Positions 1 to 64,000 of a stretch of 64,000 nucleotides of DNA are shown piece after piece. The position numbers and the translations under genes were made by a program. This stretch comes from a candidate division WOR-3 bacterium. GTDB taxonomy: Bacteria; Hydrothermota; UBA3072. Each line of letters opens with the position of its first letter. The first letter of the stretch is position 1. Below the pieces are notes generated by a model. The model saw nothing but the letters and a program-made list of their open reading frames with translations. It was not told the origin of the DNA and did no database searches. The stretch covers positions 62,001 to 126,000 of the forward strand of contig JBDRZZ010000001.1 in assembly GCA_039804165.1 (NCBI GenBank), in the 5' to 3' direction.

Positions 1-112
1 CAATAGGCAAAGAGAGACAAAAGGCTCTGACTGTATTTGGATTTTCGTCTGTTAAGGTAGCGTAAACCTCTCCTATACTTTCAGAAGTTATTTTAATCCT
101 TTTTGTTTCCAT
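1..112 (-). CDS. Cyclophilin-like protein, partial (3' part lies outside the window)
   Basis: The reverse strand opens at an ATG at 112 and stays open to the window edge, giving 37 residues that begin METKRIKIT and contain a T-x-R-A-F segment followed by L-P. This N-terminal pattern (short strand, acidic stretch, then T-V-R-A-F) resembles the small TM1367/DUF3830-type cyclophilin-like proteins, whose role is not firmly known. The gene lies 41 bases downstream of the DUF2007 gene on the same strand and is probably co-transcribed with it. Only about a quarter of the expected length is visible, so the family call is tentative. Confidence 0.5.
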   Translation of the reverse strand, partial: METKRIKITSESIGEVYATLTDENPNTVRAFCLSLPI

Positions 113-153
113 AATTATATTATAATATATTCTTTTTCACTTCAGTCAATACT

Positions 154-426
154 TCAAAAATTAATTTGTAATATTTTCTTCGCTTCTTTTAACCTACTTT
201 TAGGGACAAAGACCCTTGTTTCTCCAAGTCCGTTTAAAGTAAACCCAGAAATTTTACCAATGGCTTCCTGTTCTAATCTAACTTTTATACCGGAGCTTTC
301 TAATTTTCCCCTTATTATTTCTCCTTCCTGAGGATTTGTTCTTAGAAGGAGACTCCAGATATATCTAAGGGTAGGTCTTCTTTTTTGATTTTTATTAAGC
401 TTCTTTTTAGAGTTTTTTGGTTTCAT
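154..426 (-). CDS. DUF2007-type small protein
   Basis: A 90-residue protein with a lysine-rich N-terminal tail (about 1-22) followed by one compact domain. The domain has the layout of the DUF2007 family, called a putative signal-transducing domain: an early R-T-N with a glutamate-rich helix (EGEIIRGKLESSGI), a central variable part, and a late valine-proline strand plus helix (VFVPKSRLKEAKKIL). The family often sits beside proteases or metabolic genes, but its function is not established. A GAGTG sequence precedes the ATG. It heads the short leftward transcript that continues into the cyclophilin-like gene. Confidence 0.6.
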   Translation of the reverse strand: MKPKNSKKKLNKNQKRRPTLRYIWSLLLRTNPQEGEIIRGKLESSGIKVRLEQEAIGKISGFTLNGLGETRVFVPKSRLKEAKKILQINF

Positions 427-522
427 TTTTTCACTCTAATTTTTTATTTATAACTATTTTTATTGTTATCTTCTTAAAAGTCAATAGGGAGAGAAAAGGT
501 GTTTTTATAAAAGGAGGTAAAT

Positions 523-736
523 ATGAGAAAAATTAATGAAATAGGTGTTTGGTTTGTTTTTCTTTTTTCCTTCGAGTTTCAACCTCCAAGGGAATAGGAA
601 TCTTCCTCTTAAGCAAATAGGAATAAATATATTATTCTCACCGATAGTTGTCAAATCACAAAGAAGAGATAAATTAACTTTACCTTTAAAGAAAATCTTT
701 CTATTTTATAATACACAATTTCTTAGAGTCTATTAG
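523..736 (+). pseudogene. Possible decayed short secreted-protein gene
   Basis: A strong AAAGGAGGT sits 6 bases before an ATG at 523, yet the frame gives only MRKINEIGVWFVFLFSFEF plus a few residues and stops at 595-597. The start looks like a signal peptide (two basic residues then a hydrophobic run). A second frame stays open from about 545 to 736 and would continue with a more protein-like sequence, as if a frameshift had broken the gene. The 3' end runs into the tail of the convergent GH30 gene. I recognise no family; this may be a remnant or a true small peptide. Confidence 0.25.
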
Positions 737-2224
737 ATCCCCAGCTTTTAATGTATAGAAATAGAGTCCGTTTGTAAGAGACGAAGCGTCAAAATTTACT
801 GAATGTATACCGCTTTCAAACTCTCTTTCTGCAATCACAGCTACTTCTTCCCCAAGAAGGTTGTAAACTTTTAAAGAAACAAAAGAACTTTTTGGGATTT
901 CGAATTTGATTTCTGTTAAATGACTAAATGGATTTGGACAATTTTGGAATAACTTGAAAGATGGCGTAGTTACAATTTCTTCTATACCTGAATCCGAGGA
1001 GACGAAAGTTGTTATACTCCCTTCTGGTAAGGTAATATTTAAACTGTCATTTTTTACTACTATATGGTTCTTAGGGGAGCAGTTTTCCGTTTTAGAAGTG
1101 ACATAAGGTATAAATGCCTTTACAGCGCCATTTTTAAAAACAAATGTTAGATTTTTTGTATATATGGAAAGATTTATTGCAACAATAACTATAGTTGAAG
1201 AGGTGCTGTCCTTATAAGCAGAAACATAAATACCATTTTGGGGGTTATCATTGCATTTGATTCTCAGATATCCTGGGCGAATGAATCTGGAGAATTGCGA
1301 CATAACGAATCCACGCTTTGTAACCTCTCCCTTGTTTCCGCTATTTCTTTCTCCATCGCTAATTGGACCATAAAATCGCACAATATACCACCAAAGATAA
1401 GCACTCATTCCAGAAACTAAGCAATCATGAATTTCTTTTCCTGTTAGAAGAGCGGCTTTCCAGGTGAAAATCGTATCAAGATGTTCTGTCATCCATACTT
1501 CCTTTCCCTTTTGTTCGGCAAGAGGATATGGTTCAAGACCACCCCCATAGATATGCCCTGCTACAATATCTAAGTTTGCACAAGCATCTGGATCATTTAA
1601 GATAGGATCAGAAAATGCTTTATTGAAATGATAGGATTCTGGGGCCATTACTTTGACTCCAATTGAAGAAGCATTTTCTTTAATAAATTTCACCATTTGT
1701 GAAGCATTCCAACTGCATGACTCATAAGGAACATTAATATCTGGTTCATTTTGAACTGATATAGCGTATATTGGAGCTTCATTTGCTGCCATATAAGTAG
1801 CAAATGAATCCAAATGAGCTGCAAAATCGTCATAATAATCTTCTAAAAGTTCACCACCAACTGGACTTTTGTTTGTTTTAAACTCTGGAGGTGGTGTCCA
1901 GGGGGATGCGATAATATTTACACCAAAAGAATGTGCCAATTTGGCGGTAGGAACGTTGAGGTTGAATTCGCTCTCTCTATATGGAATCCGAATTCGAAGG
2001 ATTGAAAATCCGAGTTGGCCATCTCCTGTTCCAAAAGCTGTTTCGATTTCAGATGGAGTCATATCTGGTCTCCAGGGAAGGATATTTGCGGCACCAAAAC
2101 CTCTTATTATTTGGTGTGTGCTGTCTAGGTTTATTACAACCGCATTCTGTCCGTTGAGATTTTTAGAGAATATGAATAAAAATAAATAAATAACCCCAAC
2201 CCTTAATTTTAATAAACTTCTCAT
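701..2224 (-). CDS. Secreted GH30 glucuronoxylanase-like glycoside hydrolase with type IX sorting tail
   Basis: A 507-residue protein. Residues 1-25 form a signal peptide. The core (about 28-320) has glycoside hydrolase family 30 features, closest to subfamily 8 endo-glucuronoxylanases: S-P-W-T-P-P near 108, the acid/base in SVQNEPD (E160), H-I-Y-G-G near 224, the nucleophile in WMTEHL (E247), and W-W-Y-I-V-R-F-Y-G-P near 278 followed by F-I-R-P-G-Y. A small beta-sandwich follows (320-405), as is usual in GH30. Residues about 423-507 are a Por/type IX C-terminal sorting domain (N-C-P-N-P-F, then Y-N-L-L-G-E-E-V, then a G-L-Y-F-Y strand). The predicted role is outside-cell cleavage of glucuronic-acid-branched xylan. 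The gene stands alone behind a leaderless-type promoter. Confidence 0.88.
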   Translation of the reverse strand: MRSLLKLRVGVIYLFLFIFSKNLNGQNAVVINLDSTHQIIRGFGAANILPWRPDMTPSEIETAFGTGDGQLGFSILRIRIPYRESEFNLNVPTAKLAHSFGVNIIASPWTPPPEFKTNKSPVGGELLEDYYDDFAAHLDSFATYMAANEAPIYAISVQNEPDINVPYESCSWNASQMVKFIKENASSIGVKVMAPESYHFNKAFSDPILNDPDACANLDIVAGHIYGGGLEPYPLAEQKGKEVWMTEHLDTIFTWKAALLTGKEIHDCLVSGMSAYLWWYIVRFYGPISDGERNSGNKGEVTKRGFVMSQFSRFIRPGYLRIKCNDNPQNGIYVSAYKDSTSSTIVIVAINLSIYTKNLTFVFKNGAVKAFIPYVTSKTENCSPKNHIVVKNDSLNITLPEGSITTFVSSDSGIEEIVTTPSFKLFQNCPNPFSHLTEIKFEIPKSSFVSLKVYNLLGEEVAVIAEREFESGIHSVNFDASSLTNGLYFYTLKAGDLIDSKKLCIIK

Positions 2225-2234
2225 TTTTTAAAAT

Positions 2235-2260
2235 ATTATATTGATTTTTAGTTTTGTCAA
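2235..2260 (-). promoter_or_regulatory. Promoter for the GH30 gene, leaderless type
   Basis: On the minus strand TTGACA (2260-2255) is followed by TATAAT (2240-2235) at 14 bases, or by the overlapping TAATAT at 16. Only 10 bases separate TATAAT from the ATG at 2224 and no Shine-Dalgarno sequence is present, so transcription probably begins at or within a few bases of the start codon. Confidence 0.55.
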
Positions 2261-2295
2261 TTGATCTTGAGAGATGAGAATTTTTATATGGGGGC

Positions 2296-2323
2296 TTGAC
2301 TATCTTGCCAATGTGTGTAAATT
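2296..2323 (+). promoter_or_regulatory. Promoter for rpsR and the following operon
   Basis: TTGACT at 2296-2301, a 16-base spacer, then TAAATT at 2318-2323. It lies about 47 bases before the rpsR start, leaving room for the ribosome binding site. It is the only promoter-like site between the divergent GH30 gene and rpsR. Confidence 0.5.
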
Positions 2324-2369
2324 AAAAAAGAGACATTTGGTTTTATTAAAATAGAAAAGGAGGAGATTG

Positions 2370-2597
2370 GTGTCAAGCAAGAAAGTAAAAAATAATTGTT
2401 GTTTTTGTAAGGATGGGGCAGAAGTGATTGATTACAAGAATGTAGAATTATTAAATAAGTTTGTTAGCCCTAGTGGTAAAATACTTTCTTCCAGGGTGAC
2501 GAGGGTTTGTCCAAAGCATCAAAGAAAGCTAAGAAGGGAAATAATGAGGGCAAGAGAAATCGCTTTAATGCCTTATGTTAGATCTTTAGAGTGGTAG
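2370..2597 (+). CDS. rpsR: 30S ribosomal protein S18
   Basis: A 75-residue small-subunit protein that binds S6 and 16S rRNA on the platform. The sequence shows the family core (DYKNVELLNKFVSPSGKI, then the SRVTRVCPKHQRKL signature, then R-A-R-E-I-A-L-M-P-Y). It keeps a cysteine set (CCFC near the N-terminus and CPKH later) typical of zinc-binding S18. GTG at 2370 is chosen because it lies 6 bases from AGGAGG (2358-2363); an in-frame TTG at 2367 is only 3 bases away. rplI follows 7 bases later. The usual upstream partners rpsF and ssb are absent. Confidence 0.95.
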   Translation: MSSKKVKNNCCFCKDGAEVIDYKNVELLNKFVSPSGKILSSRVTRVCPKHQRKLRREIMRAREIALMPYVRSLEW

Positions 2598-2604
2598 GTG
2601 CATT

Positions 2605-3081
2605 ATGGAAGTTATTCTTATAGAAGATCATCCACATTTAGGTGAAAGAGGAAAGATTGTGAAAGTAGCTAATGGGTATGCAAGAAATTACTTAATACCC
2701 AAAAATATTGCTATTCCTAATACTCCTGCTAATAGAGCTCGGATTGAAGCAGAGAGAAAGTTTGAGGAAGTTAAATATAAGAAGATGGTAACATTGGCTA
2801 GTGAGATAAAGGAAAAGATTGAAGGGAAAGAGTTCAAGATTAAAGTGAAAGCAGGAAAGGATGGTAAATTATATGGTTCTGTGACGAAGCAGGATATTGT
2901 AGAGCTCTTAAGAAAAGAAGGTTACGAGATAGATAAGAAGGTTATAGAATTAGATGAGGCTATAAAAGAAACAGGTTCTTATCAAATACAACTCAATCTT
3001 TTAAAAGATGTAAAAACAAGTATTAACTTAATTGTAGAAGAAGATAACTCTTCTAAGGAGGAGGGAGATGATAGAAGTTAA
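2605..3081 (+). CDS. rplI: 50S ribosomal protein L9
   Basis: A 158-residue large-subunit protein with both L9 domains. The N-terminal rRNA-binding domain (1-50) begins MEVILIEDHPHLGERGKIVKVANGYARNYLIP-like, with the G-Y-A-R-N-Y-L-I-P signature. A long charged connecting helix (about 52-80) leads to the C-terminal domain (about 82-148) with G-K-L-Y-G-S-V-T. A short acidic/serine tail follows. It is directly downstream of rpsR and overlaps the next gene by 14 bases, so translation is probably coupled. Confidence 0.96.
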   Translation: MEVILIEDHPHLGERGKIVKVANGYARNYLIPKNIAIPNTPANRARIEAERKFEEVKYKKMVTLASEIKEKIEGKEFKIKVKAGKDGKLYGSVTKQDIVELLRKEGYEIDKKVIELDEAIKETGSYQIQLNLLKDVKTSINLIVEEDNSSKEEGDDRS

Positions 3082-3553
3082 AATTGCAGGTATTGCAATT
3101 GATAGAACTTCGAACACTCCTGTAGTTCTTTTAAGGGACGTGACAGAGAAGAAGAGAGTTCTCCCAATTTGGATAGGACCTTTTGAAGCAGAAGCAATAT
3201 CCCAAGGGTTAAAAAATGAGAAATTTAAAAGACCTTTAACCCATGATTTGATTTTAAATGTTTTAAAGGGTTTGAAGGTGGAAATTTCGAAGGTTGTAGT
3301 TTCCGGCTTGAAAGATGACACTTATTTTGCAGAAATTTATCTTAAAAAAGATAATGAAATTTTCAAGATAGATTCGCGGCCAAGCGATTCACTTGCTTTA
3401 GCTTCTAAGAATAAAGTCCCGATTTACGTCAAGGATGAAGTTATGGAAAAAGGGGGTATCAGACTGGATCTTGACGAAAGTAAAAAGTTCCAGGATATTA
3501 GAAAGTATATGGAGGATATTAAGCCAGAGGATTTTGGAAAATTCAGGATGTAG
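3068..3553 (+). CDS. Bifunctional nuclease family protein (DUF151)
   Basis: A 161-residue protein. Residues 1-135 match the bifunctional nuclease (BFN/DUF151) fold: an opening strand, R-V-L-P-I-W-I-G-P-F-E-A near 30-41, R-P-L-T-H-D-L near 55, then the S-R-P-S-D-S-L-A-L-A signature near 104-113 and P-I-Y-V. Plant members cut RNA and DNA; in bacteria the role is unproven. The Shine-Dalgarno sequence GGAGGGAG lies inside the end of rplI. It belongs to the ribosomal and RNA-maintenance operon here. Confidence 0.85.
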   Translation: MIEVKIAGIAIDRTSNTPVVLLRDVTEKKRVLPIWIGPFEAEAISQGLKNEKFKRPLTHDLILNVLKGLKVEISKVVVSGLKDDTYFAEIYLKKDNEIFKIDSRPSDSLALASKNKVPIYVKDEVMEKGGIRLDLDESKKFQDIRKYMEDIKPEDFGKFRM

Positions 3554-3556
3554 TAA

Positions 3557-4000
3557 TTGAAAGTTCTTATCCAGAGAGTTCTTTCTTCTTCGGTTCGCCT
3601 AATTAAAGATGGAAAAATAAAAGAGGAAGTTTCTATTGGAAAGGGGCTTTTACTTTTTGTTGGAATAGGGAAAAATGATGATGAAGATAAAGCTTCCTTT
3701 CTGGCTCAGAAAATTTTTACTCTTAGAATTTTTGAAAATAAAGGGAAATTTGATTTATCGCTTAGAGATATAAAAGGAGAGGTTTTGGTAGTTCCGCAGT
3801 TTACCTTGTATGGAGATGCAGAAAAGGGAAGGAGGCCTGATTTTACTTCTGCAGAAAGACCAGAGAGAGCGAAGAAATTGTTTGATTTTTTTTGTGAAGA
3901 GATGAGTAAATATGTGTTGTGCAAAAAAGGATTTTTTGGAGAAAAGATGGAGGTAGAATTAATAAACGATGGGCCTGTTACTTTAATGGTGGAAAAATGA
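3557..4000 (+). CDS. dtd: D-aminoacyl-tRNA deacylase
   Basis: A 147-residue enzyme that hydrolyses D-amino acids from mischarged tRNA (and glycine from tRNA-Ala). It shows the family start K-V-L-I-Q-R-V, the catalytic QFTLYGD segment near 76-82 (S/T-Q-F-T-L-Y is the conserved pocket), R-R-P-D-F near 90, and the C-terminal N-D-G-P-V-T, which carries the cis-proline motif that excludes L-amino acids. The start is TTG at 3557, 3 bases after the previous stop. The TGA stop overlaps the ATG of yicC (ATGA). Confidence 0.93.
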   Translation: MKVLIQRVLSSSVRLIKDGKIKEEVSIGKGLLLFVGIGKNDDEDKASFLAQKIFTLRIFENKGKFDLSLRDIKGEVLVVPQFTLYGDAEKGRRPDFTSAERPERAKKLFDFFCEEMSKYVLCKKGFFGEKMEVELINDGPVTLMVEK

Positions 4001-4845
4001 AGTCAATGACAGCTTTTGTTTCTGGAGTAAAAGAATTTTTTGGAGTTAATGTAAGATTTGAGCTTGCTTCATATAATAGTAGATTTATAGATATTAATCT
4101 CGATTTGCCGGAATTTTTGCTACCTTATAGGGTGAATATATATAACGCAGTTAAAAGTAAGCTTTCTAGGGGGAGAATAGAACTTCAAGCTTATATTGAG
4201 GATGGTAATTTCACGGATACTATTTTTTATCAAAAAATTATGGAAGAAGATTTGGAGAGACTTAGAAAAATAAAAGATAAATTCAATTTGAAGGGAGATA
4301 TTGATATTTCTCTTTTGATGAGGTTTGCTAATGAATGGGGAAGTTTTTTTAGATTTAATATAAAATGGGAAGAAATAGCACCATTTTTAGATAATCTTTT
4401 GTTGGAGCTTAATGAGGTTAAAGAAAGAGAAGGCGAGTTTATAAAAAGAGACCTTGAGAACAAAATAAAAAAATTTAAAGAAATCCTCGATTTTATATTG
4501 AGTCAGTCTGGGGTAGAGATGGAAGAGAAGAAGGAAAAAATTATGAAGGCAATCAAGAGATTAAACGAACTTGATATTCAAATTTCATATGATGATATTA
4601 ATTTCTTTGCCTTTAAAGATATTGACGAGGAATTGGTTCGGTTGGAAAGTCATGTTGATTATTTTATGGAATTATTAAAGTCAAATGGGGCAGTGGGGAA
4701 AAAATTGAAATTTTTGTTGCAGGAAATGGCGAGGGAAGTGAATACCATAGGTTCTAAGGCTTATACAGCTAATATTGTCCATAAGGTTATTGATTTAAAA
4801 GAAATACTTGATGAGTTGCGAGAGCAGGTAGAGAATATAGAATAA
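3997..4845 (+). CDS. yicC: YicC family endoribonuclease
   Basis: A 282-residue protein. The start at 3997 gives MKSMTAF, matching the family opening M-x-S-M-T-x-F; a longer in-frame reading from 3919 only covers the end of dtd. The N-terminal half has N-S-R-F-I-D-I-N-L-D-L-P near 28-39. The C-terminal half (about 200-282) is the DUF1732 signature region with R-L-E-S-H-V-D-Y-F and G-K-K-L-K-F-L-L-Q-E-M-A-R-E-V-N-T-I-G-S-K. E. coli YicC is an RNase linked to small-RNA turnover. The yicC-gmk-rpoZ order is widely conserved. Confidence 0.92.
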   Translation: MKSMTAFVSGVKEFFGVNVRFELASYNSRFIDINLDLPEFLLPYRVNIYNAVKSKLSRGRIELQAYIEDGNFTDTIFYQKIMEEDLERLRKIKDKFNLKGDIDISLLMRFANEWGSFFRFNIKWEEIAPFLDNLLLELNEVKEREGEFIKRDLENKIKKFKEILDFILSQSGVEMEEKKEKIMKAIKRLNELDIQISYDDINFFAFKDIDEELVRLESHVDYFMELLKSNGAVGKKLKFLLQEMAREVNTIGSKAYTANIVHKVIDLKEILDELREQVENIE

Positions 4846-5417
4846 TGGTTATAATAATTTCTGGTCCATCAGGAGCTGGTAAAACCACTGTTTGTAAAGA
4901 GTTACTTAAGGAGGACGAGAAACTTCTCTATTCTGTTTCGGCAACTACAAGAGGGAAAAGAAAAGGTGAGAAGGAAGGTGTTGATTATTATTTTATTAGT
5001 GAGGAAGAATTTAAAAAATGGAAAAAGGAAGGAAGATTTTTAGAAACGGCGAAAGTCCATAATTATTATTATGGAACCTTAAAAGATTTTATAATAAAAG
5101 GAGAGAAAGAAAAAAAAGATATTTTGCTTGACATAGATGTAAAAGGTAAAATAAATGTTTCTAAGAAAATTAAAAATACTGTTTCAATTTTTCTCCTTCC
5201 TCCTACAATGGAAGAAGCGGTTAAAAGAATAAAAAAAAGAAACAAGGAGAAAGAAGAAGAAATAAAAAAGAGATTAGAAACGGCTTTATATGAGATAAAA
5301 GAAATAAAAAAATTTGATTATTTGGTTATGAATATAGATTTAAAAGAAACAGTAAATATTGTTAAGGCTATAATATTAGCGGAAAGACATAAAGTGAAAA
5401 ACTTAAAAGGAGGTTAA
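4845..5417 (+). CDS. gmk: Guanylate kinase
   Basis: A 190-residue kinase that converts GMP to GDP with ATP. The P-loop GPSGAGKT is at 7-14, followed by the GMP-binding T-T-R near 36, G-V-D-Y-Y-F near 47, a tyrosine-rich YYYG near 75, and the L-D-I-D-V-K-G segment near 95. The C-terminal lid helices are unusually lysine/glutamate rich. Length is slightly short for the family (about 200). Its ATG overlaps the yicC stop by one base (TAATG), so it is translationally coupled. Confidence 0.95.
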   Translation: MVIIISGPSGAGKTTVCKELLKEDEKLLYSVSATTRGKRKGEKEGVDYYFISEEEFKKWKKEGRFLETAKVHNYYYGTLKDFIIKGEKEKKDILLDIDVKGKINVSKKIKNTVSIFLLPPTMEEAVKRIKKRNKEKEEEIKKRLETALYEIKEIKKFDYLVMNIDLKETVNIVKAIILAERHKVKNLKGG

Positions 5418-5420
5418 GGG

Positions 5421-5609
5421 ATGATTTATTCTCTTAGTGATATAAAGAAAAGGTCTAATAACATTTATAAAGCTGTGGTGGTTATGGGTAAAGCTGCACA
5501 TTGGTTTACAGCTTTTAAAAGGACAACCATAAAAAATCCTGTTTACAAAGCTATTGAGGAGTTTATTGATGGTAATATAGAGTATGAATTAATTGAGGAA
5601 GAGGATTAA
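5421..5609 (+). CDS. rpoZ: RNA polymerase omega subunit
   Basis: A 62-residue protein between gmk and coaBC, the classic position of rpoZ. The C-terminal part K-N-P-V-Y-K-A-I-E-E-F-I-D-G-N-I matches the omega pattern K-x-x-x-x-A-L-E-E-I-x-x-G. The N-terminal region S-L-S-D-I-K-K-R-S-N-N-I-Y-K-A matches the omega opening, in which a short helix is followed by the R-Y/I-x-L-V-x-x-A segment. Omega assists beta-prime folding and assembly. A good AAAGGAGG precedes the ATG. The short length makes this call depend partly on context. Confidence 0.85.
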   Translation: MIYSLSDIKKRSNNIYKAVVVMGKAAHWFTAFKRTTIKNPVYKAIEEFIDGNIEYELIEEED

Positions 5610-5612
5610 ATT

Positions 5613-6764
5613 TTGAATCTTCTTTTTGAAAAGGTTATTCTTATTGGAGTTACAGGAGGTGTTGCTGCTTATAAAGTTCCTCTTCTTGTAAGGGAACTCA
5701 AAGGAAGAGGAGCTAAAGTGAAGGTTATTTTAACCGAAAATGCAAAAAGGTTCGTTTCTTCTCAGGTTTTATCTATCTTTAGTGATGGGGTTTTTGATTC
5801 CCTTTGGGAGGATGATATCCCTCATATAACTTTATCTTCTGAATCAGACTTTTTTTTAATCTTACCCGCAGATTACAATATTATTGGGAAAGCCGCTTCT
5901 GGAGTGGCGGATGACCTTCTTTCTACAACTATTGCAGCCTATAATAAGAAAATATTGTTTTGTCCTTCTATGAATCCAAGGATGCTTGAAAACCCAGTTC
6001 TTATCAAGAATATTGAATATCTTAAAAGTTGTGGACATTATTTTTTAGAGCCTTCTAAGGGTCCTCTTGCCTGTGGGGTGGAAGGGAAAGGTAGGCTTCC
6101 TTCAATTTCTCGGATTGTTTTGGAAATTGAGAAGGCTCTTTCCCCAAAAACTTTGGAAGGGGATCTTTGTCTTATAACTGGAGGGGGAACGGTAGAAAAA
6201 ATTGATCCTGTGAGATGTTTAACAAATGAATCTTCAGGAAAAATGGCTTATTATCTTGCGAAGTATTGCTACCTTTCTGGGGGAGAAGTAGAATTGATTT
6301 TGGGTAAGAATACCTTAAACCTTGATCCTGATCTTCCCTATAAAATTACCTTAGTAAATTCTGCAGAAGAAATGTTTAATAAAATTTTAGATAGATGGGA
6401 TGAGGTTGATTATCTTTTTATGAGTGCAGCTGTTTCTGATTTTACCGTTAATCCAAAAGAGGAGAAAATAAAGAGAAAAGAGGAACTTGTTCTTGAGTTA
6501 AAAAGTAATATTGACATTCTTAAAGAGTTGAAGAAAAGGAAAAAACATCAATTTATAGTAGGTTTTTCTTTAGAAAAAGAGAATCTTAGAGCTTCAACCT
6601 TAGAAAAAATGAAAGAGAAAGGTTGTGATATAATGGTTGGAAATTTTGTTTCTTCGATTGGGAGTGAAGAGAGTGCAGGGATAATTATTTCCAAGAAAGG
6701 AGAAGAAGAATTTAATTGTTCTAAAGAAGAATTGGCATGGAAAATTATTCAAAAAATAAAATAA
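5613..6764 (+). CDS. coaBC: Bifunctional phosphopantothenoylcysteine decarboxylase/phosphopantothenate-cysteine ligase
   Basis: A 383-residue coenzyme A biosynthesis enzyme. The N-terminal flavin-dependent CoaC half (1-180) has GVTGGVAAYK, the catalytic histidine in P-H-I-T-L (H71), the P-A-D-Y-N loop (85-89), P-S-M-N-P-R-M, and the reductive cysteine in GPLACGVEGKGRL (C154). The C-terminal CoaB half (about 185-383) has the C/ATP-binding L-I-T-G-G-G-T-V-E-K-I-D-P-V-R, N-E-S-S-G-K-M, the A-A-V-S-D-F motif and the K-I-K lysine motif. Start is TTG at 5613, three bases after rpoZ. It overlaps the following glycosylase gene by 28 bases. Confidence 0.95.
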   Translation: MNLLFEKVILIGVTGGVAAYKVPLLVRELKGRGAKVKVILTENAKRFVSSQVLSIFSDGVFDSLWEDDIPHITLSSESDFFLILPADYNIIGKAASGVADDLLSTTIAAYNKKILFCPSMNPRMLENPVLIKNIEYLKSCGHYFLEPSKGPLACGVEGKGRLPSISRIVLEIEKALSPKTLEGDLCLITGGGTVEKIDPVRCLTNESSGKMAYYLAKYCYLSGGEVELILGKNTLNLDPDLPYKITLVNSAEEMFNKILDRWDEVDYLFMSAAVSDFTVNPKEEKIKRKEELVLELKSNIDILKELKKRKKHQFIVGFSLEKENLRASTLEKMKEKGCDIMVGNFVSSIGSEESAGIIISKKGEEEFNCSKEELAWKIIQKIK

Positions 6765-7363
6765 TAGAAATTTTAAAACTATTTAAGTATATGGGCTTTG
6801 AAAAAATTTATATAAAAAAGTCGCCTTTCCATGAACTCAAAAAAGAGATTGAGAATTGCAAAAAATGTGAGCTTTGGAAAAATAGGAATAATACTGTCTT
6901 TGGTAAGGGACCTTTTAACGCAAAGATTTTCTTTATTGGGGAAGCCCCTGGTAGGGAAGAAGACCTACAAGGAGAACCTTTTGTTGGAATGGCCGGTAAG
7001 AAACTGGATGAGATGTTTGAGAAAGCAGGAATTAACCCTAAAGAGGTTTTTATAACAAATGTTGTAAAGTGCCGTCCGCCAGGGAATAGAGCTCCAACTC
7101 CCTATGAAATAATGAAGTGCAATTCTTATTTAGTAAGGCAAATTAAATTAATAAATCCTTCTATAATTGTATTGCTTGGTAATATTCCTCTTTCTCTTGT
7201 AAGTGGAGATTTCGAAGGAATCTCAAAGGTGCGGGGTAAAAGATTAGAGTATTTATCTTATCCAGCTATTCCTACTTTTCATCCTGCTTATGTTGTTAGG
7301 AATCCTGAAAGCGAAGAGATTGTAATTGAAGATTTTAAAAGAGTTTTAAGGAGTGTCTCTTGA
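6737..7363 (+). CDS. Family 4 uracil-DNA glycosylase (iron-sulfur type)
   Basis: A 208-residue base-excision repair enzyme that removes uracil from DNA. Motif A is G-E-A-P-G-R-E-E-D-L-Q-G-x-P-F-V-G near 68-84, with a later H-P-A-Y near 182. Four cysteines (C41, C44, C112 in V-V-K-C-R-P-P-G-N-R and C128) are placed as in the 4Fe-4S-binding family 4 (UDGa) enzymes, which are common in thermophiles. The start at 6737 lies inside coaBC; a second in-frame ATG at 6791 would drop a poorly conserved N-terminus and is an alternative. Confidence 0.92.
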   Translation: MENYSKNKIIEILKLFKYMGFEKIYIKKSPFHELKKEIENCKKCELWKNRNNTVFGKGPFNAKIFFIGEAPGREEDLQGEPFVGMAGKKLDEMFEKAGINPKEVFITNVVKCRPPGNRAPTPYEIMKCNSYLVRQIKLINPSIIVLLGNIPLSLVSGDFEGISKVRGKRLEYLSYPAIPTFHPAYVVRNPESEEIVIEDFKRVLRSVS

Positions 7364-8694
7364 TTGAGAAAGTTGGAATTCCTTATTCTGAAGAAGCAGA
7401 AATTGCTGTGATCTCAAGTATGTTGGTTGATATGGGGGCTGTGGCAGAGGTGAGTACCGTTTTAGTTCCTGAAGATTTTTACTATCCTAGTCATAGCATT
7501 ATATATAATGCAATTCTCGATGTTTATAATAAAGGGCAGAAGGTTGATGTAGTTACTGTTGTTGAGCGACTGAAAAAAGATAGGGCACTTGAGAAAGTTG
7601 GAGGTTCAAGTTATGTGGCTTCTTTTGTTAAAGGGACAATCTCTCCAGAAAATGTGATATATTACGCTGAAATTGTGAGAGAAAAGGCAATTCTTAGGGA
7701 GTTAATAGAGAAAAGTAGATTGATAATTGATAGGGCAAGTGCTGCAAGAGAAGATGTGGACTTAATTCTTGATGAGGCTGAAAATTTGATCTTTGATGTG
7801 AGAAAAAAAAGAGGTTATGAGAGAGTTATGCCAATTACTCCTTTGCTTAAGGAAGTTATGAAAATAATAGAAGAAAGAGCAGAAAAAAAAGATTTAATTA
7901 CAGGAATTTCAACAGGGCTTTTGGAGCTTGATCATTTGAGTAGCGGTTTTCAGAAAGGAGAATTAATAATAATAGCTGCAAGACCTTCTGTTGGGAAAAC
8001 CGCTTTGGCTTTAAATTTTGCTGCTCATATTGCAATTAAAGAAAATATTCCTGTGCTCTTTTTTTCTCTTGAGATGCACTGGGAAAGCCTCATTTTTAGA
8101 TTACTTGCTGCCGAAGCTCGGATTGATGGAAATAGAATAAGAAGAGGTTATATAAGGGAGGATGAATGGGTTGCTTTAACGTCCGCAGTTTCAAGGTTAA
8201 CAGAAGCACCTTTTTATATAGATGCCTCTCCTTCTATGACAATATTTGAACTTAGGGCAAAAGCAAGGAGGATGAAGAAGAAATACAATATAGGTATATT
8301 ATTTGCAGACTATCTTCAGTTGATTAAAGGACCTCAGATTCAAACAAGAGAGCAAGAGGTTGCCGCTATAAGTAGAGCTTTAAAATCACTTGCAATGGAG
8401 TTGAACATTCCTGTTGTTGCTCTATCTCAGCTTTCGAGACAGCCTGAGAGAAGAGGGAGAGATTCTAAACCAATTCTTTCTGATCTTAGGGAATCGGGAG
8501 CCATTGAACAGGACGCAGATTTTGTTTTATTTATTCATAGACCCGATCAATTTAAAAAGAGTGTAGAGGTCCCTGAGGAAAAAGCCGAATTAATTATAGC
8601 GAAGCAACGTAATGGACCAATTGGAAGCTTTGAAGTTGCTTTTAGTAGAAAATACGCTCGTTTTGATAACTTACAGAAGGTAGAAGTAGAATGA
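7360..8694 (+). CDS. dnaB: Replicative DNA helicase
   Basis: A 444-residue hexameric fork helicase. The N-terminal domain (about 5-105) begins with the family pattern S-E-E-A-E-x-A-V-I-S-S-M-L. The RecA-like motor (about 180-444) has Walker A A-R-P-S-V-G-K-T (207-214), F-F-S-L-E-M, the D-Y-L-Q-L Walker B, L-S-Q-L-S-R, and D-L-R-E-S-G-A-I-E-Q-D-A-D. No intein is present. Start is TTG at 7360, overlapping the previous TGA, with AAGGAG 8 bases upstream. The stop overlaps the next gene by ATGA. rplI and dnaB are often neighbours in bacteria and are still in the same run here. Confidence 0.96.
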   Translation: MIEKVGIPYSEEAEIAVISSMLVDMGAVAEVSTVLVPEDFYYPSHSIIYNAILDVYNKGQKVDVVTVVERLKKDRALEKVGGSSYVASFVKGTISPENVIYYAEIVREKAILRELIEKSRLIIDRASAAREDVDLILDEAENLIFDVRKKRGYERVMPITPLLKEVMKIIEERAEKKDLITGISTGLLELDHLSSGFQKGELIIIAARPSVGKTALALNFAAHIAIKENIPVLFFSLEMHWESLIFRLLAAEARIDGNRIRRGYIREDEWVALTSAVSRLTEAPFYIDASPSMTIFELRAKARRMKKKYNIGILFADYLQLIKGPQIQTREQEVAAISRALKSLAMELNIPVVALSQLSRQPERRGRDSKPILSDLRESGAIEQDADFVLFIHRPDQFKKSVEVPEEKAELIIAKQRNGPIGSFEVAFSRKYARFDNLQKVEVE

Positions 8695-9431
8695 TTGAAG
8701 TGAAGAATGTATGGAAAAGTTTTGAGAGGAATGAAGTTCTCCGAGGAGTTAGTATTAATATTGATAAAGGAGAAACTGTTGCGATTGTTGGCTCAAGTGG
8801 TTGTGGAAAAACCGTTCTTCTAAAGCATATTCTTGGCCTCCTTCAACCTGATAAGGGAGAAGTTTGGGTTGATGGGATTAATATAAATGAAAATTTATCT
8901 CATCTTTTTGAAATCAGGAAAAAATTTGGAATGGTTTTTCAGAGTTCTGCGCTTTTTGATTCTTTAACAGTTCTTGAGAATGTGATTATTGGAATAAGAG
9001 AACATTTCCCTAAAATGGATATAAAGAAAATGGAAGAGATTGGAAGGGAGAAATTAGCTCTTGTTGGGCTAACTGAGGAATCTTTTGATAAGAAACCCCA
9101 GGAACTTTCTGGAGGAATGAAAAAAAGAGTAGCGATTGCAAGAGCAATAAGTCTTGATCCGGATTACATTATATATGATGAGCCTACAACAGGGCTTGAC
9201 CCTATAATGTGCGATAAAATGAATAATTTGATGATTCATCTTAAGGAGCAACTTGGAAAAACAACAATTATGGTAACTCATGACCTACATTCCGCTTTTA
9301 AAGTGGCTGATAGAATAGCAATGCTTTCGGAAGGTAAGATCGTCTTTGATGGAACTCCAGGGGAAGCTCTAAAGACAAAAAATATTAGTATGAAAATGTT
9401 TATAAAGAGTAGTTCTTTATCTCTTGATTAA
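8691..9431 (+). CDS. mlaF: ABC transporter ATP-binding protein, MlaF-like
   Basis: A 246-residue ATPase with Walker A G-S-S-G-C-G-K-T (35-42), the Q-loop M-V-F-Q-S-S-A-L-F-D-S-L-T-V, signature L-S-G-G-M-K-K-R, Walker B Y-I-I-Y-D-E-P-T-T-G-L-D and the H-loop H-D. The alternative signature L-S-G-G-M-K-K-R and the Q-S-S-A-L-F-D-S-L-T motif are typical of MlaF/Ttg2A ATPases that move phospholipid between the two membranes with MlaE and MlaD. Neither partner is nearby: it sits between dnaB and radA, coupled to both by 1-4 base overlaps. It must work with a permease encoded elsewhere. Confidence 0.85.
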   Translation: MIEVKNVWKSFERNEVLRGVSINIDKGETVAIVGSSGCGKTVLLKHILGLLQPDKGEVWVDGININENLSHLFEIRKKFGMVFQSSALFDSLTVLENVIIGIREHFPKMDIKKMEEIGREKLALVGLTEESFDKKPQELSGGMKKRVAIARAISLDPDYIIYDEPTTGLDPIMCDKMNNLMIHLKEQLGKTTIMVTHDLHSAFKVADRIAMLSEGKIVFDGTPGEALKTKNISMKMFIKSSSLSLD

Positions 9432-10756
9432 TGTTTATATGCAGTGAATGCGGATTTAAATCTTTAAAGTGGTTTGGAAGGTGCCCCCAGTGTAAGAATT
9501 GGGAGACCTTTCTAGAGGTTGAAGAGAAAAAAGAAGAAAAGGTAAAATCAATTAAGGCCTTAACCCCTAAATTTTTGGGAGAAATTTCTATTAGAGAAGA
9601 AGAAAGAATTAAAACAGGAATTTCGGAATTTGATAGGGTGGTTGGCGGAGGGATTGTCTTGGGCTCTTTAATTCTTCTTTCTGGAGATCCTGGAATTGGG
9701 AAGTCCACTTTACTTCTTATGATTTGTGGTGCTCTTTCCAAGATTTGGAAAGTTTTATATGTTTCTGGAGAAGAATCTTTAGGACAAGTGAAAATGAGGG
9801 CAGAGCGGTTGGGTTTAGGGAAAGAAAAAATTTTAATGGTTTCAGAAACAGACATTGAGAGTATTTTCTCTTTAATAAATAAAGAGCGTCCAAACCTTGT
9901 TGTAATTGATTCTATTCAAGTTATGTCTTTTCAGGATGGAAGAGGAATCCCAGGCTCGGTTTCACTTGTTAGGGAAATTACCTCTGGGCTAGTAGAAATT
10001 GCAAAGAAAAATAATATCACAATTTTTATTGTTGGACATATCACAAAGTCAGGAAATATTGCTGGTCCAATGACATTAGAGCATATGGTAGATACAGTTC
10101 TTTTTATGGAAGGCGAAAGCACTCATTCCTTCCGATTATTACGTTCACGAAAAAATCGTTTTGGCCCAACCAATGAAATTGGAATATTTGATATGGATGA
10201 AAAAGGATTGAAAGAAGTTCCAAATCCTTCCTTATATCTTATTTCTGGGAAAGAAGAAAAAGCTTCAGGTTCGGTAATTACTCCTACTGTAGAAGGGACA
10301 AGGCCTCTTTTAGTAGAAATTCAAGCTCTTGTTATACCAACGCGCTTTTCTTATCCTCAAAGAATTGCAAGGGGTTTTAATGAAAGGAAACTTGACCTTT
10401 TATTAGCTGTCTTACAGAAGAGACTTATGATAGAGATGGGAGGATATGATGTTTACTGTAACATAGCAGGAGGTATAAATATTTTTGAACCTTCTATTGA
10501 CCTTGGAATTATTATTTCTATTTTATCCAGCTTATTAGATAAGCCTATTAGCTCTAGTCTTTGTGTGGTGGGAGAAGTGGGTCTTGCTGGAGAAGTAAGA
10601 GCAGTTCCATTTATACCAAGCAGAATTCAAGAAGCGAAAAGAATTGGTTTTAAAAAGATGATTATTCCCTCAAAAGCAGGGGATTTGAAGTCTGAAGAGA
10701 TTGAGCTTCTGAAAGTTAATAATATTAATGAAGCAAAGGAGTTTTGTGGTTTATGA
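9431..10756 (+). CDS. radA: DNA repair protein RadA (Sms)
   Basis: A 441-residue recombination helicase that extends strand exchange. The N-terminal zinc finger has C4, C7, C18 and C21. The RecA-like core has Walker A G-D-P-G-I-G-K-S-T (85-93), V-V-I-D-S-I-Q Walker B, and the RadA-specific K-N-R-F-G motif (241-245). The C-terminal third (about 275-441) is the Lon-like P domain, with G-G-Y-D-V-Y and the G-E-V-G-L-A-G-E-V-R-A-V-P segment. It precedes a yacL-like gene and ispD, an order also known from Firmicutes. Confidence 0.96.
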   Translation: MFICSECGFKSLKWFGRCPQCKNWETFLEVEEKKEEKVKSIKALTPKFLGEISIREEERIKTGISEFDRVVGGGIVLGSLILLSGDPGIGKSTLLLMICGALSKIWKVLYVSGEESLGQVKMRAERLGLGKEKILMVSETDIESIFSLINKERPNLVVIDSIQVMSFQDGRGIPGSVSLVREITSGLVEIAKKNNITIFIVGHITKSGNIAGPMTLEHMVDTVLFMEGESTHSFRLLRSRKNRFGPTNEIGIFDMDEKGLKEVPNPSLYLISGKEEKASGSVITPTVEGTRPLLVEIQALVIPTRFSYPQRIARGFNERKLDLLLAVLQKRLMIEMGGYDVYCNIAGGINIFEPSIDLGIIISILSSLLDKPISSSLCVVGEVGLAGEVRAVPFIPSRIQEAKRIGFKKMIIPSKAGDLKSEEIELLKVNNINEAKEFCGL

Positions 10757-11379
10757 TTCTCTCTACAATTATTCTTGGATTTTTGGGATGGGTTATTGCA
10801 CTTTTGCTTTTGTATAGGAATATTAAAATTGAAGGAGGGAAAAGTTATAAGGCTGTGCATTTATCAGCCATTAAGGATGGAAGAGTTGGAGAGTTGTTCA
10901 AATTTGGTATTCTTGAAGGAATTCCGGTTATATCGGAAAAGGATATAAAAAAGATTGATGAGTTTTTAGAAAGTAATGAATTGCCTGAAGGTTTTAAGGA
11001 TAGATTGAGAATTTTCAAGGGTCTTAAACCAAAAGTTATTAAGGAAGAGTTACCTCTTTTTTGCAGGAAATTAGGTTGTCCAGCGGTTGTTTCAGGAGAA
11101 GTAAAAGATGAGCTTGAAATTCAAGGGATTAAATGTATTGACATAAAAGTCCTTGATAAAATTGGGAGGCCTAACTTATTAAGGGGCGAGAAGATTAGAG
11201 TTAATTATGTGGATTATGGTTATGACAAAGCAGAGGGTTTTTTAGAAGATGGGACAATTGTGGAGATAAAAGGGAATTTTCCAGAAGAGCGTCCCGTTTC
11301 TATTGAGTGTATTGTGGAAGGGGTAATAGAAAGTAAGTTTAAAAGAAAGGTTTTTGCGAGATTTAAAGGAAATGATTGA
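10753..11379 (+). CDS. YacL-like membrane protein with degenerate PIN domain and TRAM domain
   Basis: A 208-residue protein. The start at 10753 makes an ATGA overlap with radA; an in-frame TTG at 10744 is less likely. Residues 2-21 are one membrane helix, instead of the four of Bacillus YacL. Residues 33-135 align with the PIN-like domain (S-A-I-K-D-G-R matches the usual D-T-S-x-I-I-D-G-R), but the first catalytic aspartate is histidine (H36) and the late T-N-D becomes S-G-E (114-116). Residues 140-205 match the TRAM RNA-binding domain, with L-R-G-E and E-D-G-T-I-V-E-I. The radA-yacL-ispD context supports the family. RNase activity is doubtful. Confidence 0.75.
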   Translation: MILSTIILGFLGWVIALLLLYRNIKIEGGKSYKAVHLSAIKDGRVGELFKFGILEGIPVISEKDIKKIDEFLESNELPEGFKDRLRIFKGLKPKVIKEELPLFCRKLGCPAVVSGEVKDELEIQGIKCIDIKVLDKIGRPNLLRGEKIRVNYVDYGYDKAEGFLEDGTIVEIKGNFPEERPVSIECIVEGVIESKFKRKVFARFKGND

Positions 11380-12046
11380 AGCTATAATTGTGGCTGGAGG
11401 AAGAGGGGAGAGAATGGGCGGTGTCTATAAACAGTTTTCTTTATTGGGTAATAAGCCAGTATTTCTTTATTCCTTAGAAAGATTTATTGAGTATGGAGTA
11501 AACAGCGTTATTCTTGTAGTTCCTAAAGAAAAGGTTTCATTTGTTAAAGAGTTAGTTGAGGAATTTAGAGAGAAAGTTAAAGTTGTAGTGGGTGGAGAAA
11601 GGAGACAAGATTCGGTTTATAGTGGGTTTAAAGAGAGTTCTGGAGAATTAATTTTAATTCATGATGCAGTTCGTCCTTTTGTTAGTGTTGATATAATTCG
11701 GGAAGTGGTAGAGGGGGTAAAAAAGGTAGGAATTTGTGCTCCGGGAATTCCGGTTAAAGACACTTTAAAGCTATACAAGAAGGATGAAATTTTATGGACA
11801 TTAGAAAGGAGGAACTTGCTTCAAGTTCAGACTCCACAAGGTTTCAGAAGAGAAATTTTAAAGGAGATTGTAGATTTATACTCAAAGTATTCTTTTACAG
11901 ATGAACTGGCTTTTGCCGAGAGGCTAAATTACAAAATTTGCTGGGTAAAAGGTGATCCTATGAACATAAAAATTACTTACCAAGATGATATGGAACTTGC
12001 CAAAGCGATTTTAGAATACAGGAAAAATTATGGGAATAAGTTTTAG
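11372..12046 (+). CDS. ispD: 2-C-methyl-D-erythritol 4-phosphate cytidylyltransferase
   Basis: A 224-residue enzyme of the MEP isoprenoid pathway, which joins CTP to methylerythritol phosphate. It opens with the nucleotide-binding I-I-V-A-G-G-R-G-E-R-M-G, and shows H-D-A-V-R-P-F near 103, P-V-K-D-T-L-K near 135, Q-T-P-Q-G-F and the T-D-E-L-A-F-A-E segment near 177. The ATG at 11372 fits the family start (M-I-E-A-I-I-V-A-G-G) but its AAAGGA lies only 1 base away; an in-frame TTG at 11354 is an alternative. It overlaps the yacL-like gene by 8 bases. ispF is not next to it. Confidence 0.93.
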   Translation: MIEAIIVAGGRGERMGGVYKQFSLLGNKPVFLYSLERFIEYGVNSVILVVPKEKVSFVKELVEEFREKVKVVVGGERRQDSVYSGFKESSGELILIHDAVRPFVSVDIIREVVEGVKKVGICAPGIPVKDTLKLYKKDEILWTLERRNLLQVQTPQGFRREILKEIVDLYSKYSFTDELAFAERLNYKICWVKGDPMNIKITYQDDMELAKAILEYRKNYGNKF

Positions 12047-12069
12047 TTTTATGAACCAAGGAGATGTAA

Positions 12070-13386
12070 ATGAGAATTGCTGGAGTTCATATTGAAAGAG
12101 CAATTTTAGTAATAAGAGAGAAAGAAAGAGGAAAAATATCTTTTTTGAGGTTTCAGTCTCTAAATGAGTTATTTAAGTCAAGAGAAATAAAAAGATGTAA
12201 TGAGATATATGTAAATGCTGGAGAAAATAATTTTCTCGTAAAAATAAAAAATTTTTCAAATAGAGATCCTGAAGAAGCTAAAAATTTTGTAATAAAAAAC
12301 TTGAGTGAATTTACAATTGGGAGAGGAAAAGATTATATAACCAAAGTTTTTGCAATTCCTAAAGGAGATGGTTCTATTATCTATGTTGTTGAGGGTAAAG
12401 AGGAAGAGATAAGAAAAAGAATTACCACCTTACCAATAGAAAATTACTTAATTTCCGGGATTATTCCAGATAATTTTGCAATTGCCTATCCTTTTATGGA
12501 AGAAGAAAAAATAGAGAATATAGTTTTAGTTGTTGAAATTGGAAGAGGAGAGTTTATTTTTACATACCTTGAAGATAGGAAAATTACATTCACGAGAAGT
12601 GTTTTTTATGAAGAAAAAGAAAAGATAAGTTCTCTAAAGAAAGAATTAGATATTTTATTAAATAAAGTAGGCTCGGTAAAGAAAATCTACTTTACTGGTG
12701 ATATTAGTGATAAAGAGATAAAGGAATTGAAGAAAGATTTCTATTCTTATAAAACCAAAATTAAAGGGATTTATACTACAAAAGGTCTCCCCCCTGAAGC
12801 GATTCTTGCATATGGGCTCTCACTTGCTCCAATTATGAAGTTTGAAAACGATCTCACGCCAAAGTTTCTTATCGGAATAAAGGAAGAACGGAGAAGAGAG
12901 TTAAGAATAAAGAAATTCTTAATAAGTGTAGTTTATTTTTTTAGTATTTTAATATCTATCCCTATATTTTTATTAATTACGGGGAAGATTTGGATTTTTG
13001 TTTTTAATCAGCGAATTGATAGATTAAATACTTCATATGAAAGGGCAAGGAAGATGGAAATTAAAGTTATGAAGTTGAAGGAGAAGCTAAGGCTGAATGA
13101 AGAAATAAGGAGAGGAGTTTCTTGGGGTAAGTTTCTTTTTGAAATATCTAGGTGTATTCCAGATGATGTTTGTTTGCTTGGGCTTGAGAGTGAACCAAAA
13201 ATTGAAGAGAGAAAGAAAGGATTTGTTGTGAATCTAATTGGGATAGGAAAAACCCATGAAGCTATTATGGAGTTTTGTTCTAAAATTCAAGATATTGGGA
13301 TGGTAAGCGAGATAAATATCAAAAAGATAAAAACGGAAAAAGGTGTAATAAATTTTGATTTTGCTATAACCTTATATTCCGAATAA
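12070..13386 (+). CDS. Pilus assembly protein: PilM-like cytoplasmic part fused to PilN-like part
   Basis: A 438-residue protein with a cytoplasmic region (1-275), one strongly hydrophobic membrane segment (about 283-306), a coiled coil (about 315-345) and a periplasmic domain (about 350-438). This is the layout of GspL or of a PilM-PilN fusion. The N-terminal part is divergent and resembles actin-like PilM only in strand pattern and in the P-P-E-A-I-L-A-Y-G-L-S-L segment near 240-252, a typical PilM ending. The C-terminal part has I-P-D-D-V-C-L-L-G-L, as in PilN. It lies 23 bases after ispD with AAGGAG before the ATG, and converges tail to tail with the pilus operon. Confidence 0.65.
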   Translation: MRIAGVHIERAILVIREKERGKISFLRFQSLNELFKSREIKRCNEIYVNAGENNFLVKIKNFSNRDPEEAKNFVIKNLSEFTIGRGKDYITKVFAIPKGDGSIIYVVEGKEEEIRKRITTLPIENYLISGIIPDNFAIAYPFMEEEKIENIVLVVEIGRGEFIFTYLEDRKITFTRSVFYEEKEKISSLKKELDILLNKVGSVKKIYFTGDISDKEIKELKKDFYSYKTKIKGIYTTKGLPPEAILAYGLSLAPIMKFENDLTPKFLIGIKEERRRELRIKKFLISVVYFFSILISIPIFLLITGKIWIFVFNQRIDRLNTSYERARKMEIKVMKLKEKLRLNEEIRRGVSWGKFLFEISRCIPDDVCLLGLESEPKIEERKKGFVVNLIGIGKTHEAIMEFCSKIQDIGMVSEINIKKIKTEKGVINFDFAITLYSE

Positions 13387-13927
13387 AAACACCACTTTTT
13401 AAATGGATTGTGGTTCTTCCTTTTTTAAGTTTTATTTCCCAATCTATAACTTTTATTTTTTTAAGACTCAATAAATCAAGAGGTAGATAGTAAACCGGGG
13501 GAGAACTTTCATTAAGAAAATTAGGTGAAAGATAATATATAAATTTAAAAGAGATAACCTTTATTTCTTTTGAAACTATTTTTTCCTTCGATTTAAATAA
13601 AAGAGAATCTCTCCAAGAAAAAGAAGAAATTTTACCTTCTTCATTTAAAAAAGTAAGACTATCTTCGTCCGCGAATATAATTTCACATGCATTTATTAAG
13701 TTCCTTTGGATTATGTTAGATATTTTTACCCCCTCTTCTGTTAATTCATCTTTCCATCTATTTTCATTTGTTCTTCTATATATCTGAAAGAGGGTAGTGA
13801 AAAGAACCGTGCTTAGAATACTGAAAATAAAAAGGGCAAATATTAACTCTATTAAAGTAAAAGCTTTATTTTTAACGAGACGTTGAGTAAAAATACTTGG
13901 AGTATTCCTGGATTTCTTTATTTTCAT
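13364..13927 (-). CDS. Type IV prepilin-like protein, GspJ/PilW type
   Basis: A 187-residue protein with a long prepilin leader (about 22 residues) ending in N-K-A, then the processing signature F-T-L-I-E-L and a hydrophobic helix (about 23-45). Cleavage is expected after A22. The remainder is a globular minor-pilin domain with R-R-T-N-E-N-R-W and many beta strands; its size and position, last in the operon after the GspI-like and GspK-like proteins, suggest the GspJ role. The 3' end overlaps the convergent PilM/PilN-like gene by 23 bases, an antisense overlap. Confidence 0.78.
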   Translation of the reverse strand: MKIKKSRNTPSIFTQRLVKNKAFTLIELIFALFIFSILSTVLFTTLFQIYRRTNENRWKDELTEEGVKISNIIQRNLINACEIIFADEDSLTFLNEEGKISSFSWRDSLLFKSKEKIVSKEIKVISFKFIYYLSPNFLNESSPPVYYLPLDLLSLKKIKVIDWEIKLKKGRTTIHLKSGVFIRNIRL

Positions 13928-13950
13928 CCTAAACCCTAATTTATATCATC

Positions 13951-14283
13951 CTATAGTTCCTTCAGGAATTGAATTGCCAAAATTCTTTTCTTGTTTACAT
14001 AAACTTTAACACTACATAAAGGTGGAAGTTCTTTATTCATTTTTAGAATCGTCTCATAAATTATTTTATCTAACGTATCTACGCTAACAGTGTCCTTCTG
14101 AGAATCTATTCCTCCAAGAGTATGCTCAGCTTTTTTTCTTGCAAGAAGTAAAGCAACTTCTTTCTTTCTTATATTCTCTGAAAAGGAGAGACTTTTTATA
14201 AGGAATTGATAAAGAGAAAGAAAAGCAATCGCGATAATTGTTATTGAAATAATAATTTCTATAAGAGTGAACCCTTTTTTCAC
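13951..14283 (-). CDS. Type IV prepilin-like protein, GspI/PilV type
   Basis: The likely start is GTG at 14283, inside the ATGTGA junction with the preceding gene (4-base overlap), giving 110 residues that begin M-K-K-G-F-T-L-I-E-I. This is a short class III leader with cleavage after G4 and the glutamate at +5. A hydrophobic helix spans 5-26. A-L-L-L-A-R-K-K-A-E near 40-50 matches the GspI pattern (L-A-x-x-x-A-E). A longer reading to 14430 merely covers the upstream gene. GspI, J and K form the pseudopilus tip complex. Confidence 0.82.
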   Translation of the reverse strand: MKKGFTLIEIIISITIIAIAFLSLYQFLIKSLSFSENIRKKEVALLLARKKAEHTLGGIDSQKDTVSVDTLDKIIYETILKMNKELPPLCSVKVYVNKKRILAIQFLKEL

Positions 14284-15500
14284 ATTAATTTCCAGCTTTT
14301 TCTTTTTATCTTCTGTGTGTTTAAATAGTAGGATAGACAAATTGATTCCGGAATTTCTCCTATGATTTCTCCCTCGAGCACATTTCCATAATGTCCATTT
14401 GAGCTTCTTCCATAAAGAGAATGGGCACATAAAAGGCCTTCCAGTTTACCTTGAATATTAATTTTACCTGTTGAATATAATAATCCTTTACATTTAGCAT
14501 ATTTTTCTACTAAGATTATATTTTGATAACCGCCTGCAATAGTTTTCTCTGCTATAGATATTGCACTCCCACAAAAGGAGGCTGATTCGGTGAATTTTAT
14601 TTGATTTGTCTCTCCATAAGCAATCAAAACCGACGAGTTTTCCACCTGAGAGAATTCCGCAACTCTAATTTCGTTTTCTGAGATAATCTCTCCTGAAAAA
14701 TAACTGTATCCACTTAAAATAACTGAATTTGCAGAAAAAATAGAGACATTATACAACTTTGAATCATTTTGTATTCTCACCTCTCCATAAGCAATAAGAG
14801 TAAGATTCTTAAGAATTCCATTTTCTATTATTATGTCTGAAGAGCTTATAATTGTTTTTTTGTAGTCAAAAGTATCACTCTGAAAGAATACAACATCATT
14901 AACGAAAATAATTTCTTTCTCTGGAACTTTCTTTTTGTCGTTAAAAATCTGAGGGGAGAATAGCTCAGTATCTGCCTTAAAGGGAGATTGAATGTATGCG
15001 GTAAATAAACTAATTTTCTCTTTTATTGCAGTTATATTTAAAGAAGGTAGCTTCTCTCCAACCATAATGTTACCATTTATATATCCATATATTTCTGGTT
15101 TTTGAGTTGTTTCTAAGATTATCCTAACATCAGCAATACTTGAGTCTAATTTTGACCCATATTCTGAGAGAACAGTGACTTTTTCCTTTTTAAATTTTCC
15201 CGTGGATTCTATTTCCATAAAACCCTTTTCTATTTTTGCTTTAATTGTTAATTCTCCTCCAAAGAGTGTGTCTGTTTCTTTGTGTTCCGAAGAAGGTAAA
15301 ATCTTTGAGATTTTTGCCGATCCCGAAGAGGCAATATAAAAAGCTTGCTCCCAATCAACATATTTATTCAATCTCCAAAATTGGTGATTGGTTATTAGTA
15401 AGAAAGAGCCTAATAATGAAGAAATTACGAAAATAATATTTAAAGTAAGAACAAGAGAAAAACCTCTATTTAAAATTAATTGTCTTTTTGCCATATTCAT
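14280..15500 (-). CDS. GspK/PilX-like pilin-family protein with repetitive beta-rich passenger
   Basis: About 406 residues. The N-terminus has a leader, then R-G-F-S-L-V-L-T-L with a hydrophobic helix (about 14-38) and W-E-Q-A-F-Y-I-A-S-S-G near 51-61, as in GspK/PilX (a run ending in A-x-x-A-A-E-S-G). Instead of a typical GspK domain, the region about 190-370 is a run of short repeated strands (V-I-L-S-G-Y-S-Y-F-S-G-E, I-R-V-A-E, I-A-Y-G-E and so on) like a bactofilin-type beta-solenoid. Start codons TTG 15503, ATG 15500 and ATG 15494 are all possible, none with a clear Shine-Dalgarno sequence; 15500 is used. It overlaps the PilP-like gene by 35 bases. Confidence 0.6.
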   Translation of the reverse strand: MNMAKRQLILNRGFSLVLTLNIIFVISSLLGSFLLITNHQFWRLNKYVDWEQAFYIASSGSAKISKILPSSEHKETDTLFGGELTIKAKIEKGFMEIESTGKFKKEKVTVLSEYGSKLDSSIADVRIILETTQKPEIYGYINGNIMVGEKLPSLNITAIKEKISLFTAYIQSPFKADTELFSPQIFNDKKKVPEKEIIFVNDVVFFQSDTFDYKKTIISSSDIIIENGILKNLTLIAYGEVRIQNDSKLYNVSIFSANSVILSGYSYFSGEIISENEIRVAEFSQVENSSVLIAYGETNQIKFTESASFCGSAISIAEKTIAGGYQNIILVEKYAKCKGLLYSTGKINIQGKLEGLLCAHSLYGRSSNGHYGNVLEGEIIGEIPESICLSYYLNTQKIKRKSWKLM

Positions 15501-15861
15501 CAACTATAATTTTATCTGGATAGATTTTTAGAATCTTTATATTGTTTATTTTATCTCCTTCTTTTACGAAAATTGTCTTTTCTCCATTTATACTAATTGC
15601 AGCAGAAGGTTTTTTAGGATCCCATAAGATTGCTTTAATAGTAATAGAAGAAGTTTTCTTAAATTTTGAGATTTCTCCTGAAAAATTTGTTTTATATCTA
15701 AAAGGATCTCTTTCTATTTTTGGGATTTCTACATTTTTTTTCTTTTTAAAATTTATTTCAATTTTAGGGAAAGAGGAACTTGGTTCTTTTGGTAAGGTAA
15801 CATAAAATGCAATTATAAAAATTAAGAATAATAAATATCCTACTATTTTATTTGTCGACAT
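15466..15861 (-). CDS. PilP/GspC-like pilus assembly protein
   Basis: A 131-residue protein with an N-terminal membrane helix (about 6-24), a proline/lysine-rich linker (25-50), E-R-D-P-F-R-Y (51-57), and a small beta domain (about 70-131) with A-I-L-W-D, I-S-I-N-G-E-K, V-K-E-G-D-K-I and I-L-K-I-Y-P-D-K-I. The D-P-F motif followed by the G-x-x-x-x-V-x-x-G-D pattern is shared by PilP and the GspC homology region, which connect the inner-membrane platform to the secretin. PilP is normally a lipoprotein; here there is a membrane anchor as in GspC. It overlaps the PilO gene by 14 bases. Confidence 0.65.
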   Translation of the reverse strand: MSTNKIVGYLLFLIFIIAFYVTLPKEPSSSFPKIEINFKKKKNVEIPKIERDPFRYKTNFSGEISKFKKTSSITIKAILWDPKKPSAAISINGEKTIFVKEGDKINNIKILKIYPDKIIVDEYGKKTINFK

Positions 15862-16348
15862 TATCTAAAAGAAAAAGTCTTAAACGAAGTTGAAGAGTTA
15901 TTCCTTCTTGACCTCTTGATAGTTTTATTTTCTCTATCCGAGTTTCTTCTAATTTCAGTTGATATAAGAATGAACAAATTTCAGAATATTTTCCTAAGAG
16001 TTCCAAATCCACAGTAACATAAGAAAAGGGATTTGTTTTTATAACTGGAGAGTGAAGGATTGATATTATGGTGAGTCCTGAAGATTTAGCTAATGATAAT
16101 AAGTGGGTTATGCCTTCTGATGGTGTTTTAAATTCTATATATTCTTTAAGTCTTTTTGATAAATACTTTTCTAAAGAAAAATAGTAACTATAAAGCGCCT
16201 CTCCGTGGGAGTACGAAAGAAACTTTTTTTCTGTGGCAAGGAGTATTTTATTATTTTCTTTTACTTTTTTCACTAAATTGCTGAATAGAAAAAAATAAAT
16301 TATAAGGATTACTATCCCTGCGGAAATGACTCTACGATATTTACTCAT
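15848..16348 (-). CDS. PilO-like pilus assembly protein
   Basis: A 166-residue protein with one membrane helix near the N-terminus (about 7-25), a coiled-coil stretch (27-70), and a C-terminal ferredoxin-like domain (about 72-166) with L-L-S-L-A-K-S-S-G-L-T-I-I-S, Y-V-T-V-D-L-E-L-L-G-K-Y-S-E-I-C-S-F-L-Y-Q-L and R-I-E-K-I-K-L. The strand V-D-L-E-L-x-G-x-Y-x-x-I-x-x-F-L-x-x-L is the recognisable PilO feature. PilO pairs with PilN in the inner membrane and connects to PilP and the secretin. It overlaps its neighbours by 8 and 14 bases. Confidence 0.75.
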   Translation of the reverse strand: MSKYRRVISAGIVILIIYFFLFSNLVKKVKENNKILLATEKKFLSYSHGEALYSYYFSLEKYLSKRLKEYIEFKTPSEGITHLLSLAKSSGLTIISILHSPVIKTNPFSYVTVDLELLGKYSEICSFLYQLKLEETRIEKIKLSRGQEGITLQLRLRLFLLDNVDK

Positions 16349-16820
16349 TTTCTGAGTCTTCTACCTCTTCAGGTTCAGATGGAAGGGGTGGTTTTTCAGT
16401 TTTAGTGACTCTTTTTAAAATAGAAACCAAATTCCTTCCTGTGTTTTGAGAGAGAAAAGAAACCACATCCTCCCATTTGCCTTTATATTTCGCTTCCGTT
16501 ATTCCAACTATTGAAGAGCTCTCTTTTGCTTTTACTTTCGCAATAACTTCGTATATTTTATAATCAGGGTTCTTAAGACCAGAAAGAGAAGAAGTTATGT
16601 GAAATTTAACAAAATATTTGGCCTTTAAGGAATCTTCCACAGGGATAAATTTGCCTTTTGAATTCTTTAACACATAAAGTTGTGTTTTATCCCCTAAGAT
16701 ACCATATCTCCCAGAAATTTTTTCGAAATATATAGGTATTGTATCTGTCTTTTGGGAAGTTGCAAAATTAGATATGCAATTTATTACAAGTAAAATTACT
16801 AAAAAAAATAATTTTCTCAT
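16341..16820 (-). CDS. Secreted protein of unknown function in the pilus operon
   Basis: A 159-residue protein with a signal peptide (about 1-22, MRKLFFLVILLVIN then S-N-F-A-T-S). The mature part is predicted to be mainly beta (strands at Y-G-I-L-G-D-K-T-Q-L-Y-V-L, Y-F-V-K-F-H-I-T-S, Y-K-I-Y-E-V-I-A-K-V-K-A) and ends in a proline- and acid-rich tail (P-P-L-P-S-E-P-E-E-V-E-D-S-E). I recognise no family. Placement between the secretin (ATGA overlap) and PilO suggests a periplasmic helper of the secretin complex, but that is inferred from position only. Confidence 0.55.
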   Translation of the reverse strand: MRKLFFLVILLVINCISNFATSQKTDTIPIYFEKISGRYGILGDKTQLYVLKNSKGKFIPVEDSLKAKYFVKFHITSSLSGLKNPDYKIYEVIAKVKAKESSSIVGITEAKYKGKWEDVVSFLSQNTGRNLVSILKRVTKTEKPPLPSEPEEVEDSENE

Positions 16821-18583
16821 TCTGTCTTATTCCAAGGAATAACTTCAGGTGTTAAGTATACAATTAACTCGGATTCATCTGTGTTAACGGATTGACTAGA
16901 AAAGAGAAAATCGCCAATAAGGGGAATATCTCCGAGGATTGGAATTTTATTTTTGGTGACAGTTTCCGTTTTATGAATTAGACCTCCTATTATTGCTGTT
17001 TCACCTTCTTGGAGTTTCAAGGTGGTTTTAACGGAACGTTTTGAGAGCTCTGGTAATCCTTCTGCACTAATTCCGGATATTGCTGAGACCTCTATTTCTA
17101 CATCGGCAGTTACATCATTGTTTTTCCCCACCCAAGGAGTTATAAGTAGTTTAACACCCGCGTCTACTGAATGGACTTCAATTATTGGATTTTCTGGGGT
17201 GCCCACTCTTGTCCGATAAAATCCTTGCCATCCCACATTGATACTTGCTTTTTGTCCACTTATTGTTACAATACTTGGTTCTGCATGCACCTTTGCTATC
17301 CCTTTTTGTTCAAGAGCATTTATCATTATCCTGAAATCTGCGGGAATTTTTATAGAGGTTCCAATATTGAGAGAGGAGGAAATATAATCCAATATTTCAT
17401 CTATATCTTTTTTTGTAAATGTCAATTTGACCTCACCAGGAGCTAATTTTAAAGAGTCAACGAGTTTTTCGCCTGCTTTTATTCCCAATTCTGATAATTT
17501 TTTTCTTGAAACTGAAAGAATAATAGCTCTCATTCTGACCCTTTTTGTAGGAATGTCAACTTCTTTTAAGAATTCTTCCACTTCTTGAAGCTGAGAAGGA
17601 GCCATTGAACAAAGTAGAGAGTTATGTTCTTCAACAACTTTTATATTAGAAGAGGGGATAGAAGGTGGCAATAGCTTGTATGCGTCTTCCGCTTTAAGGT
17701 ATTTAAGCGGAACAAGAGTAACAGAAGATATTATTCCTTCCCCTGGAATTTTTCCTTCTATTTTTCCTATTATATAAACATTTCCAGTCTTCTTATACCC
17801 ATAACCTGTCCCTTTTAAAACAAGATTGAGGGTTTTACCAATAGGTTGGTCTTTTATATTTGCTGAAACCATTCCTGTAATTTCTCCATAAGTTACAATA
17901 TTTATCCCAGTTTGCTGAGATAGCTCATCTATAAAATTTTGTAAATCCAGGTCTTTAACATCTATAGTAATTAAAGTGTCTTGGCTTATTCTTATTCCAC
18001 CGGTTGTCCTTCTCCTTATAGTTTTTCCTCGTTCTCTCTCTCTTCCTTCTGCTCTTATGACTTCTATAATTTCATCTCTTTCTATAATTTCAAAGCCTTT
18101 TGAAGTGAGAAAGGCTTCTAATCCTTTTTTTATAGGGACTTCCTTAAGATAACCTGAAATTCTCATTTCTCTCACATTCTCTCCAGCTACTATTGTTAAT
18201 CCACTTTTTTTTGAGATTTCTTTTAATAGACGCTCAATTTCTACATCTTCACAGTCAAGGGAGAGGAGACCATTTTCTACAATCACATCCATTTTTGGCG
18301 CTTTGCCTCTGATTAAATAATAAACATTTTCTTCTTTGGTAACAGAGCATCCAAGAGTTTGGGCTAACGTAGATAGAAGTTGATCCACTGTTACATCTGA
18401 GAGATAAAGCGTTACAGTCCCTTGGACATCCGCTTGTAGAACAACGTTCAATCCATATTGTTGGTTCAATAATTGAATAGCCTCTTGAGCCGGGAGATTC
18501 TCAAACGAAACAGAAATTTTTCTTTCATCCTCTGCCTTCAAGATTAGGAAAGCGAATATTAGAAAAGTAAATAATCGTTTCAT
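16817..18583 (-). CDS. pilQ: Type IV pilus/type II secretion secretin, PilQ-like
   Basis: A 588-residue outer-membrane channel subunit. Signal peptide about 1-17; an STN-type domain (about 22-92) with F-E-N-L-P-A-Q-E-A-I-Q-L-L; two further N domains (95-170, 205-275); an N1-like repeat with V-P-L-K-Y-L-K-A-E-D-A-Y-K-L-L-P (about 290-345); and the C-terminal secretin domain (about 400-588) with A-L-E-Q-K-G-I-A-K-V-H-A-E-P-S, L-Q-E-G-E-T-A-I-I-G-G-L-I and the I-P-I-L-G-D-I-P-L-I-G-D-F-L-F signature. It is first in its operon, behind a leaderless-type promoter. Confidence 0.92.
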   Translation of the reverse strand: MKRLFTFLIFAFLILKAEDERKISVSFENLPAQEAIQLLNQQYGLNVVLQADVQGTVTLYLSDVTVDQLLSTLAQTLGCSVTKEENVYYLIRGKAPKMDVIVENGLLSLDCEDVEIERLLKEISKKSGLTIVAGENVREMRISGYLKEVPIKKGLEAFLTSKGFEIIERDEIIEVIRAEGRERERGKTIRRRTTGGIRISQDTLITIDVKDLDLQNFIDELSQQTGINIVTYGEITGMVSANIKDQPIGKTLNLVLKGTGYGYKKTGNVYIIGKIEGKIPGEGIISSVTLVPLKYLKAEDAYKLLPPSIPSSNIKVVEEHNSLLCSMAPSQLQEVEEFLKEVDIPTKRVRMRAIILSVSRKKLSELGIKAGEKLVDSLKLAPGEVKLTFTKKDIDEILDYISSSLNIGTSIKIPADFRIMINALEQKGIAKVHAEPSIVTISGQKASINVGWQGFYRTRVGTPENPIIEVHSVDAGVKLLITPWVGKNNDVTADVEIEVSAISGISAEGLPELSKRSVKTTLKLQEGETAIIGGLIHKTETVTKNKIPILGDIPLIGDFLFSSQSVNTDESELIVYLTPEVIPWNKTE

Positions 18584-18592
18584 AACAAAAAT

Positions 18593-18621
18593 ATGATAGT
18601 ATTTTTTTGTGAATTTGTCAA
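18593..18621 (-). promoter_or_regulatory. Promoter for the secretin operon, leaderless type
   Basis: On the minus strand TTGACA (18621-18616), a 17-base spacer and TATCAT (18598-18593). The ATG of the secretin gene at 18583 follows after only 9 bases, with no Shine-Dalgarno sequence, so the mRNA probably begins at or very near the start codon. Confidence 0.5.
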
Positions 18622-18915
18622 GTCTACTAATTTCTTATAAGATGCACATTTATTTATATATATTTAAGGAATAAGACTTATTTTTTCAATAGTTCTTTAT
18701 GGGAAATTGAAGTTTCTATTTTTAGTTTTTAGTTTTAAAACCCAGGTTTCCTTATCCTTAATAAAAAGTATTTTTAGAAATTTTTCATCTTGACAAATTT
18801 TTATTTTTGTATAATTTTTTAAAAACAAAGATCTTAATCATTGGGCGGGTATGGAAAAGTAGAGAGAAGGAGAATATATATTAATTTTTAAAATTTTATT
18901 TATAGGAGGTATTTT
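18622..18915. other. AT-rich intergenic region between the secretin operon and the RHS gene
   Basis: About 300 bases without a convincing ORF. It holds the RHS-gene promoter near 18790 and, before the RHS ATG, a 90-100 base leader containing a GGCGGG patch and AGGAGG at 18904-18909. I see no terminator, tRNA or riboswitch-like hairpin. Confidence 0.5.
18790..18817 (+). promoter_or_regulatory. Promoter for the RHS gene
   Basis: TTGACA at 18790-18795 followed by TATAAT at 18810-18815 (14-base spacer) or the overlapping TAATTT at 18812-18817 (16-base spacer). About 100 bases of untranslated leader separate it from the RHS start at 18916, unlike the leaderless promoters elsewhere in the window. 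Confidence 0.45.
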
Positions 18916-19509
18916 ATGGGTTTATTAATAATCATCTTTCTTATGAATGCCGATTCTATTGACTCCTTAAAGATTACAACAAGTGCTCAGTCTTCTTCAG
19001 GGGGAACCGTTTTAGAATACTCATATGGGTTAGATACTTATCAAGTAGGTTTTAACAAGAATAGTATCTCTGCCAATATTCCGGAAGAGAGTATAGATGT
19101 TTCAAGTGGACTATTATCCATTAAAATAAAACTTACCAGTTTACCTATTAGAGGTAACAAAAGTTATGATGTTTATCTTGTTTATCATGGTTCTCCTTTA
19201 TCTTTGGCTGGGATAGGAGGTTTTAGTGGAACTTGGACTTATGGTTGGAACAATAGTGAATTTATAGGGAATGATGAGTTTATAGTTACAGAGGATTTAG
19301 GAACTTGTGGTTTAGGTTGGAATATAATGCCTGGGGAGTTTTCTGTTCCCTATAGATGGTGGGAGAAGAGAGGAGTTGTAGGTGAGATTCGTATTAATGA
19401 TAGAACTTACAGTTTTTATATGGGAGATTGTGGTGGGGTATTGGCGGAGGATTGTGAAGCGATATTACCGAGTGATCCTTGTGCTGAGAGAAATTGGGCT
19501 ATCTTTTAA
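18916..19509 (+). CDS. RHS-repeat protein, N-terminal fragment ending at an in-frame stop
   Basis: 197 residues with a short hydrophobic start (MGLLIIIFLM), then an RHS/YD-repeat N-terminal region: I-D-V-S-S-G-L-L-S-I-K-I near 55-66, S-Y-D-V-Y-L-V-Y-H-G, and W-T-Y-G-W-N. AGGAGG lies 6 bases before the ATG. The frame is stopped by TAA at 19507-19509, but it continues without any other defect into the next 1,800-codon ORF in the same frame. Restoring one codon would give R-N-W-A-I-F-(K)-T-P-E-W-R-Y-I-F-G, a normal RHS sequence. AAA to TAA is the simplest single change. The fragment alone has no plausible function. Confidence 0.75.
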   Translation: MGLLIIIFLMNADSIDSLKITTSAQSSSGGTVLEYSYGLDTYQVGFNKNSISANIPEESIDVSSGLLSIKIKLTSLPIRGNKSYDVYLVYHGSPLSLAGIGGFSGTWTYGWNNSEFIGNDEFIVTEDLGTCGLGWNIMPGEFSVPYRWWEKRGVVGEIRINDRTYSFYMGDCGGVLAEDCEAILPSDPCAERNWAIF

Positions 19510-19542
19510 ACACCTGAGTGGAGATATATTTTTGGAGAGGGT

Positions 19543-22500
19543 GTGAATTATCCTCATTACGATTTCAATACTGATGAACCTTTAAGGCAGAATTGTATGC
19601 TTACTGAGATGGTAGATAAGAATGGTAATTCTGTGCGATTTACATGGCGTGAGTATATTAGGGAAAAGCTTCGTGAGTCGCGTCCTTATGCATTTAGAAT
19701 TCCAGAGTCCATTATTACTCCAACCACGTGGTGTAGGTTTGAGCGTAAAGAGATAGATAATCCTAATTCTGGTGCATGGGATTTTTTCTTGGTGGACAAG
19801 TTGTTTAGATGGGTAGTGAGTGAAAATGTTAGTGTTTATGAAGTTAGGTTTTATTATACACAGAGAAATATACCTCAAGCTATAGAATATTGGTATGGAC
19901 ATGAATTAGTTCTTTTAGATTCAGTAGTTTTTTATAGCAACGATTTTTATAGTGGAGTATATAAGATAAATCCTTCGTATAAGTTTTTCTATGATAATAA
20001 TACAGGGGAGCTTGTTAGGTTTATCACTCCTGATGGTGCTGAATACAGGTATGAATATGAGACAGTAGAGAGTTCGACTCTGAGTTTAACTAAGTATCGT
20101 AGAATTAAAAAGAAGGAGGTAGTGCTTCCTGGAAGTTCGGAGATTTTAAGGTATGAGTATCATTATGCAGGTGGTACAGATCTTAAAAAAAGCTCAGTTG
20201 GAGAGAGGGAAGACTGGGGAGGAGAGTGGTCGAGAGGGTGTTCAGATGGTTTTTCTTTTTATCCTATTTATAGGAAATGTTCTGTAGTTTTACCTGAAGG
20301 TGATAGTATAGTTTACTGGAATGTGAATGATAAGTATTTAAGGGAAAATTTTAAATATTATAGTTTTGGTAAAGAAAGTAGTATTTTTAAGGAAGTTGAG
20401 CCGAAGAGGCTGCAGTTGATGTATGGGAGGCCTTATAAGATAATGAGATTTGACAAAAGCGGAAGGCCTTTGGAATTAGAGTGGTTATATTGGGTTATAG
20501 GTAACAAAGGTAAGAATAGACTTTCTCCGAAGGAAGATGAGACCACTCTTCCTTCGGGTGTTTTGCGTCCTGTTTTAAAATATAGAGCGATTCAGAAGAA
20601 TCCATCTGACACGGTAATAGGGGTTGGGGATATTTTTGAGCTATATGAATATGATTACGACAATTTTGGTAATGAGAAGAAATGTATGTTTCATGGATAT
20701 GTTGAGTATTATGGGATGGAGTGGGATACGATTATTTATCCTGAAACCCCTGATAGGTGGTGGGAGGGATGGTGTAATAAGAGGTTTATTTATGACGACG
20801 TTGATTCCTACGATAACTGGAGGGTAGAGAAGGATTTTCAATATGAGAAGGATTATCGATATTTTAAGGATTGGAAAGGAGATACTATTTATAGTAGGTT
20901 ATTAGTTCATCTTCCGGCTTCAATAAGGAAATATAGTAATAATGGGAATTTAATTAATCACACAGAGTTTGAGTATGATGAGAATGAATTAAAGGATATT
21001 AGCTGTTTTAATGGTTATCCAGAAATAGTGACTTTTCATAATTCTGAATATTTTAATACAGGTTATAAGTATCGTGGAAACCTTACCAAAAAGACCGAGT
21101 GGATAAATGAGAATGAGACTCGTTCAAAGGAATACTGGTATGACATTTGTGGTAATCTTGTTGAAATGGAAGATTATATGAATAACACCTATCAATTTGT
21201 CTATGATGATGATGCGGTATTCCCGTATCACAAGGTCTATCCAGATGGATCAATTGAGACTTTAAAATTTGATAAAGAGGGTAATCTTAGGAGCTTTACC
21301 GATAAAAATGGAGTAATTAGTGAATTTTATTATGATGTTTATGGAAGATTGGTAAATTATAGAAAAGGAACTTCTGGGGAATATAAACTTCTTGGGGAAT
21401 ATGAATATAATGATTTTGAGCATTGGGCAAAAGAACGTTCTTCCTTCTCGAGCGCAGATGTTACCTATTATTATTATGATGGACTGGGAAGACTTAAGAA
21501 GACTAAACAACCTTCGCTTTCTGGGAAAGAGATAATTCAGGAGTATTTTTATGACAAGAATGGGAATTTGAATAAAGAAACAATTCCGAGATTTAGCACT
21601 GCTCTTCAAGCGGATACAGTTAAAAAGAAATTTGATATTCTTAAGAGAGTGAGGGAGATAGAATATCCAAAGAGTTCGTACGAATCTGGAAGGGAGGTTG
21701 TGGAATATGAGTATAAAAGGGATACAACGGATGTTTATGATGAGATGGGTTACCGCACCAGATTGGTTAATGATGCATCTGGTAATTTAATAAGTGTTTT
21801 GGATGCTCTTGGAAATTGGACTTATTATAGTTATGATGTCAATGGAAACCTTACAAAAATAAAAGATGCTGAAGGCAAACAAACAACCTTTAAATATGAC
21901 TGGCTTGGGCGGTTATTAGAGAGTAATGGTCCTGATAGGGGGAAGGATTTATTTGAGTATTATCCTGACGGTAAGATAAAGCTTCACGTTCAGAATGGAG
22001 GGGAGAATATCTTTTATGAATATGATGAATTAGGTAGGATCAAAAGAAAAGGGAAACCATGCTTATATACTCCCCCTATAGTTAATGTAACAGACACTCT
22101 TTTATATGATTCTGAGATCAAGGAGATTATTCCGGAATATGAGAGTTCAGCGGAGTGGGAGTTAAATTTAGATATATCTAGCTGGGAAGATGTTCAAATA
22201 AGTTTTATGGCGAGATGTGGAGTTGTATATGGTGATGGTTCTCAGTATGTAATAGGGAAGTGTTCCTTAGAAGTGTATTTTTCAAATCCTATTGATACTT
22301 TTATTAAGACAATTGAAATATATGAAGGTTCTTTATCTGCAAACTCTTGGGGTTATGAGCTTAACAAGTATAATTATCGGTTTAAGCCTAAGAATTACGG
22401 GAATATCATTACGCGAATAAAAATTACTCATACAGGCAAAGCTTTAGGTGCTTTTCCGTGCGGTTATCCCTGTGGGAATTGGGAGGATGAAATTAAAGAT

Positions 22501-24945
22501 GTTTTAATAATAGGGAGTGGGTATAAATCACCTCCTTACTCTGTTCTTAAAGATACTCTTGAGGAATATTTCTATGATAACTATACAATAAAAGGTGTAA
22601 CCTATACTCCTCCTTCAAATTTAAATTATCCTAAGGGAAGGTTGACAGGTTTCCAGAATGCTAATTTAAGGGAGGTTTATTTTTATGATATGTTTGGGAA
22701 TCTTGCTCAAAAGAAGGTTATTCCGTTTACTCCTTATGGGAAGGAGTTGGATTTCAAATATTCCTACGACTTAAAAGGGAGGGTAACGGAGTTAAGATAT
22801 CCTGATAATTACCCAGTGGAGTATGGTTATGATCAATTTGGGAATATTTCCTATCTTAAGATAGGTGGAAAGACTCAGGTATCTCTTTCCTCCACAGCGG
22901 CAGGGCTTTTGAGTCGTATTAATTTTCCTAGTGGGGTTAAGGATACATTTGCATATAAGCCGAGGAATTGGATGAATTGGATGGAGATTAAAGGTGTTTC
23001 TGATCCTTATCAGAGGGAATTTTTGTATAACAAGCGTGGGGAGCTTATAAGTATATATAAAGGTAATACGAGGACAAGCACGTTTAAATATGATGCTCTT
23101 GGGAGACTTACTAGGGAGTGGGTTACTGGGGAGCCTGGGACTTATGAGCATACATATCTTTATGATAAAGTAGGGAATAGGCTTGAGGTTGATTATGGGA
23201 GCAAGAAGTATACCTATTATTCAGGGACAAATAAGTTAAAGAGTGATGGGGAGAGGACTTATTCTTATGATGCGAACGGAAGAGTTGTTGGGATTAGTAG
23301 TGTAGTGGATAATATTAGTTATGATGTAGATGGTAATATGACTGTGCTTGTTACTCCTGATGAGACTTATAAGTATTATTACAAAGGTAATCAAAGAATA
23401 AGGCAAGAGGTAGAGCAGTATGGTTCTGGATCTTTTACAAGTAATTATTTTTACGACAACTTTGGGAATTTAATTTTTGAGGAAGACGATTCTCCCAACA
23501 TTCTCAAGAATCCTGGATTTGAGAGTGGTAATACAGATGGTTGGGGTAAGTGGCCAGTGGATGTTTACTGGAATGTGACTTCGAGTGAGTCTCAGGAGGG
23601 TAAGTACTCTCTTTATTCTCCGAATTTTTCTTCAACGATGCAGAATGTTGAGTGTTGGATGCAGAATTTTTCTCTTTCAGAGGTGAAGAAGCCTTTCACT
23701 GCTTCTTGTTGGGTAAAGGCGGAGAATTTAACTGGTGGAGTGAAGATAATGGTTGAATTTTGGGATGTGAATTGGTCTACCCAACTTAGTGTTAAGTCTT
23801 CATCAGTGGTAACTGGGACTAAAGACTGGACGAAGCTTTCTGTGACTGTTAATAAGAGTGATGTGCCTCAGAATGCAATGAATTTTAAGGTTACGGTATT
23901 GAGGTTTGAAGGTGGAGGTAGACTTTGGGTTGATAATGTTCGTTGTGAATCGGGTTCTACTCGGACGCCTCCAACGAGATACATTTATGCAGGTAACCGT
24001 CTCCTTGCAAAAGAAGTTGATGGGAGCTTATATTTCTACCATCTTGACCGCTTGGGTTCACCCATTATGATTACTGATAAAACCGGAAGCATTCTAAAGA
24101 GAAAACAATACGAAGCTTTTGGGAACCTGAAATGGCAATCTGGAAGTCTCTCCGACAATCGTGAATTCACCTCCAAAGAGAAAGACCCGACAGGACTCCA
24201 TTACTTTGGTGCGAGGTATTATTCTGGGAATATTGGGAGATTTTTGAGTCCTGATCCGCATACGCTTATGCCGGGAGGTTTAGAGTTAAGCAATCCACAA
24301 TCTATAAATCCATATGTTTACTGTGTAAACGACCCATTCAGATATAAAGATCCTAATGGTGAATTTATATTAGCGGTTGAATATGATCAGAGTGCACAAT
24401 ATGGGTCAACACAATATGTTTGGCGTAGTTTCCCAAGAAGCTTCTCCAATGCGATTTCTTATGCGGCGATGAATCGTCCAGAATTAGCCGCTATGTCCCT
24501 CGCTCCTAATGGAGTGTATTATTCAAAGACCAGAGCAGACGTACCTGGAACAAATGCGGCTGCGAGAAGCTGGCGTCTATATGATTATAAACTGGATACT
24601 AAACCTGCTGGGAAGTCTTTTGCTCCGCATAAAGCATTATTGATTAACAGTGGAGGTAAAGTCCCCACAGAAGAGATAAATATAAATCCCAGATCTAAAT
24701 ATTATGGTGAAAAAGCAGCCGATAGGTTATGGATCCATGCTGGAAGTAGAAAAAAAGATATAGGTGGAACTGGGTCAGAGGGTTGTATCACAGTCCCTAC
24801 TGTTCTTGGTAATAAAGAATATAGGACTCAGGATCCCGAAACTTGGATCTACTATAATGATTGGATATCGAATTTTGAGAATTACCCAGAAGGGAAACTA
24901 CTAATAATAAGATTTCCTACATGGATGGAAAACTTGTGGAAATGA
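19543..24945 (+). CDS. RHS-repeat protein with L,D-transpeptidase-like C-terminal toxin domain (main part)
   Basis: 1,800 residues from a GTG at 19543, in the same frame as the fragment upstream. Most of it is RHS/YD repeats (Y-D-x-x-G-N/R-L patterns, dense from about 530 to 1330), forming the toxin-enclosing shell. There are two non-repeat insertions: about 845-1010, and 1325-1470, the latter like a carbohydrate-binding jelly roll (N-P-G-F-E-S-G ... L-W-V-D-N-V). The RHS core signature ends with D-P-T-G-L-H-Y-F-G-A-R-Y-Y and N-P-Y-V-Y-C-V-N-D-P-F-R-Y-K-D-P-N-G (about 1548-1607). The last about 190 residues are a variable tip containing H1732 and S-E-G-C-I (C1748), resembling L,D-transpeptidase or Tlde1-type active sites. 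Codon use in the core from about 23,990 looks somewhat richer in C. Confidence 0.85.
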   Translation: MNYPHYDFNTDEPLRQNCMLTEMVDKNGNSVRFTWREYIREKLRESRPYAFRIPESIITPTTWCRFERKEIDNPNSGAWDFFLVDKLFRWVVSENVSVYEVRFYYTQRNIPQAIEYWYGHELVLLDSVVFYSNDFYSGVYKINPSYKFFYDNNTGELVRFITPDGAEYRYEYETVESSTLSLTKYRRIKKKEVVLPGSSEILRYEYHYAGGTDLKKSSVGEREDWGGEWSRGCSDGFSFYPIYRKCSVVLPEGDSIVYWNVNDKYLRENFKYYSFGKESSIFKEVEPKRLQLMYGRPYKIMRFDKSGRPLELEWLYWVIGNKGKNRLSPKEDETTLPSGVLRPVLKYRAIQKNPSDTVIGVGDIFELYEYDYDNFGNEKKCMFHGYVEYYGMEWDTIIYPETPDRWWEGWCNKRFIYDDVDSYDNWRVEKDFQYEKDYRYFKDWKGDTIYSRLLVHLPASIRKYSNNGNLINHTEFEYDENELKDISCFNGYPEIVTFHNSEYFNTGYKYRGNLTKKTEWINENETRSKEYWYDICGNLVEMEDYMNNTYQFVYDDDAVFPYHKVYPDGSIETLKFDKEGNLRSFTDKNGVISEFYYDVYGRLVNYRKGTSGEYKLLGEYEYNDFEHWAKERSSFSSADVTYYYYDGLGRLKKTKQPSLSGKEIIQEYFYDKNGNLNKETIPRFSTALQADTVKKKFDILKRVREIEYPKSSYESGREVVEYEYKRDTTDVYDEMGYRTRLVNDASGNLISVLDALGNWTYYSYDVNGNLTKIKDAEGKQTTFKYDWLGRLLESNGPDRGKDLFEYYPDGKIKLHVQNGGENIFYEYDELGRIKRKGKPCLYTPPIVNVTDTLLYDSEIKEIIPEYESSAEWELNLDISSWEDVQISFMARCGVVYGDGSQYVIGKCSLEVYFSNPIDTFIKTIEIYEGSLSANSWGYELNKYNYRFKPKNYGNIITRIKITHTGKALGAFPCGYPCGNWEDEIKDVLIIGSGYKSPPYSVLKDTLEEYFYDNYTIKGVTYTPPSNLNYPKGRLTGFQNANLREVYFYDMFGNLAQKKVIPFTPYGKELDFKYSYDLKGRVTELRYPDNYPVEYGYDQFGNISYLKIGGKTQVSLSSTAAGLLSRINFPSGVKDTFAYKPRNWMNWMEIKGVSDPYQREFLYNKRGELISIYKGNTRTSTFKYDALGRLTREWVTGEPGTYEHTYLYDKVGNRLEVDYGSKKYTYYSGTNKLKSDGERTYSYDANGRVVGISSVVDNISYDVDGNMTVLVTPDETYKYYYKGNQRIRQEVEQYGSGSFTSNYFYDNFGNLIFEEDDSPNILKNPGFESGNTDGWGKWPVDVYWNVTSSESQEGKYSLYSPNFSSTMQNVECWMQNFSLSEVKKPFTASCWVKAENLTGGVKIMVEFWDVNWSTQLSVKSSSVVTGTKDWTKLSVTVNKSDVPQNAMNFKVTVLRFEGGGRLWVDNVRCESGSTRTPPTRYIYAGNRLLAKEVDGSLYFYHLDRLGSPIMITDKTGSILKRKQYEAFGNLKWQSGSLSDNREFTSKEKDPTGLHYFGARYYSGNIGRFLSPDPHTLMPGGLELSNPQSINPYVYCVNDPFRYKDPNGEFILAVEYDQSAQYGSTQYVWRSFPRSFSNAISYAAMNRPELAAMSLAPNGVYYSKTRADVPGTNAAARSWRLYDYKLDTKPAGKSFAPHKALLINSGGKVPTEEININPRSKYYGEKAADRLWIHAGSRKKDIGGTGSEGCITVPTVLGNKEYRTQDPETWIYYNDWISNFENYPEGKLLIIRFPTWMENLWK

Positions 24946-24962
24946 GATTAGAGGGAGAAAAA

Positions 24963-25628
24963 ATGAGAAAAAATGGACTTTTTATAATTTCTTTTATTCT
25001 TATCTTATTTGCAATGAATTGTAAGGAGACAAAAATAAAACAAAATTTTAAGGAATATAGATATAAAGTGATTCCGAACGAAGAGATTGAAATTTATGGA
25101 GTGAATGTTAATAAGGCAATAGATGAAAAATTTAGCTTGCTTGAGAAGGAGTTTAACAGTAAAGCAGAAATTGATGATGAAGTAGCTGTAGTGATACTCC
25201 GACGGCTAAAAGATTTCGTAAAAAAGACTAAAGAAACAATACCTAAAGACTGTGTCGATCTTTTATATGGCCCTATAGATGTTCAAAAAATCTATAATCA
25301 GGAAATATATAAGGAATATCAGAATGTGTCTCCAAATACTATCATAGTTAGTGGTAAGCTCCTATTTTCGGAAGATTCAACTGTTAAAGAGTCAATTATT
25401 ACTGAGCTGCAGAAAATTTTACCTTCTAATGATACCTGTAAAAAGGTTATTAAAGACCTTCGGCAGTTTATTCATGGAGACTTTGAAAAGAACACTCAGT
25501 TCAAAATTGATTTCGATATACCGAAGTTTCCTTATGCTGAATTTGCTGTATGGTTTCATAAAGGGGAGGAAGAAAACATATACTATCAGTATATTTTTTC
25601 TTTAAGAGAAGACGCTTACCCTTATTGA
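24963..25628 (+). CDS. Lipoprotein, candidate immunity protein for the RHS tip
   Basis: 221 residues from the ATG at 24963 (GAGGGAG upstream); a longer reading from 24921 lacks the lipoprotein start. Residues 1-19 are a signal peptide ending F-A-M-N, with C20 as the lipidation site; asparagine at -1 is unusual. The mature part is charged, with no recognised family. It starts 17 bases after the RHS stop, the normal place for a cognate immunity gene. A periplasm-facing lipoprotein is what would be needed against a peptidoglycan-acting toxin, as known for the Tlde1/Tldi1 pair. The immunity role is inference from position and localisation. Confidence 0.6.
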   Translation: MRKNGLFIISFILILFAMNCKETKIKQNFKEYRYKVIPNEEIEIYGVNVNKAIDEKFSLLEKEFNSKAEIDDEVAVVILRRLKDFVKKTKETIPKDCVDLLYGPIDVQKIYNQEIYKEYQNVSPNTIIVSGKLLFSEDSTVKESIITELQKILPSNDTCKKVIKDLRQFIHGDFEKNTQFKIDFDIPKFPYAEFAVWFHKGEEENIYYQYIFSLREDAYPY

Positions 25629-25669
25629 TTTTTGGAAAGGATGCAAATGAAGATAAAGAGAGAGTAACA

Positions 25670-25692
25670 GGGTCAGACCTTGAAATGTGAAA
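25670..25692 (+). repeat. Left terminal inverted repeat of RAYT element 1
   Basis: 23 bases beginning GGGTCAGACCTTGAA, matching exactly the reverse complement of 26655-26677. The transposase promoter begins 4 bases inside it. Confidence 0.85.
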
Positions 25693-25695
25693 AGA

Positions 25696-25723
25696 TTGAC
25701 AAAAAGGAATAAGCGAATAATAT
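25696..25723 (+). promoter_or_regulatory. Promoter of RAYT 1, leaderless type
   Basis: TTGACA at 25696-25701, a 16-base spacer and TAATAT at 25718-25723, then only 6 bases to the ATG at 25730. No Shine-Dalgarno sequence is present, so the first transcribed base is likely the A of the start codon. Confidence 0.55.
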
Positions 25724-25729
25724 ATCGGT

Positions 25730-26674
25730 ATGGCGAGACCATATCGCTTGCAGGGGGAAGGTTACTTATATCATATCACGAGCAGGGGAGACGACAGGAA
25801 AAGGATATACATCAGCGAATATGATTATGAGAAGTTTTTGGAATATCTTCTAAAGGCGAAAGAAAAGTATAATTTTTATCTTTACGCTTATTGTTTAATG
25901 ACGAATCATTATCATTTGTTGATAGAGACCACACAGCCTAACCTTTCAAGGATAATGCAGTATATAAACACTGCATATACTGTCTATTACAATAAAAAGA
26001 GGAATAGAAGCGGTCATTTGTTTCAAGGGAGGTATAAATCTATAATAGTTGATGGAGATAGTTATTTTTTAGAATTAACAAGGTATATACACTTAAATCC
26101 TGTGAGAGCCGGTGTATCTAAAACTCCTGAAGGTTATAAATGGTCCAGTTTTAATGAATATATCACCGATAGGAGAAAAACAATAATAGATAAAAAAGAA
26201 ATAAAGAAATATATTAAGATTAATCCTTCGAGATATAAACAATTTGTATTGGATGGGATAGATAAAAAACCCGATATTTTGGATAAAGTTTACGCCGGAT
26301 TTGTCCTTGGAGGGGTAAAATTTATAAAAGATACAATAAAGGACTTAAAACAGCAAAAAGGAGGAGAAATTTCCTACAAGAAAAAGTTAACCAATTATAT
26401 ATCAGTAGATGAAATAGTCAAAGAAACAGCTGAACTTTTTAAGAGATTGCCAGAAGAGGTATACGCTTGGAAGAAAAAGCCCTTGCTTGCGAGAAAAGCA
26501 GCGATATATTTATCTAAGAGACTAACAGGGTTAACCAATAAAGAGATAGGGGAGGCATTTAAAATAACATACTCCGCAGTAAGTAAGTCATACAGAGATA
26601 TGGAAAAGATAATGGAAGAGAGAAGAAGAATAAGGAGAGATATTGAAACCATCATTTCACATTTCAAGGTCTGA
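25730..26674 (+). CDS. REP-associated tyrosine transposase with C-terminal DnaA-like helix-turn-helix
   Basis: 314 residues. The N-terminal Y1 domain (about 1-145) starts with the family pattern M-A-R-P-Y-R-L and Y-H-I-T-S-R-G. It carries the HUH metal motif N-H-Y-H-L-L-I-E (H60, H62), H-L-F-Q-G-R-Y-K-S, and the Y-I-H-L-N-P-V-R-A-G helix holding the expected nucleophile Y119. The C-terminal part (about 220-310) resembles the DnaA domain IV helix-turn-helix (L-S-K-R-L-T-G-L-T-N-K-E-I-G-E-A-F). The enzyme is expected to cut and join single-stranded DNA at the element ends. Its stop codon lies inside the right inverted repeat. Confidence 0.92.
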   Translation: MARPYRLQGEGYLYHITSRGDDRKRIYISEYDYEKFLEYLLKAKEKYNFYLYAYCLMTNHYHLLIETTQPNLSRIMQYINTAYTVYYNKKRNRSGHLFQGRYKSIIVDGDSYFLELTRYIHLNPVRAGVSKTPEGYKWSSFNEYITDRRKTIIDKKEIKKYIKINPSRYKQFVLDGIDKKPDILDKVYAGFVLGGVKFIKDTIKDLKQQKGGEISYKKKLTNYISVDEIVKETAELFKRLPEEVYAWKKKPLLARKAAIYLSKRLTGLTNKEIGEAFKITYSAVSKSYRDMEKIMEERRRIRRDIETIISHFKV

Positions 26675-26677
26675 CCC
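26655..26677 (-). repeat. Right terminal inverted repeat of RAYT element 1
   Basis: Exact reverse complement of 25670-25692. The last four codons of the transposase (F-K-V-stop) are encoded by it. Confidence 0.85.
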
Positions 26678-26706
26678 CATAGACACTCATATGGAGTATC
26701 GCAGTA

Positions 26707-27222
26707 TTGTATGTAGCGGATGCATTAGGAGGGTCAACTCTTGCGTATGTAGGAACTCAAGCAGTAGGCACATTTATAGGTTCAGGGTTTGATTATGTTG
26801 GTGTAGGTCCTGTAAATATACCTACCAATGGTGATTGGTTGGGAGCAAATATTGGGAATATTATTGGTGATCTTGAGTTGATAAGTGAGATAGAAGGGGG
26901 AGGTAAAGTATCATGGAACTGGCAAGCGTTAGCATGGGTTTCTGAGGGTGGGCCAATATCTCGGTCAATGGTGGATACAAAATTTGCGCATGGTATGGCA
27001 AATTATAATGTTGTATATAAGGGATACGAGCCAACACTTAGAACTAAGGTACATGAATTTACACACATTTGGGAGATGAGATTCGGAGGTAGCTGGATTT
27101 ATTATTCTACCTATCAACTTTTTTCAGGTTTATACGGTTATTGGGATAATCCTTATGAGGTACAATGTTTTAATAGAGCTAAAATAGATATCTACGATGC
27201 AATGATGGGAATTGATTGGTAA
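26707..27222 (+). CDS. Orphan RHS C-terminal tip with HExxH motif, 5'-truncated
   Basis: The reading frame is open from 26683, directly after the RAYT element; the first possible start is TTG at 26707 and has no ribosome site, so this is the severed 3' end of a longer gene. The opening I-W-S-I-A-V-L-Y-V-A-D-A-L-G-G-S-T and G-T-F-I-G-S-G-F are typical of the segment that follows the D-P-x-G end of an RHS core. Near the end is H-E-F-T-H-I-W-E, a zinc metallopeptidase-type motif, followed about 30 residues later by N-P-Y-E, which could give the third ligand. It is most likely a displaced RHS toxin tip. It may not be expressed. Confidence 0.6.
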   Translation: MYVADALGGSTLAYVGTQAVGTFIGSGFDYVGVGPVNIPTNGDWLGANIGNIIGDLELISEIEGGGKVSWNWQALAWVSEGGPISRSMVDTKFAHGMANYNVVYKGYEPTLRTKVHEFTHIWEMRFGGSWIYYSTYQLFSGLYGYWDNPYEVQCFNRAKIDIYDAMMGIDW

Positions 27223-27340
27223 GGAGTGAATCGTCAGTTTAAATTATGAAAGGGTAGCGTAGTTAGTTGAAATATTTGAAAAGGCATTTAATTTTATGAG
27301 TAAGGTTCTCTAAAAAATGTAAAAAGGAGGAGTAAAATTT

Positions 27341-27481
27341 ATGCATTTAAATCATTATATAATGACTAAAGTTTTAGCGACTAAGCATATTTTTTCTGGT
27401 AATAAATCTTATTTTATACCAGGCAAGACAATCTTCAAATCTATAAATACTATATCTTTAATTCTATTAGCTTTTTTATGA
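27341..27481 (+). pseudogene. Signal-peptide part of a frameshifted lipoprotein gene
   Basis: ATG at 27341 with AGGAGG 10 bases upstream gives 46 residues ending T-I-S-L-I-L-L-A-F-L and stop at 27479-27481. The next ORF begins in another frame at 27478 with M-S-S-C-K. Adding one T to the T6 tract at 27472-27477 would join them into ...S-L-I-L-L-A-F-F-M-S-S-C-K, a complete lipoprotein signal with lipobox. This looks like one gene broken by a single-base homopolymer loss. Confidence 0.55.
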
Positions 27482-28134
27482 GTTCTTGCAAGACTGCTGA
27501 TCCAGGCTGGTTGTATATGTTGGAGCGACCCTCTTTAGATAGAGTTGAGTGTAGATACGGTTATGGATATGTTTATAAAGACGATTCTTTGGGTATTAAA
27601 TTGACTGCACAGGACTTTGCATTTGAAACTGATGTTATATTAAGGATAGCTACCCCTTTAGATAGCATTATAATCTATCCTAACTTTGCATATATTGAAT
27701 CTCCTCATTTTGTTAATAAGGTACATGTTCCAAAAATGATTGGTATTAAATGTGTTTCCAATGACTCATTAATATTTAAGAAGATGTATGAAATTGATGA
27801 GATTAAAGGGAAAATTGACTTAGTTAGTTTGGAAGCGTGGCGAGAAGATAGGATAAATATTAAAGAGTACTATGGGCTTAAGAAAGCAAAGAAAATAAGT
27901 AAAGATGAATTTTTGAGACCATATTGTTTGCAGAAGGGGTATTTATTCTCAGTATATTTTAGCTATAAAAGTTTTGCCATTTATGACGAAAGAAATAATC
28001 AGAGAATCCCATTTGGTAGTCCTAATTTCACCCCTGAAAAAAGCGATTTTATTTTTTATTATGATATTTACAACAATAATAAGCCATTAACTTTTTATTT
28101 CAAACCGACTACTGGTAAGGTTGATGAAGAGTAA
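27478..28134 (+). CDS. Mature part of a frameshifted lipoprotein; candidate immunity protein of the orphan RHS tip
   Basis: 218 residues beginning M-S-S-C-K-T-A-D-P-G, with the cysteine at position 4 acting as lipobox cysteine if the upstream signal peptide is joined by correcting one base in the T6 tract. The protein is beta-rich and aromatic (Y-G-Y-G-Y-V-Y-K-D, V-I-L-R-I-A-T-P-L-D-S-I-I-I-Y-P-N), with no recognised family. It lies about 250 bases after the HExxH tip, repeating the tip-then-lipoprotein arrangement of the intact RHS locus, so an immunity role is suggested by position. The stretch 28135-28310 after it has only short ORFs and nothing I recognise. Confidence 0.5.
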   Translation: MSSCKTADPGWLYMLERPSLDRVECRYGYGYVYKDDSLGIKLTAQDFAFETDVILRIATPLDSIIIYPNFAYIESPHFVNKVHVPKMIGIKCVSNDSLIFKKMYEIDEIKGKIDLVSLEAWREDRINIKEYYGLKKAKKISKDEFLRPYCLQKGYLFSVYFSYKSFAIYDERNNQRIPFGSPNFTPEKSDFIFYYDIYNNNKPLTFYFKPTTGKVDEE

Positions 28135-28310
28135 AAGACTTCTATCCAAGTGGCTTCTTTGGATTAAGGAAAATCAGGGAAGATTATTAAAGAGTTATTA
28201 GATTTTTTAAATATTGGGAGAGAAAACGTGAAAGGATTATCCTATTGTAAGGATGGAAGGTTTGGGGGAAAGATATAATAGTCAATAAGCGTTAATCCAA
28301 AACTGAACCC

Positions 28311-28338
28311 TTGCCAATTTAAGAAAATATATTTATCT
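28311..28338 (+). promoter_or_regulatory. Possible promoter for the LamG-like secreted protein
   Basis: TTGCCA at 28311-28316, a 16-base spacer and TTATCT at 28333-28338, 22 bases before the ATG at 28361. The boxes are weaker than at other promoters in the window, but the spacing is the same. Confidence 0.35.
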
Positions 28339-28360
28339 TTAATTGAAAAGGAGTGATTTT

Positions 28361-29413
28361 ATGAAAACAAAAATCCTTAAAAGGTTTTTTCTTGTTTTAA
28401 ATGGTTTATTTTTTTCTTTCCTTTATGCTGATACCATTTTCTTTCAGGATGGTTACGAGGCTGGGCAAGATTTTTCTGGTAATTTTATAAACTGGGATGA
28501 GACTGAAACTTATGGAGGTGTAGGGGAAGCATATGCAATTGATGATACGGTTATTACTCATACTGGGAAGCATAGTGGTCGTTTCGAATTGTCAGATGGG
28601 ACTCAAGGTGGATGTGCTTATACATCGAAGGTTATTTCCTGGCCTACTGGGAAAAAGCTTTGGTATAGTTGTTGGTTACGGAATGGCTCAAAAGAGAAGT
28701 CCAATGTTGTCGTGGGTGGGTTGTATTTTATGGAGGCTTATGTTAAGGAGGGTCCTTGGAGAGATAGAGCAAACTTAGAGACACACCCCCCTCATATGGA
28801 AATACCAGATAGTCTGTTTATGTTGAGAATGGCTTATCGTGGTAGAGATGGAGAGCGACATCGTCAAGAAGAGAATCTCCAATATATTAGAAGAGAAAAA
28901 TGGCATCACATTGTGATGTTGGTAGATTTAAGCGGCGAAAATCCTTTTTATGCTTGGTGGTTGAATGGAGAACTTATCTGGTCTACATATGATAGTTCAC
29001 AGGGCCAAGATACTTTTCCTCCAACTGAAATTCATTTTGGCGCAACAAATCTTGATTGGTGGGAAGGGAATAGGGCAGAGGTTTGGATAGATGATTGCCT
29101 TGTTACAGACTATTATCCATCTTCTTCGGTTCTTATTGATTCCCAAAAAATTCCTTTAAGCTTAAAAGTTATTCCCAATCCTATTTTAAGGGTAAGCGAA
29201 ATAAGGTTTGTAATTCCAGAGGATGGACTAGTTAGTATGGAAGTTTATGATGTATGTGGAAGAGAGGTTGAGAGAGTTTTTAATAATGTTTTTTACGCTT
29301 CAGGGATTCATCGGATAAGTTTAGATTTAAGCAAGTTTTCTTCTGGAATTTATTTTTTTAAATTAAGTGCAGGGAGAAGAGAACTAGTTGAAAAGGTTGT
29401 CCTTATAAAATGA
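28361..29413 (+). CDS. Secreted beta-sandwich protein with type IX sorting tail
   Basis: 350 residues from the ATG at 28361, which has AAAAGGAG 8 bases upstream; an in-frame start at 28343 would precede that site. Signal peptide about 1-23. The central domain (about 25-250) has E-D/D-G-Y-E-A-G-x-x-F, H-T-G-K-H-S-G-R-F-E-L, W-H-H-I-V-M-L-V-D, and W-I-D-D-C-L-V-T-D, the layout of concanavalin-like jelly rolls found in LamG and some polysaccharide lyases. No catalytic set can be assigned. Residues about 268-350 are a Por/type IX sorting domain (V-I-P-N-P-I, V-Y-D-V-C-G-R-E-V, S-S-G-I-Y-F-F-K-L). It is probably surface-attached or released and may bind polysaccharide. Confidence 0.7.
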   Translation: MKTKILKRFFLVLNGLFFSFLYADTIFFQDGYEAGQDFSGNFINWDETETYGGVGEAYAIDDTVITHTGKHSGRFELSDGTQGGCAYTSKVISWPTGKKLWYSCWLRNGSKEKSNVVVGGLYFMEAYVKEGPWRDRANLETHPPHMEIPDSLFMLRMAYRGRDGERHRQEENLQYIRREKWHHIVMLVDLSGENPFYAWWLNGELIWSTYDSSQGQDTFPPTEIHFGATNLDWWEGNRAEVWIDDCLVTDYYPSSSVLIDSQKIPLSLKVIPNPILRVSEIRFVIPEDGLVSMEVYDVCGREVERVFNNVFYASGIHRISLDLSKFSSGIYFFKLSAGRRELVEKVVLIK

Positions 29414-29449
29414 AAACTTCCGAGTAGAAACAACTATAGTTTTTGGATT

Positions 29450-30007
29450 TTAAATAGTTATGTGTTCTATAACAATTTTAATTCCAATGATTATTAGGAT
29501 TAATCCTCCAAAGAGTTCCATATTTGTTTTAATGAAATTCCCAATTTTATCTCCAATGTAAAATCCAATTAGACAAATTATAAAGGTAATCCCACCGATT
29601 GTTAAAGCTGGAATGATTATTTTAACCTGTAAGAAGGAAAAGCTCAATCCAATAGCTAAAGCATCTATACTTGTCGCAATCGAAAGAATGAATAATTCTA
29701 TAAATGTAATACAATCTTTTTTAATTTCTTCATTGATTCTCCTCGACTTGTAAATCATTTTTCCTCCAATAAAAGAAAGTAATAAAAAGGCAAACCAATG
29801 GTCAAAATTTTGAATATATTTTATAAATGAAAGACCAATGCACCATCCTATCATAGGCATTAAAGCTTGGAAAAAACCGAAAGAAAAGGCCATTCTAAAT
29901 GCATGCCGAATTTTTAATTTTTTGATTATAGAACCATTTATTATTGATACGGAGAAAGCGTCCATTGATAACCCAAAACCGATTCCAAGGAGATTAAAAA
30001 AGTTCAT
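29450..30007 (-). CDS. mntP: Manganese efflux pump MntP
   Basis: A 185-residue membrane protein with six hydrophobic helices arranged as two repeats. Each repeat carries the family's conserved acidic motif: G-L-S-M-D-A-F-S-V-S near the start (D16) and S-I-A-T-S-I-D-A-L-A-I-G in the second half. Both aspartates are needed for Mn(II) export in E. coli MntP. Length matches the family. It is divergent from the Ycf48-like gene and shares a palindrome with its promoter. No yybP-ykoY-type riboswitch leader fits, since the -10 box lies only 12 bases from the ATG. Confidence 0.93.
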   Translation of the reverse strand: MNFFNLLGIGFGLSMDAFSVSIINGSIIKKLKIRHAFRMAFSFGFFQALMPMIGWCIGLSFIKYIQNFDHWFAFLLLSFIGGKMIYKSRRINEEIKKDCITFIELFILSIATSIDALAIGLSFSFLQVKIIIPALTIGGITFIICLIGFYIGDKIGNFIKTNMELFGGLILIIIGIKIVIEHITI

Positions 30008-30019
30008 TTTTTAATCTTT

Positions 30020-30047
30020 ATTTTATTTTTTGTTTTTTATCTGTCAA
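30020..30047 (-). promoter_or_regulatory. Promoter of mntP, leaderless or nearly so
   Basis: On the minus strand TTGACA (30047-30042), a 16-base spacer and TAAAAT (30025-30020), then 12 bases to the ATG at 30007. No Shine-Dalgarno sequence is present. Its -35 box is one arm of the palindrome at 30043-30061. Confidence 0.5.
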
Positions 30048-30061
30048 GTTTAAAACTTGAC
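30043..30061. promoter_or_regulatory. Palindromic candidate operator between mntP and the Ycf48-like gene
   Basis: GTCAAGTTT-A-AAACTTGAC is a perfect 9+1+9 inverted repeat. Its two ends contain the -35 boxes of both divergent promoters, so a dimeric regulator bound here could control both genes. It could also be just the symmetric overlap of two TTGAC boxes. Confidence 0.4.
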
Positions 30062-30084
30062 TTTTAAGAGAATGTATGTAATCT
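30057..30084 (+). promoter_or_regulatory. Promoter of the Ycf48-like gene
   Basis: TTGACT at 30057-30062, a 16-base spacer and TAATCT at 30079-30084, followed by AAAGGAGG and the ATG at 30101. The transcript would have a short leader with a strong ribosome site. Confidence 0.45.
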
Positions 30085-30100
30085 TTAAAAGGAGGTGAAA

Positions 30101-31468
30101 ATGAGAAATTTTTTTAAATTTTTAAGTATGTTCTGTATTGCAGTATTCGCTCAATCTGGTTGGGAACACCAGACAAATCCTCTTGGATATGGGGAAGAGG
30201 CAATGATTGGTAAGGTAGAGGCTGTTAGTTCAGGAGGAGATGTTTATGAGGTTTGGATTTCAACTAGTAGAGGCGCAGGATTTCTTTATACAAATAGCAG
30301 TAGTGGTGGAAATTGGATATTAAGGAACTCCTTCCCGAATGACACTGTTTGGTCGTTGTCAGATCCCTCTATTACAATGTGTTGGGTTAGTCCACTTAGG
30401 GGGTGGAAAATAGGGACTGTTGGGATGGGTTTTGAAGATGCAAAGGGTGCGGTTGTTTACAAAACCATAGATGGAGGAAGTAACTGGGATAAAGTAGGTC
30501 TTTCCAATAATCCGGGTGATATGGGTGTTCAAATTCAATTTGTCAATAATATGGTGGGTTGGGCTTCTATTTTTAATCCAAATAGTGGGATGGCGACGTT
30601 TTTAAAAAGTGTTGATGGAGGAAATAACTGGGTTAATATTACTCAAGCTGGGGGCGGACCACCAACAGGAGGTATTTTCTATTTTGTAGATGAAAATAAT
30701 GGTTGGGGAGTTAATAATGCTCACATGGCTTCTCCTCCATACGGAATTATACGGACAACAGATGGAGGTTGGAATTGGACAAATCAATATGCCGATCCAA
30801 GTGGAACAGGTTTTTCCGCACTACAGTTTGTTGATTTGAATAACGGTTGGGTTGTGGGGGAGGGCAAGATTTTAAAAACAACTGATGGTGGAGAAAACTG
30901 GACATTAATAACCAATACAGGATTGCCAGAAAATACACAATATAGATGTTTGTTCTTTTTGGATGCAAATAAAGGATGGATTGGAGCGAATGCACCAGGA
31001 AACCCAGGATGGAACGGGATTCTTTATACTTCAAATGGGGGGACAAGCTGGGAATTGCAGGAAATACCTTTTCTTTCTGACACTAACCCAGTATTCAGCA
31101 TCTTTTTCTTAGATGCTGAGACCGGTTGGTTTACAGCAGATCTTGGAATTATAGGATATACCACAACTGGTGGTTTAGGAGTTGGGGAGGTAACAAATAA
31201 AAAAGAAGGAATTCTTTCTTTAAAACAAGTACCTTTTGGTTTAAATGTAGAAATTTCTTTTTGTATTCTGAAGAGGTCACAAGTGAATTTGAAGATTTAT
31301 AATTTGATTGGGGAAGAAGTAGAGACAATTGTTAATGATGAAATACTGAAAGAAGGTGTTTATAATAAGTTATGGGATACTAAAAACTTATCAAGTGGTA
31401 TATATTTTTGTAGATTGGAAGTGGGAGGTTTTTTGGCGGATATTAGGAAGATTGTTTTAGTTAGATGA
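30101..31468 (+). CDS. Secreted Ycf48/BNR-type beta-propeller protein with type IX sorting tail
   Basis: 455 residues from the ATG at 30101; AAAGGAGGTG ends 3 bases before it, and an in-frame GTG at 30095 lies within that site. Signal peptide about 1-18. The body (about 20-370) holds five BNR/Ycf48-like turns: T-I-D-G-G-S-N-W, S-V-D-G-G-N-N-W, T-T-D-G-G-W-N-W, T-T-D-G-G-E-N-W and T-S-N-G-G-T-S-W, each preceded by a G-W strand, so a seven-bladed propeller is likely. Residues about 378-455 are a type IX sorting domain with I-Y-N-L-I-G-E-E-V and L-S-S-G-I-Y-F-C-R-L, though the usual P-N-P-F is degraded. The role is unknown; such proteins are common cell-surface components. Confidence 0.8.
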   Translation: MRNFFKFLSMFCIAVFAQSGWEHQTNPLGYGEEAMIGKVEAVSSGGDVYEVWISTSRGAGFLYTNSSSGGNWILRNSFPNDTVWSLSDPSITMCWVSPLRGWKIGTVGMGFEDAKGAVVYKTIDGGSNWDKVGLSNNPGDMGVQIQFVNNMVGWASIFNPNSGMATFLKSVDGGNNWVNITQAGGGPPTGGIFYFVDENNGWGVNNAHMASPPYGIIRTTDGGWNWTNQYADPSGTGFSALQFVDLNNGWVVGEGKILKTTDGGENWTLITNTGLPENTQYRCLFFLDANKGWIGANAPGNPGWNGILYTSNGGTSWELQEIPFLSDTNPVFSIFFLDAETGWFTADLGIIGYTTTGGLGVGEVTNKKEGILSLKQVPFGLNVEISFCILKRSQVNLKIYNLIGEEVETIVNDEILKEGVYNKLWDTKNLSSGIYFCRLEVGGFLADIRKIVLVR

Positions 31469-31550
31469 GAAAAGGCTTTTTATTAAATGGTGGAAGAGGA
31501 ATTCCGGAGAGTTTGAGGAATATAAATTTCCTTTGTAGAATGGGGAAAAG

Positions 31551-32255
31551 ATGAATAATAAGTCGTTTACTCTCCGTGATTTGCCAAAAGAAGATAGGCC
31601 AAGAGAGAGATTGAAGCTTTTGGGAGTGGATAATCTTTCAATTCAGGAGTTGTTAGCTTTAGTTATTGAAAGAGGAAGGAAGGGAAGTAATGTTTTGACA
31701 ATTGCCCAGAATCTTCTTGCGAGATTTGGAAATCTTTCCAGTATTAAAGAAGCTTCTATAGAAGAATTAAAAGAGATTTATGGGATTGGTTTTGCTACAG
31801 CTTGTAAATTAAAAGCCGCTTTTAAATTGGGTGAGAAGGCGTTAAATAAAGAAGATAGATATAACTCTAAAATCACCAATCCTGAGGTTGTGTTTAAGTT
31901 ACTCAAAGATGATATGGGGAATAAGAAGAAAGAGTATTTTAAAATTTTGTCTTTAAATACACGAAAGAGGCTAATTAGTATTGATGATATCTCAATAGGA
32001 AATTTGGATAGTTCTATTGCTCATCCAAGAGAAATCTTTAAAGCAGCTATTCAGAATTCGGCTGCTTCTATAATATTGGTTCATAATCATCCTTCCGGCG
32101 ATCCAAAGCCAAGTAATGATGATGTAAGGCTTACTGAGAGAATGATAGAGGTTGGGAGAATTGTAGGGATAGAGGTGGATGACCATATAATAATTGGGGA
32201 TAATTCTTATGTAAGTCTTCGAGCTTCTCTAAATACAACAGGACTTTGGAAATAA
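31551..32255 (+). CDS. radC: RadC family JAB-domain protein
   Basis: A 234-residue protein of normal family length. The N-terminal helix-hairpin-helix region (about 10-95) has D-R-P-R-E-R-L, L-S-I-Q-E-L-L-A-L-V-I and I-Y-G-I-G-F-A-T-A. The C-terminal JAB/MPN domain (about 105-230) has the metal motif H-N-H-P-S-G-D-P-K-P-S-N-D-D and V-D-D-H-I-I-I-G. The family was once linked to repair, but its true function is unsettled; it is a nuclease or deubiquitinase-like metalloprotein by fold. GGGGAAAAG precedes the ATG. Confidence 0.93.
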   Translation: MNNKSFTLRDLPKEDRPRERLKLLGVDNLSIQELLALVIERGRKGSNVLTIAQNLLARFGNLSSIKEASIEELKEIYGIGFATACKLKAAFKLGEKALNKEDRYNSKITNPEVVFKLLKDDMGNKKKEYFKILSLNTRKRLISIDDISIGNLDSSIAHPREIFKAAIQNSAASIILVHNHPSGDPKPSNDDVRLTERMIEVGRIVGIEVDDHIIIGDNSYVSLRASLNTTGLWK

Positions 32256-32278
32256 ATAGGAATTTTGTTAACTTTCTC

Positions 32279-32306
32279 TTGACAAATGAAGATAAGAATA
32301 TATTTT
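32279..32306 (+). promoter_or_regulatory. Promoter of the FmdB-like gene
   Basis: TTGACA at 32279-32284 with TATATT at 32299-32304 (14-base spacer) or TATTTT at 32301-32306 (16-base spacer). It is followed by AAAAGGAGGTGG and the ATG at 32325. Confidence 0.45.
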
Positions 32307-32324
32307 TAAAAGGAGGTGGTGTAG

Positions 32325-32579
32325 ATGCCGACTTATGAATATGAATGTTTAGAATGTAAATATAGATTTGAGAGATTTCAGAGCATTAAAGAACCTCCTT
32401 TAAGGAAATGCCCTACCTGTGGTGGGGAAGTTAGGCGACTTATAGGAGTGGGGGCTGGGATAATTTTTAAAGGGCAAGGTTTTTACCATACTGATTATGT
32501 AAGAAGAAATAGCGATGAGAGAAAGAAGAAGAGGGAGGAAAGTAAAGAAAAAAGTGCAGTCGGAGGAAGCTCCGACTAA
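32325..32579 (+). CDS. FmdB family zinc ribbon protein
   Basis: 84 residues. It begins with the family signature M-P-T-Y-E-Y-E-C-x-x-C, continues with K-C-P-T-C-G-G, and so has two CxxC pairs (C8, C11, C29, C32) forming a zinc ribbon. It ends with the typical G-x-G-F-Y-H-T-D-Y segment and a charged tail. The family is named for a formamidase/nitrilase regulator, but its role is unknown in most bacteria. The last codons and the stop lie within a terminator hairpin. Confidence 0.9.
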   Translation: MPTYEYECLECKYRFERFQSIKEPPLRKCPTCGGEVRRLIGVGAGIIFKGQGFYHTDYVRRNSDERKKKREESKEKSAVGGSSD

Positions 32580-32591
32580 CTTTATTTTTTT
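32558..32591 (+). terminator. Intrinsic terminator overlapping the end of the FmdB gene
   Basis: Perfect 8-base stem AGTCGGAG / CTCCGACT with a GAAG loop (32558-32577), followed by AAC and a T-rich run (TTTATTTTTTT). The final codons and the TAA stop (32577-32579) lie in or right after the hairpin. Confidence 0.7.
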
Positions 32592-32602
32592 AAATAAATT
32601 TA

Positions 32603-33397
32603 ATGCTTTCCTTTCTTTTCTTCTTTCTTTCTCTTTTATTCTTGTTCTTTTTCATTAAGTATTGGGAACATGTAAAGATTTATCGCCCAAAAGAGGATTT
32701 TTTTGTCTATCCTTCTGAATTTGGGATTGATTTTGAGGATGTCAATTTTTCTTCTCGCGACCACGTTTTGCTTAATGGCTGGTTTTTTAAGGGTATTTCT
32801 AAAAAAGTTATTCTTTTCTGCCATGGGAATTTTGGAAATATTTCTTCTGGAATAGAGATTGTTAGAGAATTGAATTTAATGAGATACAACGTTTTTATTT
32901 TTGATTACAGGGGTTTTGGGAAAAGCGATGGGATTCCAACTGAGAGGGGTCTTTATTATGATGCTTTAGGGGCCATATCTTATTTAAGAGAAAGAGGTTT
33001 TAAAAAAAATGAGATTGTTCTTTTTGGTAACTCTTTAGGAGGAGCTGTTGCTATTTTTGTTGGTAGTGTAATAAGAGACTTAGGTGGAATTATAATAGAT
33101 AGTACCTTTCAATCTATTCGGAGTCTTAGTTATGATATTTTCGGTTTCCATTTCCCAAGGTTTCTTATCTCCAATCGTTTTGAATCCATTAAAAGAATAA
33201 AGAAAATAAGAGCTCCAAAGTTAATCATACATAGTGAAGAGGATGATCTTATTCCTTTCTATCATGGTTTAAAATTATTTGAAGAGGCTTTGCCTCCTAA
33301 GCAGTTTCTCAAAGTTAAGGGGTTTCATAATTCTTCTTTTTCTGAATCTAAAGAAACTTATATAAAAGGAATTAAACATTTCATTGAAAGTTTGTGA
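32603..33397 (+). CDS. Membrane-anchored alpha/beta hydrolase, BEM46-like
   Basis: A 264-residue protein with an N-terminal hydrophobic anchor (1-20, very rich in F and L). A hydrolase fold follows: oxyanion segment F-C-H-G-N-F-G-N near 72, D-Y-R-G-F-G-K-S-D-G near 100, nucleophile elbow G-N-S-L-G-G (S144), acid in H-S-E-E-D-D-L-I-P and the late K-G-F-H-N histidine. The full Ser-Asp-His triad is thus present. The pattern is that of the BEM46/DUF-type peptidase family of unknown substrate. No Shine-Dalgarno sequence precedes the ATG, and a terminator lies just upstream, so its own promoter is unclear. Confidence 0.82.
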   Translation: MLSFLFFFLSLLFLFFFIKYWEHVKIYRPKEDFFVYPSEFGIDFEDVNFSSRDHVLLNGWFFKGISKKVILFCHGNFGNISSGIEIVRELNLMRYNVFIFDYRGFGKSDGIPTERGLYYDALGAISYLRERGFKKNEIVLFGNSLGGAVAIFVGSVIRDLGGIIIDSTFQSIRSLSYDIFGFHFPRFLISNRFESIKRIKKIRAPKLIIHSEEDDLIPFYHGLKLFEEALPPKQFLKVKGFHNSSFSESKETYIKGIKHFIESL

Positions 33398-33423
33398 AAG
33401 TGATGAAAGATAATTATAGCCCC

Positions 33424-33451
33424 TTGCCTTGGGAAGTAAAAGTGATATACT
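33424..33451 (+). promoter_or_regulatory. Promoter of the lolCD-mcs-clpC run, leaderless type
   Basis: TTGCCT at 33424-33429, a 16-base spacer and TATACT at 33446-33451, then 11 bases to the lolC ATG at 33463 with no Shine-Dalgarno sequence. It is the first promoter before a run of tightly packed genes that may extend to topA. Confidence 0.5.
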
Positions 33452-33462
33452 AATCCTTTAAG

Positions 33463-34689
33463 ATGAAAAACCTATTTAACCTTGTTTTTTTTCTTGCTCG
33501 GAGATATGTTCGGATTAAAAAGGGGGAGGGGTTCAGATCTTTAATAACACTTTTTGCAGGAGGAGGAATAGGTTTAGGTGTTGCAACGCTTTTGGTTGTT
33601 CTTTCTGTGATGAATGGGATGCAGAGTGATCTTAAGAATAAGGTTCTTGGAGGAAGTTCTCCATTAACTATTATGAGGATTGGAGAGGAACCCATTTCTG
33701 ATTGGGAGGCGGTTGTTGAGAGTGTAAGAGGAAAAGTAAGAGGAGTTAAGGAAGCTTCTCCTTATATTTTAGAAAAAGCTCTTTTAAAGCATAATAAAAG
33801 AACAGATGGAGCTTTAGTAAGAGGCGTGGATCCTAATTCGTTTTCTCTTGTTTCAGATATTCCCAAAAATATTAAAATGGGGAATTTTGACCTTTCTGGG
33901 AAGAAAGTAATTCTTGGGAACTACTTGGCAGATCGTCTTTGGGCTCAAGTTGGAGACACAATTACTATATCTTTTCCTTTTTCTTTTACTGCAACTCCTT
34001 TTGGTTTTATAGTTCCTTCTGGAGATTATGTGCTTGCAGGAGTTTTTGATATGGGTATGTATGAATATAATGCAACTTTAGCCATAATTTCTCTTGAAGA
34101 GGCGAAAAAACTATTTGGAATTGATGGGGTTACAGGCGTAGATTTTACATTAGAGAACCCATATAAAGCTCAAGAGATTTCAATTGATATTGTTGGGGAA
34201 CTTGGTTTTCCTTATAGAGCTATTAGCTGGATGGATAGGAATAGAACTCTTTTAAGGGCTTTGGAAATAGAAAAGAAGGTGATGTTTATAATATTGATCT
34301 TAATAATAATAGTGGCTGCTTTTAATATTATTTCTTCTCTTGTTTTGATTGTTCTTGGGAAGATGAGGGAAATAGGAATTCTTAAGGCGTTGGGAGCTTC
34401 TGCTTCTTTAATTAGAAGGATTTTTTTGCTTGCTGGTCTTTTAGTTGGGGGAAGTGGAACAATAGGCGGTATTATAATTGCCTGGATTTTATGCTTCCTT
34501 TTGGGAAAATACAAATTTATTGATTTACCTTCCGATGTTTATTTCCTTACTAAATTACCAGTGAAAATGCAAATCTTTGATTTTGTTTTGGTGGCTTTTT
34601 CTGCTATTATTCTTTCTTTGCTTGCAGCTTTGTATCCAGCTATAAAAGCTTCTAATCTTGATCCTGTGGATGCGATTAGAAATGAGTGA
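33463..34689 (+). CDS. lolC: Lipoprotein-releasing ABC transporter permease, LolC/LolE family
   Basis: A 408-residue inner-membrane protein with the MacB/FtsX layout: one helix near the N-terminus (about 25-50, with A-T-L-L-V-V-L-S-V-M-N-G-M), a large periplasmic domain (about 50-265), and three C-terminal helices (about 270-300, 320-350, 365-395) with the coupling segment G-K-M-R-E-I-G-I-L-K-A-L-G-A. The M-N-G-M-x-x-x-L start motif is typical of LolC/E. With LolD it takes outer-membrane lipoproteins out of the inner membrane. A single permease gene suggests a homodimer rather than LolC plus LolE. Confidence 0.9.
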   Translation: MKNLFNLVFFLARRYVRIKKGEGFRSLITLFAGGGIGLGVATLLVVLSVMNGMQSDLKNKVLGGSSPLTIMRIGEEPISDWEAVVESVRGKVRGVKEASPYILEKALLKHNKRTDGALVRGVDPNSFSLVSDIPKNIKMGNFDLSGKKVILGNYLADRLWAQVGDTITISFPFSFTATPFGFIVPSGDYVLAGVFDMGMYEYNATLAIISLEEAKKLFGIDGVTGVDFTLENPYKAQEISIDIVGELGFPYRAISWMDRNRTLLRALEIEKKVMFIILILIIIVAAFNIISSLVLIVLGKMREIGILKALGASASLIRRIFLLAGLLVGGSGTIGGIIIAWILCFLLGKYKFIDLPSDVYFLTKLPVKMQIFDFVLVAFSAIILSLLAALYPAIKASNLDPVDAIRNE

Positions 34690-35353
34690 GATAATAAAAT
34701 TAAATAATGTTAAGAAGAAATTTGTTTCTGGAACTGAAGAAGTAAGAGTCCTGGAGGGAATTAATTTAGAGGTAAGAAGAGGAGATTTTATAACCATAAC
34801 AGGACCTTCAGGATCTGGGAAAAGCACCCTTCTTAATATAATGGGTGGACTTTTGCATCCTGATGAAGGAGAGGTTTTACTTGAGGGGAAGTCTCTTTAT
34901 GAATACCAAGATAAAGAACTTGCAAGAATAAGGAATGAAAAAATAGGTTTTATATTTCAGTTTCATCATCTTCTTGTTGATTTTACGGTTTTAGAAAATT
35001 TGGCAATCCCTCTTTTGATGAAAGGCAGGGATCTTAAAGAGGCTTATAGAGAGGCAGAAAGATTGCTTTCTATTGTGGATCTTAGGGAAAGGATTTATGC
35101 TAAGCCAAGAACTCTTTCAGGGGGGGAATGCCAGAGAGTGGCTATCCTTCGTGCTATTATAACTCAACCCATATTGCTTCTTGCAGATGAGCCCACGGGA
35201 GATTTAGATGAAGCTCACGCAGAGGTTGTTTTGAAGATGATTAAAGAGATACATATAGAGAGGGGAATGACTGTTGTTCTTGTTAGCCATAACGAGAGGG
35301 TTGCACAAATGGGGAAAAAGATATATAATTTAAGTGGAGGAAGGTTAAGATGA
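34682..35353 (+). CDS. lolD: Lipoprotein-releasing ABC transporter ATPase LolD
   Basis: 223 residues from the ATG at 34682, which overlaps the lolC stop by 8 bases; a longer reading from 34658 merely lies in lolC. It has Walker A G-P-S-G-S-G-K-S-T near 40, the Q-loop F-I-F-Q-F-H-H-L-L, characteristic of LolD/MacB ATPases, signature L-S-G-G-E-C-Q-R-V-A, Walker B L-L-L-A-D-E-P-T-G-D-L-D and H-loop S-H. It energises release of lipoproteins to the periplasmic chaperone. It is followed by mcsA with a 4-base ATGA overlap. Confidence 0.93.
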   Translation: MSEIIKLNNVKKKFVSGTEEVRVLEGINLEVRRGDFITITGPSGSGKSTLLNIMGGLLHPDEGEVLLEGKSLYEYQDKELARIRNEKIGFIFQFHHLLVDFTVLENLAIPLLMKGRDLKEAYREAERLLSIVDLRERIYAKPRTLSGGECQRVAILRAIITQPILLLADEPTGDLDEAHAEVVLKMIKEIHIERGMTVVLVSHNERVAQMGKKIYNLSGGRLR

Positions 35354-35817
35354 AGTGTGATTTATGTGGTAATAATGAGGCAAAATTTAAGTATTATGAA
35401 GTAGATTCTGATAAGGTTCGGGAAATGAATATTTGTGAAGGATGTGCCAGAGAGAAAGGGATTGAAAGTAAAATAGAGGAAGAACCAATAGGAGAGAAAA
35501 ACAAAGTTTGTGGTAATTGTGGACTTAGCTTTGAGGAATATAATGAGACTAAAACACTGGGATGTCCTGATTGCTATAAGACTTTTAATAAATGGATTAA
35601 GATTTCCTTAAAGAAGATTCAGAAGGATGTTGTTCATAGAGGAAAAGAAGCAATTAGAAATTCAAGGATTATGGATGTTAAAAGGGAAATTCAGGAACTA
35701 AAGAGGAAACTTGAAAGTTTTGTAGAAAGCGAAAGATTTGAAGAAGCGCTTAAGTTGAGGGATGAAATTGAAAAAAGAAAAAAGGAACTTAAAGCCATTA
35801 GGGGTAAAGGTGATTGA
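35350..35817 (+). CDS. mcsA: McsA-like zinc-finger protein with UvrB/UvrC motif
   Basis: A 155-residue protein with two cysteine-pair zinc modules (C3/C6 with C29/C32 near the start; CGNCG and CPDC in the middle) and a C-terminal coiled UVR motif (about 115-150; E-S-F-V-E-S-E-R-F-E-E-A-L-K-L-R-D-E-I). This is the McsA architecture. In Firmicutes McsA activates the McsB protein-arginine kinase and connects it to ClpC. It precedes an McsB homologue and clpC, as in the classic ctsR-mcsA-mcsB-clpC operon, but no ctsR is present. Confidence 0.9.
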   Translation: MKCDLCGNNEAKFKYYEVDSDKVREMNICEGCAREKGIESKIEEEPIGEKNKVCGNCGLSFEEYNETKTLGCPDCYKTFNKWIKISLKKIQKDVVHRGKEAIRNSRIMDVKREIQELKRKLESFVESERFEEALKLRDEIEKRKKELKAIRGKGD

Positions 35818-36862
35818 TTATCTTGTGGATAAATTTCCTTCCTGGATTGAAAAATTAGGCCCTTATTCAGATATGATTCTATTCTCTAAGGTTTCTTTAT
35901 ACCGTAACTTGGGGGGCTATAAATTTAATTTCAAAAATTCGGAGAAGGAAAAGGAGGAAATTTTAGAGTTACTACGAGAAGGATTTTCTGCTCTTCCTTT
36001 ATTTGAAAATATTATTTTTTTAAGAGAGCTTAATAATAACGAGAGGCAATTTTTGATGGAAAGAGAATTTATTTCAAAAGATTGTTTGAAGAACTTTCAT
36101 TTTGTTGGGTTGGGTTTAGATGCCTCCCAAGAGAAGATATGTGTTTTAAATGGAAAAGAGCATGTTGAGATTTCTTGTTTTTGCCCTGAATTATTGGTTA
36201 GGGATGCTTATACAGAATGTGATAGGTTAGATGATGAATTGAATGAGGAGTTTGGTTTTGCTTATGATGAGGAATTGGGTTTTCTTACTTCTTCAATTGA
36301 GAAGCTTGGAACCGGAATGATTGTCTCTTCGGTAGTTCATCTACCTGCCCTTGTTATTACAGGAGAGATTGTAGAGGTTATTGAGGATATTGAGGATTCC
36401 CTTTTTCATATTGAGGGAATTTTTAATATTGAAGAAAATGTTGCGGGAAGCTATTTTAGGATTAGTAACAGATTTACTCTTGGGATATCTGAGGAGGAAA
36501 TATTAGACTTGTTTGAAGGAAAAATAAAGGATGTTATTAAAGAAGAAGTCGCAAGTAGAGAGTATTTAACCCAAAAAGCGGGATATGAAACTGAAGATAA
36601 AATTTGTAGGTCTTATGGTATATTGGAGAATGCAAGAATGCTATCTATAAATGAGTTTTTGAATTTATCTTCAGCTGTTAGGCTTGGTTTGAGTTTGGGG
36701 ATTATAAAAGATATAAATATAAAAGAGTTAAATAAATGGATTTTGCAAGCTTTACCAGGATATATAAGGGTTTTAAATCCAGAAATTAATGACATTAAAG
36801 AAGAAAATATTGTTAGGGCAAAATTAATAAGAAGTAATTTAGGAGGAGAAAAATGTTCATAG
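35810..36862 (+). CDS. McsB-like protein, predicted catalytically inactive arginine-kinase homologue
   Basis: 350 residues from GTG 35810 (AGGGG upstream, overlapping the mcsA stop); an ATG at 35762 is a longer alternative. Fold and length match McsB: L-G-P-Y-S-D near 16, G-F-L-T-S-S-I-E-K-L-G-T-G (157-169), H-L-P-A-L (177-181), I-S-N-R-F-T-L-G (218-225), R-S-Y-G-I-L and R-L-G-L-S-L-G. Catalytic positions are lost: S-R-I-R-L-A-R-N reads S-K-V-S-L-Y-R-N (26-33), N-E-E-D-H reads N-G-K-E-H (114-118), the C-P-T-N cysteine is S162, and the R of G-T-G-L-R is I171. It is probably a pseudokinase that binds McsA/ClpC, possibly as adaptor or phosphoarginine reader. Confidence 0.85.
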   Translation: MIDYLVDKFPSWIEKLGPYSDMILFSKVSLYRNLGGYKFNFKNSEKEKEEILELLREGFSALPLFENIIFLRELNNNERQFLMEREFISKDCLKNFHFVGLGLDASQEKICVLNGKEHVEISCFCPELLVRDAYTECDRLDDELNEEFGFAYDEELGFLTSSIEKLGTGMIVSSVVHLPALVITGEIVEVIEDIEDSLFHIEGIFNIEENVAGSYFRISNRFTLGISEEEILDLFEGKIKDVIKEEVASREYLTQKAGYETEDKICRSYGILENARMLSINEFLNLSSAVRLGLSLGIIKDINIKELNKWILQALPGYIRVLNPEINDIKEENIVRAKLIRSNLGGEKCS

Positions 36863-39291
36863 ATGAAGGTTTTACGAAAAAACTTATAGATGTTATAAAG
36901 ATAGCAAAGGATATAGCTAAAGGAGCAGATTTAGAAGAAGTAACTCCTTTAATTCTTTTTCTTGCTTTGCTAAAACATCGTAACAATACAGCTGTTACAA
37001 TAATGGATGAGTTGGGGATAGATATTGATATGGCCGAGAGCAGGATTATGAAGTTCCTTAGTATTAATGAGGAAAGAATGAAATCAGATGAACCTATTGG
37101 GTTGTCTGAAAGCTGTATCAGCATTATGGAGCAGGCAAAAGAGGAAGCTTTGATGCTTGGTAAACAGGTAATAGGAACCGAACATCTACTTTTGGCATTG
37201 CTTAAGTCAAAAGAAAGTAGTTTTGTTAAAATCTTACGGTTAGAACCTCTTGAATATTATTCTGCAAAGAGAATTCTTCTTGACCTTTTTGAGAGAGAAA
37301 TACCTCAGGATAAAGAAAAGACTAAGTCTTCTGATAGAACTTTAGAGTTTTATACCAGGGATCTTACAGAACTTGCAAGAGAGGGGAAAATTGATCCTGT
37401 TATTGGAAGAGAGGGAGAGATTGAAAGAGTTATTCAGACTTTGTGTAGGAGAAAGAAAAATAATCCTGTTCTTGTTGGAGAACCTGGGGTTGGTAAAACT
37501 GCAATAGTTGAAGGTCTTGCCCAAAGAATTGTTTCTGGTAGAGTTCCTAAGGTTTTGCAGAATAAAAGAATTCTTTCTTTAGATCTTGCTTCTGTTATTG
37601 CAGGAACGAAATATCGTGGGCAATTTGAAAAAAGATTAAAACAGATTTTAGATTCATTAAGAGAATCTAACTATATTCTTTTCATTGATGAGATTCACAC
37701 TATTGTAGGTGCTGGAGCTGCTGAGGGAGCCATAGATGCTTCTAATATGTTAAAACCTGTTCTTGCAAGTGGAGAGATTCAAACGATTGGTGCAACAACC
37801 CATGAAGAGTATAGGAAATATATTGAAAAAGACGGAGCTCTTGAAAGAAGGCTCCAGATGATTATTGTAGAGCCTCCTACGATAGAAGAGACAATAGAGA
37901 TTTTAAAAGGAATTAAACGTAAATATGAGGATTTTCATAAGGTTATTTATCCTGATGATGTGATTGCTGTGGCGGTTAAACTTTCTGCTCAATACATTCA
38001 GGGTAGAAATCTTCCAGATAAAGCTATTGATGTTCTGGATGAGACAGGAGCAAGGGTAAGATTGAGAGAGACAAAGGTTCCTGATGAGATTGTAAAATTA
38101 GAAGAGGAGCTAAGAGAAGTTAAGGAGAAATTGGTTAAAGCAAGAGAAGAAGGCAGATATGAGGTTGCGATTGAACTTAGGGATAAGAGGGATGAACTTG
38201 AGGAGAAGTTAGAGAGAAGTCTACAAGAATGGGGTAAGTATGGAAGTTTTAAAAGCGTTGAAGTGACAGAAGATGATATTAGAGAGGTTGTTTCCCTCTG
38301 GACAGGGATTCCTCTTAAGAGACTGAAAGAGGAAGAAACAGAGCGTCTTCTCTCTATGGAGAAAGAGATCAAAAAGAGAGTTGTTGGACAAGATGAAGCT
38401 GTTAAGGTTGTTTCCCAGGCGATAAGAAGAAGTAGGGCTGGTTTGCGTGATATGAGAAGACCTTTGGGTGCTTTTCTTTTCCTTGGACCGACTGGAGTAG
38501 GGAAAACTGAGCTTGCTAAGCAACTTGCAAGATTTCTCTTTAATACCGAAGATGCTTTAATTAGAATAGATATGAGTGAATTTATGGAAAGATTCAATGT
38601 TTCAAAGTTGATTGGAGCTCCTCCTGGATATGTTGGGTATGAAGAAGGGGGGACTCTTACAGAGGCTGTTAGAAGAAGACCTTATGCTGTCGTTCTTTTG
38701 GATGAGATAGAAAAGGCACATCCGGAAGTTTACAATATCCTTCTTCAGGTTTTTGATGAAGGGATTTTAACTGATGCCTGTGGTAGGAAGATTTCTTTTA
38801 GAAACACAGTTATAATTATGACTTCAAATATAGGAACAAAGGAAATAATGCAGGGGACTCATTTAGGCTTTAAGAAGAGCGGTAAAATTGAATATGAGGA
38901 AATGAAGGAATATCTTCTTGAAGAGATTAAGAACAGATTTAACCCTGAGTTCTTAAATAGAATTGATGAATGCGTTGTTTTTAGGCCTCTTGATAGAAAA
39001 ATGATGTCTTCAATTGTGGATATATTCTTTGATGAGGTAAAGAAGAGAGTGGAGGAGAAAGGTTTTGAGATCTCTCTTACTGAGGAAGCAAAAGAGTTTC
39101 TTATTGAGAAAGGGTTTGATCCAGAGTTTGGAGCAAGACCTTTAAAGAGAATTATTCAGAGGGAATTAGAGGATAAATTGGCGGAGGCTTTCTTAAAGGG
39201 AGAATGGAAGGAAGGCAGTAAAATCGTGGTTGCCAGAGAGGGTAATGACTTGATATTCTTTACCTCTCATTCTGTGGCTGAAGTTATCTAA
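36853..39291 (+). CDS. clpC: ATP-dependent Clp protease ATP-binding subunit ClpC
   Basis: A 812-residue unfoldase with the ClpC layout: N-terminal repeat domain (about 1-145, with G-T-E-H-L-L-L-A-L-L), first AAA module with Walker A G-E-P-G-V-G-K-T, a middle domain with the UVR-type motif (A-R-E-E-G-R-Y-E-V-A-I-E-L-R-D), second AAA module with G-P-T-G-V-G-K-T, and an L-G-F ClpP-docking region. It feeds proteins to ClpP, which is not in the window. The start overlaps the McsB-like gene by 10 bases with AGGAGGAG before it. Confidence 0.95.
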   Translation: MFIDEGFTKKLIDVIKIAKDIAKGADLEEVTPLILFLALLKHRNNTAVTIMDELGIDIDMAESRIMKFLSINEERMKSDEPIGLSESCISIMEQAKEEALMLGKQVIGTEHLLLALLKSKESSFVKILRLEPLEYYSAKRILLDLFEREIPQDKEKTKSSDRTLEFYTRDLTELAREGKIDPVIGREGEIERVIQTLCRRKKNNPVLVGEPGVGKTAIVEGLAQRIVSGRVPKVLQNKRILSLDLASVIAGTKYRGQFEKRLKQILDSLRESNYILFIDEIHTIVGAGAAEGAIDASNMLKPVLASGEIQTIGATTHEEYRKYIEKDGALERRLQMIIVEPPTIEETIEILKGIKRKYEDFHKVIYPDDVIAVAVKLSAQYIQGRNLPDKAIDVLDETGARVRLRETKVPDEIVKLEEELREVKEKLVKAREEGRYEVAIELRDKRDELEEKLERSLQEWGKYGSFKSVEVTEDDIREVVSLWTGIPLKRLKEEETERLLSMEKEIKKRVVGQDEAVKVVSQAIRRSRAGLRDMRRPLGAFLFLGPTGVGKTELAKQLARFLFNTEDALIRIDMSEFMERFNVSKLIGAPPGYVGYEEGGTLTEAVRRRPYAVVLLDEIEKAHPEVYNILLQVFDEGILTDACGRKISFRNTVIIMTSNIGTKEIMQGTHLGFKKSGKIEYEEMKEYLLEEIKNRFNPEFLNRIDECVVFRPLDRKMMSSIVDIFFDEVKKRVEEKGFEISLTEEAKEFLIEKGFDPEFGARPLKRIIQRELEDKLAEAFLKGEWKEGSKIVVAREGNDLIFFTSHSVAEVI

Positions 39292-39295
39292 ATAT

Positions 39296-40078
39296 ATGGG
39301 GAAAGTTATTTCGATTGTCAACCAGAAGGGTGGTGTGGGGAAAACTACAACTGCAATAAATTTAGGTGCTGCGCTTGCACTATACAAACAAAAGACCCTA
39401 ATAATTGATATGGATCCCCAATCAAATGCTACAAGTGGTCTTGGCCTTAGTGGGAAGACCCCAACTGTTTATGATATGCTTTTAAGAGGTAATTCTCCAG
39501 AAGAGGTTATACAAAAAACAAGCACTGAAAATCTTTTCATTATTCCTTCTGATATTTCTCTTGTTGGGGCTGAAGTCGAACTTGTGGATGTTCGAGGAAG
39601 AGAAATGCAATTGAAAAGGAAAGTAATGCCCCTAAAGAGTGAATATGATTTTATTTTAATTGACGCTCCTCCTTCTCTTGGACTACTTACAGTAAATACT
39701 CTTGTGGGTTCTGATTCTGTTCTTATTCCAATTCAAACAGAGTTCTATGCAATGGAAGGACTAAGTAAGCTTTTAAATACAGTCTGGAGCATTCAAAAAG
39801 AATTAAATTCTCGATTAACAATTGAAGGAGTCCTTCTAACTCTTTTTGATACAAGGCTAAATCTTGCAAGTGAAGTCACAAATGAGGTTCATAAGTATTT
39901 TGGAGATAAAGTATTTGAGGTTATAATTCCAAGAAGCGTTAAGCTTGCTGAAGCTCCAAGCTATGGGAAAAATATTTTCGATTATGACCCGAAGTCAAAA
40001 GGAGCTATAGCTTATAAAATGCTTGCAAAGGAGGTAATGCAAAGGAATGGTAAGACGGGCTCTTGGAAAGGGATTTGA
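39296..40078 (+). CDS. parA: Chromosome partitioning ATPase ParA/Soj
   Basis: A 260-residue deviant Walker ATPase with K-G-G-V-G-K-T-T (11-18), D-M-D-P-Q-S-N-A-T, D-A-P-P-S-L-G-L-L-T and the S-x-x-x-x-E-A-P-S-Y-G-K segment at the end. Length and lack of an N-terminal DNA-binding domain mark it as the chromosomal (type Ia small/Soj) form. It acts with ParB and parS sites to move origins apart. The start lies 4 bases after clpC, and the end overlaps parB by 32 bases. Confidence 0.95.
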   Translation: MGKVISIVNQKGGVGKTTTAINLGAALALYKQKTLIIDMDPQSNATSGLGLSGKTPTVYDMLLRGNSPEEVIQKTSTENLFIIPSDISLVGAEVELVDVRGREMQLKRKVMPLKSEYDFILIDAPPSLGLLTVNTLVGSDSVLIPIQTEFYAMEGLSKLLNTVWSIQKELNSRLTIEGVLLTLFDTRLNLASEVTNEVHKYFGDKVFEVIIPRSVKLAEAPSYGKNIFDYDPKSKGAIAYKMLAKEVMQRNGKTGSWKGI

Positions 40079-40856
40079 TGCTTTAATTCCTAAAATTGAA
40101 GAAGATAAAGTTCCAATAGACCAGATAATACATTCTCCTTTACAACCAAGGAAAAAGATAAATGATGAGGAATTAGAAGGGCTTGTAGCTTCAATAAAGC
40201 AGAATGGAATTTTACAACCCGTTCTTTTAAGAAGATTGGAAGATGGTAAATACGAATTAGTTTATGGACATCGGAGATTTGAAGCAGCTAAAAGAGCAGG
40301 GCTTAAAGAAATACCAGCAGTTTTTAGAAAACTTTCAGATAGGGAAGTTTTGGAGCTTGCAATTATTGAAAATATTCAAAGGGAAGATTTGACTCCTCTT
40401 GAGGAAGCTTGGGCGTATTACCGATTGAATGTGGAGTTTAATCTAACTCAAGAGGAGATTGCAGAAAGGGTTGGGAAAGCAAGGACCACAATAACAAATA
40501 AAATGAGGTTACTTTCTCTACCCGAAGAAGTTAAAGAGGCTTTAAATCTCGGGAAAATAACAGAAGGTCATGCGAGAGCTCTTTTGGGTTTTGGCGATGA
40601 TAAGAAGAGGATTTTAAAAGAGTTAGAGAAGATAATAAGAGGAGAAAAGACTGTAAGAGAAGTAGAGAAAGCTTCCAAGGGGAAATTAAAGAGGGAAAAA
40701 ATTCCTCTTGAGTATGAAGAATTGCAGGAGGAACTTATGCATTTTTTTAATTCTGAGGTGCGGATAAAATTGGGAAAGAAAAAGGGACAATTGATAATTG
40801 AGTTTTATTCGAATAAAGATTTGGAGAGGATTGTTGGTTTGATAAAAGGGAAATAA
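40047..40856 (+). CDS. parB: Chromosome partitioning protein ParB
   Basis: A 269-residue protein. N-terminal G-K-G-F-D-A-L-I-P is the ParA-activating segment. The CTPase domain (about 25-110) has P-x-Q-P-R-K and G-H-R-R-F-E-A-A, where most ParB proteins have G-E-R-R-W/Y; E-N-I-Q-R-E-D-L-T-P completes the CTP site. The helix-turn-helix (about 135-165) includes T-Q-E-E-I-A-E-R-V-G-K-A-R-T-T-I. A C-terminal dimerisation part follows. I could not find a good parS sequence (GTTTCACGTGAAAC type) in the window by eye. Confidence 0.94.
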   Translation: MVRRALGKGFDALIPKIEEDKVPIDQIIHSPLQPRKKINDEELEGLVASIKQNGILQPVLLRRLEDGKYELVYGHRRFEAAKRAGLKEIPAVFRKLSDREVLELAIIENIQREDLTPLEEAWAYYRLNVEFNLTQEEIAERVGKARTTITNKMRLLSLPEEVKEALNLGKITEGHARALLGFGDDKKRILKELEKIIRGEKTVREVEKASKGKLKREKIPLEYEELQEELMHFFNSEVRIKLGKKKGQLIIEFYSNKDLERIVGLIKGK

Positions 40857-41650
40857 TGGGAATTATAAAAAAATATACAATTCAAATTGTTCCTGAGGAA
40901 GGAGAAATTAAAGAAATAAATTTGTCGCCTAAAATGGTTGTCTTTTGGTTGATTTTGATTTGTTTTATTTTTTTGGGAACAACTTGTTTTCTGGTAATTT
41001 TTAGCAAGTTAGCTATGGATAAAGCAGAATATAACTTATTAAAGAAGAAAATTGCTTATCTTGAGAATAGAGAAATTGAAATTAAGAAACTGAATAATAG
41101 GATGAGGAAGTTATATGATATGGCTGATAAACTGAATAGGGCTCTTGGTCTCGAACTTTCACTGGAAGAATTCTATGACAATTATAATAAATATAATAAA
41201 GAAGAGAGAAAAACACCCTTAGAGGTTGACTCTCCAATGGGTGAGATAGATGAAATAAAAGAAGCTGCTATTTTGCATAATTTTATTCCAGATATTTTGC
41301 CAACTCAAGAAGGATGGATAAGTAAGAAGTTTTCTCCGGAACATAAGGCAATTGATATTTCTTTGAAAGAAGGAACGCCTCTTTATTCTACTATAGATGG
41401 GATAGTTTTTTCTGTTGAGGAGGACGAATATCTTGGAAAGACATTGGAGATTCGTAATGATGAAGGTTTTGCAATTTTTCTTGGTCATCTTAAAGAAGTT
41501 TTGGTGAAAAAAGGAGATAATGTTAAGAAGAATCAACTCATTGCTCTTTCTGGAAGTAGTGGAAAGACCGAAGCTCCTCATCTTCATTATGGAGTAAAAG
41601 TGGAGGGCAAATGGGTTGATCCAAGTGATTATTTATTAATTAGGAGGTGA
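40856..41650 (+). CDS. Membrane-anchored M23 family peptidase
   Basis: A 264-residue protein with an N-terminal membrane helix (about 27-48), a coiled coil (about 55-85) and a C-terminal LytM/M23 domain (about 150-260). The zinc and catalytic residues are present: H-K-A-I-D-I in the HxxxD motif, G-H-L, and A-P-H-L-H-Y. It is thus a likely active endopeptidase that cuts peptidoglycan cross-bridges in the periplasm. The gene is directly followed by a bactofilin whose ribosome site overlaps its stop codon, the pairing known for bactofilin-controlled cell-shape hydrolases such as LmdC. Confidence 0.92.
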   Translation: MGIIKKYTIQIVPEEGEIKEINLSPKMVVFWLILICFIFLGTTCFLVIFSKLAMDKAEYNLLKKKIAYLENREIEIKKLNNRMRKLYDMADKLNRALGLELSLEEFYDNYNKYNKEERKTPLEVDSPMGEIDEIKEAAILHNFIPDILPTQEGWISKKFSPEHKAIDISLKEGTPLYSTIDGIVFSVEEDEYLGKTLEIRNDEGFAIFLGHLKEVLVKKGDNVKKNQLIALSGSSGKTEAPHLHYGVKVEGKWVDPSDYLLIRR

Positions 41651-41652
41651 TT

Positions 41653-42015
41653 ATGCGACAAGAAGCAATAATGAATGTTTTTCATAAGGGTTCTACTTTG
41701 GATGGGACTATGCGAATAAATGGTTCTATAAGAATTGATGGAAAACTTCGAGGAGATATTGATGCAACTGAAGCGGTCATTGTGGGCGAAACTGGTGTTA
41801 TTGAGGGAAATATTAAGGCCAAAGAAATAAATATTTCTGGAAAATTCACGGGCAAGATTGTTGCTGAAAATTGTGTTGTTCTTCACGCTACAGCGGAGAT
41901 AAATGGAGATATCAAATGTAAGAAATTGGTGGTTGATGAGGGGGTTGTAATTGATGGTAATATTACGATGAGAGAGAAAGATAGAAGTGCTCAGGGAGAA
42001 AAAAGAAAAGAGTAA
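41653..42015 (+). CDS. Bactofilin
   Basis: 120 residues from the ATG at 41653, which has AGGAGG 7 bases upstream. The centre (about 10-105) is a run of short repeated strands: T-L-D-G-T-M-R-I-N-G-S-I-R-I-D-G-K-L-R-G-D-I, V-I-V-G-E-T-G-V-I-E-G-N-I, A-E-I-N-G-D-I. This is the right-handed beta-helix of bactofilins (DUF583), which polymerise on the inner membrane. It pairs with the upstream M23 peptidase, suggesting localisation of cell-wall cutting. The C-terminal tail is highly charged. Confidence 0.93.
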   Translation: MRQEAIMNVFHKGSTLDGTMRINGSIRIDGKLRGDIDATEAVIVGETGVIEGNIKAKEINISGKFTGKIVAENCVVLHATAEINGDIKCKKLVVDEGVVIDGNITMREKDRSAQGEKRKE

Positions 42016-42700
42016 AATTCGTTCTGTAAATATAAAGGTAAATTATCTTAATCTTGTTCCTACCTCTGTTTTAATAGAGGAAGGTAATACAATTGTTCTT
42101 GTCTCTTCCACTATTACAGATACTGTTCCTCCTTTTCTTAAAGGATTAGGGGAAGGATGGATTACAGCACAATATGGAATGTTACCAAAAAGCACAAGTT
42201 CAAGAGTGAATAGAGAGAGACAAGGACTCTCTGGAAGAATTTATGAAATTCAAAGGCTAATTGGGCGTTCATTAAGACAAGCTTTTGATTTAAGTTTACT
42301 TGGGGAAAAAACAATTATTGTGGATTGCGATGTGATTCAAGCTGATGGGGGAACAAGAGCAGCTTCAATAACGGGAGGAATGGTGTCTTTGTATGAACTT
42401 TTTAGAGAAATGGTTGTAATGAAAGAAATTGAAAAAATCCCCTTGGTTCGTTGGATAGCAGCGATTTCTGTTGGAATTGTTGATGGGGAGATTTTTGTTG
42501 ATCTTAATTTCGAGGAAGATTCAAATGCAGAAGTCGATGCTACTCTCGTTATGGATGAAGAGGAAAATCTAATAGAGGTTCAAGCTTCAGGAGAAAAGAG
42601 ACCTTTCACAGAGGATGAGCTTAAAGAGATGATAAAGATAGGGAGAGAAGGGATAAAGGAACTTATTGCTAAACAGAAAGAAGCACTTGGAATAAGATGA
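41987..42700 (+). CDS. rph: Ribonuclease PH
   Basis: A 237-residue phosphorolytic 3'-exoribonuclease that trims tRNA ends. It shows V-P-P-F-L-K-G-L-G-E-G-W-I-T-A-Q-Y-G-M-L-P-x-S-T, R-I-Y-E-I-Q-R-L-I-G-R-S-L-R, D-C-D-V-I-Q-A-D-G-G-T-R-A-A-S-I-T-G, and D-L-N-F-E-E-D-S-x-A-x-V-D. The start is GTG at 41987 inside the bactofilin gene (29-base overlap), and the N-terminus is basic and slightly different from the usual M-R-x-D-G-R. The phosphate-binding arginines are retained. Confidence 0.95.
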   Translation: MLREKKEKSKIRSVNIKVNYLNLVPTSVLIEEGNTIVLVSSTITDTVPPFLKGLGEGWITAQYGMLPKSTSSRVNRERQGLSGRIYEIQRLIGRSLRQAFDLSLLGEKTIIVDCDVIQADGGTRAASITGGMVSLYELFREMVVMKEIEKIPLVRWIAAISVGIVDGEIFVDLNFEEDSNAEVDATLVMDEEENLIEVQASGEKRPFTEDELKEMIKIGREGIKELIAKQKEALGIR

Positions 42701-42716
42701 GTTTGGGTTCTTTTCT

Positions 42717-43724
42717 GTGGCTCCAAATTTAGAGAATATTAATTCTAATGGAACGAAGATTTGGAAAGAAGAAGTAAGAAGCAACAACATAAGGCTTGAT
42801 GTTTATCTTTCGCAAACCCCACTTCCTTTTAGTAGAAGTAAAATAAAAAAGAAAATTCAAGATAAGGAGGTTCTTGTGAATGGTAAGGTTGCCAAACCTT
42901 CTTATCTTGTTAAGAAAGGGGATATAATTGAGGTTATTTATAAAGAACCAAGACCTTTTGAGATAAAACCTCAAAATATCCCTATTTCAATTATTTATGA
43001 GGATGAGGATATAATTGTTTTGAATAAGCAAAAAGGAGTTGTTGTTCATCCTGCAAAAGGGAATCTTGAAGGAACTCTTCTTAATGCCCTTTTATATCAT
43101 TGCTCCACTCTATCAAAGGGAGTAAGTAAAGAGAGACCCGGAGTTATTCATAGATTAGACGAAGATACCACTGGAGTTATAGTTTTTGCAAAGAATGAGG
43201 AAGTTCATTCTAAAATTGCGGAGCAGTTTAGAAAAAGGGAAGTAGATAAGGTTTACCTTGCAATTGTATGGGGAACACCTCCAATGGAGGAAGGAGAAAT
43301 AAGTTCTCCAATTGGAAGAAATTTTTTTGATAGGAAATTGATGGCTGTTACTCCTTTAAGTTCTAAGGATTCTCTTACTCGTTTTAAAATCTTACATTCC
43401 TATGGGTTTGCTTCAATTCTTAAGGTTAATTTGGAAACAGGTAGAACCCATCAGATTAGAGTTCATCTTTCTCATTTTGGATACCCTGTAATTGGGGATC
43501 CTGATTATGGTGGAAGAGACAAGAAAATATTAAGGAGTATAGGTCTTGACTACCATGATGTATTTAATAAAATAATGGAAATTATGGATAGACAAGCTCT
43601 CCACGCTGTAGCGGTTGAGTTTTTCCATCCAAGAAAGAAAAAAAGGATGCGTTTTGTGGCTCCAATCCATCCTGATATGAAGGAACTAATAAAATTTTTG
43701 AATGAGATAGAGAGAAAAAGATAA
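42717..43724 (+). CDS. rluD: Ribosomal large-subunit pseudouridine synthase, RluD family
   Basis: A 335-residue enzyme. N-terminal S4 domain (about 22-80) has R-L-D-V-Y-L-S and the V-L-V-N-G-K-V segment. The catalytic domain (about 90-320) carries G-V-I-H-R-L-D-E-D-T-T-G with the catalytic aspartate, followed by R-T-H-Q-I-R-V-H-L and G-D-P-D-Y-G-G. It makes pseudouridine in 23S rRNA helix 69 or a related site. The start is GTG at 42717 with no clear Shine-Dalgarno sequence, 16 bases after rph. Confidence 0.93.
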   Translation: MAPNLENINSNGTKIWKEEVRSNNIRLDVYLSQTPLPFSRSKIKKKIQDKEVLVNGKVAKPSYLVKKGDIIEVIYKEPRPFEIKPQNIPISIIYEDEDIIVLNKQKGVVVHPAKGNLEGTLLNALLYHCSTLSKGVSKERPGVIHRLDEDTTGVIVFAKNEEVHSKIAEQFRKREVDKVYLAIVWGTPPMEEGEISSPIGRNFFDRKLMAVTPLSSKDSLTRFKILHSYGFASILKVNLETGRTHQIRVHLSHFGYPVIGDPDYGGRDKKILRSIGLDYHDVFNKIMEIMDRQALHAVAVEFFHPRKKKRMRFVAPIHPDMKELIKFLNEIERKR

Positions 43725-45887
43725 ATGGATTTAATAATTGTTGAGTCTCCTACAAAGGTAAAGACAATAACAACTTATTTAAAAAAGACAAAAGTGCTTG
43801 CCACGATGGGTCATATTAAAGATCTACCAAAAAGTAGAATGGGGATAGATATTAATGATGGTTTTAGACCGGAATACAAAATAATAAAAGGTAAAAAGAA
43901 AATTATTAAAGAGATAGTAGAGGAAAGTAAAAAAAGTGATAGGGTTTTTATAGCGACAGATCCCGATAGAGAAGGTGAAGCCATTGCATATCATATAGCA
44001 GAAGAACTACCTGTTAAACCTAAAAGGGTTTTGTTCTATGAAATGACAAAAAGTGGAATAGAAAAGGGAATGAGTGAACCAATAGATATAGATATGAACA
44101 AAGTTTTTTCTCAAAGGACAAGGAGAATCTTAGATAGACTTGTAGGATATGAAATTAGCCCATTATTATGGAAGCTCATTAAAAAGGGTTTATCAGCTGG
44201 AAGGGTTCAAAGTGTTGTTCTTAGGTTAATCTGTGAGAGGGAAGAGGAGATCGAAAAATTTGTCCCAAAGGATTATTGGGTTCTTAGGGGTAGATTTATT
44301 CATCCAGAAGGAGAATTTGAAGCAATTCTTCAAAAGATTAATGGAAAAAAGGTAGAAATTTTAAGTATAGAAGAGGCAGAAAAGCTAAAAGAAAAAATAG
44401 AAAAAACAAAATTCTTTGTTAAAAAATTCATAAGAGAAGATGTAGAGCAATTTCCATTACCTCCTCTTATTACAAGCACTCTTCAGAGAAGTGCCTCCAC
44501 AAGTTTTGGTTTTTCTATTAGTAAGACAATGCTAATTGCTCAGAGGTTGTATGAAGGGGTAGACCTTCCTGAAGGGACAACAGGCCTTATTACCTATATG
44601 AGAACAGATTCCTATAGGATTTCAAAAGAGGCAGAAGAGAGTATTCGGGAGTTTATTAAAAACGAATATGGAGAGGAATATTTACCTTTAAAACCCAATG
44701 TGTTTAAGTCAAAAGAGACAGCTCAAGAAGCACATGAGGCAATTAGGCCTACTGATATAAGAAGAACCCCTGAGGCTGTGAAAGCTTTTTTAACCCCTGA
44801 TGAGTATAAGATCTATAAGCTAATTTGGGAGAGAGCTCTTGCGAGTCAGTTTAAACCGGCTATTTTTGATTCTAAGGTAGTTATTGTGGAAGGCTCTTCC
44901 TTTGAATTTAAAGGTTCTTCTAAAAATTTGAAATTTGAAGGTTTTTATAAAATTCTTACCCCTCCAAAAGAAGAGGAGGAAATTCCTTTGATGAAAGAAG
45001 GCGATTCGGTTGAACTTAAAACTTTAATAACCGATAAGAAAACAACAGAGCCTCCTCCAAGATATTCTGAAGCATCAATGGTAAGAGAAATGGAAAAACG
45101 AGGAATTGGTCGTCCAAGCACTTATTCCCCAATCATTTCCACACTATTTAAAAGGAATTATATAAAAAAGGTTAAAGGTTTTCTTGTCCCTCAAGAAATT
45201 GGTAGGATTGTAAACAAGATCTTGGTTAAGCATTTTGGAGATACAATAATCAATTGTGAATTTACATCAGAGATGGAAAAAACCTTAGATGAAATTGAGG
45301 ATGGGGAAAAAGACTGGCGAGGTTCTATTGAAGAGTTCTATTCTTCTTTTAGGAATTATTTGGATGCCATTGAGATGAAAATTTCTGAGATTAGAGATAG
45401 TATAACTGAAGAAGTGGATAAAAAATGCCCTAAATGTGGTAAGAATTTGATTGTGAGATGGGGAAAATTTGGGAAGTTTCTTGCTTGTCCAGGATATCCA
45501 GGGGATTGCGAAGGATATAGAGAACCCATCTCAGAGGAAGTTCTTAATGAAAAATGCCCGAAATGTGGAGGAGAGGTAATTTTAAAAGAAGGTAAGTTTG
45601 GAAGATTCAAGGCTTGTAAAAATTATCCTGATTGCGATTGGACTGCTTCTATTTCTACAGGGGTTAGGTGCCCTCAATGTGAGAATGGAGAATTTTTAGA
45701 GAAAAGATCTAAAAAAGGGAGAATTTATTATCCTTGTTCAAATGAGAATTGTAATAACATTTTGTGGAATAAACCAATTCTTCGGGAGTGTTCTAATTGT
45801 GGTGCTCCATTTATGGTGGAAAAAATAAAGAGAAAAGAAAATTATTTTTATTGTATTAAATGCAAAAACGAGGAAAAGAGTTCTTAA
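43725..45887 (+). CDS. topA: DNA topoisomerase I
   Basis: A 720-residue type IA topoisomerase. Toprim domain (1-120) begins I-V-E-S-P-T-K and has the D-P-D-R-E-G-E-A-I-A triad. The catalytic tyrosine is Y291 in T-Y-M-R-T-D-S-Y. The C-terminal part (about 565-720) holds four cysteine zinc-ribbon repeats (C-P-K-C-G-K, C-P-K-C-G-G, C-P-Q-C-x-x-G and C-S-N-C-G). It relaxes negative supercoils. Its ATG directly follows the rluD stop. The gene ends one base from the convergent hydrolase gene, with no terminator visible. Confidence 0.97.
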   Translation: MDLIIVESPTKVKTITTYLKKTKVLATMGHIKDLPKSRMGIDINDGFRPEYKIIKGKKKIIKEIVEESKKSDRVFIATDPDREGEAIAYHIAEELPVKPKRVLFYEMTKSGIEKGMSEPIDIDMNKVFSQRTRRILDRLVGYEISPLLWKLIKKGLSAGRVQSVVLRLICEREEEIEKFVPKDYWVLRGRFIHPEGEFEAILQKINGKKVEILSIEEAEKLKEKIEKTKFFVKKFIREDVEQFPLPPLITSTLQRSASTSFGFSISKTMLIAQRLYEGVDLPEGTTGLITYMRTDSYRISKEAEESIREFIKNEYGEEYLPLKPNVFKSKETAQEAHEAIRPTDIRRTPEAVKAFLTPDEYKIYKLIWERALASQFKPAIFDSKVVIVEGSSFEFKGSSKNLKFEGFYKILTPPKEEEEIPLMKEGDSVELKTLITDKKTTEPPPRYSEASMVREMEKRGIGRPSTYSPIISTLFKRNYIKKVKGFLVPQEIGRIVNKILVKHFGDTIINCEFTSEMEKTLDEIEDGEKDWRGSIEEFYSSFRNYLDAIEMKISEIRDSITEEVDKKCPKCGKNLIVRWGKFGKFLACPGYPGDCEGYREPISEEVLNEKCPKCGGEVILKEGKFGRFKACKNYPDCDWTASISTGVRCPQCENGEFLEKRSKKGRIYYPCSNENCNNILWNKPILRECSNCGAPFMVEKIKRKENYFYCIKCKNEEKSS

Positions 45888-46781
45888 TTATTGGAGAAAA
45901 CTTTTTATTTTTGAAATTATTGAATTTCTAAATAGATGGAGTTGAAGATGCCCTGTTGGAAACCAGATTATCTTTGGCTTTCCTAAAGCCTTGTGTAAAA
46001 GAATGGTTGATTTTCTTGGTATTATTAAGTCAAATAGAGCATTTATCATAAGAACTTTTTCGGGTTTAATCATAGGGGCAAAACATAAAGGATCAAAGTA
46101 AAGACAAATAATGTTTGTTTTAATGTTAAAAGGAATTTCTCCTTTTATTACAGATTCTAAAAAGGGCTTAAGGAGAGTTCTTGCTTTTATGCAATTTTTA
46201 TAAGTTATACCTTTCTTTTTATAAGCTGTTCTTAATTTAAAAAGGAGAGGACTCTTCCAAGTTATTATACTATAATCACCACCTCCTAAGATAAAAACAC
46301 CTTTATTAATTCTCTTATCTAGAGCCATAGCCATAATGGAAAAAATGCTTCCAAGACTTATTCCTATTATTGAGATTTCTTTATATCCGAGTTTCTTTAG
46401 GATATTTACAGTTTTAATTATATCCAAGGTTCCCTGTTTAAAAAAATTTAAAGTGAAGATTCCATCCCAAAGAGAAGAAAGCAAATCTTTTCCTGTTCTA
46501 CGGTGTCTTTGATAGGGGAGGTCTATATAACAAGCTCCTATTTGAGGAGGAACAATCTTTATATATGAGTCCCATTTTGACCCTAATTCCATTCCAAGCC
46601 CATGAACTAAAATACAAACTTTTCTTTTTTGAGGTGAATCTTTAAGTAGCAAGTATACGTTATCGTTTATTTCGTTAAATGTATTTACTGGGGATTTAAA
46701 TCTAATTTCAAATAGGTCATTTTTTAATTTTGTTTTTTTAAATGAAGGAACTTCTTCAAAGATCCTAGGAGGAAGAATCAT
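45888..46781 (-). CDS. Alpha/beta hydrolase of unknown substrate
   Basis: A 297-residue protein with the oxyanion segment L-V-H-G-L-G-M-E-L-G near 58, P-Y-Q-R-H-R near 90, the nucleophile elbow G-I-S-L-G-S near 147, a likely acid in N-A-L-F-D-L-I-I-P, and a late G-H-L-Q-L-H histidine. This supports an active hydrolase fold of the DUF/alpha-beta-hydrolase type, with no signal peptide. It is last of the small leftward ptsN operon, 18 bases after the zinc-ribbon gene. Substrate cannot be inferred. Confidence 0.78.
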   Translation of the reverse strand: MILPPRIFEEVPSFKKTKLKNDLFEIRFKSPVNTFNEINDNVYLLLKDSPQKRKVCILVHGLGMELGSKWDSYIKIVPPQIGACYIDLPYQRHRRTGKDLLSSLWDGIFTLNFFKQGTLDIIKTVNILKKLGYKEISIIGISLGSIFSIMAMALDKRINKGVFILGGGDYSIITWKSPLLFKLRTAYKKKGITYKNCIKARTLLKPFLESVIKGEIPFNIKTNIICLYFDPLCFAPMIKPEKVLMINALFDLIIPRKSTILLHKALGKPKIIWFPTGHLQLHLFRNSIISKIKSFLQ

Positions 46782-46799
46782 TAAATTAATTTATTCTAT

Positions 46800-47132
46800 T
46801 TAGTCAATCCAGTATAGAATTCTTCCACAATTTGGGCAGGTAATAACAGATTTATTTTTTTGCTCAGGAGCAATCATTTGAGTTGGAAAAAGTAGGTAAC
46901 ATCCTTGACAGATATTGTTTACCACAGGAACTACAGCACTACCATATCTTTTTGTCAATCTGCTATATTTTCTATACAAGTGATCCTTTATTTGAGAGAC
47001 AATGCTTGCCCTTGCTTCTTCCATTTTTTTCATATTGTCTATCTCAAAGCCTACTTCTTCTTCTCCTTTTTTCTCTTTCCGAAGAATATCTAATTCCTGT
47101 AAAGAAATTAAAAGTAAAAGTTGTTTATCCAT
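46800..47132 (-). CDS. Short C4-type zinc ribbon protein (CdsZ/DUF164-like)
   Basis: A 110-residue protein with an N-terminal helical part and a C-terminal zinc ribbon: C-Q-G-C near 75-78 and C-P-N-C-G-R near 100, followed by I-L-Y. The phrase N-x-C-Q-G-C-Y-x-x-x-P-x-Q-M matches the zf-RING_7/DUF164 ribbon. Usual members are about 240 residues with a long coiled coil; here the coil is very short, so this is a truncated or minimal form. It starts at the stop of ptsN (TAAATG) and is probably coupled to it. Function is unknown. Confidence 0.75.
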   Translation of the reverse strand: MDKQLLLLISLQELDILRKEKKGEEEVGFEIDNMKKMEEARASIVSQIKDHLYRKYSRLTKRYGSAVVPVVNNICQGCYLLFPTQMIAPEQKNKSVITCPNCGRILYWID

Positions 47133-47597
47133 TTAAACTCCAAAAAGGTTACTAAGTTCAACTTTGAATTCTTCTTCATTATTTATTTTAAACAATTTTT
47201 CATCAGATGAGATTTCATTAAATGTCTCGGCTATTTTCCCAAGAAGAATCAGATATTCCCTTTTTGAAGAATAAGGAGGTGCCACTACAAGAAAAACAAG
47301 CCGAACTGGCTTTTTATCCTGTGATTCAAAATCTATCGGCCTTTTAGGACGTCCTACAACAACCATCAGGTCTTTTACTGCTAAACTTCTTGTGTGAGGA
47401 ATTGCTATACCGTTGCCAATTCCTGTAGAGCCAATTTTTTCCCTTTGTATAACTGCATTTGTTAGAATTTCTTCTTTATCTTTACTTAAATTTAAAGCCT
47501 TAACCAAAATCTTTATTAACTCAAATTTCTCTTCTGCCTCAATATTCAATAAAACTTTTATATCTTTAAGAATTTTACTAACTAAGGCTTTTTCCAT
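47133..47597 (-). CDS. ptsN: PTS EIIA type-2 domain protein, PtsN-like
   Basis: A 154-residue protein with the fructose/nitrogen EIIA fold. The phosphorylated histidine is H68 in G-N-G-I-A-I-P-H-T-R, followed by P-V-R-L-V-F-L-V-V-A-P and a helix with L-G-K-I-A-E. With no sugar-transport genes nearby it is more likely a regulatory PtsN-like protein than a transporter part. It heads a three-gene leftward operon behind a leaderless-type promoter and has no Shine-Dalgarno sequence. Confidence 0.88.
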   Translation of the reverse strand: MEKALVSKILKDIKVLLNIEAEEKFELIKILVKALNLSKDKEEILTNAVIQREKIGSTGIGNGIAIPHTRSLAVKDLMVVVGRPKRPIDFESQDKKPVRLVFLVVAPPYSSKREYLILLGKIAETFNEISSDEKLFKINNEEEFKVELSNLFGV

Positions 47598-47606
47598 ATT
47601 TAATAA

Positions 47607-47634
47607 AGTATAATGTTATTTAATTTCTTGTCAA
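47607..47634 (-). promoter_or_regulatory. Promoter of the ptsN operon, leaderless type
   Basis: On the minus strand TTGACA (47634-47629), a 16-base spacer and TATACT (47612-47607), then 9 bases to the ATG at 47597. This is one of the clearest leaderless-type promoters in the window. Confidence 0.6.
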
Positions 47635-47678
47635 TACCTAAAATTATAGAAAATGTCTATTTTAGAGATTTTTACCAT

Positions 47679-47706
47679 TTGACAAAATTAAAAAATTGTA
47701 TATATT
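47679..47706 (+). promoter_or_regulatory. Promoter of glyQS
   Basis: TTGACA at 47679-47684, a 16-base spacer and TATATT at 47701-47706, 25 bases before the glyQ ATG. A short leader with AAAAGGA follows. There is no room for a T-box riboswitch. Confidence 0.55.
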
Positions 47707-47731
47707 TTATCCAACTTTAAAAGGAAAAAAG

Positions 47732-48574
47732 ATGGATTTTCAAACTGTATATTTAAAATTGCAAGATTTTTGGGCTAAAAAAGGATGCACGATAGGGCTT
47801 CCCTATACATCTGAGGTAGGAGCTGGGACCTTTAATCCATTAACTTTTTTTGGGGCTCTTGGTAAGAATCCATTAAAAGTTGCTTATATTGAGACTTCAA
47901 GAAGACCAAAAGATGGGCGGTATGCCGAGAATCCCAATAGGCTTCAGCAATTTCAACAATATCAGGTGATTCTGAAACCTTCTCCAACCAATGTTCAAGA
48001 TTTGTACCTTGAGAGTCTTAAGTATCTTTCACTAAATATAAATGAGCATGATGTCCGGTTTGTTGAGGATGATTGGGAGTCACCCACTCTTGGGGCTTGG
48101 GGTTTGGGTTGGGAGGTGTGGTTGGATGGGCAAGAAATTACCCAATTTACTTATTTTCAGCAAGTTGGAGGGGTAGATCTTGATCCTATTTCTGCTGAGC
48201 TAACCTATGGTCTTGAGAGAATAGCAATCATTCTTTCTGGAGCTACTTCTGTCTTTGATCTTCCATGGTCAAAAGATAAGACTTGGACAGATTTAAATAA
48301 AGATCAAGAATATCAGTTTTGTGTTTATAATTTTGATGAAGCGGAAGTAAACTTTCTTTTTGATTATTTTGAAGAATGTAAAAAGGAAGCCAAAAGATTA
48401 ATTAATAAAAATCTTCTTTACCCTGGTTATGATTTTGTTGTTAAGGCTTCCCATACATTTAATCTTCTTGATGCGCGAGGCGCTCTTTCGGTAGAACAGA
48501 GGAATAATTATATTCTTGAAATAAGAAAATTAGCAAATATGGCGGCTCGGAAATGGATAGAGATGTACTCATAG
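47732..48574 (+). CDS. glyQ: Glycine-tRNA ligase alpha subunit
   Basis: 280 residues from the ATG at 47732 (AAAAGGA upstream), which gives the family start M-D-F-Q-T-V-Y-L-K-L-Q-D-F-W; an upstream in-frame start at 47696 lies within the -10 region and is rejected. It has the class II motifs G-A-G-T-F-N-P-L-T, the Y-x-E-x-S-R-R-P-x-D-G-R-Y-x-E-N-P-N-R-L-Q segment and E-L-T-Y-G-L-E-R. Together with GlyS it forms the alpha2-beta2 enzyme charging tRNA-Gly. Confidence 0.97.
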   Translation: MDFQTVYLKLQDFWAKKGCTIGLPYTSEVGAGTFNPLTFFGALGKNPLKVAYIETSRRPKDGRYAENPNRLQQFQQYQVILKPSPTNVQDLYLESLKYLSLNINEHDVRFVEDDWESPTLGAWGLGWEVWLDGQEITQFTYFQQVGGVDLDPISAELTYGLERIAIILSGATSVFDLPWSKDKTWTDLNKDQEYQFCVYNFDEAEVNFLFDYFEECKKEAKRLINKNLLYPGYDFVVKASHTFNLLDARGALSVEQRNNYILEIRKLANMAARKWIEMYS

Positions 48575-50610
48575 AAATTGGAACGGAAGAGATCCCTGCA
48601 GGTTATTTAGAAAATGCTATAAATTCTTTTGAAAAAGGATTAAAAGATGTGTTTTGCTCTAATGGGATTTCTTATTCAAGTATTGAAAAGTTTTATACTC
48701 CAAGAAGACTTGCTCTTATAGTTAAGAATGTTAAGAAGAAAAAGGAGAAGAAAATAAATAAGATAAAAGGACCCCCAGCACATCTTGCTTTTAAAGATGG
48801 AAAACCAACCGAGATGGCTAAAGGTTTCGCTTCTTCAAAAGGTGTTTCTATTGATTCTTTAAAAATTGAGGAGATTGATGGTAATAAATATGTTGTGGCT
48901 GAGATTTTAGAAAAACCTAAAAAGGTAGAGGAGATCCTTAAAGAAAACTTACTCTCCTTAATTAAAAATATTGAATTTCCAAAGAAAATGAGATGGGAAG
49001 AAACTGGTTTTGCTTTTGCAAGACCAATAAGATGGCTTATTGTTATGTTTGGAGAAAAAGTCATTTCTCTCTCTATAGCTGGGGTAAGGAGTTCTAATAC
49101 CACTTTTGGACATCGCTTGTTGAGCTTTGGGAAGATAAAAGTCACTCCTAAGAATTATGAAGAAAAACTTGAAAAAGCATTTGTCATCGCTAATCCAGAG
49201 AAGAGGAAAAGACTTCTTAAAAGTTTAATAGAAAGGGAGGCGAAAAAGCTTGGGGCTTCTCCCATTTTCTCTGTGGGTCTTCTGGAAGAGGTTTCTAATC
49301 TTATAGAATATCCTTTTGTAATTCTTGGTTCTTTCCAGGAAGAGTTTCTTAAGTTACCTGAAGGGGTAATAATCTCAGCAATGGAGACCCATCAAAGGTA
49401 TTTTCCTTTAAAAAAGAATGGGAAACTCATTCCGTATTTTATCTCAGGAATAAATAATAAACCAACTGAGGAAATAATAAAAGGCAATGAAAGGGTTTTA
49501 ACTGCAAGACTTGAAGATGCAAAATTTTACTGGGAAGTAGATAATAGGTTACCTATAAGAGAAAGGATTCAGAGCCTCTCAGGAATTAAATGGCATAAGA
49601 ACTTGGGTAATCTATTGGATAGAACGAAAAGGTTGGTTGAGTTAAGTGAATGGATTGGAAAAATTTTGGATGGGATAAATCTTGAGGTCTTAAAAGAAGG
49701 TGCAGAACTTTGTAAAGTTGATTTAACAACTCTTATGATAAGAGATGGCAAAGAGTTTACAAGCCTTGAGGGGTATATAGGAGCGGAATATGGAAGAGCC
49801 CAGGGTTTGAAAGAGGAGGTTTGTAAGATAATAGAGGAGCATTATAAACCTAAAAATGTAGAAGATACTCTTCCTACTACAAAAGAAGGGGCTGTTCTTT
49901 CTCTTGCTGATAGAATAGACCTTATGGTTGGGAGTTTTGTTGCCGGAGAAAAGCCAACAGGTTCAAGAGACCCATTTGGACTTCGTCAGGCAATGAATGG
50001 TGCTATAAGGATTGTTTTAGATTTTAAGTTTTCTTTTCCAATGGATGAATTAATAAAAAAGAGTCTTAAATTATTTGGGGTAGATTACAAGGAAGAAATT
50101 TTTGAGGAGATTAAACAGTTTATGATAGAAAGAATGGAGGGTTATCTTGAGAGCAAAAATATAAGATATGATATAGCTAAAGCAGTTCTTTCTGAAAAAT
50201 GGAACGATCTCTTAGAGTCTTACCTTGTTGCCTTGGCTATGATGGAAATTAGGAAAGATGAGAAAGAGTTTGAGAAAATTGTAATAGGACAGAAGAGGGT
50301 TTCTAATATATTGGAAGGGGTGGTACAAGGAGAAGTTAAAGAAACTCTTTTAATAGAGAAAGAAGAAAAGGATTTATTTAGAGAAGCAAAAGCCTTAGAA
50401 CCAATTTTAAATAATTTTATAAAGAATAGACAGTATCTTGAAGGGTTAAAAGAATTAAAGAAGCTAAGACCTTATATTGATAATTTCTTTGATTCGGTTT
50501 TAGTGATGGTTGATGATGAAGATTTGAGGAATAATAGACTAGCTCTTCTTTATTATGTGAGAGGGTTATTTCATCTTTTCTGTGATTTTGAAGAAATCGT
50601 TATTGATTAG
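48553..50610 (+). CDS. glyS: Glycine-tRNA ligase beta subunit
   Basis: A 685-residue partner of GlyQ with E-I-G-T-E-E-I-P-A-G-Y at the start, F-x-T-P-R-R-L-A near 48, the M-R-W region (K-K-M-R-W) near 146, F-x-R-P-I-R-W-L near 156, the HD-like region, and a C-terminal anticodon-binding helix bundle (about 570-685). It overlaps glyQ by 22 bases, so expression is coupled. Length is normal for the family. Confidence 0.97.
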   Translation: MDRDVLIEIGTEEIPAGYLENAINSFEKGLKDVFCSNGISYSSIEKFYTPRRLALIVKNVKKKKEKKINKIKGPPAHLAFKDGKPTEMAKGFASSKGVSIDSLKIEEIDGNKYVVAEILEKPKKVEEILKENLLSLIKNIEFPKKMRWEETGFAFARPIRWLIVMFGEKVISLSIAGVRSSNTTFGHRLLSFGKIKVTPKNYEEKLEKAFVIANPEKRKRLLKSLIEREAKKLGASPIFSVGLLEEVSNLIEYPFVILGSFQEEFLKLPEGVIISAMETHQRYFPLKKNGKLIPYFISGINNKPTEEIIKGNERVLTARLEDAKFYWEVDNRLPIRERIQSLSGIKWHKNLGNLLDRTKRLVELSEWIGKILDGINLEVLKEGAELCKVDLTTLMIRDGKEFTSLEGYIGAEYGRAQGLKEEVCKIIEEHYKPKNVEDTLPTTKEGAVLSLADRIDLMVGSFVAGEKPTGSRDPFGLRQAMNGAIRIVLDFKFSFPMDELIKKSLKLFGVDYKEEIFEEIKQFMIERMEGYLESKNIRYDIAKAVLSEKWNDLLESYLVALAMMEIRKDEKEFEKIVIGQKRVSNILEGVVQGEVKETLLIEKEEKDLFREAKALEPILNNFIKNRQYLEGLKELKKLRPYIDNFFDSVLVMVDDEDLRNNRLALLYYVRGLFHLFCDFEEIVID

Positions 50611-50621
50611 AAAGGCTTAGA

Positions 50622-51977
50622 ATGAAAATCGAGTTTTATGGTGCTACAAAAGAGGTTACGGGTAGTAAGTTTATTTTAGACACAGGAACGCAAAGAATTC
50701 TCGTGGAATGTGGTCTTTTCCAAGGTAAAAGGAAAGAATCCGAAAAGAAAAATCGGGAATTTCTATTTGATGTTAAAGAAATTGATTTTATGATTCTTTC
50801 TCACGCTCATATTGACCACTCCGGTAATATTCCGAATCTTGTAAAAAATGGCTTTTCAAAAAAAATTTATGCCACTTCAGCTACAATAGATCTTCTTAAG
50901 CATCTTCTTCTTGATTCTGCTCATATTCACGAAAGAGATGCGGAGTATTTAAATAAGAAGCACAAAGAGGAGAAAATTGAGCCCCTTTACACAATAAAAG
51001 ATGTGGAAAAGTCCTTTGAGCTTTTTGTTCCTATTCCTTATAGAACTAAAGAAGAAAGAGGAATTAGCTTTGAGTTTTTTGATGCAGGGCATATTTTAGG
51101 TTCGGCAGAAGTTTTGTTTGAAGTGGATGGGCAGAAAATTCTTTTTACTGGGGATCTTGGAAGAAGTAATTTGCCAATATTAAGAGATCCGGAAATTCCT
51201 GGGAAGGTTGATATACTTATTATGGAAAGCACTTATGGGAATAAGGTTCATCGTGATATTGAGTATGTTAAAAAAGACCTTGAAGAAGTTTTGAAAAAAG
51301 CAATAGAAAGAAGAAGTAAAGTTATAATACCTTCTTTTGCCTTAGAGAGGGCTCAAGAAGTTATATACGCAATAAACTCTCTTATTTTGGAGAAAAGAGT
51401 TCCCAAGATTCCCATCTACGTTGATTCTCCTCTTACTGTTGAGATAACGGGTGTTTTTATGAAGCATCCAGAGTATTTTGATGAAGAAGCTTATAGGCTT
51501 TTGCGGGAAAATCATCTTTTTAATTTTGGAGAGATAACTTATATAAGAGATGTTGAAGAATCTAAAGCTCTGAATGATAAAAAAGGCCCGATGGTGATTA
51601 TTTCTGCTTCTGGAATGTGTGAGCATGGAAGGATTCTTCATCATTTGAAGAATAATATTGAAGACGAAAAAAATATAATTTTAATTGTTGGGTATCAAGC
51701 TGAGAATACCCTTGGCAGAAAACTCGTTGAGAAAGAAGAAGTAGTAAATATTTTTGGAGAGCCTTATAAAAGGAAAGCCGAGGTTGTTGTCCTTAACGAA
51801 TTTAGTGCTCATGCAGATAGGAACGATCTTATCTCCTTTGTAGAAAAAGTCTCTCCAAAGAGAATAATTCTTGTGCATGGGGAAGAATCTCAGATAATCC
51901 CATTTGGTTTGACACTAAGGGAGATGGGATATAAGGTCGACATTCCTGAAAAATTGGGGTCAGGTCTTGATTTTTGA
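50622..51977 (+). CDS. Beta-CASP metallo-beta-lactamase RNA-processing nuclease
   Basis: A 451-residue protein with metal motif S-H-A-H-I-D-H-S-G near 59-67, the beta-CASP domain (about 190-385) containing E-S-T-Y-G-N, P-S-F-A-L-E-R-A-Q-E, the I-S-A-S-G-M-C-E-H-G-R-I segment, and the C-terminal H-A-D and V-H-G-E motifs of the RMMBL region. This is the CPSF73/YsxH-type family of endo- or exoribonucleases. The last seven codons (L-G-S-G-L-D-F) and the TGA come from the left end of the RAYT element 2, so the original C-terminus was replaced. All catalytic residues lie before that point. Confidence 0.9.
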   Translation: MKIEFYGATKEVTGSKFILDTGTQRILVECGLFQGKRKESEKKNREFLFDVKEIDFMILSHAHIDHSGNIPNLVKNGFSKKIYATSATIDLLKHLLLDSAHIHERDAEYLNKKHKEEKIEPLYTIKDVEKSFELFVPIPYRTKEERGISFEFFDAGHILGSAEVLFEVDGQKILFTGDLGRSNLPILRDPEIPGKVDILIMESTYGNKVHRDIEYVKKDLEEVLKKAIERRSKVIIPSFALERAQEVIYAINSLILEKRVPKIPIYVDSPLTVEITGVFMKHPEYFDEEAYRLLRENHLFNFGEITYIRDVEESKALNDKKGPMVIISASGMCEHGRILHHLKNNIEDEKNIILIVGYQAENTLGRKLVEKEEVVNIFGEPYKRKAEVVVLNEFSAHADRNDLISFVEKVSPKRIILVHGEESQIIPFGLTLREMGYKVDIPEKLGSGLDF

Positions 51978-51980
51978 ATT
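51953..51980 (+). repeat. Left terminal inverted repeat of RAYT element 2
   Basis: 28 bases, exact reverse complement of 52850-52877. It encodes the end of the upstream nuclease gene and contains the -35 box of the transposase promoter. Confidence 0.88.
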
Positions 51981-51994
51981 TATCTTCTTAAATT
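51967..51994 (+). promoter_or_regulatory. Promoter of RAYT 2, leaderless type
   Basis: TTGATT (51967-51972, inside the left repeat), a 16-base spacer and TAAATT (51989-51994), then 7 bases to the ATG at 52002. No Shine-Dalgarno sequence is present. The arrangement parallels that of RAYT 1. Confidence 0.4.
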
Positions 51995-52001
51995 ATTATT
52001 G

Positions 52002-52883
52002 ATGAGCAGGCCATTAAGAATAGAGTTTTCTGGTGCTGTTTATCATATAACATCCCGGGGGAATGGGAAAGAGGACATATTTTTTGATGATAGTGATAGG
52101 AAGCTCTTTCTCTCTATTTTTTGGGAAGTTGTAAAGAGGGAAAAGTGGATTTGTTATGCATATTGTCTTATGAATAATCACTATCATTTGTTAATAGAGA
52201 CGCCTAAGCCAAATCTTTCAGAGGGAATGAGACAGCTAAATGGAAATTATGCGCAGAAACTAAATTATAAAAGGAAGAGTGTTGGCCATATTTTTCAAGA
52301 TAGATTTAAGTCAATTCTTGTGGAAAAGGAAAATTATCTTTTAGAATTGTGTAGATATATTGTGTTAAATCCTGTTAGGGCCGGATTAGTTGAAGCTCCT
52401 GAGGAATGGGAGTGGAGTAGTTATAAGGCAATGATTGGCTTGGTTAAGCCCCCAGAACTTCTTAATATTTCGTGGATTTTATCAAATTTTGATGAGGATT
52501 TAGAAAAAGCCATGGAAAGGTATAAAAAATTTGTGCTTGAGGGAATTGGGAAGGAGAGCCCTTGGAAGGAATTACGAGGTAGGATCTTCCTGGGAAGTAA
52601 AAATTTTATTGAGAAGTATGAAGAAAAGTTATTGGAGAAGGAGAAGGATGTAGAAATTGCAAAAGTGGAGAGGTTTGCGAATAGACCAGAATTGGAACAA
52701 ATATTTAGAAACATAAAGACAAAAGAGGAAAAGGAAGGGAAAATATATCAAGCATATGAAGAATTTAGATATAACCTGAAGGAGATTGGAAACTTTCTTG
52801 GGATTCATTATTCAACGGTTAGCAAAATTGTTAAGAGACAGAAAAATGGAATTCAAAAATCAAGACCTGACCCCAATGGGTAG
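52002..52883 (+). CDS. REP-associated tyrosine transposase
   Basis: 293 residues from the ATG at 52002 (an in-frame TTG precedes it). It begins M-S-R-P-L-R-I-E-F and has Y-H-I-T-S-R-G-N-G, the HUH motif N-N-H-Y-H-L-L-I-E (H60, H62), G-H-I-F-Q-D-R-F-K-S, and the Y-I-V-L-N-P-V-R-A-G helix with the expected nucleophile Y119. The C-terminal part ends in a short helix-turn-helix (I-G-N-F-L-G-I-H-Y-S-T-V-S-K-I-V-K-R). The final residues (S-R-P-D-P-N-G) are encoded by the right inverted repeat and just beyond it. It is about 30% shorter in the linker than RAYT 1 and clearly a different lineage. Confidence 0.92.
   Translation: MSRPLRIEFSGAVYHITSRGNGKEDIFFDDSDRKLFLSIFWEVVKREKWICYAYCLMNNHYHLLIETPKPNLSEGMRQLNGNYAQKLNYKRKSVGHIFQDRFKSILVEKENYLLELCRYIVLNPVRAGLVEAPEEWEWSSYKAMIGLVKPPELLNISWILSNFDEDLEKAMERYKKFVLEGIGKESPWKELRGRIFLGSKNFIEKYEEKLLEKEKDVEIAKVERFANRPELEQIFRNIKTKEEKEGKIYQAYEEFRYNLKEIGNFLGIHYSTVSKIVKRQKNGIQKSRPDPNG
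52850..52877 (-). repeat. Right terminal inverted repeat of RAYT element 2
   Basis: 28 bases, exact reverse complement of 51953-51980. The transposase gene reads through it and stops 6 bases beyond. Confidence 0.88.
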
Positions 52884-52995
52884 GGAGGTGCATAGGTGTG
52901 TAAAGGATTACACAGGTTGTGGAGATTAAGTTTTTGAAAATTAAGGACTTATTTTTTGGAATGAAGTTTGTATATTTTAAAAAGAAGGAGGAAAA

Positions 52996-53442
52996 ATGAA
53001 AAGGAAGGGTTTTACAATAATTGAATTATTGGTTGTAATTGCTGCAATAGGGATTTTAGCTCTTTTGGGTGTTCCTGCTTTTAGTAGGTTATATCAGAGA
53101 AATAAAATAGAGGAGACAAAGAATGCAATTGTTAGTTTTTATCAAAGAGTTAATAGATATGCAGCTTCAGAAGGTGTGGATTATATAATGAAAATTGGAG
53201 GAGACTCTTTGGAATGTGTGAAAGATACTCTGGTAAGTTGGGCGCCAAAAGATTACTTTGTTTTGGAGCCAAGGTTTTCTTTAAATTGTGGGGGTGGGCC
53301 ACTCATCTTAACTGTAGAAAGAGACGGCTTTGTTAGAGCAAGAAATAATCGGAGAAGTTTTGAAGTTGAGGATAAGAAAACCGGCATTAAATTAGAGTTT
53401 TATATTTCGCCTATTGGCGTTATGGAGGTGAGGAGAAAATGA
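52996..53442 (+). CDS. Type IV prepilin-like protein, GspH/FimT type
   Basis: A 148-residue minor pilin with leader M-K-R-K-G, cleavage before F-T-I-I-E-L, and a hydrophobic helix (6-27). The globular domain contains Y-A-A-S-E-G-V-D near 51 and a C-terminal run of strands. It is first in an operon with three more pilins, PilY1 and a lipoprotein, the position of FimT/FimU. AAGGAGG lies 6 bases before the ATG. The 112 bases between the RAYT element and this gene hold a TATATT box at 52972 or so, but no clear -35. Confidence 0.85.
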   Translation: MKRKGFTIIELLVVIAAIGILALLGVPAFSRLYQRNKIEETKNAIVSFYQRVNRYAASEGVDYIMKIGGDSLECVKDTLVSWAPKDYFVLEPRFSLNCGGGPLILTVERDGFVRARNNRRSFEVEDKKTGIKLEFYISPIGVMEVRRK

Positions 53443-53861
53443 AAAGAGGATTTACTCTGATAGAACTTATTGTCAGCATATTAATTTTTACTATTGTAAT
53501 GGTTGGGGTTGTTATGTTTAATGCCCAGAATAGCCGTTCGATTACGAAGTCAGAAAGAGACGCAAGGAAAGCTCTTCTTAGAGAAAGAGCAATTGAGGAA
53601 TTTAAGGGGTGGTTAAAAGCTTCACCTGTTGCGGGAGAAAGATTTGATTTTATTTGGAATAATCTTGCTATAGGAGACTCTATTGGAGGAGCTATTGATT
53701 CTGGAACAGGGATAAGAGTGAGATTAGAAGTTGGTTCATTTTATCCTGAGAAAGAAGTTAATTTAGGTAGACCAGGGGTATATTTAGGAGTTAGAACGAT
53801 AACTTCTGATCCAAGGAGTAAGGTTGATACACAGCTTGTTTTTATTTCCAGGCATAATTAG
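53439..53861 (+). CDS. Type IV prepilin-like protein, PilV/GspI type
   Basis: A 140-residue minor pilin with leader M-K-R-G, processed before F-T-L-I-E-L, and a helix (5-27). The mature part has I-E-E-F-K-G-W near 50 and ends with a beta-rich region. ATGA overlap with the preceding gene. By order (FimT, then this, then PilW) it is the likely PilV equivalent. Cysteines are absent. Confidence 0.83.
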   Translation: MKRGFTLIELIVSILIFTIVMVGVVMFNAQNSRSITKSERDARKALLRERAIEEFKGWLKASPVAGERFDFIWNNLAIGDSIGGAIDSGTGIRVRLEVGSFYPEKEVNLGRPGVYLGVRTITSDPRSKVDTQLVFISRHN

Positions 53862-53869
53862 GAGGAAAG

Positions 53870-54469
53870 ATGAAGAATAAAGGTTTCACTCTTATTGAAA
53901 TTGTTGTAGTTGTGGTTGTGCTTGGGATAGTGGTTGGGATGATATATGAAAATTTCTTTTATAATGAGAAGGCTTTACGAAGGCAAAGATCGTGGTCTGA
54001 GATGAATACAAAAGCAAGAAAAGCTTCTACATATATTTCAAAAGAAATTAGAATGATTGGTTATTCTGGAAAGGATCCTGGGAGACCTTCGCAGTCTTTT
54101 GGAATAATAAGTGGAGAGCCAAATAGACTTGTTTATTCTCACGATATTGATGGTCCTGAGTTAGGAGTTGTTGATTCGGTAGATATTCATTCTATAGAAT
54201 TGAGGCATGATACATTATATATAGATGGGAATTTTGCAATGGATAATGTAATTTCGCTTAGATTTACCTATGTGGATGAAGCTGGAAATGAGGTTAATAA
54301 TTTCCCTATTAGAGAAGTTGATCCCTCAGGAAATTGGATTTTTCCTCCTGGAGCTTCTTTAGTAGACCATATAGAATATCATCTTCAAATTTTGAATCCT
54401 TTTGTTTCAGTTAGAGACACAATTCATTATAGAGGTCTTGCATCTTTAAGAAATAGTAGACCAAATTAG
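53870..54469 (+). CDS. Type IV prepilin-like protein, PilW/GspJ type
   Basis: A 199-residue minor pilin with leader M-K-N-K-G before F-T-L-I-E-I and a valine-rich helix (6-28). A-S-T-Y-I-S-K-E-I-R-M-I-G-Y-S-G near 56-71 matches the PilW/GspJ pattern in which a D/E-I-R-M-A-G-Y segment follows the helix. The domain ends with paired strands around R-F-T-Y-V-D. AGGAGG precedes the ATG. It belongs to the minor-pilin priming complex with PilV, PilX and PilY1. Confidence 0.87.
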   Translation: MKNKGFTLIEIVVVVVVLGIVVGMIYENFFYNEKALRRQRSWSEMNTKARKASTYISKEIRMIGYSGKDPGRPSQSFGIISGEPNRLVYSHDIDGPELGVVDSVDIHSIELRHDTLYIDGNFAMDNVISLRFTYVDEAGNEVNNFPIREVDPSGNWIFPPGASLVDHIEYHLQILNPFVSVRDTIHYRGLASLRNSRPN

Positions 54470-54478
54470 GAGGTTCAA

Positions 54479-55000
54479 ATGAATGAGAAAAGCAAAGAAG
54501 GTATTTCAATGGTAATTATCCTCTGGATTATGGCAATTCTTACAATTTTAACAACTGCGACAGCTCTTATGACAAAAGGAGATATAGCTTCCACTTTAAA
54601 CTTAATAAAAAGAAAAGGAGCTCTTCAACTTGCTGAAAATGGAGCGGAATATTTTATTGCAATGATTCCAGATGTTAGTTTAATAGATTCTGTGATAACT
54701 TCTAATGATTCAATGGAGGTTTTTCCAGGAGATGAAAAAATAGGTGTTCACAGAGTTTATATGGAAGGCGATACGATGAGGTCTTTTATTATTGCTCCAG
54801 TCCCAATAGTTTACAGCAACGAACGAGGAAATAATCCTTATGGGCCTGTTTCTTCGGGTGGTTCTGGAAGTTATTGGGTTTATGAATTTACCACAGGAGG
54901 ATTAATGGGTAGGCCAGAGGCACCCCAGAAAGTTGTTGAAGTTGCAGCAGGTTGGTGGACGCCTCTTGGTGAGAGTTCTTTTGGTCATACAATGTATTAA
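54479..55000 (+). CDS. PilX-like minor pilin
   Basis: A 173-residue protein with leader M-N-E-K-S-K-E-G, then I-S-M-V-I-I-L-W-I-M-A-I-L-T-I-L helix (9-32), lacking the usual glutamate at +5 as in PilX/GspK proteins. A-L-Q-L-A-E-N-G-A-E-Y near 49-59 matches the PilX_N/GspK signature. The mature domain is glycine/serine rich with Y-W-V-Y-E-F. AGGAGG is present. Its place before PilY1 fits the classical pilVWXY1 order. Confidence 0.82.
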   Translation: MNEKSKEGISMVIILWIMAILTILTTATALMTKGDIASTLNLIKRKGALQLAENGAEYFIAMIPDVSLIDSVITSNDSMEVFPGDEKIGVHRVYMEGDTMRSFIIAPVPIVYSNERGNNPYGPVSSGGSGSYWVYEFTTGGLMGRPEAPQKVVEVAAGWWTPLGESSFGHTMY

Positions 55001-55012
55001 AAAGGAGGGAAG

Positions 55013-55693
55013 ATGGTTTTATTTTTATTGTTCTCTATAGGATTAAATGAGATTATGAAGCCTATTGAAAAAGAGATATTTAAAGGATACCGGGGGACAG
55101 TTATGGTAACTTACGAACAAGGCGGGGGAGAAATGCAGATAATAAAGTCAGGGAAAGAGATATTGATTCAATATGTAATTCCGACTGAACAGTTGGAAAA
55201 TATGCCCTTAGATTATTTTTCTCTCGATATACCCCCTATAAATGAAGAAGTGGTTCAGATGAATAGGAAGGATAAGAGTGCAAGGAGAACCACGATAGAA
55301 ATTCCTGTTATTTACTCTAATGGTGAGACTTTTATTGGAGGAGACATAAGTAAACTTCTCTCTTATATATTTATAGGTTATAGAAGCTCTCTTTTACATT
55401 TAATAGATGAATACAGAGAGGAGGACTTCAGATTGATAGGAGAGAAGTATGGATACAGAATTGAGTTTGAGCGTGGTTCATGCTTACCAATGTATATTAA
55501 AACACCAGGAAAAGAAATAATATTCGATGGATGGAGAAAAGTGGAAGGATTGGGCTATTTACCTGAAAATGTGGAAGTCTGGATAGGTGGTAAAAAAGCT
55601 GGAGAAAGAAAATTGAAATCTGTTACCAACCCTATGCTCGAAACTTCGTTCTTTTCTGTTAAAAAGAACAAAATTCCAATAGTAATGGAGTAA
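55013..55693 (+). CDS. Secreted protein of unknown function in the minor-pilin operon, possibly LolA-like fold
   Basis: A 226-residue protein with a short hydrophobic start (MVLFLLFSIGL) that may be a signal peptide. The remainder is a series of strands: G-T-V-M-V-T-Y, I-L-I-Q-Y-V-I-P, Y-R-I-E-F-E, and G-L-G-Y-L-P-E-N-V-E-V-W-I-G-G-K-K followed by F-F-S-V. This ending resembles LolA-fold lipid/lipoprotein carriers, but the match is by pattern only. It lies between PilX and PilY1 with AAGGAGGG before the ATG. Pilus-linked carriers are not part of the standard set, so the role is open. Confidence 0.5.
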   Translation: MVLFLLFSIGLNEIMKPIEKEIFKGYRGTVMVTYEQGGGEMQIIKSGKEILIQYVIPTEQLENMPLDYFSLDIPPINEEVVQMNRKDKSARRTTIEIPVIYSNGETFIGGDISKLLSYIFIGYRSSLLHLIDEYREEDFRLIGEKYGYRIEFERGSCLPMYIKTPGKEIIFDGWRKVEGLGYLPENVEVWIGGKKAGERKLKSVTNPMLETSFFSVKKNKIPIVME

Positions 55694-55703
55694 GGAGGGG
55701 CCT

Positions 55704-58703
55704 ATGAAGAAGATATTTGTTATTTTAACTTTATTGTGTTTTGTGCCAAAGCTTGGCAGTCATCTACAGGATGAAAAATTTTTCTCTCAATTTGTGGCTC
55801 CTTATGTTATGATAATTTTAGACTCTTCCGGCAGTATGACTGAGAATATGGCAGGTGAACTTTGTGACGGTGATGGAACGGTTGGGGGAGCGAACACTAT
55901 AGATGGTCATTATATTGAAAATCCGTTTTACGGAAGATCTCCGGGTAAACCAAGATGGCAAATTAGAACGTGGCCTAGGAGAGATTCTACTCTTATAGAG
56001 GATCCTGATCGTTATGGAGACAAGTCAAGACTATATATAGTTAAGAAGGCAATTTGTCAAGTTTTGGATGAGATCGGAGGTGATGTCCGGTGGGGTCTTG
56101 CAACATTTTATCAGCAGAAGAATCCAGAGGCTCACTGGACTGTGAATTTTTATAAAGGTTATTACGGTCATAGAGATAATCAATATGTAACGCCTGAGCT
56201 GCAATGGAATGGTGCTAAAACCACTTACGCAAATGAGCAGTTTATGTTAAGAGTAACCATTTCTGAAGCAAAGGGTGAAAACGAATCTCATATAAACAAT
56301 ATAAAAAAATTTATGGATAGTAAAGTAAATAGCTACGAAGACCAAAATGAAGTGAGGGGTTCCTGCTGGACTCCTATAGCTCCGGCTCTCCGTGGTGCGA
56401 GATACTGGTATGCAAATGAAATCAAAAATCTGAATAGTGAAGAAAAATGGTGTAGAAAATATTATGTTATCCTTCTAACGGATGGAGAACCTACAGTCGG
56501 TATATTGCAGACAGATTATGGGAAGAAAGGTGATAAGGCAGGATTAAGTGGAACGGACGGAAGTAGCCCTCAATGGATGAAAGACCAGTGTTACTGGGAA
56601 GCCGAGTCCCTCCGTAATACTTTAGTTCCTGCGCATGGAGGACATCCTGCTACAACTTTTGATATTAAGACCTTCGTTATAGGAATTGGAATTGCAACTC
56701 AGACCCTTGATAATATCGCCATAAGAGGGGGAACTAAGCATTATTATTATGCTGGTTCTCCTGAAGAGGTTGTTAAGGCATTAAGAGATATTTTGGCTCA
56801 GATTATCGAAGAAGCGCATTCATTCGCAGCTGGAGAAGTTACAAGCATTGAAGAGGAGTTTATCTCTACTAAATATGAAACAAGGTTATATCTTGCTTCT
56901 TTTTATCCGAGTTCGGGGCCATTCTGGGAGGGACATTTTAGGGCAATAAAACTTGATTCTTTGAGCTCAATTAATTTTGATTCTATTCCTTCAAGGTTTG
57001 TTGTTTGGAACGCAGGAGATTTACTTAGAAAAAGGGATCCTTCTACAAGAAATATATATGGAATAAAAAATGGGAGTATGATTCCATTTACTGCTTCATA
57101 TATCACTCCGGCAGACCTTGGTGTTTTTTCAACTGCAAGTAGGGATACAATAATAAATCTTGTTAGAGGAGGTTCTCCTACTTCTACTACTACTTCCTAT
57201 CTGGGGGATATCTTCCATTCTTCTCCTCTTAGAATTGGAACTCCTAATTTCTTTTATCATGATGATGATTTTTATAAATATAGAGAATTAATGAGTAAAT
57301 CAAGGTCTGCTGTTATTTATGCTGGAAGTAATACTGGGATGTTGCATGCCTTTTCTGATTCTACAGGAGAGGAACTATTTGCTGTTATTCCTGAGAATTT
57401 ACTCCCTGATTTGAAGACTTTAAAAGATTCTCATAGATTTTATGTAGATGCAGAGCCAATGGCAGCGGACGTCTGGTTTCCTTCCAGTTATGATGACGAT
57501 TTTAAAGATGCAACAGAGTGGAGAACAGTTCTTGTGGCTTCTCAGGGTGAAGGTGGTAGAGGAATGACTTTTCTTGATGTCACAAATCCAAGCTCACCTT
57601 CCCATCTATTTAGTTTTTATCCTGCTTTAATGGATGGAAATATTTTAGGATTTACAACTTCTGTCCCTGTAATACATAAGGTGAAGAGAGAAATTTTAGG
57701 AGATACTGTTGAGAGATTTTTTGCTTTCTTTGGAGGAGGGGAATGGCCAGATTCCTTGAATGGGAAACCTTTGTTTAATAGATATGATCCTCTTTCTTCT
57801 GATTCTCTAAGAGGAAATGTTATTGTTGCAGTTGATGTTTATGATGCTGCTACTAGAGGTCTTTCTTATGGGAATAATTATTGGTATATACCTCCTGCAC
57901 CTGGAGACGAGAACAAGATGTTATATCCTTTTGCTGCAGCAGGAAGTATGATAAATTTGAATCCGAAAATGGATAATTGCTATGATTTGTTATATATTCC
58001 GGATCTTGCAGGACAACTGTGGAAAGTTGATGTTCGTTCTCCTGATGTTTCAAGTTGGAAAGCAAGATGTATCTTTAAGCCTCCAATACCAACTAAGAAA
58101 GCAGATGATACTCCTTCCAAAGTTCCTTCTCAACCTGCCTTCTTCCATCCAATAATTCATAGAGATGCTATTGGTTTCCTCTGGATATTTTATGGAACTG
58201 GAGATAGGGCTAAGGTATTTAGGAAAGGTGTTTCAAATAGATTCTATGCTATAATAGATAGTTTGGGAATAGGGGAAAGCTATCCCTTGACAGAAGGGGA
58301 TCTCAAGAAGGTTTCTCCAGGTGGTTCTTTTGATGTATTTAAAGATTTTCCAGGAAAGAAAGGTTGGTATATCTTATATGATGATTATGGAAGAGTTGAT
58401 GAAAAGACAGTGGCTGCTCCTATTATGTTTTTAGACACCCTTAATTTTGTAACTTTCTCTCCAAGTACAACAAATGATCCTTGCAATCCTTCTGGTGGTT
58501 TGGCAACAGAATATTCTATTCATTTTAGAAGTGGAACCGGAAGGATGAGAAATATTGGAACTGGGATTCCACAATCTCCAAAGTATCATATTGGTATTGA
58601 TGGAGAGGTAATTAAGATTGGACAGACTTCTGATTCTCTATGGATTGAGAGAGGAAGAGGAGTTGGAGCTCTTAAGAGGATTTTGAGATGGAAAGAAAGA
58701 TAA
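55704..58703 (+). CDS. pilY1: PilY1-like pilus tip/adhesin protein
   Basis: A 999-residue secreted protein. Signal peptide about 1-19. A von Willebrand A domain (about 33-365) has the metal site D-S-S-G-S (D40, S42, S44), L-L-T-D-G-E-P-T near 255 and a cysteine-containing region. The C-terminal half (about 500-990) has the PilY1 beta-propeller features: V-I-Y-A-G-S-N-T-G-M-L-H-A-F near 535, E-L-F-A-V-I-P, and L-W-K-V-D-V-R. PilY1 sits at the pilus tip, aids assembly and binds surfaces. It is preceded by AAGGAGG and overlaps the following lipoprotein by 16 bases. Confidence 0.92.
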   Translation: MKKIFVILTLLCFVPKLGSHLQDEKFFSQFVAPYVMIILDSSGSMTENMAGELCDGDGTVGGANTIDGHYIENPFYGRSPGKPRWQIRTWPRRDSTLIEDPDRYGDKSRLYIVKKAICQVLDEIGGDVRWGLATFYQQKNPEAHWTVNFYKGYYGHRDNQYVTPELQWNGAKTTYANEQFMLRVTISEAKGENESHINNIKKFMDSKVNSYEDQNEVRGSCWTPIAPALRGARYWYANEIKNLNSEEKWCRKYYVILLTDGEPTVGILQTDYGKKGDKAGLSGTDGSSPQWMKDQCYWEAESLRNTLVPAHGGHPATTFDIKTFVIGIGIATQTLDNIAIRGGTKHYYYAGSPEEVVKALRDILAQIIEEAHSFAAGEVTSIEEEFISTKYETRLYLASFYPSSGPFWEGHFRAIKLDSLSSINFDSIPSRFVVWNAGDLLRKRDPSTRNIYGIKNGSMIPFTASYITPADLGVFSTASRDTIINLVRGGSPTSTTTSYLGDIFHSSPLRIGTPNFFYHDDDFYKYRELMSKSRSAVIYAGSNTGMLHAFSDSTGEELFAVIPENLLPDLKTLKDSHRFYVDAEPMAADVWFPSSYDDDFKDATEWRTVLVASQGEGGRGMTFLDVTNPSSPSHLFSFYPALMDGNILGFTTSVPVIHKVKREILGDTVERFFAFFGGGEWPDSLNGKPLFNRYDPLSSDSLRGNVIVAVDVYDAATRGLSYGNNYWYIPPAPGDENKMLYPFAAAGSMINLNPKMDNCYDLLYIPDLAGQLWKVDVRSPDVSSWKARCIFKPPIPTKKADDTPSKVPSQPAFFHPIIHRDAIGFLWIFYGTGDRAKVFRKGVSNRFYAIIDSLGIGESYPLTEGDLKKVSPGGSFDVFKDFPGKKGWYILYDDYGRVDEKTVAAPIMFLDTLNFVTFSPSTTNDPCNPSGGLATEYSIHFRSGTGRMRNIGTGIPQSPKYHIGIDGEVIKIGQTSDSLWIERGRGVGALKRILRWKER

Positions 58704-59551
58704 AAATTTTGATTTTCCTTCTTTTTCTTATATCTGGATGCGGAGGGTCTTCCTCCGCATCTAAAAAAGAAGGGAGAGTGATTTCAGGAGATTTTTCTCC
58801 TACGAATCCTACTTCTTCAGATGTTATAACCCTTAAAATCACAACCTTAACTTTAAAATCTCCCGAATTTCGTTGGACTGTTAATGGGGGTCTTGTTCCT
58901 GTTAATAAGAATCAACTTGAGCCAAAATATTTTTCAAAAGGCGATACTGTGTGGTGCTCTATTTTAATTGAAGGGGTGGAAAAGAAAAAAATCGGTCCAA
59001 TTGTAATTAGAAATTCTCCCCCAAGGATTAATTCTGTTGAGATTTCTCCACCCGGTCCAAGAGCAGGTAGAGAACTTTCTGTGAAAGGAGAGGCTGTGGA
59101 TGTGGATGGAGATGAGGTGGAGCTTATTCCGAGGTGGTTTATAAATGGAAAGGAAGTTGGAGAGAAAAAGATTTTAAGCGGGTCTGAGATTAAAGCAGGT
59201 GATGAGGTTTATGCTGTTGTTACACCTTTTGATGGGGAGGAGAAGGGTTTCTCGGTTAATACAAATTTGGTTGTTGTTCAGAATACCCCTCCTGAATTTG
59301 TTTCTTTTTCTTCTTCTACGGAAGATAAAATATTGAGGTATGAAATTCAGGTTAAGGATATAGATGGGGATAAAGTTGAGTTAGTTCTTCTTGAAGCTCC
59401 TTTAGGGGTAAGACTTGATGGGAGCACCCTTATTTTGGATGCTCCAGAAAGGGATACTTCTTTTCTTGTTAAGATAAAAGCAAAAGACGAAAGAGGTGGT
59501 GAGACCACTAATACTATTAATCTGAATATTAAAAAGAGAGAAGAAAAATAA
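58688..59551 (+). CDS. Lipoprotein with Ig/cadherin-like domains at the end of the pilus operon
   Basis: A 287-residue protein with signal peptide and lipobox L-I-S-G-C (C18), then a G-G-S-S-S-A-S linker. The mature part holds about three beta-sandwich repeats; two contain V-D-V-D-G-D-E-V (about 138-146) and V-K-D-I-D-G-D-K-V (about 222-230), calcium-site-like D-x-D-G-D motifs seen in PKD/cadherin-type domains. The last gene of the operon, it may anchor or dock the pilus at the cell surface. No exact family is recognised. An mRNA hairpin lies over the lipobox codons. Confidence 0.7.
   Translation: MERKIKILIFLLFLISGCGGSSSASKKEGRVISGDFSPTNPTSSDVITLKITTLTLKSPEFRWTVNGGLVPVNKNQLEPKYFSKGDTVWCSILIEGVEKKKIGPIVIRNSPPRINSVEISPPGPRAGRELSVKGEAVDVDGDEVELIPRWFINGKEVGEKKILSGSEIKAGDEVYAVVTPFDGEEKGFSVNTNLVVVQNTPPEFVSFSSSTEDKILRYEIQVKDIDGDKVELVLLEAPLGVRLDGSTLILDAPERDTSFLVKIKAKDERGGETTNTINLNIKKREEK
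58737..58761 (+). other. Strong hairpin inside the lipoprotein signal-peptide coding region
   Basis: Perfect 10-base stem GATGCGGAGG / CCTCCGCATC with a GTCTT loop, lying over the codons for the lipobox G-C-G-G-S-S. It is followed by TAAAAAAG, with no T tract, so it is not a terminator. It could slow ribosomes or protect the mRNA, or be a by-product of G-G-S-S codons. Confidence 0.35.
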
Positions 59552-59576
59552 ATTTCCTTCCTTTCTTGCGGTTTTC

Positions 59577-59609
59577 GGGGCTTGTTCTTAATGAACAAGC
59601 CCCCTTTTT
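59577..59609 (+). terminator. Intrinsic terminator of the minor-pilin/PilY1 operon
   Basis: Perfect 11-base stem GGGGCTTGTTC / GAACAAGCCCC with a TTAAT loop (59577-59603), followed by C and TTTTT. It is on the plus strand, 26 bases after the last gene of the operon. The reverse direction lacks a T tract. Confidence 0.88.
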
Positions 59610-59838
59610 AATTTTGGATATGGTTGTATGGTTAGTATAAAATAAATGAAAAAATAAAAAAAGAAATTTAGGAGTTCAGCGAATTATACAAAATATTTTT
59701 ATTTGAATAAATGATAAAGAAGGAAAATTCATTTTTGGAGTCTACATTTTAAGCTTTATGGAAAACTCTTTAGATTTTTTTAGAATTTCATAATTTAGAA
59801 GCTAAAAGAGCTTTTAAAGTTCAAAAAGATAAATGATT
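59610..59838. other. Intergenic region between the PilY1 operon terminator and ligA end
   Basis: About 230 AT-rich bases with only very short ORFs. I see no further terminator for the leftward ligA gene, no repeat and no RNA gene. Confidence 0.4.
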
Positions 59839-62974
<3,136 letters not shown>

Positions 62975-62988
62975 TTCTTTCCTCCTTT

Positions 62989-64000
62989 TTAAAAGAATTC
63001 TTCAAACCATTGATTCATTCTTTTTAAGATTGAATCAAACATATTTTTCCCTTGGAGTTTTTTTAATTTCTTATCTGCATTTTCTAAGGCATATTTTATA
63101 AGACCAACTGATGTTGCAAAAGCAGGATCTGCGACAGCATCACGAAGTCCAACAAGACCCTCAGAAGGCACTCCAACTCTGACAGGTAATCCAAATATAT
63201 CTTCTGCCAGTTCTGTAATTCCTTCAAGTTTTGCAGTCCCCCCTGTTAAGACAACACCTGCAGAAAGTAATTCGTATATAGGATCACTACTCAATTCTCT
63301 ATGGGCTAACATTAGGATTTCTTCTACTCTTGGCTTTACAATTTGCTGGAGGAGGTCGAGGGTTACTTGTTTTTCTTTAGTTCCAGAAACTCCTTTTACA
63401 GAGATCATTTCTTTTCTTTTTTCTGGAGAAAGTTCTTTAACTGTTGCAAATTCGGTCTTTATTCTTTCTGCTTCTGGATGGGAACATCTTAGACCCACTC
63501 CAATGTCGTTTGTAATATTTTCTCCACCTAAGCCAATCACCGCAGTTTTTCTTAAAGTTCCGTTATAAAAAACCGCTAAATCTGTTGTTCCCCCTCCAAT
63601 ATCAATGAGGATAACTCCACTTTCTTTTTCTTCTGGAGATAAAACAGCATAAGAAGAAGCAAGGGGTTGAAGTACAATATCATTTACCTCATAACCTGCT
63701 TTATTCACACATTTGCAGATGTTTTTGGCAGAAGTTACTGCCCCTGTTACTATTACAACATTTGCTTCTAATCTTTGGGCAAACATACCCACTGGATTAT
63801 CTATCCCTCCTTGGCCATCTAATATGAAGTCCGTAGGGATTACATGGATTACTTCTCTATCGATGGGTAAGGCCATTGATTTTGCTCCTTCTAAGACCCT
63901 TTCCACATCTTCAGGGGTTACCTCATTATCTGGACCGGTTACCGCTACAACTCCTCTACCTTGGACATTTCTTATATGGTCGCCTGCAATTCCTGTAAAA
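62989..64000 (-). CDS. ftsA: Cell division protein FtsA, 5' end outside the window
   Basis: The frame is open to the right edge (337 residues visible). GTG at 63906 is not the true start, because upstream residues F-T-G-I-A-G-D-H-I-R-N-V-Q-G-R-G-V-V-A-V match the FtsA N-terminal region. Visible are the phosphate-2 motif I-D-I-G-G-G-T-T-D, G-G-E-N-I-T-N-D-I, the G-V-V-L-T-G-G-T-A adenosine motif, and the C-terminal amphipathic tail K-R-M-N-Q-W-F-E-E-F-F that binds membrane. It tethers FtsZ to the membrane, and is first of the ftsA-ftsZ-ligA series. Confidence 0.95.
   Translation of the reverse strand, partial: FTGIAGDHIRNVQGRGVVAVTGPDNEVTPEDVERVLEGAKSMALPIDREVIHVIPTDFILDGQGGIDNPVGMFAQRLEANVVIVTGAVTSAKNICKCVNKAGYEVNDIVLQPLASSYAVLSPEEKESGVILIDIGGGTTDLAVFYNGTLRKTAVIGLGGENITNDIGVGLRCSHPEAERIKTEFATVKELSPEKRKEMISVKGVSGTKEKQVTLDLLQQIVKPRVEEILMLAHRELSSDPIYELLSAGVVLTGGTAKLEGITELAEDIFGLPVRVGVPSEGLVGLRDAVADPAFATSVGLIKYALENADKKLKKLQGKNMFDSILKRMNQWFEEFF

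Follow-up and report, generated by a model that had tools for sequence, protein, structure and literature searches.

The window analysed here, the whole 64,000-nucleotide stretch of DNA from a MAG of candidate division WOR-3, encodes a homologue of the protein arginine kinase McsB that, judged from its residues, is firmly supported as a catalytically dead pseudokinase of the guanidino-kinase fold. That this protein retains a non-catalytic function in the McsA-McsB-ClpC unit is well supported by purifying selection, conserved McsA-contact residues and co-occurrence with McsA. Our main reading, to which we assign a probability of about 60%, is that the dead McsB is kept with McsA and that the resulting pseudokinase complex would act as a phosphoarginine-independent adaptor of ClpC. 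The gene lies in the following locus:

35350..35817, plus strand: mcsA, intact in its UVR motif and in the CxxC pairs of its two zinc fingers
35810..36862, plus strand: pseudo-McsB gene, 350 aa from GTG 35810, within an open reading frame that reaches an upstream ATG at 35762
36853..39291, plus strand: clpC of the ClpC1 type, linked to mcsB

The three genes span window positions 35350-39291, and mcsB overlaps mcsA by 8 nt and clpC by 10 nt, in agreement with an earlier note on this DNA, which had placed it in an overlapping mcsA-clpC operon. Judged from translations read by eye, a putative LolC/E-type permease gene and an ABC ATPase gene lie 5' of mcsA, and putative parA and parB lie 3' of clpC. 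Read from the in-frame ATG at 35762, the full mcsB frame encodes 366 aa. The first residue of the nearest McsB relatives aligns with the GTG at 35810, so this start, also the one adopted in the earlier note, is the better supported; S162 and I171 counted from it correspond to S178 and I187 of the 366-aa frame and to C167 and R176 of B. subtilis McsB.

Homology to McsB covers the whole length of the protein and extends to its fold. The match to NF002194 is strong (E=1e-80) and, at 271 bits, below the cut-off of 385; that to NF053707 scores 231 bits against a cut-off of 500, and both NCBIfam cut-offs for protein arginine kinase are therefore missed. Solved McsBs are matched in sequence at E ~1e-54, with ~32% identity in structural alignment. 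An AlphaFold2 model (mean pLDDT 90.4) superimposes on the McsB structure 6fh3 with a Z of 43.9 over 344 residues (rmsd 1.9), consistent with the retained fold landmarks recognized previously from the sequence. When contigs were scanned with the window protein, the only match listed was a WOR-3 relative of the same genus. Within this preserved fold, the active and ATP sites have been replaced:

35885..35908, plus strand: SKVSLYRN in place of SRIRLARN, with ATP arginines R29 and R31 lost and R34 kept
36149..36163, plus strand: NGKEH in place of the catalytic NEEDH, with E120 and E121 lost and H123 kept
36293..36322, plus strand: SIEKLGTGMI, with the catalytic Cys167 changed to S and ATP arginine R176 to I
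36413..36430, plus strand: R207 changed to E and E212 to I, the fifth ATP arginine and the lid glutamate

We scored nine catalytic positions (R29, R31, E120, E121, R125, C167, R176, R207 and E212 in B. subtilis numbering) and found none of the nine kept; the window protein carries K, S, G, K, E, S, I, E and I, in that order. Every substitution from which loss of the arginine-kinase active site had first been proposed is real (R29 to K, R31 to S, E120 to G, E121 to K, R125 to E, C167 to S and R176 to I), the proposal itself holds, and the changes at R207 and E212 add to that list. Nor are these residues missing from proven kinases: the B. subtilis and Geobacillus McsBs, together with 38 relatives from the phylum, carry all nine. 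In B. subtilis McsB, R29K, R31K, R125K, R176K, R207K and R337K each singly leave no kinase signal in vitro, and the mutant study that established this used C167S as its kinase-inactive form (PMC7235348). All six of these arginines are changed in the window protein, and only one of the changes is a plain R to K.

Two readings would leave the protein some chemistry. One, that it is a weakly active kinase tolerating its substitutions with help from McsA, can appeal to the strong stimulation of McsB by McsA and to some family members in which the position of the second NEEDH glutamate is still acidic, but we consider it highly improbable: single conservative R-to-K changes abolish activity (PMC7235348), and the window protein has Lys at that glutamate and has lost all five ATP-binding arginines. 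The other, an enzyme whose chemistry or substrate has changed, is improbable as well. The fold is kept, and R34, H123 and G172 are invariant in all dead McsBs, but most of the nine positions converge on no new conserved set; across the window's family, R125 is E, K, R or Q, R176 is I, V or E, and E212 is I, T or D. That most ATP arginines have no new conserved replacement in the family argues against a new nucleotide site, and the catalytic columns are no better conserved (0.49) than the rest of the domain (0.50).

The degenerate site is shared by the entire order. Each of six genomes of the window's family, and both genomes of the order's other family, keep zero or one of the nine residues (8/8 genomes), whereas the class's two other sampled families (L007, L008) keep 9/9. 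An alignment within the phylum thus places the clade-wide loss at the level of the order, with sister families intact, and recurrence in independent genomes excludes chance, misassembly and sequencing error. A search of the window's genome for a second, active McsB, as had been suggested, found none, and a second McsB was likewise absent from all genomes of the order and sister families examined. CtsR was not found in the genome, a weak negative since the same search gave no match in the B. subtilis control either. The genome encodes two more ClpC-like ATPases (G000:C14:39458-41815 and G000:C44:2171-5432), the latter directly upstream of a clpP gene.

A survey of 69 McsBs from 31 families of this one phylum gave nearly all-or-nothing catalytic scores: 8-9 in 39, 0-3 in 23 and 5-6 in 7. 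Severely degenerate copies occur in families f1, f2, f8, f14, f19, f25, f29 and f34, and partial cases in f10, f21 and f5. On a gene tree from which the active-site and receptor columns had been left out, and in which some dead lineages are long-branched and may be misjoined or split, at least six changes separate severely degenerate from intact states, and at least eight separate all degenerate (6/9 or fewer) from intact ones. More than one loss is a safe conclusion, because half of f10 is degenerate and f14 branches within a supported clade that also contains intact copies. As read from these sequences, catalysis has been lost independently several times among related lineages. In f10, the McsB of one genus (L020, L021) scores 6/9 and that of its sister genus (L013, L066) is intact; loss in this family may be in progress. 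One genome with a dead McsB (L105; G052, f25), a MAG 87% complete, shows no ClpC1-type protein and only a Clp ATPase of ~1059 aa.

Dead mcsB is under purifying selection and is no pseudogene. Estimates of dN/dS, with saturated pairs left aside and some values resting on high dS, are 0.08-0.15 for dead or partly dead pairs from seven families and mostly 0.04-0.14 for intact pairs; one very close f10 pair, with few changes, gives 0.36. McsA and McsB are, moreover, kept or lost as a unit. Among 147 genomes, 123 have McsB, and McsA accompanies it in 121 of them, while the 24 genomes that lack McsB all lack McsA too; in the two exceptions, McsB lies near a contig end (G084) or is represented by a fragment only (G144). 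Both proteins are missing from every sampled genome of three other families (f13, f27 and f32), so mcsA and mcsB are removable. ClpC-like ATPases are still present in f13 and f27, the families checked, despite the absence of McsA-McsB. In f19 (L045, L050), McsA is ~107 aa long and has lost its first zinc finger and kept its second, and the partner ClpC has lost both phosphoarginine-contacting (pArg) glutamates (QH, IH).

These patterns bear on the notion that the gene is a decaying passenger, held solely by translational coupling to clpC. The gene overlap would allow for this, but it is made very doubtful by four observations: the frame is full-length in 6/6 family genomes, dN/dS matches the low values of intact genes, the loss is old and order-wide, and both genes have been removed elsewhere. 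It would also leave unaccounted for the stronger conservation of the C-terminal domain and the McsA-contact loop relative to the remainder of the protein. The relevant elements of the window protein are:

36263..36289, plus strand: YDEELGFLT, the retained McsA zinc-finger contact loop (B. subtilis 157-165; S. aureus 147-153)
36557..36610, plus strand: retained R266 and R283, equivalent to B. subtilis R255 and R272, which are needed for McsA stimulation

In S. aureus, the McsB 147-153 loop binds the second zinc finger of McsA (PMC12467219). Its pattern, G-x-L/F-T, is kept in all dead McsBs, though the cysteine that the loop positions is gone, and in the window it is accompanied by an adjacent mcsA with intact zinc fingers. 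R-to-K changes at R255, R272 and R341 in B. subtilis McsB remove only stimulation by McsA (PMC7235348); dead copies keep R255 and R341 in 23/23, and at R272 have R in 18 and K in 5.

A different fate has befallen the sites at which phosphoarginine is sensed and read:

36803..36817, plus strand: phosphoarginine receptor motif of McsB, changed from RDxxR to ENIVR, with R337 and D338 lost and R341 kept
36880..36954, plus strand: pArg1 pocket of the ClpC N-domain, with B. subtilis R9 changed to K, E32 to L and H33 to I

ClpC N-terminal residues are numbered by a B. subtilis sequence that agrees with the published T7, R9, E32, K85, R122, D356, E359 and F436. The residue assignments of Suskiewicz 2019 and Trentini 2016 are used as relayed by PMC7235348, PMC8370763 and PMC12583610. 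The phosphoarginine receptor of McsB consists of R337, D338 and S285 (PMC8370763); the window protein has E, N and I at these positions and reads ENIVRA where the receptor motif is RDxxRA. Intact McsBs keep R337 in 38/41 and D338 in 40/41, degenerate ones in 3/30 and 7/30. We accordingly reject phosphoarginine binding by the dead McsB, one of two roles offered in the earlier note for a non-catalytic adaptor; the pseudokinase and its kept function stand, on the strength of selection, McsA contacts and co-occurrence. The accompanying assertion that mcsA and clpC are intact is right for mcsA and for the ClpC motor and fails for the pArg1 pocket.

In ClpC, R9 is invariant where McsB is intact (23/23 genomes); where McsB is degenerate, 5/20 genomes keep it and 15/20 have lost it. 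No genome of the order has H33, and E32 is missing from the window's genus; the pArg2 residue E106 persists except in f19, so a full loss of phosphoarginine reading is unsupported. In the resting state R9 pairs with E435 (PMC12583610), a residue replaced by K or R in all six family genomes; together with R9 to K, this abolishes the R9-E435 salt bridge.

Outside the window, the genome encodes a Sua5-YwlE fusion (G000:C3:122494-122925; L104, L128) whose phosphatase P-loop reads CSANKCRS. Across the six genomes of the family this P-loop is C-[TS]-A-N-[KLMI]-C-R-S, versus CTGN[TS]CRS in most relatives. The residue that determines YwlE specificity is presumably the P-loop T, a position at which 30/35 genomes with intact McsB and 11/26 with degenerate McsB still have T or S. 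Two genomes in which no McsB was detected (G056, G015) have Leu where the family has [KLMI]. Specificity of YwlE for phosphoarginine has been reported to depend on a single residue (PMC5506225). Decay of ClpC and YwlE alongside McsB is supporting evidence and no proof, since it is uneven among lineages (the YwlE motif persists in f8 and f2, ClpC E32 in f8, and ClpC R9 in f14 and f10) and since independent-pairs tests for the McsB receptor, ClpC and YwlE yield 2 to 4 supported pairs, too few for significance.

Gene linkage and conservation in sequence together suggest the role we favour. The parts that hold McsA and McsB together are kept, and those that make, sense and in part read or erase phosphoarginine are lost, for which a phosphate-free adaptor or activator is the simplest account. 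The dead McsA-McsB complex would still assemble and dock on ClpC, and, once docked, would bring clients to ClpC or free it from its resting state in the manner of MecA, with no phosphoarginine made. In parallel, the ClpC and YwlE of this lineage have shed parts of their phosphoarginine-reading and -erasing sites. In S. aureus ClpC, E32A/E106A destabilises the resting state (PMC12583610), and an altered N-domain may thus be easier to activate, possibly replacing the need for phosphoarginine. Such a role is not the default, because stimulation of B. subtilis ClpC by McsB requires kinase activity (PMC5506225). The broader proposition seems to us evenly balanced: that arginine phosphorylation has disappeared repeatedly from the McsA-McsB-ClpC system of this phylum, that the system may persist as a targeting complex free of phosphate, and that the ClpC and YwlE phosphoarginine sites were lost in step.

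The main rival, which we hold to be unlikely, sees the dead McsB as an anchor or inhibitor that would silence ClpC (or McsA) and let go of it under stress, preserving the inhibitory side of the known McsB-ClpC pairing. In B. subtilis, McsB is strongly inhibited by direct ClpC binding, which translational coupling favours (PMC5506225); mcsB and clpC overlap in the window; and an extra brake on ClpC could be useful given that the R9-E435 resting-state bridge is lost in 6/6 family genomes. Inhibition alone, however, does not account for the constant retention of McsA.

Whether McsB is an adaptor in addition to a kinase is open in ClpC biology, because mutations that kill the kinase also kill ClpC stimulation (PMC5506225). 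In long-dead natural McsBs arising from several separate losses, the two functions would already be parted, and the adaptor becomes directly testable. If the broader proposition is true, McsB has a kinase-independent core function that selection maintains in its own right. The annotation 'protein arginine kinase McsB' does not, in any case, prove that a bacterium uses phosphoarginine. The open-access papers searched contained no description of naturally occurring McsBs with a dead catalytic site; with a search confined to open-access papers, this is no proof of novelty.

Compared with the McsB kinases of B. subtilis, G. stearothermophilus and S. aureus, the window protein is alike in fold and length, in lying in an operon with mcsA and clpC, and in its McsA-contact loop and C-terminal dimerisation domain, and differs in that all nine catalytic and ATP residues and R337, D338 and S285 are replaced. 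B. subtilis mcsB C167S is likewise dead and keeps a residual kinase-independent effect on MgsR turnover (PMC7235348), but it is a laboratory mutant with one change, unlike a natural nine-residue loss that spans the divergence of an order. Bacterial Ser/Thr pseudokinases offer a parallel of dead kinases kept as regulators (PMC12599244), although they have another fold, and McsB appears in that source only in the reference list. MecA activates ClpC by binding to it and leaves the client unmodified, the mode we propose for the dead McsB; it is no homologue of McsB, and the likeness is limited to this putative mode of action.
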